The translations under genes were made by a program, and so were the position numbers. Under the pieces are notes generated by a model. It had not been told where the DNA came from, ran no database searches, and saw only the letters and a program-made list of their open reading frames with translations. A stretch of DNA of 33,671 nucleotides from Deltaproteobacteria bacterium (lineage in GTDB: Bacteria; Desulfobacterota; Syntrophia; Syntrophales; UBA2210): contig JAPLJO010000110.1 in assembly GCA_026388515.1 (NCBI GenBank), positions 1 through 33,671 of the forward strand. The letters run 5' to 3'. Shown here in pieces: positions 1 through 33,671 of the stretch (within the stretch, counting starts at the first letter, position 1; each line of letters opens with the position of its first letter).

Positions 1-24
1 GCGCAGCTTGAACTCAAGCTGCGC
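1..24. repeat. Perfect inverted repeat (hairpin), REP-like
   Basis: Two 11-base arms (1-11 and 14-24, GCGCAGCTTGA and its complement) flank a two-base centre. The window begins at the first base of the arm, so the repeat may extend upstream. No T-run follows on either strand, so it is not a typical intrinsic terminator. A second hairpin follows 7 bases later, and the pair resembles a small REP/BIME-type intergenic element. No other copy was noticed in this window. Confidence 0.6.
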
Positions 25-31
25 TAAGATG

Positions 32-51
32 CCCCGCGGCTTGCCGCGGGG
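32..51. repeat. GC-rich hairpin, REP-like
   Basis: CCCCGCGGC (32-40) and GCCGCGGGG (43-51) form a 9-base perfect inverted repeat around TT, giving a very stable stem with a CTTG-type tetraloop. The motif resembles the short CCCCGC-CTTG-GCGGGG palindromes scattered in some environmental bacterial genomes; that is recollection, not a search result. The downstream bases AGTTTCACTTT are too weak a T-tract for a confident terminator. Confidence 0.6.
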
Positions 52-141
52 AGTTTCACTTTACGATAGTGTCGCCGCCGTCATGTATTTTCTAAAGAGC
101 GTATTCAGAATCGGCTTGCGGCATACCAGGGAGTGAATGAA

Positions 142-1467
142 ATGCTGACACGATCACGATCGCTCTTGACCGTACTTATCATTATCGCAGTGATTGCACT
201 TATATGGCTGGGGCATACCTTCCTTGAGGGAGAGAAGCCGGATATTCAGATCACGCCGCCGCTTAAAACGATAGGCAAGACCACACGCACCTCGATTACC
301 GTCACCGACAGGAAAAGCGGCCTGAGAAGCGTTACCGTGGTGTTGAAGGACGGCGCAAAGGAACACGAGCTTCGTTCGCTTACCTTTCCTGCAAAGGGAC
401 ACATCGAGGAAAAAATCAGTCTCGAAATTAAACCAAGGGAGCTCGGGTTCAAGGACGGCAAGGCAGTTCTTGAAATCACGGCAACCGACTTCTCCATACG
501 AAATAATTCCCGCACCGTCTCGCTGGACGTCACTATTGATACCATACCGCCACGTATCTATCCGTTATGGTCGGCAAATTATATAAACGTCGGCGGTGCG
601 GGTGTGACACGCTACCGCCTTTCCGAGGACAACATACGAACGGGCGTGGAAGTAAACGGTACGCGGTACCGTGGCTACCGGACGATTATTGATAACCAGC
701 CCGCCTACGTATGTTATTTCGCATGTCCAATACTCTCCGGCCGGGAACAACTGAAAATCGGCATTGTCGCCGAGGACGAGGGCGGCAACAGGTCGTTTGT
801 TCCTCTTTCCTACATCATCAAAAGTAAAGAATTCAGGAAATCAGTGATTTCCATTGACCAGAAGTTTCTTGACCAGATAATTTCGGAATTTCAGGAGCGG
901 TTTGACGCCATTGCAAACGTCGATCCCGTCCGTGCATTCATGTATATAAACGAAACGCTTCGCGCCGATACCGACAAGATAATTTCATCCATCTGCCGCA
1001 ATTCGTCTTCAAAAAAGCTTTGGGAAGGAACATTTCTCCGGATGAAGAACGGCGCGCCCATGGCGCTTTTCGGCGACAGCCGCACGTATGTGTTCAGCGG
1101 GCGTGCGATCGGAACAAGCGATCATCTTGGAATAGACCTTGCCTCAACAGAGAACGCAGCGGTGGAAGCGGCCAATTCCGGTATCATCGCGTACGCTGAC
1201 TACCTTGGAATCTATGGTAACGCCGTCATCGTCGATCACGGCCTGGGACTGTTCAGTTTATATGGACACCTTTCATCGATTCAGGTACAAAAAGGACAGA
1301 GTGTCAGTAAAGGCGAAATAATTGGCCGCACCGGCATGACCGGCTTTGCGGGCGGGGACCATCTTCACTATTCGATTCTCGTCGAGCCGACATTCGTCAA
1401 CCCCACGGAGTGGTGGGATCCACACTGGATCGAAGACAATGTAACGGGATCAGTCACACCGTCATGA
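142..1467 (+). CDS. Membrane-anchored M23 (LytM/lysostaphin-family) metallopeptidase
   Basis: Probable peptidoglycan endopeptidase, or LytM-like regulator of cell-wall hydrolysis, anchored in the inner membrane and acting in the periplasm. A single hydrophobic segment (about residues 7-25) is followed by about 300 residues of beta-rich linker containing Ig-like stretches, then a C-terminal M23 domain. The zinc-site signature is present: HxxxD in HLGIDL (about residues 328-332) and HLH (about 407-409), with YGH between them, so the enzyme is probably active rather than degenerate. The start is ATG 142 because AGGGAG at 128-133 lies 8 bases before it; an in-frame GTG at 133 overlaps that ribosome site. 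It converges with rapZ, 13 bases apart. The exact substrate is unknown. Confidence 0.85.
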   Translation: MLTRSRSLLTVLIIIAVIALIWLGHTFLEGEKPDIQITPPLKTIGKTTRTSITVTDRKSGLRSVTVVLKDGAKEHELRSLTFPAKGHIEEKISLEIKPRELGFKDGKAVLEITATDFSIRNNSRTVSLDVTIDTIPPRIYPLWSANYINVGGAGVTRYRLSEDNIRTGVEVNGTRYRGYRTIIDNQPAYVCYFACPILSGREQLKIGIVAEDEGGNRSFVPLSYIIKSKEFRKSVISIDQKFLDQIISEFQERFDAIANVDPVRAFMYINETLRADTDKIISSICRNSSSKKLWEGTFLRMKNGAPMALFGDSRTYVFSGRAIGTSDHLGIDLASTENAAVEAANSGIIAYADYLGIYGNAVIVDHGLGLFSLYGHLSSIQVQKGQSVSKGEIIGRTGMTGFAGGDHLHYSILVEPTFVNPTEWWDPHWIEDNVTGSVTPS

Positions 1468-1480
1468 TAGTGTATACGGA

Positions 1481-2365
1481 TTAGATACGACTGATGTCGC
1501 GGTGAGTCACCGTCACGGAATATCGCCAATCCTTAAAATAGCGAATCAGTTCATTCAGAATCACCACCGACCGGTGCCTGCCGCCGGTGCATCCCGCGGC
1601 GATCGTGAGGTACGATTTTCCTTCCTTTTCATACAGGGGGAGCAGAAACCCGAGCAGCCCCACGAGTTGTCGCAGAAATTCCTTCGTATCGTCCCAGCGC
1701 AGCACATAACGCTCCACTTTTTTGTTGTTGCCGTCATGTTTCTTCAAATCCTTCACAAAGTACGGATTCGGAAGAAATCTGACGTCGAATACGATATCCG
1801 CTTCGGGTGGAAGTCCGAAACGGTAACCGAATGAGATAAGATTGATAAGCAGTTTCTTTTCTTCCAGCGGCGCGAGATAATGCCGCTGCAGCAACTGCTT
1901 TAACTGGTGCACTGAATAGAGAGAGGTGTCGATTACATTATCTGAAATCTCCTTCAAAGCGGCAAGGCGCTTCCTCTCCTGCCTGATACTGTCGAGCACG
2001 GATCCGCGATCCGAAAGGGGATGAACTCTTCGAGTCTCACTGAAGCGGTGCATGAGTGCTTCATCCGTCGCATCGAGAAAGAGTATTTCGATATGATATT
2101 TTCTGCTTTTCAGTTTTGAGATGACGTCGATATGCTTATCGGGAAAGTTTTTTTCCCGAAGATCCATGACAAGTGCGATCTTTGAAATCTCGTTTGACCC
2201 AGATGACTGCATCTGAAGAAATTTTTCGAGAAGCAGAATCGGCAAATTATCGACGCAGAAAAAGCCGATATCTTCAAGGGCTTTAAGCGCGGTGCTTTTC
2301 CCCGAGCCGGAAAGGCCGGTAATAATAACCACGCGCAGACTTTTCATTGTCTTTGCTTTCTTCAC
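1481..2365 (-). CDS. rapZ: RapZ/YvcJ-family nucleotide-binding protein
   Basis: P-loop protein of the RapZ (YvcJ, UPF0042) family. In Escherichia coli RapZ is an RNA-binding adaptor controlling decay of the glmZ sRNA and thus amino-sugar supply; whether that role holds here is unknown. It has an N-terminal Walker A GLSGSGKST (about residues 17-25), a central FLDA strand end, and the family C-terminal signature CTGGRHRSV. Its 294 residues fit the family (about 285-290). The start used is GTG 2365; ATG 2347 is an alternative, and neither has a strong Shine-Dalgarno. It is the last gene of the rpoN-hpf-ptsN-rapZ run. hprK, often found just before rapZ in deltaproteobacterial relatives, is absent: only 134 non-coding bases separate rapZ from ptsN. 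Confidence 0.93.
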   Translation of the reverse strand: MKKAKTMKSLRVVIITGLSGSGKSTALKALEDIGFFCVDNLPILLLEKFLQMQSSGSNEISKIALVMDLREKNFPDKHIDVISKLKSRKYHIEILFLDATDEALMHRFSETRRVHPLSDRGSVLDSIRQERKRLAALKEISDNVIDTSLYSVHQLKQLLQRHYLAPLEEKKLLINLISFGYRFGLPPEADIVFDVRFLPNPYFVKDLKKHDGNNKKVERYVLRWDDTKEFLRQLVGLLGFLLPLYEKEGKSYLTIAAGCTGGRHRSVVILNELIRYFKDWRYSVTVTHRDISRI

Positions 2366-2499
2366 AATTCCTGACCGTTCAACCGCCCCCTTTTTTATTT
2401 TAGGGCGACGGATCTCACCGGCATCGAATATGAAGGCTGCCGCTTACTCCTTCTTTCATGCTTCACGAAATGTACCGTGATGCATCCATCTGCAGACAC

Positions 2500-2973
2500 C
2501 TACAGGCTCTCCCTGTCTTTTTCCAAAATACGTTCATATAATTCATGAGTTGACGGTGCTTCGACAAGGCTCTTTCTGAAAGTTTTGTCTTTGAGCATGC
2601 GGGATATTTTTGCAAGCGCCTTCAGGTGCTGTCCCGCTGAGTTCTCCGGCGCCATGAGAAGAAAAAAAAGATACACGGGTTTCCCGTCAAGTGAATCATA
2701 ATCGACGCCGTGCGTGCTTCGCCCGAAGGAAATCATGAGACGAGACAGCCCCGCCAGTTTCCCATGCGGTATGGCAATGCCGTCCCCGATACCCGTGCTC
2801 CCGAGTTTCTCCCGTTCCAGAAGCACTTCCACCATGGTGGTGCAGTCGACATCCGCCTTTGCCTGCGGAAACAGGTCGCAGAGTTCTACCAGTACTTCCC
2901 TCTTGGTCCTGGACTTGAGATTGCCCCGCACGAACTCTTCTTTCAGGAGATCATCAATGTACATCGAATGCAA
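2500..2973 (-). CDS. ptsN: PTS IIA-like nitrogen-regulatory protein PtsN (EIIA-Ntr)
   Basis: Phosphocarrier of the nitrogen-related phosphotransferase system, normally phosphorylated on histidine by the NPr protein, with regulatory targets such as potassium transport and sigma-54-linked functions. The 157 residues cover one EIIA fructose/mannitol-type domain. The active-site histidine is His70 in GIAIPHGK. Its place between hpf and rapZ behind rpoN is the classic context. Partners PtsP (EI-Ntr) and NPr are not in this window, so its phosphate donor must be encoded elsewhere or be missing. It starts 11 bases after hpf and is probably cotranscribed from the hpf promoter. Confidence 0.92.
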   Translation of the reverse strand: MHSMYIDDLLKEEFVRGNLKSRTKREVLVELCDLFPQAKADVDCTTMVEVLLEREKLGSTGIGDGIAIPHGKLAGLSRLMISFGRSTHGVDYDSLDGKPVYLFFLLMAPENSAGQHLKALAKISRMLKDKTFRKSLVEAPSTHELYERILEKDRESL

Positions 2974-2984
2974 CTCCTGCTGAA

Positions 2985-3524
2985 CTACATGCTCGTTTCC
3001 ATGAGCACGTAATTACCGTCATTCTGATGGTGAATGACATGAATATTCTCTGATGCGGAATCACGATAGATAATAAACGTGTCGCCGGAACGTTCAAGTT
3101 CCGCCATCGCCTCATCGGCGCTCATTGTACGTAGAATGACTTTTTTCACTTCAACAGATCGACGCGGTTCATCATCCGCCATTTCCACGGGTGGCTCTTC
3201 CACGTAACGTTTTGTCCCTGCGCGAATCGTACTGTCCTTGCGGGTGCGGATTTTATCCTTGTGCTTTTTAATCTGCCGTTCGATTTTATCGGTCACCATA
3301 TCGACGGCAAGAATCATCTCTTTCGCCTCTTCTTTTCCGTTAATCTGTATACCCCGGGAAAGAAGTTTTACCTCGACCACATTTCTGAACTTTTCGACCG
3401 ACAGTGTGACCTGCGCATCCGCCGGCTTGTCAATATACCGGTCCAGTTTCGACAGTTTCCTGTGGACATACTCTTTCAGCCATTCCTCGGCTTCCGTATT
3501 TCTGAATGTCACGGAAATATTCAT
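2985..3524 (-). CDS. hpf: Ribosome hibernation promoting factor, long form
   Basis: Binds the 30S subunit and promotes inactive 100S ribosome dimers in stationary phase or starvation. An N-terminal S30AE domain (about residues 1-100) is joined by a charged linker to the C-terminal dimerisation domain (about 125-179). The roughly 180-residue length marks the long form, which dimerises ribosomes without RMF. The start is ATG 3524, supported by GGGAGGATATTTG just upstream; an upstream in-frame extension to 3590 lacks such support. A strong sigma-70 promoter lies at 3620-3648, so hpf-ptsN-rapZ can be expressed independently of rpoN. Confidence 0.93.
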   Translation of the reverse strand: MNISVTFRNTEAEEWLKEYVHRKLSKLDRYIDKPADAQVTLSVEKFRNVVEVKLLSRGIQINGKEEAKEMILAVDMVTDKIERQIKKHKDKIRTRKDSTIRAGTKRYVEEPPVEMADDEPRRSVEVKKVILRTMSADEAMAELERSGDTFIIYRDSASENIHVIHHQNDGNYVLMETSM

Positions 3525-3619
3525 CAAATATCCTCCCTCACCATGCTTTGATGTCTCGCCTCCCTTGTATAACGTCTGACACGACACCATGCGTGCTCGT
3601 CGATATGACAGGGGTCCGG

Positions 3620-3648
3620 TTTATATGTGAGCACCCTGTAAATGTCAA
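3620..3648 (-). promoter_or_regulatory. Sigma-70 promoter of hpf-ptsN-rapZ
   Basis: On the minus strand TTGACA (3648-3643) is followed after exactly 17 bases by TATAAA (3625-3620). Transcription would start near 3613, about 90 bases before the hpf ATG. Consensus -35 box, five of six at -10, ideal spacing, and position between rpoN and hpf. Confidence 0.78.
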
Positions 3649-3665
3649 TTTTTTTCACCGCGCGG

Positions 3666-5108
3666 CTAAAAATATTTTTTTCTTTTATTTGAGGGAATAA
3701 TTCCCATCATTTCCCGGTATTTGGCAACGGTGCGGCGTGCGATAGAAATGTTGGAATTTCGTAGTAGTGCCACTATCTGGCTGTCGTTGTAGGGCTTCCG
3801 GTGATCTTCTTCACTAATGATGTGACGAATCTTTTCCTTGACGCTTTCGGAGGCGATATCGTCACCGTTGGTTCTGCTGATGCCGCTGTTGAAGAAATAT
3901 TTCAGCTCGAAAATGCCCCGCGGAGTATGGATATACTTATTTGTAGTCACTCTGCTGATGGTCGATTCATGCATACTCACATCATCGGCGATATCTCTCA
4001 GCACCATTGGTTTTAGAAAATTGATGCCTTTATCAAAAAAATCCTTCTGGCGCTGGACGATACTCTCGGACACTTTGTAGATGGTCCGCTGGCGCTGCTG
4101 AATGCTTTTTATCAACCACGTGGCGGACTGCAGCTTGTCGCGTATGTATGCTTTGCATGCCTTGCCCGACGTGTTTCCCTCGACGCCTCCCAGTATCTTT
4201 CTATAAAGATCGCTGATTCTCAGCCTCGGCATGCCATCGTCATTTAATACGATTCTGTAGTCATCGCCGACCTTTACGACATATACATCGGGTACAATAT
4301 ACTGTGGTTTTTCTTCATTATAGATAAGGCCCGGACGCGGATCAAGCCTGTTGATGAGCGTTGCTGCTTCCAGTATTGCATCGAGCGGCACCTTCTGTTT
4401 TCTGGCGATGAGACCGTAATTTTTCGTTTCAAGCTCCTTCAGATGATCGCAGACGATGCGTTCGGCAAGGGAATTGCCTTCTGCGAGATACCGTATCTGA
4501 AGAAGGAGGCATTCCTGCAGGTTTCTCGCCGCGACTCCCGGCGGATCAAATTCCTGGATTTTCTTCAGTATGGATTCCGCGCATTCCGGGCTTACATTTT
4601 CCAGAACGGCAATTTCATCGATGGTGGCCATCATGTAGCCGCCGCTGTCGAGATTCCCGATAATCTGCCCGCCCACGCGCTTTTCTTCGTCGGTCATATG
4701 GGAAAGGTTGAGCTGCCAGAGAAGATGGTCGGTGAGCGTCGCAATCTGGGAAACCATATTTTCAAGCTGCGGCGCTTCGGCATCCTCACGGTAGTAATTG
4801 ACGCCGACGGGACCAAAATCTTCCAGCATTCCCTCCCATTCATACTCAGGTTTTCCATCTCCGCTCTCACCTGTAATCTCCCTGGTCCGCTCCTCGACCT
4901 TCACACCTTCGTATTCCGGCCCGCTGTCGCTCTTCATTTCCTCATCGATGGTGACTTCTTCAAGCAGCGGGTTTTGCTCCATCTCCTGACAAATGGCATC
5001 GACAAGCTCCAGCCTCGAAAGCTGGAGCAATTTGATCGACTGCTGCAGCTGCGGCGTCATGATAAGCTGCTGAGTAAGCTTCAGATGCTGTTTCAGCTCA
5101 AATACCAT
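3666..5108 (-). CDS. rpoN: RNA polymerase sigma-54 factor RpoN
   Basis: Alternative sigma factor that directs core polymerase to -24/-12 promoters and needs an AAA+ activator such as PilR. The 480 residues show the glutamine/leucine-rich activator-interacting region I at the N-terminus (TPQLQQSIKLLQLSRLEL), an acidic region II (about 50-110), the core-binding and HTH regions, and the RpoN box ARRTVAKYRE near residues 457-466. The N-terminus matches the family, fixing the start at ATG 5108, although no good Shine-Dalgarno precedes it; an imperfect inverted repeat lies just upstream (5122-5159). It follows lptB, as in many proteobacteria. A candidate target promoter lies before pilA in the same window. 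Confidence 0.97.
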   Translation of the reverse strand: MVFELKQHLKLTQQLIMTPQLQQSIKLLQLSRLELVDAICQEMEQNPLLEEVTIDEEMKSDSGPEYEGVKVEERTREITGESGDGKPEYEWEGMLEDFGPVGVNYYREDAEAPQLENMVSQIATLTDHLLWQLNLSHMTDEEKRVGGQIIGNLDSGGYMMATIDEIAVLENVSPECAESILKKIQEFDPPGVAARNLQECLLLQIRYLAEGNSLAERIVCDHLKELETKNYGLIARKQKVPLDAILEAATLINRLDPRPGLIYNEEKPQYIVPDVYVVKVGDDYRIVLNDDGMPRLRISDLYRKILGGVEGNTSGKACKAYIRDKLQSATWLIKSIQQRQRTIYKVSESIVQRQKDFFDKGINFLKPMVLRDIADDVSMHESTISRVTTNKYIHTPRGIFELKYFFNSGISRTNGDDIASESVKEKIRHIISEEDHRKPYNDSQIVALLRNSNISIARRTVAKYREMMGIIPSNKRKKYF

Positions 5109-5121
5109 GACGGACCCGCGA

Positions 5122-5159
5122 CGAAATGCCTGGTTTTATGGTAACTGTTACCGGCATTC
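5122..5159 (-). promoter_or_regulatory. Nested inverted repeat in the rpoN leader
   Basis: In the 95-base lptB-rpoN gap, AATGCC (5125-5130) pairs with GGCATT (5153-5158), and inside it GGTAAC (5140-5145) pairs with GTTACC (5147-5152) around a single T. The outer arms can extend by CGA/TCG with one bulged base. The structure ends about 14 bases before the rpoN ATG, which has no clear Shine-Dalgarno. It could be an operator or an mRNA hairpin affecting initiation; function not established. Confidence 0.35.
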
Positions 5160-5203
5160 GTTTCTCCATGACATCTGTGGTATTCATTATGACTCATTCC
5201 ACG

Positions 5204-5923
5204 CTACAAATCAAAATGTGCGCCGAGATAAAATTTCCGGGCTACCGTGCTTTCAACTATATCGGAGGGATAGCCTTCGACGAGAATTGACCCCTCGTTC
5301 ACGATATACGCCCTGTCACAGACTTTTAATGTTTCCCTGACATTGTGATCCGAGATGAGAACACCGATATTTTTCGATTTGAGCGCCCCGATTATTTCCT
5401 GTATATCCGCAACCGCAAGTGGGTCTATCCCCGCGAACGGCTCATCGAGGAGTATGTAGCGGGGAGAGGTCACGAGCGCCCGGGTTATTTCCACCCTCCG
5501 TCTCTCGCCGCCGGAAAGTGAATAGGCCATGCTTTTCCTGAGATGGGATATATTCAGCTCTTTCAGCAATTCCGTCAATCGCCTGCTGCGCTCTTCTTTT
5601 TCAATATCCAGCGTCTCGAGAATCGCCATTATATTTTCTTCAACAGTGAGTTTCCTGAAAATCGACGGTTCCTGGGGAAGATAGCTGATTCCTTTTCGTG
5701 CACGCTCATACATGGGACATGCACTGATGTCCTCGCCGTCCAGTATCACACGCCCACCGTCGGGGTGAATCAGCCCGACAATTATGTAAAAGGTGGTGGT
5801 CTTTCCTGCTCCGTTTGGACCGAGCAGACCCACCACTTCGGCCTGGCGAATGACGAGGTCAATCTCATTTACCACTTTTCTGCCGTTATAACTTTTCAGA
5901 AGCCGCTCTGCCGCAAGTTCCAT
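5204..5923 (-). CDS. lptB: LPS export ABC transporter ATPase LptB
   Basis: Cytoplasmic ATPase of the LptB2FGC complex that extracts LPS from the inner membrane. The 239-residue protein carries Walker A GPNGAGKTT (about residues 35-43), signature LSGGERRR (about 139-146), Walker B ILLDEPFAGID, and the switch histidine in SDHNVRE. The LDEPFAGIDP wording and position after lptA separate it from generic ABC ATPases. LptF and LptG are not in the window, as is common because they are usually encoded elsewhere. It follows lptA by 19 bases in the lptC-lptA-lptB-rpoN unit. Confidence 0.97.
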   Translation of the reverse strand: MELAAERLLKSYNGRKVVNEIDLVIRQAEVVGLLGPNGAGKTTTFYIIVGLIHPDGGRVILDGEDISACPMYERARKGISYLPQEPSIFRKLTVEENIMAILETLDIEKEERSRRLTELLKELNISHLRKSMAYSLSGGERRRVEITRALVTSPRYILLDEPFAGIDPLAVADIQEIIGALKSKNIGVLISDHNVRETLKVCDRAYIVNEGSILVEGYPSDIVESTVARKFYLGAHFDL

Positions 5924-5942
5924 GGTTCAGACTCCGCTGTCC

Positions 5943-6482
5943 TCATGGTTTCTTTATTTCACCGCCGGGATAGATAGTCGCTTTCACCCTTCTTAAAGGG
6001 GAACTTTCGACTATCCCCCTGTTCTCGGCGATGAAGAATGTGGCCTTTTCTCCTTCAATCACATTGGCGCCGTCTTTCATTACCACGTTGCCTGTAACTT
6101 CAATCCTCTGTTCTTGATTGAAAAATACGGCGCGATCCCCTGTTACCGTCTTGTCGCCCTGGAGCACGCGTACGGAACCCTGCGCTTCAATCTTCTTCAC
6201 CGTGCCTTCCTGAAGCGGATTCTTTTTCTGAACTTCATCCACGCCGGTTTTTTCTTTACTGTAGAACACATTAAGAGTATCCGACTTCATCGTAATATCT
6301 CTCTGGGTAACCACGACATTGCCGGAAAAAACAACCGTCATTGTATTGTCGTAAGCATCAAGCCGATCGGAAACGATGGTGAGCGGCTCCTCCGTGCGTG
6401 AGGCCTCGTCAGCCGTGCATGGAAAACAAGTGAATAGAACAACTGTCAGAGCAATCCCCGCAACTATGATTCTACCCTTCAT
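5943..6482 (-). CDS. lptA: LPS transport periplasmic bridge protein LptA
   Basis: Periplasmic OstA-fold protein that polymerises into the bridge carrying LPS to LptD. An N-terminal signal peptide (about residues 1-24, hydrophobic core and a CTA/DEA-type cleavage site) precedes repeated beta strands typical of the OstA domain, for example SDRLDAYDN, VFSGNVVV, KSDTLNV and VTGNVVM. Its 179 residues match the usual size. It lies 3 bases after lptC and 19 before lptB, so the three are almost certainly cotranscribed. Confidence 0.93.
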   Translation of the reverse strand: MKGRIIVAGIALTVVLFTCFPCTADEASRTEEPLTIVSDRLDAYDNTMTVVFSGNVVVTQRDITMKSDTLNVFYSKEKTGVDEVQKKNPLQEGTVKKIEAQGSVRVLQGDKTVTGDRAVFFNQEQRIEVTGNVVMKDGANVIEGEKATFFIAENRGIVESSPLRRVKATIYPGGEIKKP

Positions 6483-6485
6483 ATA

Positions 6486-7064
6486 TCATGTACTCCCCCG
6501 GCCGTGACTGAACGCCTTTATCTCCGCTCTTACACCGGAAAAGAGTGTCACTTTTCTTTCACTCAGATCGAGTGACATTCCAGAGCCCCTTGCGCTGACG
6601 AATGGGGTCTCGATCATGACGACACCATCGGTATGGACCCTCTTTCCCGCATGGGAATAGTCGAGACGGTCCGTTTTAAACCGTGCACCCTGATCAGAAA
6701 TAATAACGACATCACCCTCCATTGAAATGTCCTTTGTATCCGTTCGAAGCGACCCTTTGCGTGCCGTCAATGTATATACCGATCCATCGGTAGCCGTGAG
6801 CTTCACCCGCACATTCTCGAAGAGGGAACTTTTTTCCTGTTTCAGGAGTGTTGCCGTATCCGCGGAAATCTCCCAGGCAATGCCCGAATCACCCACCTCG
6901 GTGAAATGAACATTCTTCACCTGCAGGCTTATGGTACCGGGAAGAATCTCAAGCGGTTTTTCTCTTTGGTCATCCGGTGTCAGGGTATACAGAGAGATAC
7001 AAGCCAGAATACACAAAACACCCACCACGAGGAGGTTTAATCGTTTATTTCTTCCCCTCAACAC
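6486..7064 (-). CDS. lptC: LPS export protein LptC
   Basis: Bitopic inner-membrane protein that receives LPS from LptB2FG and hands it to LptA. One transmembrane segment near the N-terminus (NLLVVGVLCILACISLYTL) is followed by a periplasmic OstA-like beta domain (GDVVIISDQGARFKTDRLDY and similar). The frame is open back to an ATG at 7157, but a sigma-70 promoter at 7089-7117 puts the transcript start near 7082, so initiation is more likely at GTG 7064 (preceded by AAGGTGA) or GTG 7073. Recognition rests on the domain pattern and the lptC-lptA-lptB order, because LptC sequences diverge strongly. Confidence 0.86.
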   Translation of the reverse strand: MLRGRNKRLNLLVVGVLCILACISLYTLTPDDQREKPLEILPGTISLQVKNVHFTEVGDSGIAWEISADTATLLKQEKSSLFENVRVKLTATDGSVYTLTARKGSLRTDTKDISMEGDVVIISDQGARFKTDRLDYSHAGKRVHTDGVVMIETPFVSARGSGMSLDLSERKVTLFSGVRAEIKAFSHGRGST

Positions 7065-7088
7065 GGGCGTCACCTTTTTTTTGGATTG

Positions 7089-7117
7089 ACTATAACATCC
7101 GTCATTCTGCTTGTAAA
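7089..7117 (-). promoter_or_regulatory. Sigma-70 promoter of lptC-lptA-lptB-rpoN
   Basis: Minus strand TTTACA (7117-7112) and TATAGT (7094-7089) are separated by exactly 17 bases, five of six matches in each box. The predicted start near 7082 is about 18 bases before the GTG chosen for lptC. This suggests rpoN is transcribed with the LPS-export genes. Confidence 0.72.
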
Positions 7118-7216
7118 GGCGGATATGCCCGACATGCTGAGAGATAATGGCCGGCATGACATGGCAGGGCTCGATTGACGGACGGGGAAAAAAGGAGTGC
7201 CATCACCAGGAGGCCG

Positions 7217-7759
7217 TTAAGGAAGGCCGTACTTCGCTGCGACGTCTTTCCATGAGCCTTGTACTTTTAATATCATTTCGCACAACTCCCGTACCGCACC
7301 TTCCCCGCCTTTCAGTGACGTAACAAAATCGGCGGTTTTCTTGACGTATTCCATCGCATCGGCGACGGCTACTGCAAAACCGATACGGAGAAAAACAGGC
7401 ACATCGACAATGTCGTCCCCCACATAGCATACCTGTTCAGGTCGCAATGAATGCGTCTTCAGGATTGAGTCAATGACGGCACCCTTATCAAGGGCAGCCT
7501 GGTAAACCCATTGTATCCCAAGATCCTTCGCGCGGAATTCCACTGTTTTCGATGTTCTTCCCGTCAGAAGTATTACCTCAATACCTACACGCTGCAACAG
7601 TTTTATTCCGTGACCGTCCCTGACGTTGAAATATTTCGCTTCATTGCCGAGATCGTCCATTAGTATGCCGCCGTCGGTCAGCACGCCATCCACATCGAGA
7701 ATGACATGGGTAATGGGCTTGATTTTCTTGAGTATTTTTTCATTCAATCGTCCTGTCAT
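7217..7759 (-). CDS. kdsC: 3-deoxy-D-manno-octulosonate 8-phosphate phosphatase KdsC
   Basis: HAD-superfamily phosphatase that removes phosphate from KDO-8-P to give KDO, the LPS inner-core sugar. The 180 residues show the nucleophile/acid motif DVDGVLTDG (about residues 22-30), motif II TGR, motif III lysine in DKG, and GDD/VDVP as motif IV; the KdsC-specific C-terminal GGEGAVRE is also present. Its ATG overlaps the kdsA stop by 4 bases (ATGA), indicating translational coupling. The isomerase kdsD, often adjacent, is not in the window. Confidence 0.94.
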   Translation of the reverse strand: MTGRLNEKILKKIKPITHVILDVDGVLTDGGILMDDLGNEAKYFNVRDGHGIKLLQRVGIEVILLTGRTSKTVEFRAKDLGIQWVYQAALDKGAVIDSILKTHSLRPEQVCYVGDDIVDVPVFLRIGFAVAVADAMEYVKKTADFVTSLKGGEGAVRELCEMILKVQGSWKDVAAKYGLP

Positions 7760-8583
7760 AGGTCACCTCGTTTCACTATGGAATCGATTTCCTTCAAGAG
7801 CCGTAAAAATGCGGGAAGTGCATCGAGCATGATCGAATTCGGCCCGTCGCAGAGGGCCGAATCAGGGTCGGGGTGGACCTCCACGAAAAGCCCGTCAATA
7901 CCGACGGCCGCCGCGGCGCGTGCAAGACACATGGCCATTTCCCGGTCCCCGCCCGATGACAGCCCCTCTCCTCCCGGCAACTGTACGCTGTGTGTGGCGT
8001 CGAATATGACCGGATATCCCCCACGCCGCATGAGCGGTAGTGAGCGCATGTCGGCAACGAGATTGTTATACCCGAAACTCACCCCCCGCTCAGTTATCAT
8101 GACGTTATTATTACCCGTGGCGGTTACCTTGGCAACGACCTGTTCCATATCCCAGGGCGCCATAAACTGTCCTTTTTTAATATTAATTATGCGCCCGGTG
8201 CGAGCCATTTCCGTGACAAAATCGGTCTGCCGGCAGAGAAAGGCAGGCACCTGAAGTATGTCGAGTACCCGCGCCGCCTCAGTGATGTCCTCAAAGCGGT
8301 GCACATCGGAAAGCACGGGTACGTCAAACTCCGTGCGTATCTTTTCCAGAATCTCTAGTCCCCTTTCTATCCCCGGCCCCCTGTATGAATCCTTCGAGGT
8401 TCGGTTTGCCTTGTCATAGGAAGCTTTAAAAATAAAAGGAATCTGGAGCTTTTCTGTGATGTCTTTGAGAAATCCCGCGATTTTTCTCGTCAGATCCTCA
8501 TTTTCGATCACACAGGGCCCTGCAATGAGCACACAGGGTGCATTCCCTCCAATTGTATACTTGCGCACGCTTATTTTTTGCAT
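7756..8583 (-). CDS. kdsA: KDO-8-phosphate synthase KdsA, metal-dependent type
   Basis: Condenses phosphoenolpyruvate with arabinose 5-phosphate to KDO-8-P in the cytoplasm. The 275-residue TIM-barrel sequence carries AGPCVIE near residue 21, FKASYDKANR, SDVH, FDATHSVQLPGG, and EVHPDPD near the end. Cys24 in AGPCVIE, where the Escherichia coli enzyme has Asn, together with the conserved His, Glu and Asp, indicates the metal-dependent class known from Aquifex. It overlaps kdsC by 4 bases and follows the TPR gene by 4 bases. Confidence 0.97.
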   Translation of the reverse strand: MQKISVRKYTIGGNAPCVLIAGPCVIENEDLTRKIAGFLKDITEKLQIPFIFKASYDKANRTSKDSYRGPGIERGLEILEKIRTEFDVPVLSDVHRFEDITEAARVLDILQVPAFLCRQTDFVTEMARTGRIINIKKGQFMAPWDMEQVVAKVTATGNNNVMITERGVSFGYNNLVADMRSLPLMRRGGYPVIFDATHSVQLPGGEGLSSGGDREMAMCLARAAAAVGIDGLFVEVHPDPDSALCDGPNSIMLDALPAFLRLLKEIDSIVKRGDL

Positions 8584-8587
8584 GGTA

Positions 8588-10165
8588 TTAATCCCCGTAT
8601 TTCTGCTGCAGCATTTTAATTTTTAATTCCGTCATTTTTTTCGCCACCTCGCTCTCCTTCGCTCCATGCCTGAGTGCCAACTCGTAATTAAGAGCGGCGT
8701 GTTTGAAATCCTTCTCCTCGCCGTATAACCTGGCGAGACGCATATATATGTCTTGACGTACGGACCCCGCAGCCGCCTTTTTCAAGAGATCTATTGCCTT
8801 TTTGTTTTCTCTTCTTTTCTCATGGTAGAGAGCGAGTTTTTCCGCCGCATCAGCATCACCCGGCCTCAGGAGCATAGTATTCCTTAACTCCTCCTCGGCT
8901 GCGGGAAATTTCCCCGCTTTCTCGCAGGCAAGGGCAAGATTATAATGTACCACGGGATCGCGCGGATTGATTGATATTGATTTCTTATAGCTTTCTATCT
9001 CTTTTTCGAGGATGCCCTTTCCACCATAGGCAAGGCCCAAATTTGCGAAAACGGTTGCACTCCCCGGTTCCTGCTTCAAGACACCCTGATACATTACAAT
9101 CGCCTTGTCAAAAGAGCCCGACCTGAGATAATGGTCGGCAAGTTTCAACATGGCGTATTTAGCGTTCGGTGTTATTTTAAGTATCTGCTCATATTCAATT
9201 GCCGCCTTTGCAATATCGTTCTGTTTTTCATATGCTTCGGCAAGACGATAACGTACGTCCGTACTGCCGGGGTTCACCGCGAGCGACATCTCATAACTTC
9301 GCACAGCCTGCACCCAGTTCCCCAGTTGTCCATGTGCATAGGCCATGTTTGCATATGCGGCGTGATCCCTGCCGTTCATTGCGGTGATTTTTCCGTACAA
9401 TGCAACGGCGTCTTTATACCTTTTTTCATGCATATATACATCCGAAAGTTCAATGAGCGCGTTCATATCGCCAGGTTTCTTGTCGAGTATCTCCCAGTAT
9501 TGGGCAATACCCTTTCGTGTCTCTCCGGAATCGATATACATCCTGGCGAGTGACCTTCGCGCTTCGATGTCCTCTCCCTGCAAGCTGAGCGCTTTTTCGA
9601 GATATTCTATCTTCTCTTTCCCACCCGGTGCTTTTTTTGCGAACCGGAGCCAATCCTGAGGTGAAATCGATACGACGATGGGAATTGCGGCAATCGGTGA
9701 ATTGCGGAATCGCACAATAATTTGCGGTTCTTTCACTTTCGCCGTCAACACACTGTCTATCACATCGACGCCCTTCTGCAATATGCCGAAATCCTGCAAC
9801 GAACCGGCACCCTCAATGTCAACGGTAATCCCCCTCAAGAAAAGAGAATCCGTAGCTACCTGCTTGACGGCAAATTCATCACGATAGGTTATTTCAAGGC
9901 GGTCCCGCGGTCCCAGTGTATAATCAACGCCATTTTTTTCGACAGTCAGATTGAGAAAGCGGGGGACACCGCCAAGAAATGAACTATTCACCGTATGCGC
10001 GGCCTTTACAATAGCCTGATACAGATACACGGGCCGTCCGGTTATGAAAATGAGCATCGCCCCAATGATGATAAAAACGGCAGCACCTGCCGCCGCTACC
10101 AGCAACGACGAAAAAGAATGCTTAATTATTTTCTCTTCCTCCCGATGAGGCCGATACAATTCCAT
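8588..10165 (-). CDS. Membrane-anchored tetratricopeptide-repeat protein
   Basis: Function not recognised beyond scaffold architecture. A cytoplasmic N-terminal tail is followed by one transmembrane helix (about residues 18-41), a domain of about 120 residues of unknown fold (about 55-175), and then roughly ten TPR units to the C-terminus with typical A-x-Y-x-N-L-A and P-G/P-x pacing (for example ATVFANLGLAYGGKG and VVHYNLALACEKAGK). The topology puts the repeats in the periplasm. It sits 2 bases after xerD and 4 bases before kdsA, so it is part of the same transcript, and a role in envelope assembly is plausible but inferred only from position. Confidence 0.8.
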   Translation of the reverse strand: MELYRPHREEEKIIKHSFSSLLVAAAGAAVFIIIGAMLIFITGRPVYLYQAIVKAAHTVNSSFLGGVPRFLNLTVEKNGVDYTLGPRDRLEITYRDEFAVKQVATDSLFLRGITVDIEGAGSLQDFGILQKGVDVIDSVLTAKVKEPQIIVRFRNSPIAAIPIVVSISPQDWLRFAKKAPGGKEKIEYLEKALSLQGEDIEARRSLARMYIDSGETRKGIAQYWEILDKKPGDMNALIELSDVYMHEKRYKDAVALYGKITAMNGRDHAAYANMAYAHGQLGNWVQAVRSYEMSLAVNPGSTDVRYRLAEAYEKQNDIAKAAIEYEQILKITPNAKYAMLKLADHYLRSGSFDKAIVMYQGVLKQEPGSATVFANLGLAYGGKGILEKEIESYKKSISINPRDPVVHYNLALACEKAGKFPAAEEELRNTMLLRPGDADAAEKLALYHEKRRENKKAIDLLKKAAAGSVRQDIYMRLARLYGEEKDFKHAALNYELALRHGAKESEVAKKMTELKIKMLQQKYGD

Positions 10166-10167
10166 AC

Positions 10168-11055
10168 CTATCCCCGCGGATGATACTTCCTGTGTATTTC
10201 CTTCAAATGCTCCCGTGTCACATGGGTATAAATCTGTGTCGTTGAAATATCAGAATGTCCCAGCATCACCTGTACAGAGCGCAAATCAGCCCCTCCTTCG
10301 AGCAGATGAGTGGCAAATGAATGTCTGAACGTGTGGGGATGAACGCTCTTCTGCAGACCTGCCTTGCGCGCGTATTTACCAACGATTTTCCAGAATGCCT
10401 GTCGTGAAATGCCTCTGCCGCGGCGGCTGACGAAGAGCACTTCCGTCGCATCGTTTCCGAGGAGCAGGGGGCGCGCATTCTCCACGTATTCCCTCAGGGT
10501 TTCAAAAGCTTTTTGCCCGACAGGGACGATTCTTTCCTTGCCGCCCTTTCCGAACGCAATAAGATAGCCCATCTGCCAGTGGATAGCATGCATGGTAAGT
10601 GATACAAGTTCCGACACGCGGATGCCGGTTGCATACATGACTTCCAGCATCGCCGTATCCCGTACTGAAAGCAATGATCCCGAACCCGGCTGTGCAAGAA
10701 GTCGGACCATTTCTTCCCTTGTGAGAGTATCGGGAAGACGCATCCATATCTTACCCAGCTCAATACGTGCGGCGGGATTTTCCGCTGCTGTGCCTTCCCG
10801 CATAAGGTACTTGTAAAAACTTCTCAGCGAGGCGAGAGTTCTGTTAATAGAGGCTGTTTCCAGACCCTGCTCTCTCAGTCGTGTGAGAAAGGAAATGATA
10901 TGGTCCGGCAACGCATCACGGAATTCATCTATACCCTGTCGTGACAGAAAATCGACATACCGATTGATATCCCTGCTGTAGGCATCAAGTGTGTTAAGTG
11001 ACACGCCCTTCTCAACTGCAAGATAATTAAGATACTCGTCGACACGTCGAAACAT
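10168..11055 (-). CDS. xerD: Tyrosine recombinase XerD-like
   Basis: Site-specific recombinase, most likely the XerC/XerD type that resolves chromosome dimers at dif. The 295 residues have an N-terminal SAM-like DNA-binding domain (about 1-90) and a catalytic domain with all expected residues: Arg146 in ATGIRVSEL, Lys173 in GKGGKERIVP, His241 and Arg244 in HTFRHSFATH, His267 in LGHSDISTT and the nucleophile Tyr276 in QIYTHV. Size and motifs fit XerD better than a phage integrase, and no phage genes adjoin it. It is the promoter-proximal gene of the cluster. XerC versus XerD is hard to separate by eye. Confidence 0.9.
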   Translation of the reverse strand: MFRRVDEYLNYLAVEKGVSLNTLDAYSRDINRYVDFLSRQGIDEFRDALPDHIISFLTRLREQGLETASINRTLASLRSFYKYLMREGTAAENPAARIELGKIWMRLPDTLTREEMVRLLAQPGSGSLLSVRDTAMLEVMYATGIRVSELVSLTMHAIHWQMGYLIAFGKGGKERIVPVGQKAFETLREYVENARPLLLGNDATEVLFVSRRGRGISRQAFWKIVGKYARKAGLQKSVHPHTFRHSFATHLLEGGADLRSVQVMLGHSDISTTQIYTHVTREHLKEIHRKYHPRG

Positions 11056-11091
11056 CGTGAACTGCTCTCATGTATCGTTGATTGAGGGAGG

Positions 11092-11120
11092 AGTCTAAAA
11101 GATACGGAATAGGTTTGCAA
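11092..11120 (-). promoter_or_regulatory. Candidate sigma-70 promoter of the xerD-kdsA cluster
   Basis: Minus strand TTGCAA (11120-11115), a 17-base spacer, then TAGACT (11097-11092). Each box matches consensus at four of six positions. The predicted start near 11085 gives a short leader before the xerD ATG at 11055. Confidence 0.5.
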
Positions 11121-11197
11121 GCATCATGTTGGCTCAGCATGGGAAGAAATGCTTAGTCAGGTGAGTTCACATAGAAACGAATGCGCGCGGCCATCAT

Positions 11198-11216
11198 GAG
11201 GGAGCATCAGTCCCTC
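11198..11216. other. Short hairpin downstream of the second pilin gene
   Basis: GAGGGA (11198-11203) and TCCCTC (11211-11216) form a 6-base stem with a 7-base loop, about 10 bases beyond the 3-prime end of the pilin gene at 11228. On the transcript strand no T-run follows, so it may protect or process the mRNA end rather than terminate transcription. Confidence 0.4.
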
Positions 11217-11227
11217 AATAAAAAATG

Positions 11228-11605
11228 CTATTCTCTGTTTATATTGCCGTTTTCATCTACGACAAAAGTGGTGACACCGTTCTTATGTTTGAATCGTGCA
11301 TTACAGGTAATCACACGCGTGGTCGTATCGAACTTGAAAGCACCACCTGTCATCGTTCTTCCCGTATAGGCTGCGGGAGGATTATCTTTGTCAAAAATTA
11401 CATCCTGATTTAAGGTTGCATACGCTACCGCACAGGTATAAAAATTTTTTGCATCGGAATGCGCCTCGGCATTATAACCCATTTCTCTGTATTTGACGTA
11501 CTGTGGAATTGCAATGGCGGCAATTATGGCAATTATGGCGATGACAATAAGAAGTTCAAGCAGAGAAAAGCCACTTTTCTTTCCTGCAATATCTTTCCCC
11601 CACAT
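11228..11605 (-). CDS. Type IV pilin-like protein, second copy
   Basis: Prepilin with a 12-residue leader ending in Lys-Ser-Gly, cleavage before Phe+1, Glu+5 (FSLLE), and a long hydrophobic N-terminal helix ending IAIPQY, as in major pilins. The mature globular part is about 100 residues with two cysteines (YTCAV and VITCNA) that could form a disulfide. The start is ATG 11605, preceded by a purine-rich GGGGGGTGAT site. It lies downstream of pilA in the same direction but beyond pilA's terminator, so it may have its own promoter; no exact -24/-12 element was found before it. It could be an alternative major pilin or an accessory pilin. Confidence 0.88.
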   Translation of the reverse strand: MWGKDIAGKKSGFSLLELLIVIAIIAIIAAIAIPQYVKYREMGYNAEAHSDAKNFYTCAVAYATLNQDVIFDKDNPPAAYTGRTMTGGAFKFDTTTRVITCNARFKHKNGVTTFVVDENGNINRE

Positions 11606-11753
11606 GGCATCACCCCCCTGTCAATGCACCTTATAACGTTCGGTGTATCATCCCTGCAACGCATAACCTATATATAATACTATTGATAATGTATTTGTAT
11701 TGCAAGTCAATTAATTATGGATTGTTCATCAAAAAGATAGAGTTTTTTAGACA

Positions 11754-11788
11754 AAAAAAGAGAAGGGTTGGTTCCCCTTCTCTTTTTT
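11754..11788 (-). terminator. Intrinsic terminator of pilA
   Basis: A 14-base perfect stem, AAAAAAGAGAAGGG (11754-11767) with CCCTTCTCTTTTTT (11775-11788), encloses a 7-base loop. On the minus strand it follows the pilA stop codon by about 27 bases and ends in a T-run. The A/T arms make it bidirectional in principle. Confidence 0.85.
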
Positions 11789-11814
11789 CCAAAGTGTTGT
11801 GTGTCGTAAGAGAA

Positions 11815-12189
11815 TTACGATGAGCTGATCGCACCGTCTTGATTAACCGTGTAGGTGAGGGTGCCTTTATCATGCTTTGACGTAATACTCAATCCAGCCA
11901 TGCCACCCTCTACTACCGTCAGGGTCACACCTACGGTATTCTTATAACCGTTGTCTTTCAGAAGAGCCAGCGTTACGGCGGTGTCGGGGTGCTCAGAGAA
12001 ATAGGCCTGCGCTGCCGTATAGGCATTCTTTGCGTCGGCATTGGCGGATGCGTTGAATCCTCTTACCCTGTACGCGGTGAACTGGGGGATGGCGATCGCC
12101 GCAAGAATACCGATGATGGCGATAACGATCATGAGTTCAATCAGCGTAAAACCTTTCTGGCTTCTCTTCTTGTTGAATTTTGCGAACAT
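11815..12189 (-). CDS. pilA: Type IV major pilin PilA
   Basis: Subunit of type IV pili for twitching, adhesion or DNA uptake. A 13-residue leader rich in Lys/Arg ends in Gly; cleavage leaves Phe+1 (FTLIELMIV, Glu+5), followed by the conserved helix to IAIPQF and a globular domain, 111 residues when mature. Aromatics at mature positions 1, 24, 27, 32 and 51 coincide with those highlighted in Geobacter sulfurreducens PilA, with extra Tyr44 and Tyr50; this protein is much longer than that 61-residue pilin. A strong GGGAGG ribosome site precedes ATG 12189. It is controlled by an exact sigma-54 promoter at 12298-12313 and ended by a terminator at 11754-11788, with pilR and pilS upstream. Confidence 0.93.
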
Positions 12190-12297
12190 AATCTTTTACC
12201 TCCCTTTCATAATGTTTTGCTGGTTTTATTTTCGGTGTCCCCTCCCGGGTCACCACTTCTATTTCCTTTTTCTTATTACTGGACGCCGATCTAAATA

Positions 12298-12313
12298 TGC
12301 AATGGGTATGCCA
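12298..12313 (-). promoter_or_regulatory. Sigma-54 (-24/-12) promoter of pilA
   Basis: On the minus strand TGGCAT (12313-12308), five bases, then TTGCA (12302-12298): GG and GC are exactly 10 bases apart, as in consensus TGGCAC-N5-TTGCA, with only the last base of the -24 block differing. The predicted start is near 12287, about 98 bases before pilA. This is the known mode of control for pilA in proteobacteria with PilR. Confidence 0.82.
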
Positions 12314-12423
12314 AGTGAGCAACCAAACAGGAATACTCTTTCGAGTAATTTATAACTTATTGTTTATATGGAAATAATTAGAGGTGAGATTTTCCGGGGC
12401 GAGTATGGAGAAAGCGAGAGTAC

Positions 12424-12455
12424 GAAAAATTTTTCCGAAATTTGAAAATATTTTC
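12424..12455. promoter_or_regulatory. Twin palindromes, candidate PilR enhancer sites
   Basis: GAAAAATTTTTC (12424-12435) and GAAAATATTTTC (12444-12455) are each perfect 12-base palindromes with centres 20 bases apart (about two helical turns). They lie about 118 and 138 bases upstream of the pilA -24 element and immediately after the pilR stop codon. Position and spacing suit enhancer-binding sites of an NtrC-family activator. No PilR consensus was matched, and AT-rich palindromes can arise by chance or take part in termination of pilR. Confidence 0.4.
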
Positions 12456-13829
12456 CTATACTATACCGAGTTTTTTTATTTTGTAGCGGAGCGAATCAAA
12501 ATTCTCATGGAGATACTGCGCTGCTTTTGTTTTTGACCCGTGTGCCTTTTCGAGCGCCTTTTGAATCAGCAGCCGCTCATACCGCGCCAGTTCATCCGCA
12601 AGATTGATTCCCTCCTCGGGAATTTCCATATCGAAACCGGAGGTTTGACCCTCCACCTGTTTTTCGGCAATAATGAGATCTTCCGGAAGTATAATGTTCG
12701 AAGCCTCGAGCGCCACGCTCCTTTCTATAATATTTTCAAGCTCCCTCACATTTCCCGGAAACGGATAATTTATAAGCAGGTCGAGCGCGTAATGGGATAT
12801 CCTCTTGATTTCCTTTTCCATTTCCCTTGAATATTTCTCAATGAAATAGGTTACGAGAAGCGGGATGTCCTCTTTGCGCTCTCTCAAAGGCGGTACTCTT
12901 ACTGGAATTACATTGAGGCGATAATAGAGGTCCTCCCTGAATTCGCCCGTCTTTACCCTGCTTTCAAGATCCTGATTGGTGGCGGATATTATTCTCACAT
13001 TAACCTTGAAGTCCTCCTTGCCTCCCACGCGTCTGATGGTTTTTTCCTGAACGACCCTGAGCAGCTTTACCTGAAGAAACGGAGAGATTTCTCCAATTTC
13101 ATCGAGAAATATGGTTCCGCCGTCGGCAATCTCAAAAAGACCAATTTTGTCGGCATACGCACCGCTGAAGGATCCCTTCATATACCCGAAGAGCTCGCTC
13201 TCGAGTAAAGTTTCGGGGATACCACCGCAGTTGATAACGACAAATGCATTGTGTTTTCTCGCGCTGTGCTCATGAATCCCTCTCGCCACAAGTTCTTTCC
13301 CCGTTCCACTCTCACCAAGAATGAGCACGTTTGCTGATGTATCGGCGACCTTTTTGATGACCGAGTATACCTGGAGCATTCCTTTGCTCTTTCCGATCAT
13401 GGTGCCAAAGGAATCCGACTCCTCTATTTTTTTAAGAAACATCACGTCATCTTTCGTGATTCCTTTTTTGTTCAGGGCGTCACGTACCGTTTCCTTCAGA
13501 TCCTCCACATCAAAATTTTTCTCTATATAATCGTATGCTCCCTCTTTCATGGCGGCAAGGGCGGTTTCCCCGGATGCAAATGCAGTCAGCACGATTACCA
13601 TCGTTTCGGGAGCATGTTCCTTCACCTCCTTCAGGAGATCAATACCACTCATTTTTGGCATTTTGAGATCGGTTATCAGCACATCGTACTTGTTTTTTCT
13701 GCACAACTGCAGGGCTTCCCTCCCGCCGGGAGCCACAGTCACCTCATATCCCTCGCGCATTAGCAGAATTTCAATGAAATCACGCATCCCCTGGTCATCA
13801 TCAACGACGAGAATCGACGCCATTTTCAC
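12456..13829 (-). CDS. pilR: Sigma-54-dependent response regulator PilR
   Basis: NtrC-family activator of the pilS/pilR two-component system. It has an N-terminal receiver (phosphorylatable Asp54 in LITDLKMP, Lys104), an AAA+ domain (Walker A GESGTGKE at 172-179, Walker B TIFLDE at 239-244, SATNQDLE sensor region) and a C-terminal Fis-type helix-turn-helix (SKTKAAQYLHENFDSLRYKIKKL). The sigma-54 contact loop reads GSFSGA (219-224) rather than GAFTGA; a Ser at the second position is common in PilR proteins, but Ser for the central Thr is less usual. The residue after Lys104 is Asn rather than the usual Pro. It starts 6 bases after pilS, with pilA immediately downstream. Confidence 0.94.
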   Translation of the reverse strand: MKMASILVVDDDQGMRDFIEILLMREGYEVTVAPGGREALQLCRKNKYDVLITDLKMPKMSGIDLLKEVKEHAPETMVIVLTAFASGETALAAMKEGAYDYIEKNFDVEDLKETVRDALNKKGITKDDVMFLKKIEESDSFGTMIGKSKGMLQVYSVIKKVADTSANVLILGESGTGKELVARGIHEHSARKHNAFVVINCGGIPETLLESELFGYMKGSFSGAYADKIGLFEIADGGTIFLDEIGEISPFLQVKLLRVVQEKTIRRVGGKEDFKVNVRIISATNQDLESRVKTGEFREDLYYRLNVIPVRVPPLRERKEDIPLLVTYFIEKYSREMEKEIKRISHYALDLLINYPFPGNVRELENIIERSVALEASNIILPEDLIIAEKQVEGQTSGFDMEIPEEGINLADELARYERLLIQKALEKAHGSKTKAAQYLHENFDSLRYKIKKLGIV

Positions 13830-13835
13830 TCTCCT

Positions 13836-15488
13836 TCATATTTCCCTTGGAATTTGCATGCGACACCGGGTTCCTCCCCAGGGTGTATTTTCAATTATAA
13901 ACTTTCCGCCGTGGTTCTCAATAACTCTGTTGACTATGGCAAGTCCGAGTCCGGTTCCCGTATCTTTAGTCGTATAAAAAGGTTCCATGATTTTACCCAT
14001 ATGTTCACTCGCCACACCGCTTCCCGTATCAGCAATGGATACCTCCAGTTGAGCCTTTGAGCCGGCATCGTTAATTTCCTGGATTTCCACGGTAATTGTT
14101 CCCCCCTCGGGCAAGGCCTGCACGGCATTGACGATGACGTTCCACAGCGCCTGCCGTATTTCTGTACGGTTGCCGATGATGGAACTCTCATCGCCGGAGA
14201 GCACTTCGACTCTGATTCCACTATTCCAGTCGGGATGAAACTTTACTGACGCAATGACTTCGTCCACCATGTCACGTATGTTGATTTCACCGCGTTCCCC
14301 CTTACCTGAACGGGCGATTAGCAGAAAATCACGCACAAGGTTTTCGAGCTGCTCCTTGCCGCGAAGCATGATGTCCATCAGTTTCTTGTCAGTTCCTCTG
14401 AGATTGAGACCTTTATGCAGTACCTGAATAGAACCCGTAATCGATGCGATGGGTGTTCTCAATTCATGAGTCAGCACGGCCGTCATCTCCCCGATAAGTG
14501 CCAGTCTCTTGTTTTTCTCAACCTCGCGTTCCATCTTCTTCATGGCGGTATGATCATCAAGGATGAGGATATAGCCCAGTTGTGTTTCATCGCGTTCCAT
14601 GAGCGGATGCACCGAGAAACCGAGTATTGTGCGGTTGTCGTGGCGACCTTGCATCGCGTACTCAAAGGAGTTGCTTCCAGGTGAGGCTTTTTTCACCAGA
14701 GGCAAAGAATTTTTGAAAATCTCATCAACATGTCTGTTTCGCATCTCGCTAAATGCTTTTCCGGTGATGAGTTCCGCGGCGCGGTTGCTCGATTTTATGT
14801 ATCCGTTCAGATCCATGGTCATTATGCCGACACTCACCGATTCAATAATGCTTTTATGAAGCTGGTCGAGGCGGTTGAATGCATTTTCCCGTTCGGAAAG
14901 GAGCGATCTCAGATTCCTCTCCTGCTCGAATACGAAAATCGCGAGCACCGCGATTACATAGAAGGATACCACGTTGGTGAATATCCTGGTAAAGACATAC
15001 CCCGCACCGTACTGGTATATATGCATTTCCTCGTATATCGGATGAATGATACCGAAAAATTCCAGACCAAGCATGAGGGCATAGAGAGTACCGCTCAATG
15101 TCGCCACGAAGAGCCCCCCTCTCCTCTCGATAAAGGGAACTGAATAAATAATCACCAGCGGATACAGCGTCGTATAAATACTTTCCACTCCCCCCGTCAC
15201 ATGAACGAGCGCGGTGATCAGCAGAAGGTCGATCATGCTCTGTATATACACATTCGCCGCTGTGCTTTTCACCAGCCTGAGCAGAAATACGTAGACAATA
15301 GAAATCAGATAGGTGAATCCGATGATGGTGTAGATGGGATAGAGAGCGGTATTGAAGGGACCTTCAAAGCCCTGCAACTGTATGAACGTTGATATTCCCA
15401 GCAGTACGGAGACAATAATAACCCGGAAAAACATCAGCCAGCCCAGAGGAACCGGAAAATCCTTTTTTGCGTCTTCCTGTCTGCTCAT
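13836..15488 (-). CDS. pilS: Sensor histidine kinase PilS
   Basis: Membrane kinase paired with PilR, controlling pilA transcription. About six hydrophobic segments (residues 15-190) are followed by a PAS domain (about 210-315), a dimerisation/phosphoacceptor domain with His341 in LTHELRTP, and a HATPase domain with N box NVIVNAVQAL, G1 DTGSGV and G2 GTGLGL. In Pseudomonas, PilS senses pilin through its membrane segments; the same topology here makes that plausible. It is separated from pilR by 6 bases. A purine-rich AAGAGGT site precedes ATG 15488. It is divergent from comEC, with a 119-base gap. Confidence 0.93.
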   Translation of the reverse strand: MSRQEDAKKDFPVPLGWLMFFRVIIVSVLLGISTFIQLQGFEGPFNTALYPIYTIIGFTYLISIVYVFLLRLVKSTAANVYIQSMIDLLLITALVHVTGGVESIYTTLYPLVIIYSVPFIERRGGLFVATLSGTLYALMLGLEFFGIIHPIYEEMHIYQYGAGYVFTRIFTNVVSFYVIAVLAIFVFEQERNLRSLLSERENAFNRLDQLHKSIIESVSVGIMTMDLNGYIKSSNRAAELITGKAFSEMRNRHVDEIFKNSLPLVKKASPGSNSFEYAMQGRHDNRTILGFSVHPLMERDETQLGYILILDDHTAMKKMEREVEKNKRLALIGEMTAVLTHELRTPIASITGSIQVLHKGLNLRGTDKKLMDIMLRGKEQLENLVRDFLLIARSGKGERGEINIRDMVDEVIASVKFHPDWNSGIRVEVLSGDESSIIGNRTEIRQALWNVIVNAVQALPEGGTITVEIQEINDAGSKAQLEVSIADTGSGVASEHMGKIMEPFYTTKDTGTGLGLAIVNRVIENHGGKFIIENTPWGGTRCRMQIPREI

Positions 15489-15607
15489 TACTTCTGGACC
15501 TCTTACAAGGTTTGGTGTATCACTATGCCGGGGAGAGGAATACGTATCTCAGGCGACTGCCGTTTCGTCCGTGTATATCTCCTACATTTTTCCTGAGCGC
15601 GTCACCA

Positions 15608-18109
15608 ATGTACCGCACAGCACCCTTCATACCCTTTCTTGGTGCGCTTATTACAGGAATTATCGCGGGAAGCGCAACCACGCGGTGCGAGTTTCCGGTT
15701 GTTGTATGCGCGTGCATCGTGGCCGTGATTCTCCTGGTTTCTACCGTGATACGTCGCCATATGATTGTGTCTGCATGTATCGCTGCGCTCTTTTTCTGCA
15801 TTGGTTTTCTCCATATAAACCTCTATCTTGACCCGTTGTCCAGCAAAAAAGATATCGTCCATTGTATCAACCCCTCTGATTCGGCAGTTGTCGAGGGCAT
15901 CATTACGGAACCGCCCCGGATTACCTCGACCAAAACCGAGCTTATTATCGATGTACGTCGGGTTATCAGGCATGAGAAATCTCTTCCCGTTGAGGGACGG
16001 GTACTGCTATCCGTTTACGGGCGTACTCGGTTCTTCAATTATGGTAATTATATACGGGCGCGCACCAAGCTCAGGAAACCTGAAAATTTCGGCAATCCCG
16101 GTGCATTCGATTATGAAAGATATTTGCGGTACCGGGGAATCAGGGTGCGAGGATCGGTGAACCATCCCTCCGATATCGTTGTCCTGAGAGAATACAGGGG
16201 CAATTACCTTCGTACCTGCCTCGAGGAGTTCCGTTCCCGCCTCAGGAGCAGTATCGCATCAGCCGCGCCCGGTGACGAAGGAATTGTGCTTCAGGCCCTT
16301 ATACTCGGTGACAGTGCAGGGATTCCCGACACCATACTTGACGATTTCAACCGTACCGGAGTAACCCACATCATCGCCATATCGGGTTTTAACATAGGTA
16401 TCGTGGCATTTCTTGCAATGTTTCTGGCACGCACACTTATGAACACTTCGGAATACCTTCTCCTCCGTTTCAACAGGACCCATGTGAGCACCGGCTTCGC
16501 CTTGATTCCCATCATCATATATACCTTTATCGCCGGATGCAGTATCGCCACGGTTCGTGCCACACTCATGATAGTCGCCTTCCTCATCGCACTGCTCATC
16601 GGCAGAGACCGTTCTCCGTTCAATACCCTCGCGCTCGTCGCACTCGCCATTCTCATGCTTTCGCCCCCGTCTCTCTTCGATATCTCCTTCCAGCTTTCCT
16701 TTATTGCCGTGGCGTCACTCATCTTCGCATTGCCGCCTCTCCAGCACCATATCTCGCAATTGATGCTCCGTCCGCGTTATCAGAATTCTTACTTTCTGAA
16801 GTATGTCCTCCTTACTCTCGCGATAAATCTCGCCGCGACGCTGGGGACGCTTCCTGTTATCGTCTATTATTTCAACAGAATATCCACGGTATCATTGCCC
16901 GCAAATTTTTTCATTGTACCGCTTATCGGTTTTGTCGCGATCCCACTTGGTGTCATATTCATCATTCTAACCCCATTTTCCACCATTCTATCCACACTGG
17001 TTCTTAAAATTGCCTCTTTCGTGACGGGTGTATCGCTCTCGCTTGCCCACGCCTTCGCCACACTTCCCTATGCAAGTGTAACGATGATTACTCCCACGCT
17101 CTTCGAAATCATCCTATTTTACGCATGCATTGTCTCATTGGTAGTGCTGATATCAACCGGAAAAGCCACGCGGACGAGAATCGCCGCGGGTATCATTGCT
17201 GCGACCGCATTTATCTTTCTCATGTGTGGCGTCATGATACCCTTACGTTCACATGTCGCCGGCGGTACACTTGAGGTCACCTTTCTCGATGTCGGCCAGG
17301 GGAGCTCGACGTTCATCCGTTTCCCCGGCGGGCACACCATGCTTATCGACGGAGGCGGTTTCTATGACAGGAGTTTTGACACAGGCCGCTTTGTCGTCGC
17401 CCCTTTTCTATGGCATGCAGGCATATCCAGGATTGACACCGTTGTCCTCTCTCATCCTGATGAAGATCATAGTGGAGGGCTGCCTTTCATACTTGAGAAT
17501 TTCGGCGTCAGGGAGGTATGGACAAACCGGGATACCGCCGACAGCGAAACGTTTCTGCAATTCATGAAGGTGATCCGTGAGAAAAACATATGCCACACAT
17601 ATGTGTGCAGCGATACATCGAGAAAGCTCATAGGGGGCGCCGTTGTTTCGGTACTGAACCCACCCTGCAGAAATGAGACCGGACGCGAGAATGGCATCTC
17701 CGGCGTCAACGATGATTCCATTGTGGTAAAAATAACGTATAATGGAATGGGAATACTCATTACGTCTGATATAGACGAACCCGCCGAAGAAAGGTTTCAC
17801 ATCAACGGGGATATCCTGAGGTGTACCGTCATGACGGCACCACACCACGGTGCACGCACATCAAGTTCAGTTCCCTTCATTGCAGGTGCCGCCCCGGAAA
17901 TAGCGATTTTCAGTTGCGGCATTAATAACGTATTCGGATTCCCCTCCCCCGAGACCCTCACCCGATACCTGCAGCACGGGGTATGCTGTTTCAGGACGGA
18001 CCGTGACGGTGCGATAACCGTAAACATCTGCGGTGACACTGTCCGCTTAAAAACATGGAAAACACAAAAAAACGATTTCTTCAAGGCGCCGTTTCACGGC
18101 AGGGATTAA
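15608..18109 (+). CDS. comEC: ComEC/Rec2-family DNA uptake channel
   Basis: Inner-membrane protein that passes single-stranded DNA into the cytoplasm during natural transformation. An N-terminal DUF4131-like region with TM helices (1-200) precedes the multi-helix Competence domain (about 215-490, with GDSAGIP and HIIAISGFNIG) and a C-terminal metallo-beta-lactamase-like domain (LDVGQGSS, IDGGG, HPDEDHSGG with His616, APHHGARTSSS), which may act as a nuclease. About 833 residues fits full-length ComEC. ATG 15608 is chosen because the upstream in-frame extension has no hydrophobic or family similarity and overlaps pilS; its Shine-Dalgarno is weak. Proximity to pilA-pilR-pilS suggests pilus-assisted uptake. 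Confidence 0.9.
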   Translation: MYRTAPFIPFLGALITGIIAGSATTRCEFPVVVCACIVAVILLVSTVIRRHMIVSACIAALFFCIGFLHINLYLDPLSSKKDIVHCINPSDSAVVEGIITEPPRITSTKTELIIDVRRVIRHEKSLPVEGRVLLSVYGRTRFFNYGNYIRARTKLRKPENFGNPGAFDYERYLRYRGIRVRGSVNHPSDIVVLREYRGNYLRTCLEEFRSRLRSSIASAAPGDEGIVLQALILGDSAGIPDTILDDFNRTGVTHIIAISGFNIGIVAFLAMFLARTLMNTSEYLLLRFNRTHVSTGFALIPIIIYTFIAGCSIATVRATLMIVAFLIALLIGRDRSPFNTLALVALAILMLSPPSLFDISFQLSFIAVASLIFALPPLQHHISQLMLRPRYQNSYFLKYVLLTLAINLAATLGTLPVIVYYFNRISTVSLPANFFIVPLIGFVAIPLGVIFIILTPFSTILSTLVLKIASFVTGVSLSLAHAFATLPYASVTMITPTLFEIILFYACIVSLVVLISTGKATRTRIAAGIIAATAFIFLMCGVMIPLRSHVAGGTLEVTFLDVGQGSSTFIRFPGGHTMLIDGGGFYDRSFDTGRFVVAPFLWHAGISRIDTVVLSHPDEDHSGGLPFILENFGVREVWTNRDTADSETFLQFMKVIREKNICHTYVCSDTSRKLIGGAVVSVLNPPCRNETGRENGISGVNDDSIVVKITYNGMGILITSDIDEPAEERFHINGDILRCTVMTAPHHGARTSSSVPFIAGAAPEIAIFSCGINNVFGFPSPETLTRYLQHGVCCFRTDRDGAITVNICGDTVRLKTWKTQKNDFFKAPFHGRD

Positions 18110-18202
18110 ATCAGTAAAGCCCTTGCAACATATCTTCACTATTGCCTTTACCGGCGAGATATGTTAACAGTCGCCACCTCAATTGCGGGAGCATTTACGC
18201 CC

Positions 18203-19513
18203 ATGGCGCAGGTCACCTCCATACGGGGTTTCAAGGACATCGTACCCGACGAAGTGGGAAAATGGCATTACGTCGAAGCCGGGGCACGAAGCGTCTTCTC
18301 CCTTTTTGGAATTCGAGAAATCCGTATTCCCATTCTTGAAAAGACAGAGCTTTTCGTCCGCGGTATCGGTGAAACCACCGATATTGTAGAAAAGGAAATG
18401 TATACGTTCAAAGACCGCGGTGAGGACCTTCTGACCCTGCGTCCGGAAGCAACCGCATCGGTTTTAAGAGCCTTCATCGAACACCATCTCTATGAGACCG
18501 ATCCCCTCGTAAAGCTGTTCACCATAGGCCCCATGTTCAGGCGTGAAAGGCCCCAGAAAGGACGTTTCAGGCAGTTTCATCAGATTAACGTAGAATATAT
18601 CGGCCAGGATGACCCGAGGATTGACGCGGAACTTATATTCATGCTCATGTACCTCCTGCAGTCCCTGGGGCTTGAAAGCCTCAACCTTGAAATTAACTCC
18701 CTGGGATGCGCCCAGTGCCGGAAACCTTACAGGCCTGAACTCGTCGCATATCTCAGAAACCATGACGGTGAACTCTGTCAGGACTGCCTGCGCCGCCTTG
18801 AAACGAACCCCCTCAGGATATTCGACTGTAAGGCCGAGAGCTGCCAGAAAATCCTCGTCGATGCCCCTGTCATGCTCGATACCCTGTGTCACTCCTGCCG
18901 CCACCACTTTGACACGGTACAGCAGTACCTGGGGGAACTCTCGATTCACTTCACATTAAATACGCGGATGGTGCGGGGTCTCGACTACTACACGAAAACA
19001 GCTTTCGAAGTGACGGCGCAGTCACTGGGGGCGCAGAATGCCGTGACGGGCGGCGGGCGGTACGACGGCCTGTTAAAGCTCCTCGGTGGCCCCGATATGC
19101 CGGGCGTCGGTTTTGCAATCGGGGTTGAACGGCTGATATCGATGATCCCGCGCAGCAATGAGGACTTCATCGAACATCCCGACATCTTCATCGCCGCTTT
19201 GGGAGCACGCGCGCAGGGATACGCCTTTCTTCTCGCCCAAGCTCTCAGGCGGGCGGGGATCAAAACGGAAATGGATTATTCTCCGCGAAGCCTCAAGGGA
19301 CTCATGAAGCGCTCCGACAGGCTTCACTGCCGGTATACCCTTATGGTCGGCGATGACGAACTGGATGCCAAAAATGCCTCTCTTCGCAATATGGCAACGA
19401 AAGAACAGGCGGCACTTCATTTATCGAGCGTGGAAGAAGACGCCCGTTCTCTCGCCTCGATGATTAACGGAAATAACAGGAAACCCGCCGATGCCTCCGG
19501 GGAAAAAGGATAA
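18203..19513 (+). CDS. hisS: Histidyl-tRNA synthetase
   Basis: Class II synthetase charging tRNA-His. It shows motif 1 (RGFKDI region), motif 2 (RPEATASVLRAF and FRRERPQKGRFRQFHQ), the HisRS-specific RGLDYYTKTAFE, motif 3 (GVGFAIGVERL) and the C-terminal anticodon-binding domain. A cysteine-rich insert (CAQCRKPY, LCQDC, CHSCRHH) is normal for many bacterial HisRS. ATG 18203 is preferred over ATG 18161 because family similarity begins at MAQVTSIRGFKD and GGGAG lies 11 bases upstream. It is followed 6 bases later by aspS, an arrangement common in bacteria; comEC ends 93 bases before it. Confidence 0.96.
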   Translation: MAQVTSIRGFKDIVPDEVGKWHYVEAGARSVFSLFGIREIRIPILEKTELFVRGIGETTDIVEKEMYTFKDRGEDLLTLRPEATASVLRAFIEHHLYETDPLVKLFTIGPMFRRERPQKGRFRQFHQINVEYIGQDDPRIDAELIFMLMYLLQSLGLESLNLEINSLGCAQCRKPYRPELVAYLRNHDGELCQDCLRRLETNPLRIFDCKAESCQKILVDAPVMLDTLCHSCRHHFDTVQQYLGELSIHFTLNTRMVRGLDYYTKTAFEVTAQSLGAQNAVTGGGRYDGLLKLLGGPDMPGVGFAIGVERLISMIPRSNEDFIEHPDIFIAALGARAQGYAFLLAQALRRAGIKTEMDYSPRSLKGLMKRSDRLHCRYTLMVGDDELDAKNASLRNMATKEQAALHLSSVEEDARSLASMINGNNRKPADASGEKG

Positions 19514-19519
19514 CTCGCC

Positions 19520-21298
19520 GTGTCTCAATTTGTGACTGCACAGAAAAGAACTCACTACTGCGGAGATATCAAGGAATCCCATATCGGGCGAGAAGTAATA
19601 CTGATGGGATGGGTTCAGCGTCGAAGGGACCTGGGAAATCTTATTTTCATAGATCTCAGGGACCGCGAAGGCATCATCCAGATTGTCTTCAATCCGGAGA
19701 CTAATTCCGATGTCCATACGACCGCTCACCGTATCCGAAGTGAATTCGTACTCGCCGTCAAAGGCCGTGTACAGCCACGCCCTGCGAATATGGTCAATCA
19801 TTCTCTTAAAACCGGCGCAGTAGAAGTCACGGTGGAAGAACTTGAAATACTCAATGAATCAAAGACGACACCCTTCCAGATAGAATCGGCGGGCGATGTA
19901 TCGGCAAACCTGCTTCTCACCCACCGCTATCTTGATCTGCGGCGTCCACAGCTTCAGCGGAACATGATGGTTCGCAGCCTTGTCTCCCACGAGGCGCGCA
20001 ACTATCTTCACAACCGGGGATTCATCGAGGTTGAAACCCCCTTTCTCACGAAAAGCACACCGGAAGGCGCCCGCGATTACCTCGTGCCGAGCAGAATCAA
20101 CCCCGGTCTTTTTTATGCCCTACCCCAGTCGCCCCAGCTTTTCAAACAACTGCTCATGGTTTCCGGCTTTGACAAATACTACCAGATCGTCAAATGTTTC
20201 CGTGACGAAGATCTCAGGTCGGACCGTCAGCCTGAATTCACACAGATTGATATCGAAATGTCCTTCATCACCGAGGACGACATTATTACCGTCATGGAAG
20301 GCCTGATGGCGCATATCTTCAGCACAGCAGTCCACAAGGAAATCACCACTCCGTTTCCCCGCATTCCCTACAGTGAGGCTCTCTCCCGTTTCGGGAAAGA
20401 CAGCCCGGACACGAGATTTGCACTAGAATTAAAGGATATTACCGATCTTATACAAAACTGTAATTTCAAAGTATTTCAGGAAGTCCTTCACAGGAACGGC
20501 GTGGTCAAGGGTATCACCGTGGAAGACGGTTCCCGCCTTTCCCGCAAAGACCTTGATGGACTCGGTGAATTCGTGAGTACCTATGGTGCAAAGGGGGTCA
20601 TCTGGACACGAGTTCAGGAAGACGGATGGTCATCTTCTATTGTCAAGTATCTTTCCAAGGAAGAAATGGTGGCCATCACGGAAAGAATGGAGGCATCTCC
20701 CGGCAGTATCCTCCTTTTCGCCGCTGATTCTTCCCGGATCGTCCATGACGCCTTGGGCAACCTAAGAGTAGCCCTTGCGCAGCGGCTCAACCTTATTAAC
20801 AAGGAAAAACTGCAATTCACATGGGTCACTGAATTTCCCATGTTCGAATTCAGTGAAACTGAAGGAAGGCTGATGGCGAACCACCACCCTTTCACATCGC
20901 CGGTCCTTGAAGACCTCCCTCTCCTTGCAAAAAACCCTGCCGGTGTCCGGGCGAGGGCATATGACCTGGTTCTGAACGGTTCTGAAATAGGTGGGGGAAG
21001 CATACGTATCCATTCACGTGACGTGCAATCAATGATTTTCAATATTCTCGGTCTTTCTGAAGGGGAAGCGCGGTCGAAATTCGGATTTCTCATGGATGCG
21101 CTCGACTATGGAGCGCCCCCCCACGGAGGCATCGCCTTCGGCCTTGACCGTATAATAATGATCATGACCGGGTCGGAATCCATACGCGATGTCATCGCAT
21201 TCCCCAAAACGCAGAAGGCCACCTGCCTTCTTACGGGCGCACCCTCAGAAGTGAGCGCGGAACAGCTTGTGGAACTTTCATTGAAAATTCTTTCCTGA
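19520..21298 (+). CDS. aspS: Aspartyl-tRNA synthetase, bacterial type
   Basis: Class II synthetase charging tRNA-Asp. The 592 residues comprise the N-terminal OB-fold anticodon domain ([22 protein letters not shown]), the catalytic core ([18 protein letters not shown] as motif 2, [23 protein letters not shown] as motif 3) and the bacterial GAD insertion (about 290-420). Whether it also charges tRNA-Asn is unclear: the residue after RRRD is Leu as in discriminating Escherichia coli AspRS, but the loop QPRPANMVN has Asn where E. coli has Lys and Pseudomonas has Gly. The start is GTG 19520. It is the distal gene of the hisS-aspS pair. Confidence 0.97.
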
Positions 21299-21356
21299 TT
21301 TTCGCTGTTTATCATTGCGTGTCACGAATTTCTTCCACCTGTATGGAGAATTTTCC

Positions 21357-21385
21357 TTGACAAAAAAAACCCATATGAATATAAA
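21357..21385 (+). promoter_or_regulatory. Sigma-70 promoter of the LysM lipoprotein gene
   Basis: TTGACA (21357-21362), exactly 17 bases, then TATAAA (21380-21385): a consensus -35, five of six at -10, ideal spacing and AT-rich surroundings. The start would be near 21392, about 58 bases before ATG 21450. Confidence 0.82.
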
Positions 21386-21449
21386 ATATCTAAAAAATAG
21401 ATATTTTTATTATTCTTCAACCGTCCTCACAAAAAAGGAGACCACTACG

Positions 21450-21992
21450 ATGATACACCGCATTTCATCAAAGTTGTTTATCATTATGTGCGTAACCACC
21501 GGATTTGCACTCATTATCAGCGGCTGTTGCGGACTGAAATGCACCGGCGGGGAAAATGCATTCAAGAAATCATCTGTTATCATCGTTGATGAACCATCTC
21601 CCGACAAGGAGGTGGTAGTGACAGAGGAAGCGGCGGCGGTACCGGCTCCCGTTGAACAGGAAACTGCGGTGCTCGAAGAATCGATTGTCATGGCGGAGGA
21701 AGCCCCTGCTACCGTAGAAACGGCAACCGAAAGCCAGCACGTGGTGAAAAAGGGCGAATGCCTCTGGTGGATAGCGGAATTTGAAGATATCTACAATGAC
21801 CCCTTCCTGTGGCCCCTCATTTACGATGCAAATAAAGACAAGATAAAAAATCCCAATCTCATCTATCCCGGACAGTTGCTGACGATACCGCGGACCGGCT
21901 ACACAAAGACCCAGATTGATGAAGCACGCAAGACCGCAGGCAAAACCCGTCCCTATGTGACACCGTCCGATGCAAAACCTCCGATAGAATAA
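21450..21992 (+). CDS. LysM-domain lipoprotein
   Basis: Peptidoglycan-binding lipoprotein. A signal peptide with lipobox (about residues 20-28, ALIISGC) gives a lipid-anchored Cys. The next section (about 40-95) is a low-complexity linker rich in Glu, Ala, Val and Pro. The C-terminal part (about 97-150) is a LysM domain: HVVKKGECLWWIAEFEDIYNDP, followed by WPLIYDANKDKIKNPNLIYPGQLLTIP. This LysM variant, with the NPNLIYPGQ motif and YNDPFLWP insert, is common in deltaproteobacterial and spirochaete lipoproteins. ATG 21450 has AAAAAAGGAG 9 bases upstream. It is a single-gene unit with its own promoter and terminator. Confidence 0.9.
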   Translation: MIHRISSKLFIIMCVTTGFALIISGCCGLKCTGGENAFKKSSVIIVDEPSPDKEVVVTEEAAAVPAPVEQETAVLEESIVMAEEAPATVETATESQHVVKKGECLWWIAEFEDIYNDPFLWPLIYDANKDKIKNPNLIYPGQLLTIPRTGYTKTQIDEARKTAGKTRPYVTPSDAKPPIE

Positions 21993-22011
21993 TCGAATGC
22001 ACGCGAGAATG

Positions 22012-22039
22012 AAAAAGGGCACTGCACAGTGCCCTTTTT
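22012..22039. terminator. Bidirectional intrinsic terminator
   Basis: AAAAAGGGCACT (22012-22023) and AGTGCCCTTTTT (22028-22039) form a perfect 12-base stem with a GCAC loop and a T-run on each strand. It ends the LysM lipoprotein transcript (stop 21992) and could also end the helicase transcript arriving from the minus strand. Confidence 0.9.
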
Positions 22040-22126
22040 CATTTTCACCATATGCCTTATATAAACGGCGATTTCATTTTCCGCCTGTGCGACACCGTCT
22101 CAAGGTACAGTCCTCTACCGCATGAT

Positions 22127-24091
22127 CTATTCTTCGACATCCCATCTATCAAAGAGAATCCTTTCCCGTTTGCCGCGGGATGACAATGTCAGTTCATTGA
22201 TGAAACGTGACGGCGCCACCATTTTGTGCGTAGTGCTTTTCCATGAATAGTCTGTCAAGGGATGGCAGAAGTACAAGCGGTCTTTTGCCCTGGTAGTCGC
22301 CACATAAAAGAGACGACGCTCCTCATCCTCGCCCCCCCTTTCCTTTAATGCCCGCGCAAGGGGTATTTTCCCCTCGGAACACCCGATGAGAAATACCACC
22401 GACCATTCGAGTCCCTTTGCCTGATGAATTGAACTGAGGATCACTGCATGTTTGACCTCGCCATTGAGACGTGTATCGTGCTCCTCACTGATCGTGGTCA
22501 GGAGGGCCAGTTCGCCGAGAAAATCAGTGAGCGTCTCAAATCGCGTCGAAAAACCGGCAAGCTGGATCAGGTCGTCTTTTCTCGAAGACGCATCCTCGTA
22601 GTGCCGTTCAAGATATCCGCCGTAGTATCTTTCGAGAATTGATCTTATAACAGTGTCAGGCCGTCGCCCGGCCGCATCGCCTCCCAGGTATGAAAGTGTT
22701 TCAACTACGCGTGTCAATCCGGCCCTGGCGTGTGGTCTTGCCGTACCGATAAAATCTGGGTTTAATGCCGCTTTGAGCGGCTCCTTTTCTGTGCGGAGCT
22801 TTTCCCAGAGACGTCCTGCCGTCCTGGAACCTATTTTTTCACAGAGAAGAAAGAGCCTCAACCACGCTGTTTCATCAAAAGGATTTTCAATAACTTTTAT
22901 GAATGCCGTGACGTCTTTTACGTGAGCCTGTTCAAAGAAGCGGATACCCGAACGTAATTGAAAAGGAATACGCCTGCGAACGAGCTCCATCTGCAGTTCC
23001 AGCGACTGGTAATGCGCCCTGTAGAGTACGGCCATCTCATCGAGCGGCACTCCTTTGTCCGCCAGTTCTATCATGTGCTGTGAGACAAAATCGGCCTGCT
23101 GCATGGCATCCCTCACCGGCACGAAGACCGGCCTCAGCCCCCCCATTCTGACGGCGCGAAGTTCCTTCTGAAACTGTGTGGTGTTCATCATGATGCTTCT
23201 ATTAGCAAAATCGAGTATTTCCGGTGTGCTCCGGTAGTTTATTTCAAGCTTAAAAATCTTTGCATCGGGATATCGCTGCGGAAAACGCATCATGTTTGTA
23301 ATCTCAGCACCACGGAATGAGTAAATGCTTTGTGAATCGTCGCCGACTACCATAATATTGCGGTTCCTTGATGCGAGAAGGTCGAGTATTTTCGCCTGGA
23401 TGATATTGGTATCCTGATATTCGTCGACACAGACGTGCAGGAAATTGTCGGCGTACATTTCGAGGATATCCTGCTCCATTTCAAGGAGTTCGTACCACCT
23501 GACGAGCAGGTCATCGAAATCCATAAGGTTCATTTCCTTTTTACGGATTCCGTAGCGCACCGCGACTTTGATCATGTCGCTTACCACATTCTGAAACGAA
23601 GGATACCGTGAGGCAACGATGTCTTCTATGGATCTTCCAGTATTGACGGAAAGACTTATGATATCCGCGGCTATTGACGCCGCCGGGAATGAATCCTTTC
23701 CCGCGTACCGCATGTCTGCAATGCAGGAATTCATGACGTTGCGTGCGTCGGCTTCATCGAGTATTGTATAATTACTTTCATATCCAACCAGACGGGCATG
23801 TTTTCACAAGATACGGTTACCGATGCGATGAAAAGTTCCACTCCAGAGACGTTCCACACCAACGCTCACAAGGTTTTCTACGCGTGCAAGCATGGAACGC
23901 GCGGCTTTATTGGTAAATGTAACAAGCAGCAATCTGGCGGGCGGTATTCCCTGATCTATCAACCGCGCGACCCGGTAGGTGAGCGTGCGGGTTTTACCGC
24001 TTCCCGCACCGGCGATGACGAGGATGGGACCTCCGTCGGTCATTACGATCGCCCGCTGTTCTGAATTCAGGTCCTTTTCGTAATTGATCAT
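22127..24091 (-). pseudogene. UvrD/PcrA-type helicase interrupted by one in-frame TGA
   Basis: SF1A 3-prime to 5-prime DNA helicase. Every motif is present in one frame: Q motif LNSEQRAIV, Walker A AGAGSGKT, motif Ia [70 protein letters not shown] at 23806-23804 (codon 96 from ATG 24091) splits it; the frame reads RIGNRIL-stop-KHARLVGY and stays open for about 558 more codons. Relatives have Arg at that position, so CGA to TGA is the simplest change. Other genes here end normally in TGA, which argues against a recoded genetic code. An ATG at 23734 could restart but would lack the ATP-binding motif. Recent pseudogene, sequencing error and readthrough remain open. Confidence 0.88.
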
Positions 24092-24169
24092 TGAATTTAT
24101 CGTAATTAAGTCAGGGTTGGTATCAGAACGCAAATCATTACGGATTCAAGGGGCGTACATCTGAGATAT

Positions 24170-24193
24170 GAGGCGCACGTGAAAGTGCGCCTC
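24170..24193. other. Stable hairpin between adk and the helicase gene
   Basis: GAGGCGCAC (24170-24178) pairs perfectly with GTGCGCCTC (24185-24193) around a 6-base loop in the 200-base gap downstream of adk. No T-run follows on the minus strand, so it is at most a weak terminator or an mRNA 3-prime stabiliser. The rest of this gap shows no gene. Confidence 0.5.
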
Positions 24194-24294
24194 TATAACG
24201 AGGAAGAGCGTAACGCTGACTACGGACTTTTTGTAAAGCCGTCATCGTCATCATGGACACATGAACAAGCGGTCGGTCCCGATGTGATTTGCGC

Positions 24295-24948
24295 TCACCG
24301 CTTCGATGCAAGGTGCCTCTGAATTCCACGTACTGTATCATTGCTGCTGAGCGATTCGAAGCTCTTTAACAGACCTTCATGTTCATAGAAATTGATGAGC
24401 GGTGCGGTTTTTCGATTGTACGTCTCGAGGCGGTTAAAAATCGCCTCTTCCGTTTCGTCGTCTCTCTGTATCACAGGGCTTCCGCACTTCCGGCATTTTC
24501 CCTCGGGAGTCGGCGGATTACTCTTTACGTTGTAGATTTCCTGGCATGAAGGGTTCGCACAGGTCCGACGCGTGGTGAGCCTGTCGAGAATTACGTCTTT
24601 GGGGACTTCCAAGTTCACCACAAAATCAAGCTTAATACCAAGCCTCGAGAGAAGATCGCGGAGTTCCTCCGCCTGAGGAATGGTTCGCGGAAACCCATCG
24701 AGGATGAATCCCTTGCCGCAATCCTCCTCCTGCAGACGATGTTCCATAATCTGCATAATCAATGAATCGGGAACAAGGTCACCGCGCTCCATATACTGTC
24801 CGGCCTTTTTTCCAAGTTCGTTTCCCTCTTTCACCGCCTTGCGAAGTATGTCGCCCGTTGAAATCTGGACGGATTCGTCATATTCCGTAAGGAGCTTCGC
24901 CACTGTTCCTTTCCCCGCACCGGGAGCTCCCAGAAGTATTATCCTCAT
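24295..24948 (-). CDS. adk: Adenylate kinase, zinc-binding LID type
   Basis: Interconverts ATP plus AMP with two ADP. The 217 residues show the P-loop GAPGAGKGT (about 7-15), the AMP-binding GDLVPD and GFPRT motifs, and DRLTTRRTC entering a long LID domain. Cys130, Cys135, Cys152 and Cys155 form a four-cysteine zinc site in the LID, seen in Gram-positives and many deltaproteobacteria but not in the enterobacterial enzyme. GGAGG precedes ATG 24948 by 7 bases, and a strong promoter lies at 24979-25007. It is not within a ribosomal-protein operon in this window, unlike in many bacteria. Confidence 0.97.
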   Translation of the reverse strand: MRIILLGAPGAGKGTVAKLLTEYDESVQISTGDILRKAVKEGNELGKKAGQYMERGDLVPDSLIMQIMEHRLQEEDCGKGFILDGFPRTIPQAEELRDLLSRLGIKLDFVVNLEVPKDVILDRLTTRRTCANPSCQEIYNVKSNPPTPEGKCRKCGSPVIQRDDETEEAIFNRLETYNRKTAPLINFYEHEGLLKSFESLSSNDTVRGIQRHLASKR

Positions 24949-24978
24949 ATGCCGCCTCCATATTTTTTCAGGGAGTGC

Positions 24979-25007
24979 TTTATAGGTGAAAGTGCCCCGG
25001 TGGTCAA
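24979..25007 (-). promoter_or_regulatory. Sigma-70 promoter of adk
   Basis: Minus strand TTGACC (25007-25002), exactly 17 bases, then TATAAA (24984-24979), five of six matches in each box. The predicted start near 24972 gives a leader of about 24 bases including GGAGG. Confidence 0.78.
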
Positions 25008-25035
25008 GGAAATAGATGAAAATTGATGAAATAAC

Positions 25036-25059
25036 TTTTTAATCAAGTTATATTAAAAA
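25036..25059. promoter_or_regulatory. AT-rich inverted repeat in the adk / SpoIIE-fusion divergent gap
   Basis: TTTTTAAT (25036-25043) and ATTAAAAA (25052-25059) form a perfect 8-base inverted repeat with an 8-base centre, about 77 bases before the TTG start of the downstream gene and 29 bases behind the adk -35 box. It could be an operator for the divergent pair, but AT-rich repeats of this size also arise by chance. Confidence 0.3.
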
Positions 25060-25135
25060 AAATCGGGCCTGGCATATAAACGCCTGATGCACAATCCCCG
25101 ATCGATACATTGAAGACGAATGGAGGGTGAATACA

Positions 25136-26653
25136 TTGTCCGGCATCTTCGATTACGTGTCAGGCGCGGCTTCCCGTGTGAGGGAGTGGTTACGATCAGA
25201 GTTGGCACGGTCGAAATTCTTTCGTAAAATCCCCCTCAGACATATTGAGGTAATCGTTGCGCTTATCGGCGGTATCAACACGTATCTCATCCTGGCATAC
25301 CGTGAGGAAATTGTCTCATTCCTGGAACATTCATTCCTGGTCCTCATGGAAAAGGTATGCATCATCGCCGGTATCGCCGGTATCCTCGTGTATACAAATT
25401 TTTTCCAAGAAATACTTGATAAAAAATTCACCACCCGGAACCGGCTGCTTGCTATCATCACTTTCGGAAGTATTTCAATATTCGGAACCTACTCCGGCCT
25501 TGAACTATACGGTGCTATCGTCAATGTAAGAGATCTCGCCCCGATGGTTGCCGGGCTCACGGGCGGTCCCATAATCGGGACGTGCGCCGGCTTGATCGGC
25601 GCTGTTCACCGGTATTCCCTGGGCGGGTCAACTGCGTTCCCCTGTTCACTTGCCACCGTGCTTGCAGGATTTTTCGGCGGCATGGTGTATGTCGTCTGCG
25701 GCCGCCGTTTTATAGGCGCCGCGGGCGCCGCGGCAGTGGCTGTCATCATGGAAATAACACACATGACCCTGGCACTGCTTCTTACCAGTCCATATGAGTA
25801 TGCCGTTATCATTGTAAGATCCGTCGCGGTCCCCGTCACCCTCTCGAATGCCTTCGGGATGCTTATTTTTGCGCTGATAATTTCGAATTACATAAAAAAA
25901 CGCGAAAAAGCGAAAACCATATTTGAAGATACCGACGATGCAGAGATGCACGATTATCAGATGCAGGCCGCCAGAAAAATTCAGCACACGTTTCTCTCTG
26001 ATGATGTACCTTCCATTGACGGCCTTGATATCGCGGCACTCAAGATACCCGGGAATACCGGCATGGTGGATTTTTATGACTTCATGGCCGTTTCCGTGGA
26101 CAGGCTCGCGATGACCGTTGTGGACATCCCTGGAAACACCTTCAAGGGTTCGGTTGAAATGGCAATACTTCACACCATTGTACGAAGTAAGGCCGCGATA
26201 AATCAGGACGCTGAAAGCGTTGTACAATATTTAAACAGGCGCTTTATGAATGATGAACATGCCAATCATATAAGGCTTTTCTACGGAATCATGGATACAA
26301 AAAAAAGAACATTCATGTATATGAATGCCGGTCTTGCTCCTCCGGTGTTATGCGGAAACGGGAAAACGTCAAAACTCAGGATGGATGCAGTCCTTGGCTC
26401 TCTCGAAGTGAAGAACATCAGGAATAACGAAATGACCCTGAATAAGGGTGATGTACTCTTTATTCATACAAACGGGATGGAACGTGACGGTTCTGCGCAG
26501 GTATGGGACAGGAAAGTGACGTCATTGATACGCGAACATGAAACGGAATCCGCTGAGAGCATTCTATCAAGAATAAGAAATGCCCTTCCCTCCCTCGGGC
26601 AGAGCGATGCCGGATTTGATGATATGGTACTGGTGGTAGTGAAAGTATTGTAG
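25136..26653 (+). CDS. 5TM-LYT membrane sensor fused to SpoIIE/PP2C phosphatase domain
   Basis: Predicted membrane receptor with a cytoplasmic serine phosphatase-like output, probably a partner-switching regulator. The N-terminal half has about six hydrophobic helices with the 5TMR-LYT pattern known from LytS (VNVRDLAPMVAGLTGGPI, GLIGAVHRYSLGGSTA). A linker (about 255-290) leads to a SpoIIE-type domain: metal-site elements DFYDF (about 312), VDIPG and the final DDMVLVVV are present, but the usual TDG is TNG (about 446), so one metal-binding Asp is Asn, and the GxGKG loop reads PGNTF. TTG 25136 is preferred because GGAGG sits 9 bases before it; GTG 25127 overlaps that site. No anti-sigma or STAS partner is adjacent. 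Activity may be reduced or lost. Confidence 0.78.
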   Translation: MSGIFDYVSGAASRVREWLRSELARSKFFRKIPLRHIEVIVALIGGINTYLILAYREEIVSFLEHSFLVLMEKVCIIAGIAGILVYTNFFQEILDKKFTTRNRLLAIITFGSISIFGTYSGLELYGAIVNVRDLAPMVAGLTGGPIIGTCAGLIGAVHRYSLGGSTAFPCSLATVLAGFFGGMVYVVCGRRFIGAAGAAAVAVIMEITHMTLALLLTSPYEYAVIIVRSVAVPVTLSNAFGMLIFALIISNYIKKREKAKTIFEDTDDAEMHDYQMQAARKIQHTFLSDDVPSIDGLDIAALKIPGNTGMVDFYDFMAVSVDRLAMTVVDIPGNTFKGSVEMAILHTIVRSKAAINQDAESVVQYLNRRFMNDEHANHIRLFYGIMDTKKRTFMYMNAGLAPPVLCGNGKTSKLRMDAVLGSLEVKNIRNNEMTLNKGDVLFIHTNGMERDGSAQVWDRKVTSLIREHETESAESILSRIRNALPSLGQSDAGFDDMVLVVVKVL

Positions 26654-26718
26654 GGTCATGTATATAACATATTCCCGCGAATAATTTATTTGACTTTCCA
26701 TGAATGAACGAAGGAACT

Positions 26719-26982
26719 ATGAAAAAGCAATCAAGAACAGACTGGGCAAAGATTAAGGCTCAAAAAGACAGGGAGATAAATTTTTCTGATATTACCGAAC
26801 TTGGTGACGATTTCTTTAAAGAAGCTGAATTATGGCCAGGGACAAAGAAACAGATTACTATCCGACTTGATCCTGACGTTTTAGATTTCTTCAGGAAAAA
26901 AGGTCGAGGCTATCAAAGTAATATTAATGCCGTTCTTCGCCATTACATGGAAGTGAATCGGCGTCGATTGAAGAACGTATGA
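26719..26982 (+). CDS. brnA: BrnA-type antitoxin, without an adjacent BrnT toxin
   Basis: Small DNA-binding antitoxin (about 87 residues) of the BrnT/BrnA type II system. The family pattern is clear: TDWAKIKAQKDREINFSDI, ELGDDFFKEAELWPG, then the ribbon-helix-helix region KKQITIRLDPDVLDFFRKKGRGYQSNINAVLRHYM split by short gaps. The toxin gene normally lies directly upstream and overlaps or abuts brnA, but only about 50 non-coding bases separate this gene from the SpoIIE fusion, and none follows downstream. Codons are visibly more A-rich than the neighbours', consistent with transfer. ATG 26719 (after AAGGA) or ATG 26704 may be the start. Solitary BrnA-like proteins exist and may only be transcriptional regulators. 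Confidence 0.85.
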   Translation: MKKQSRTDWAKIKAQKDREINFSDITELGDDFFKEAELWPGTKKQITIRLDPDVLDFFRKKGRGYQSNINAVLRHYMEVNRRRLKNV

Positions 26983-27029
26983 ATCAGATCTCAGCTTTAT
27001 CTCAATTTAATCAAAAATTAATGAGCATC

Positions 27030-27061
27030 GCGTTGTTGGGGACGGGAGTCGAATCCGCCCT
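27030..27061 (-). other. Possible tRNA 3-prime fragment
   Basis: On the minus strand the bases read GGGCGGATTCGACTCCCGTC followed by CCCAACA, which resembles a T-arm (TTCGACT loop) plus acceptor 3-prime strand, but no matching 5-prime half, D-arm or anticodon arm exists to its left or right and CCA is replaced. It may be debris of a tRNA gene or of an element that inserted beside tRNA-Leu. Similarity to the real tRNA-Leu T-arm 50 bases away is partial. Confidence 0.3.
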
Positions 27062-27094
27062 TTTTATAGGTGCCTATATAACCTATTGTTTTTT

Positions 27095-27182
27095 TGGTGC
27101 CTGGGGGGGGAGTCGGACCCCCATAGCGCTAAGCACCGAGGGATTTTAAGTCCCTTGCGTCTACCAGTTCCGCCACCCAGGC
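27095..27182 (-). tRNA. tRNA-Leu (anticodon UAA)
   Basis: The minus strand folds as a long-variable-arm tRNA: acceptor GCCTGGG/CCCAGGC, D-arm GCG-CGC with GGTAGA in the loop, anticodon stem AGGGA/TCCCT with loop CTTAAAA (anticodon TAA at 27148-27146), class II variable arm, T-stem GGGGG/CCCCC, discriminator A and an encoded CCA (27097-27095). The T-loop reads TCCGACT, so position 55 is C instead of the nearly universal U (pseudouridine). A promoter lies just upstream at 27206-27235. It decodes UUA leucine codons. Confidence 0.93.
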
Positions 27183-27205
27183 ACGCACCATTGAATTGTG
27201 CCACG

Positions 27206-27235
27206 TTCATAGTATTTTTCGCCGACAGGTGTCAA
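27206..27235 (-). promoter_or_regulatory. Sigma-70 promoter of tRNA-Leu
   Basis: Minus strand TTGACA (27235-27230), 18 bases, then TATGAA (27211-27206). The predicted start near 27199 is about 17 bases before the tRNA 5-prime end, typical for a tRNA leader. The spacer is one base longer than ideal. Confidence 0.6.
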
Positions 27236-27251
27236 GATGATATTGGCAGAG

Positions 27252-27357
27252 ACTGCGTCCTGACGCTCTGACACTGTTCCACGCAGTATTCAACCTCATT
27301 AATCGGAACTGATTAGTGCTTGAAGGCTCCGAAGAGAGTGTGATAAGCACACCACTC
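27252..27357 (+). promoter_or_regulatory. Possible structured leader of the deaminase pair
   Basis: Upstream of the first deaminase start, ACTGCGT (27252-27258) pairs with ACGCAGT (27281-27287). Further on, GTGCTT (27316-27321) can pair with AAGCAC (27345-27350), while GTGTG (27338-27342) can pair with CACAC (27348-27352), two mutually exclusive helices just before the AGGGAG ribosome site (27360-27365). This is the layout of a translational switch, but no known riboswitch class was recognised and short inverted repeats can be chance. Confidence 0.3.
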
Positions 27358-27376
27358 GCAGGGAGTGATGCGCCTC

Positions 27377-28699
27377 ATGTTGGAAGCCGATCTTATACTC
27401 ACGGGCGGAACGATTCTTACCCTCGATGAAAAGGATTCACGGATTTACGGGGGTGCGCTGGCGGTGGGCGGTGATACCATTGTCGCCGTGGGTCCCGGTA
27501 AAGAGATATGCCGGCGCTTCACTGCAAAGAAGGTCATCGACACCACAAACTTTCTCGTCATGCCCGGTCTTGTGAACTGCCATACCCATGCCGCCATGAC
27601 CTGCTTCAGGGGGCTTGCCGACGATCGGGAACTCATGGACTGGCTCAACAATTTCATATTTCCCGCCGAAGCAAGAAACGCCAATCCCGACCTTGCGTAC
27701 TGGGGCAGCCTGCTGGCCTGCGCCGAAATGATACGCTCCGGAACTACCACCTTCTCCGACATGTATATTTTTGAGAATGAAACCGCCCAGGCGGCGCGAC
27801 AGGCAAAGATGCGCTGTCTCATTGGCGAAGTGCTCTTTGATTTTCCTTCGCCGAATATCAAGAGTCCGGAAGAGGGAATTGCATACACCAGGAGACTGAT
27901 CGAGAAATGGGCTTCCGACCCGCTCATCAACATCATGGTCGAACCTCACTCTCTCTATACCTGCTCATCGGAACTGTTGCGGCGGTCACATGAGCTTGCC
28001 CTCGAATACGGCGTTCCACTGGCAACACATCTACTTGAAAATCAGGGAGAACTGGAACAACTGCGGAACAAGTTTGGCAAAAGGGCAACAGAATATCTCC
28101 AGGACCTCGGGCTTCTTACGGAGCGCTTCGTTGCATTTCACTGCGTTTATATGGACGAAGATGATATCCGCATCTTCGCGGACCACGGCTGTAAGGTGGT
28201 GCATAACCCGGAGAGCAACATGAAGCTCGCCTCCGGTGTCGCACCTATTACCAGCATGCTGAGAAGCGGTATCACCGTCGGGCTCGGCACGGACGGTTGC
28301 GCAAGCAATAACAACCTCGACATGATGCAGGAAATGGATTCGGCGGCAAAGCTCGAAAAGGCCGTCAGGTTCAACCCGAGAGCGATGTCGGCGCGCACGG
28401 TACTGCGCATGGCCACCTGCAACGGCGCGCGTGTTCTCGGGATGGAAGACCGCATCGGCATCCTGAAGGAGGGCATGAAGGCTGATATCATTGTCATAGA
28501 CCTCGACCGGCCCCACCTCACCCCCGTCTATGACGAATACTCCACAATCGTTTACGCCGCAAAGGGTTCCGATGTGACAACCGTCATCATCAACGGCACC
28601 ATAGTCATGGAGGATGGAAGGCTTCTGACCATCAACGAAGATGAGTCGATGGAAGAAGTCAACAGGATCGCCCTTAAGGTTAAGGAGAGCATGGGGTGA
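27377..28699 (+). CDS. mtaD: 5-methylthioadenosine/S-adenosylhomocysteine deaminase-like amidohydrolase, copy 1
   Basis: TIM-barrel metal-dependent deaminase converting SAH or MTA to the inosyl derivative, part of recycling adenosyl by-products of methylation. About 440 residues with all expected metal and catalytic residues: HTH in NCHTHAAM, EPHSLYTC, HLLEN, FHC, and GTDGCASNNNLDM carrying the metal Asp; small beta domains lie at both ends. The start is ATG 27377 (the family's EADLILTGGTIL follows), with AGGGAG 11 bases upstream; in-frame GTG 27365 and ATG 27368 are too close to that site. A second paralogue follows after 7 bases. The related amidohydrolases TrzA and AtzB share the fold, so substrate is inferred. 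Confidence 0.88.
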   Translation: MLEADLILTGGTILTLDEKDSRIYGGALAVGGDTIVAVGPGKEICRRFTAKKVIDTTNFLVMPGLVNCHTHAAMTCFRGLADDRELMDWLNNFIFPAEARNANPDLAYWGSLLACAEMIRSGTTTFSDMYIFENETAQAARQAKMRCLIGEVLFDFPSPNIKSPEEGIAYTRRLIEKWASDPLINIMVEPHSLYTCSSELLRRSHELALEYGVPLATHLLENQGELEQLRNKFGKRATEYLQDLGLLTERFVAFHCVYMDEDDIRIFADHGCKVVHNPESNMKLASGVAPITSMLRSGITVGLGTDGCASNNNLDMMQEMDSAAKLEKAVRFNPRAMSARTVLRMATCNGARVLGMEDRIGILKEGMKADIIVIDLDRPHLTPVYDEYSTIVYAAKGSDVTTVIINGTIVMEDGRLLTINEDESMEEVNRIALKVKESMG

Positions 28700-28706
28700 T
28701 GAAAGC

Positions 28707-30047
28707 ATGACCGCAGAACTTGATATACTCATTTCCGGTGGAACGCTGCTTACCATGTCCGACGCAATGGAGAAGGTGAGAAACGCGGAAATCGGCATCA
28801 AAGACGGGAACATTCTCTTTGTACGTCCTATGGGCGGCGGTCACCCCGTGACAACAGCAAAGGAAATCATTAATGCGTCGGAATGTCTTATCCTGCCAGG
28901 CCTCATAAATACCCATACCCACCTCCCTATGGTCTGTTTCAGGGGTCTCGCGGATGATCTCCCTCTCAACGAGTGGCTTACAAATCATATTTTCCCGGCA
29001 GAGGCCCGCTACGTGAACCGGGACATGGTCTATTACGGATCCCTCCTCGGTATTGCGGAAATGCTGCTTTCCGGCACTACTTCCTTCTGTGACGGCTACT
29101 TTTTCGCAAGCAGCACGGCGCGGGCAGCAATGGAGGCCGGCATTCGAGGTATCGTCGGTCAGGGAATCATTGACTACCCGACAGCGGACAATCCCGATCC
29201 CTCAAAGCACCTCACCATCGCCACCGGTTTTGTGAATAAATGGAAGGGAGTGTCACCCCTCGTCACCCCCGCGCTTTTCTGTCACTCACCGTATACCTGT
29301 TCACCTGAAACACTGAAGAATATCAAGTGTATCACCAGTGAACACGATCTCCTCTATCTCATCCATGTTTCCGAAACACTCGATGAGGTAAAGGTGATTA
29401 AAGACCGCTATGGCCTGTCCCCGGTAGCGCATCTCGAAAAGCTCGGCGTTCTCGATAATCGAACCGTGGCCATTCACTGCGTGTGGGTGGACGACGAAGA
29501 AATCGATATCCTTGCCCGCCGCGGCGCCGGAATTTCCCATGCACCGGAAAGCAACATGAAACTCGCCACCGGTGTGGCCCCCGTTCCAAAAATGCGGAAA
29601 AGAGGAATTGCCATCGGCCTGGGCACCGATGGATGTGCGAGCAATAATGATCTTGACCTCATTCTTGAAATGGGGACTGCGGCACGTATTCACAAGGTGG
29701 ATACCATGGACCCCACGGTCATCAGTGCCGAGACGGCCCTCAAAATGGCAACAAAAGAAGGTGCACGCGTACTCGGACTTGACGACAGAATCGGTTCAAT
29801 TGAGCCCGGCAAGTGCGCCGATATCATCATTCTTGACATGAAAAAACCCCACCTCACTCCGGTGTACAATGAGTATTCCCATGTCGTCTATGCCGCCTCT
29901 GGCGCCGATGTAAAGACCACCATTGTGAACGGAAGGGTAATAATGCGCAACAGAAAGATTCTCTCGTTTGACATGCGTACTGCAATGGAAAAAGTTCGGG
30001 CGGTGGCGCAGAGAATCATCGAAGACCGGTCGCGCGGGATATACTGA
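28707..30047 (+). CDS. 5-methylthioadenosine/S-adenosylhomocysteine deaminase-like amidohydrolase, copy 2
   Basis: Full-length paralogue of the upstream gene, collinear throughout, with metal and catalytic residues kept: THTHLPM, CHSPYTC, IHVSET, IHCVW and GTDGCASNNDLDL. Differences cluster in the segment after the SGTTS/SGTTT strand (FCDGYFFASS against FSDMYIFENE) and in the helix after the HxxE motif, regions that help shape the substrate pocket, so the two may divide substrates (for example MTA, SAH, 5-deoxyadenosine). ATG 28707 begins the family start TAELDILISGGTLL; the gap to copy 1 is 7 bases, so they form an operon. It ends 28 bases before the converging hydrolase gene. Confidence 0.87.
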   Translation: MTAELDILISGGTLLTMSDAMEKVRNAEIGIKDGNILFVRPMGGGHPVTTAKEIINASECLILPGLINTHTHLPMVCFRGLADDLPLNEWLTNHIFPAEARYVNRDMVYYGSLLGIAEMLLSGTTSFCDGYFFASSTARAAMEAGIRGIVGQGIIDYPTADNPDPSKHLTIATGFVNKWKGVSPLVTPALFCHSPYTCSPETLKNIKCITSEHDLLYLIHVSETLDEVKVIKDRYGLSPVAHLEKLGVLDNRTVAIHCVWVDDEEIDILARRGAGISHAPESNMKLATGVAPVPKMRKRGIAIGLGTDGCASNNDLDLILEMGTAARIHKVDTMDPTVISAETALKMATKEGARVLGLDDRIGSIEPGKCADIIILDMKKPHLTPVYNEYSHVVYAASGADVKTTIVNGRVIMRNRKILSFDMRTAMEKVRAVAQRIIEDRSRGIY

Positions 30048-30075
30048 CGGGATATAAATCTTTGCCGGCGAGTGA

Positions 30076-30945
30076 TCAGCAAAGGTGCTTGTGCATCCAG
30101 GAGACTGTAAGCTGGTACATTTTTTCTCGATGGCGCTCCACAGAGGCCACATGTCCCATCTCGGGAAGGAGTGCCAGCTTCTTCGTACAGGTGAGACGTT
30201 CATAGAGCATCTGCGATGAGAGAGGCCTATCCACTTCATCGGCCTCGCCATGGATGACAAGAGTGGGAACCGCGAGTTGATCTGCCCTTGTAATGGTTGT
30301 TACCCATGACGCCTGAAGCGCCCCCGGAATGGGGACATAACTCGCCTTGAAGTAGGGGTCTTCCATGATACTCCTGTGGGCATCGTTATCCCAGGCAAGT
30401 TTCCTTCCTCTCACCAGCTCGGGCATCGGTATGGCGAGCGGCCTCCCGGTAAAAACCTTTTTCAGAAATCCAAGTGGGAGCACGCAAAAATAGATGAGCA
30501 TATCAGGAACGGTCATCACGTTCCTTACCGTGGGTGCATAGGCGATAACCGCCTTGAGGCGATGCTCCACGATAGCTGCTTCAATGACCGCGGTTCCCCC
30601 CGTGGAGAGTCCGAATGCCGCGATACGATCCGCATCAACCTCTCTCCGTGCAGTAAGGAAATCAATACAGTCTCGTATATTCTCAACCCACCGTGAGATT
30701 TGAATCTCAAAGCGTTCGCCGCCGGATTCGCCATGACCGTTCATATCCGGTGCCAGGGCCGCGATACCGGCTCGGGCCGCATAGCGAGCCATGTCGAGAT
30801 AGCGTTCCTTGTACTCGAACGCACCATGACAGATAATGAGCGCGGGAACTGGAGAAGTATCGGATGGCGTGCAGATGACCGCCCGCAGGGGAATGCCGCC
30901 GGATATAATCGTCACGAGTTCTTCGCAACTGCCCATCGCATACAC
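30076..30945 (-). CDS. Alpha/beta-hydrolase (probable esterase)
   Basis: Serine hydrolase of unknown substrate. The 289 residues show the alpha/beta fold order: PALIICHGAFEYK oxyanion region, DMNGHGESGG, nucleophile Ser114 in GLSTGG, acid Asp236 or Asp239 in HGEADEVD, and His265 in MGHVASVE. There is no signal peptide, so it is probably cytoplasmic. The insert between about 140 and 215 (lid region, hydrophobic) resembles dienelactone-hydrolase or FrsA-like esterases. It converges with the deaminase pair; no shared function is implied. Confidence 0.82.
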   Translation of the reverse strand: MYAMGSCEELVTIISGGIPLRAVICTPSDTSPVPALIICHGAFEYKERYLDMARYAARAGIAALAPDMNGHGESGGERFEIQISRWVENIRDCIDFLTARREVDADRIAAFGLSTGGTAVIEAAIVEHRLKAVIAYAPTVRNVMTVPDMLIYFCVLPLGFLKKVFTGRPLAIPMPELVRGRKLAWDNDAHRSIMEDPYFKASYVPIPGALQASWVTTITRADQLAVPTLVIHGEADEVDRPLSSQMLYERLTCTKKLALLPEMGHVASVERHREKMYQLTVSWMHKHLC

Positions 30946-31064
30946 CGGGCGTTTCCCGTGACTGATCGGTCCGTGACGGGAAAACAGAATCTGATACGAT
31001 TAAAAAAAGGACGGTGAACGGTTTCAGTGCGCCGGCTGCGGAATATAATTATCCTGCGTACGCC

Positions 31065-31529
31065 TTAGCCGCTTATACGCGAGTAGGTTTTCCAGCCTTC
31101 GGACACACCGAGCATCTTGTACTGCTCGCGGGCTTTCTCGTCGAGGGCTATAAAATTGTATTGAAAACTGTTTTCATTGATGTTTCGAACGTCGACACTT
31201 GATGATTCCATCTTATACCAGGTAGCCCATGTCCCGTCTTGAGTAATAACGCGTCGGTACTTATCGTAGTATACAAGTTTCTTATCCTCTATTTTATACT
31301 TACCGCGCAATTCCTCGACAGCGACATTATTATTAAAGGTCGTCGCCTCATATGAACCATCATCATTGTATCTCATTCGCTGTTTCACCACGATGGGCTG
31401 ATCTTCATATTTAAGGTTGAACTCGATCTCGTAAAGGCCCGCGTTGATAGCGGTCAGTTCCTTATCTCCGCAGGAGAGAACGGCCAGAGCACTCATGATG
31501 ATGCAAATACCAATAAGGATTTTTCTCAT
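31065..31529 (-). CDS. Small lipoprotein of unknown function
   Basis: Not assigned to a family. ATG 31529 begins a lipoprotein signal (MRKILIGICIIMSALAVLSC, lipobox VLSC), preceded by GAGGAGAG. The rest (about 135 residues) is predicted beta-rich with repeated Tyr/Asp/Asn: GLYEIEFNLKYEDQP, RYNDDGSYEATTF, GKYKIEDKKLVYYDKY, recalling lipocalin-like or META-type small beta-barrel lipoproteins. A TTGACA box at 31642-31637 (minus strand) has only a poor -10 (TTTTAG, 17-base spacing). Confidence 0.8.
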   Translation of the reverse strand: MRKILIGICIIMSALAVLSCGDKELTAINAGLYEIEFNLKYEDQPIVVKQRMRYNDDGSYEATTFNNNVAVEELRGKYKIEDKKLVYYDKYRRVITQDGTWATWYKMESSSVDVRNINENSFQYNFIALDEKAREQYKMLGVSEGWKTYSRISG

Positions 31530-31701
31530 TGAAAACTCTCCTCGCTCAAATCGATAGTGTGCCGGGTATGCCGGCATCCCCTCATGGCGAACCATGCGCT
31601 GCATGGAAGTATGCTAAAAACATCAAACGGATTTTTTGTCAAGAATAAATTAACGGCACCTGTGACGGTGCACCGACCGTTGTTACTCAAGGTTGACCGC
31701 A

Positions 31702-31995
31702 TTACTTTGCGGCGATGATATCGTAGGTCTCAATCACCAAGTCTTTCGCGAAAAGCGGCGCAATGGCGGTGAATAGCTCCATGAAATACTCCGTGGACCC
31801 GTGGAATGATAGGGCATCACGATCACGGTAGGTTTCATAAATGAGAAATTTCGCGGTATTTTTCTGAGCCCTGTTCACCATGTAGGTGAGTGTCCCCTCT
31901 TCCGTACGCACCTTTTTCATGTATGCGGAAAACGCCGCCTCCATGTCTTTTTCCATTCCAGGTTTAACTTCAAGAATCGCCACTACCGCTATCAT
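31702..31995 (-). CDS. ABM-domain (antibiotic biosynthesis monooxygenase-like) small protein
   Basis: Single-domain ferredoxin-like dimer of the ABM/YgiN family. Its 97 residues begin at ATG 31995, which has AAAGGAG 6 bases upstream, and contain the family strands IAVVAILEVKPGME, GTLTYMVNR, FLIYETYRDRDAL with the HGSTEYF motif. Members include quinol monooxygenases (YgiN) and heme-degrading IsdG-like proteins; no heme-binding or catalytic residues are clear, so function is unknown. It starts 203 bases after the CDF gene ends. Confidence 0.85.
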   Translation of the reverse strand: MIAVVAILEVKPGMEKDMEAAFSAYMKKVRTEEGTLTYMVNRAQKNTAKFLIYETYRDRDALSFHGSTEYFMELFTAIAPLFAKDLVIETYDIIAAK

Positions 31996-32197
31996 CGCTG
32001 TCTCCTTTCTCCGGCTTGTACTCACCTGTTATTGTGCTTCGGCGGGAACCGTGTCGGTACGGCGGCCCCTCACCGTTGTGCTCTTTTTAACCCACAGACC
32101 ATCGCTATGCTGTATACCGCGTGTTCCTCACAGGGTCGGTGCGTCTTACTATCGTTATCCTTGCGGGAATGCAACACCTTTCGTGACAACTTTATGT

Positions 32198-33093
32198 TCA
32201 TATCTTTTCTTTCATCCTGCATTCCTCTTCCTGATATTCGATTTCGACTGTCGTGTGGGTTATTTTCAGTTCTTCGGCGATGCCGTTAATATCGCACTTT
32301 ACCTTCAGGACGTTTTCCTTAGTTGCATGAGGATCGACCACCACATGCGTGGTCAGCACATGATGCTCGCCGTCAAGCGACCAGAGATGGGTGTGATGAA
32401 GGGATTCTACGCTGGTACCGGTGCATAGTCGTTCCTCAATGTCTTGAATATCAAGCCCCTCGGGGACCGCCTGGAGAAAAAGAAACACCGTTGCCCTGAG
32501 GTTTTTCACCACATTATAGAGCACATATGAGGTGACCAGTACGGACAAAACGGGGTCGAGCACATACAGTTTCTTGAAAAAAAGTGTCACACTCACAATC
32601 AGGACAGCCAGCCAGCCAAGCACGTCTTCGAGAAGATGCCAGGCAATGATTCGTGTATTCAGCGTCTTTCCGCCGCGGAGCCTCAGGAATGCGAACCCGT
32701 TCACGGCAACACCGATGACGGCGAGCACGAACATCCCGCCGGCGTGTGATACCTGCGGATGCATAATCCTCGGTAACGCCTCCGCCAGTATAAAAATGGA
32801 GCCGATGACGAGCACCGCCGCGCTCGTGAGCGCCCCAAGCAGTGAAAATCTGCGGTACCCGTATGAAAATGTCCTGTCGTTGCCCTTTTTTGAATATCCT
32901 TCGAAGTACCAGGAAAGGCCGAGGGAGAAGCTGTCGCCGAGGTCGTGGAGCGCATCTGCAATTATGGCAAGGCTGTTCGTTGCAATACCTCCCGCGATTT
33001 CGAGAACGGTAATCCGAGATTGAGGTAAAAGGCGATTTTGATGTTGTCCGTGCTCTCTTCAGAATGAGTGTGTATGTCTTTTCCCTCAAGCAA
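32198..33093 (-). pseudogene. Cation diffusion facilitator (CzcD/ZitB-like) with a frameshift
   Basis: Metal cation efflux (zinc-type) transporter. The long frame 32198-33013 carries LEIAGG, SLAIIADALHDLGDS (TM2 HxxxD site), TFSYGYRRFS, ITVLEIA, the second HLLED (TM5 site) and the C-terminal cytoplasmic domain. The family-typical N-terminal part, DNIKIAFYLNLG, is in another frame and joins at 33010-33016: one base missing from an A-run (GGA TT ACC, expected GGA TTT ACC) would restore NLGFTVLEIAGG. No ATG opens the N-terminal frame; TTG 33093 or TTG 33123 are candidates, so a second defect is possible. It could be a decayed gene or a homopolymer sequencing error. It is next to the broken cutA. 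Confidence 0.85.
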
Positions 33094-33169
33094 AGGATGA
33101 AAAAATGGCTCCCCGCTGAACAATCCCCTGGTCGCGACTCTTCATGAAGCTTCGCGACGTACGGCGGGA

Positions 33170-33374
33170 TCACGTCGCCTGTTGAGTCACTTCATCCACC
33201 CAGGTAAAATACCTTTCGAGGCCTTCCGTGAGGGGCAGTGCCACTATTTCAGGAATTTCGTAACTGTGGGCGGCTGAGATCAGCGCGCTCTTCGACAAGC
33301 AGCCGGGCAATCCGCTCCGCCTCCTCGAAGGAACCGCAGGCGCTAAGAATCATGCAGTATTTTACGGATTTCAC
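33170..33374 (-). pseudogene. cutA: CutA-family gene with internal deletion and frame change
   Basis: CutA is a small divalent-cation tolerance protein, trimeric in relatives. GTG 33374, with AAAGG 9 bases upstream, opens KYCMILSACGSFEEAERIARLLVEER, the CutA N-terminal third. The C-terminal third, LISAAHSYEIPEIVALPLTEGLERYFTWVDEV split across a different frame, ends at TGA 33172-33170. The middle, about 40-45 codons in family members (the AACVN...YRWEGK part), is absent, and the two halves meet near 33280-33290 in different frames; the N-terminal frame stops soon after. This cannot be a simple point error; it is either an internal deletion or a misassembly. Confidence 0.85.
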
Positions 33375-33671
33375 GGTTAGATACCTTTCTTTCGATAGTG
33401 ATTCTTTACGGCAGCAAAACTGCCTGCATATCAGTCATACTATTTATTTCAGTGACCATGCCACTTTATTCCGATATTCTGAGCATATCTATTGGCGGCG
33501 ATACGGCTTCTTTTGTTTTTTGTCTTACGCACTTTTATTAACTTCTGCAACCCTGATGCATATATCATATCGTCCCGGCATTCCTGCCTTCGTTCACATA
33601 CGTTCCGCCCTTGTGAATGCCTCGATAGTGCATTAGGATTGACAAATACTTAAATACGTTTTAGAAGGCTG
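33375..33671. other. No gene recognised at the right end
   Basis: Nearly 300 bases without a supported gene: the open frames here are short and match nothing. The bases GATTGACA at 33641-33648 followed 17 bases later by TAGAAG could be a plus-strand promoter for a gene beyond the window, but the -10 box is poor. The last 200 bases are AT-rich with no inverted repeat of note. Confidence 0.5.

Follow-up and report, generated by a model that had tools for sequence, protein, structure and literature searches.

What can a membrane receptor do when its sensor half keeps the conserved motifs and its phosphatase half is heavily changed? The question is posed by one gene in the window, by which is meant the whole 33,671-nucleotide stretch of contig JAPLJO010000110.1 (assembly GCA_026388515.1, a Deltaproteobacteria bacterium of the Syntrophales) that was analysed here. 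A first-pass annotation, made from the sequence alone, had described the product as a LytS-type sensor fused to a SpoIIE-like phosphatase in which TDG is changed to TNG, and Pfam bears this out: the 5TM-5TMR_LYT model (PF07694) matches residues 88-251 with 146.4 bits against a cut-off of 24.6, the SpoIIE model (PF07228) matches residues 322-504 with 78.7 bits against a cut-off of 25, and HTNG occupies residues 444-447. The open reading frame is intact. A GGAGG ribosome-binding site (25122-25126, read directly) lies nine bases ahead of its TTG start, and an in-frame GTG at 25127, nine bases upstream of the TTG, is an alternative start. No receiver domain was matched by Pfam up to an E value of 1, the N-terminal part being the LYT sensor instead. 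The NCBIfam model RssB_Pseudo was set aside as an identity for the protein, since the match reached 30.5 of 700 bits, far below the cut-off.

The pairing of the two domains had been called uncommon, a description that is only partly right. Fusions of 5TMR/LYT receptors to PPM (SpoIIE) phosphatases were already reported in 2024 (available portion of PMC11109136), and of 155 genomes of the order, 14 (with the window's genome counted in both of its copies) together carry 17 full-length LYT-SpoIIE loci, so that the pair is known and moderately common. In one further genome (G065) the gene is split into two parts, each at the end of a contig. A sample of 395 genomes from the phylum adds three with a single LYT-SpoIIE gene and a fourth with a tandem pair. 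Named genomes gave no match when scanned with the window protein alone; with an alignment as query, LYT-SpoIIE proteins of Bacillota, Actinomycetota and Desulfobulbus were among the best 80 of at least 333 related stretches. Three of these named proteins (L075, L111 and L117) run to about 700 amino acids with extra sequence. TNG is represented by a single sequence. A close ortholog was found neither in the 155 genomes of the order and class, where the best full-length relative is 35% identical, nor in the 395 genomes of the phylum, for which at most three candidates per genome were scored. The open-licence literature of PubMed Central, judged by titles and the beginnings of abstracts, yielded no LYT/LytS receptor with a pseudo-phosphatase, and RssB was the only bacterial PP2C pseudo-phosphatase met in that literature.

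In the accessible part of the report on B. subtilis SpoIIE, the ligands of Mn1 are Asp628, Asp746 and Asp795, and Asp610, Asp628 and the carbonyl of Gly629 form a possible second manganese site (PMC3517971). An alignment that includes 5mqh, whose residue numbers were counted by hand, places Asp610, Asp628 and Asp746 at D312, D330 and N446 of the window protein. The full set of metal-binding aspartates is therefore not present: one is lost (N446) and three are kept (D312, D330 and the D495-D496 pair). Because three of the four remain, one metal may still bind, and the different metal dependence that the first-pass annotation had offered as an alternative is possible on the same ground. That a TDG might lie elsewhere in the chain can be set aside, as the whole 505-residue translation was read and contains no TDG or SDG at any other place. 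When the residue was tabulated, the N446 column proved to be the aspartate of TDG or SDG in all 30 other LYT-SpoIIE proteins gathered, and aspartate in all 136 other distinct PP2C domains (profile E values no higher than 1e-8 and coverage above 150 positions), leaving the window protein the only one with TNG among 137. The Gly609 column is glycine in 135 of the 136, the last having a gap, and is Val311 here; the histidine of GHNPP is present in 136 of 136 and is Leu400 here. The first-pass annotation had also noticed an altered glycine loop after VDI, which reads DIPGNT for DVSGKG, with G333 retained and the second glycine replaced by Thr335. Changes that it had not listed are Met310-Val311 for the Gly-Gly before the first aspartate, GLAPP for GHNPP, and different residues after the TDG position. 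Two weaker PP2C-like genes (L006 and L007) are found in the same genome. The residue of human PPM1A that we take to be equivalent to N446 is Asp239. PPM1A D239N has been used as a phosphatase-dead mutant (PMC7978383 and PMC7072254, in the parts available) and also binds its substrate more weakly, so the change at N446 could harm binding too. According to a review seen in excerpt (PMC13358185), mutation of any metal-coordinating residue is enough to abolish phosphatase activity.

Table 1. Features of the LYT-SpoIIE gene, in window coordinates
Feature	Position	Strand	Basis and remarks
CDS, LYT sensor with degenerate SpoIIE/PP2C domain	25136..26653	+	505 aa, TTG start, stop included
Predicted N-terminal helix ahead of H0, residues 34-54	25235..25297	+	AlphaFold, low confidence, ten-residue means 56-68
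Helix H0, residues 56-85	25301..25390	+	AlphaFold model
5TM-5TMR_LYT domain, residues 88-251	25397..25888	+	Pfam
NxR motif N130-V-R132, equivalent of BtsS Asn70-Arg72	25523..25531	+	Comparison with BtsS
Arg159, equivalent of BtsS Arg99	25610..25612	+	Matched via spacing R+11=C
Cys170, equivalent of BtsS Cys110; Ala173 in place of Ser113	25643..25645	+	Comparison with BtsS
Helical linker, residues 252-286	25889..25993	+	AlphaFold model
SpoIIE/PP2C domain, residues 322-504	26099..26647	+	Pfam; structural matches begin near residue 281
M310-V311-D312 for Gly-Gly-Asp (SpoIIE Gly609-Asp610); Asp kept, Gly lost	26063..26071	+	Alignment
D330-I-P-G333-N-T335 for DVSGKG (SpoIIE Asp628 loop); retains Asp and the first Gly, not the second	26123..26140	+	Alignment
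Leu400 for His of AGHNPP	26333..26335	+	Alignment
Asn446, codon aac, for TDG Asp (SpoIIE Asp746)	26471..26473	+	Alignment
D495-D496, retained DD pair (SpoIIE Asp795 region)	26618..26623	+	Alignment

The outstanding feature of the protein is an asymmetry, in that the sensor motifs are conserved and the phosphatase half is heavily changed. In an alignment of 31 LYT-SpoIIE proteins, where a column was counted as conserved when at least 90% of the 30 others agree, the window protein keeps 18 of 19 conserved columns in the sensor and 19 of 44 in the PP2C half, the aspartate at position 446 and 24 more being lost from the latter. Leave-one-out counts for the 30 others show that the worst of them lose three of 41-42 PP2C columns and none loses more; in the sensor they lose up to six of 15. 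The median identity of the window sensor to the others is 39.6%, within the 24.8-46.3% of the rest, and that of the PP2C half is 22.3%, the next lowest median being 38.2%. Judged by branch length the sensor is not slow, for its terminal branch in the LYT tree measures 0.84 and the median is 0.15. GC3 is ordinary in the sensor half (0.580) and falls in the PP2C half to 0.511, against 0.520-0.667 in 15 neighbour genes; the codon bias of that half is weak (0.032, near the low end of the neighbours' 0.027-0.114). Together with the uniqueness of N446 among 137 domains and the dead PPM1A mutant, the 25 lost columns back the first-pass proposal that the protein may be a pseudo-phosphatase, as far as sequence can do so.

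The two halves may also differ in ancestry. The protein has the domain order of the published LYT-PPM receptors (PMC11109136, as excerpted), and in the sensor tree it grouped with 25 of the 30 LYT-SpoIIE sensors at modest support (85/87). Nearest by path are a Pelotomaculum protein and a paralog in the same genome, a canonical LYT-SpoIIE protein with the usual motifs encoded on contig C93 (L038); most of the remaining LYT proteins, the histidine kinase of this genome among them, lie elsewhere in the LYT tree. The PP2C half points elsewhere. Its best HMM match (124.9 bits) is a family of SpoIIE proteins from 14 loci of the same order, ahead of the 30 LYT-SpoIIE proteins (97.9 bits) and 19 other proteins of the order (92.7 bits), and BLAST likewise favours the 14-locus family. 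In a tree of 78 PP2C domains the window domain joined those 14 with support of 100/99, on an end branch of 5.53 that is so long as to make its placement hard. A spacing of 29 residues separates the IQ motif and the first aspartate in the window protein and in 14 of 14 members of this family; it was seen in none of the 30 LYT-SpoIIE proteins, which all have TDG or SDG, GGD and GHxxP, in none of 18 measurable others of the order, and in 16 of 73 other named proteins. The 14-locus family (for example L012, L016 and L189) differs from the window protein in having the usual active-site motifs and another sensor, read as Cache/HAMP-type from the sequences and not from Pfam; the neighbourhoods of seven of the 14 loci suggested no common partner. 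When the window PP2C domain was grouped with that of the C93 paralog, the log-likelihood was 11.7 lower, and the AU test (p 0.133) did not reject such an ordinary origin. It is likely, and not proven, that the protein is a chimera, a LYT-SpoIIE receptor with an output domain from another SpoIIE family. We rejected the idea that the gene is a recent duplicate of the one on C93: no sensor in the alignment of 31 is closer to its own than that of C93, at 50% identity, yet identity between the two PP2C domains is 22.6%.

The PP2C fold is predicted to be intact. The AlphaFold model has a mean pLDDT of 86.2 (93.4 for the canonical Pelotomaculum relative, L050) and runs from the low-confidence N-terminal helix through H0 and the LYT helices to a long linker, and ends in a PP2C domain of alpha/beta type. 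By VIA-align, whose rows span almost only residues 265-505, residues 283-505 superpose on the RsbU domain of Rv1364c (3ke6) with Z 25.9 over 217 residues at an rmsd of 2.4, and similar stretches match SiaA (Z 24.5), P. aeruginosa RssB (3f79, Z 23.4), SpoIIE (5ucg, Z 21.8) and RsbX (Z 21.2). Lower matches are RssB with beryllofluoride (8t85, Z 16.4), which we take to be the E. coli protein, and TAB1 (2pop, Z 15.7). The PP2C part is less certain than that of L050: ten-residue means fall to 69 at the lowest and are 78 near N446, whereas residues 221-440 of the control never drop below 91. The model was built with relatives in the alignment and so leans toward their fold, and a shared fold by itself shows no function.

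Concerning the signal, the first-pass annotation had offered either the cell wall or a small molecule. No support was found for the former. As to the latter, the sensor retains three of the four residues with which BtsS, a LytS-type receptor, contacts pyruvate (Arg72, Arg99, Cys110 and Ser113 in the part of PMC10653868 that was available). The equivalents, found by the NxR motif and spacing, are R132, R159, C170 and A173, so that the four-residue set is incomplete. Replacement of Ser113 in BtsS by alanine weakened pyruvate binding, according to the same excerpt of PMC10653868. Alanine stands in this place in 18 of the 30 other LYT-SpoIIE proteins, and all four contacts (R, R, C, S) are present in the own-genome paralog and in Pelotomaculum. 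With the Ser113 equivalent missing, a related carboxylate is a fair guess for the ligand, that is, a small carboxylate and possibly a 2-oxo acid. BtsS differs further in having a histidine kinase as output.

Beside several canonical LYT-SpoIIE relatives lie genes of the STAS and RsbW-like types or a gene for an NCS2 permease, and the first-pass annotation had suggested looking for STAS and anti-sigma partners. No STAS domain was found in the genome with the profiles PF01740 and PF13466 and an alignment of eight STAS neighbours of the relatives; as controls, 14 known genomes gave 10 positives with one profile and 7 with the other, and the search with the eight-row alignment was without a positive control. 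Since the assembly, though listed as 100% complete, is a draft in 175 contigs, the absence is strong and not certain. RsbW-like candidates are represented by seven HATPase_c_2 matches, of which the surroundings of four were read: L045 and L048 read as the ATPase parts of histidine kinases, L047 is a frame of 92 amino acids, and L043:847-1896 (G000:C147) encodes an RsbW-like kinase of CBS-CBS-HATPase_c_2 build, the genome having given no STAS match. The window gene lies near adk (read from the translation), a lone BrnA-like antitoxin gene, a tRNA and two TRZ/ATZ hydrolases, with no STAS or RsbW gene among these neighbours. No operon partner was seen: the BrnA-like gene comes next, then the tRNA on the other strand and the two amidohydrolases. 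Scanning for promoters and terminators returned about as many matches as expected by chance. The C93 paralog is flanked by an anaerobic ribonucleotide reductase-like gene (from reading) and a SIS-domain gene, and the missing STAS domain raises the question of which substrate this paralog dephosphorylates.

With a metal-holding residue lost, the receptor probably signals by binding protein rather than by removing phosphate. Four points in this are inferences: that the domain is inactive, which ligand the sensor takes, how the switch works and that the output serves in binding. The LYT sensor, S-component-like and in the membrane, would bind a small carboxylate, possibly a 2-oxo acid, and the helical linker would relay this binding to a PP2C domain that has ceased to act as a phosphatase. 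As the PP2C fold seems to be kept, the ligand state would most likely open or close a protein-binding surface on this domain, and the receptor would thereby capture or release a partner protein, as RssB does. A precedent is given by RssB, in which, according to the portions available, a non-catalytic PP2C domain serves as a protein-binding adapter under the control of the same switch helices as in active PP2Cs (PMC5468089, PMC12143880, PMC7226468); PMC5468089 argues that pseudo-enzymes keep the regulatory switch while catalysis goes. RssB, the sigma-S adapter for ClpXP in E. coli, resembles the window protein in having a PP2C fold without the full active site and a helix-linked input domain; it differs in its REC input, in place of LYT, and has lost more of the ligands. 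The animal pseudo-phosphatases TAB1 and PHLPP also lack metal ligands and keep the PP2C fold, but have no LYT sensor. By analogy with RssB, we put the chances about even that the protein is a ligand receptor with a non-catalytic, protein-binding PP2C output and a putative partner.

The paralog permits a different function, in which the window protein forms mixed dimers with it through the LYT half and tunes its phosphatase for a slightly different ligand. The 50% identity of the LYT halves, the usual motifs of the paralog, its four BtsS contacts against three, and the dependence of RsbU activity on PP2C dimerisation all agree with this, and helix H0 has been proposed to dimerise 5TMR receptors (PMC11109136, in part). 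Pairing between PP2C domains that are 22.6% identical and may belong to different families is doubtful, however, and the two genes lie on different contigs; we regard mixed dimers as unlikely. Still less probable is an altered phosphatase that works, with Asn446 helping to hold the metal or with the second-site metal sufficing for slow or specialised catalysis. The retention of D312, D330 and D495-D496 does leave a site of the Mn2 type (Asp610, Asp628 and the Gly629 carbonyl) largely in place, but Val311, Thr335 and Leu400 are changed in the same active site, TNG occurs in none of the 136 relatives, and the corresponding PPM1A mutant is dead (PMC7978383, PMC7072254, in part).

Equally improbable in our estimate is a gene in decay, selection on the output domain having lapsed and the receptor drifting. 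Only a single copy is known, the branches of both halves are long, and the GC3 and codon bias of the PP2C half are low. Decay is nevertheless disfavoured by a frame open over 505 codons and by the kept sensor motifs, and the ordinary identity and GC3 of the sensor and the three retained aspartates likewise speak against it. To return to the non-catalytic receptor, the fuller proposition is more tentative, and we hold it to be rather doubtful as a whole: a small-molecule sensor would have been joined to the phosphatase domain of another family, which now serves as a non-catalytic, ligand-controlled binding module beside an active paralog and outside STAS partner switching. If true, receptor and active paralog in a cell without a STAS protein would mean that LYT-PP2C receptors signal outside such switching. 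That a pseudo-enzyme may keep its regulatory switch without catalysis is directly testable here, because the paralog with the usual motifs provides a built-in control.

Other observations concern the window itself. The BrnA-like antitoxin gene (26704-26982, +) begins 50 bases after the LYT gene, has no adjoining frame read as BrnT, and has a GC content of 0.384 where 15 neighbours average 0.508. The two TRZ/ATZ-family amidohydrolase genes overlap (27365-30047, +); their best models include N-ethylammeline chlorohydrolase and 5'-deoxyadenosine deaminase, all below cut-off. On the other strand (22127-24133, -) a UvrD-type helicase is split: the UvrD-helicase profile is matched in part by frame 22127-23734 and in part by frame 23804-24133, which is either a broken gene or an assembly error.

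Among the canonical relatives of the same order, LYT-SpoIIE adjoins an NCS2 (xanthine/uracil-type) permease at L039, L040, L041, L160, L161, L162, L163, L165, L166 and L167, the permease being identified by Pfam at three loci and by alignment or reading at the rest. A STAS gene lies between the two in five loci. In each of the eight aligned permeases some 130 C-terminal residues are weakly like an RsbW-type ATPase and without its nucleotide motifs (HATPase_c_2 by Pfam in two of the eight, best E 0.0076; hhalign E 0.0024, probability 12%, over 126 columns). Partner-switch control of a purine transporter is possible. Tandem LYT-SpoIIE pairs with RsbW-like and STAS genes nearby occur at L164:1576-4297 (G117:C492) and, in Desulfobulbus, at L051:2876-5722 (the same proteins in L202). 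The first copy in G117 is changed in the opposite sense to the window protein: its sensor residues are lost (SSG-AV at the six positions) and its phosphatase motifs remain.
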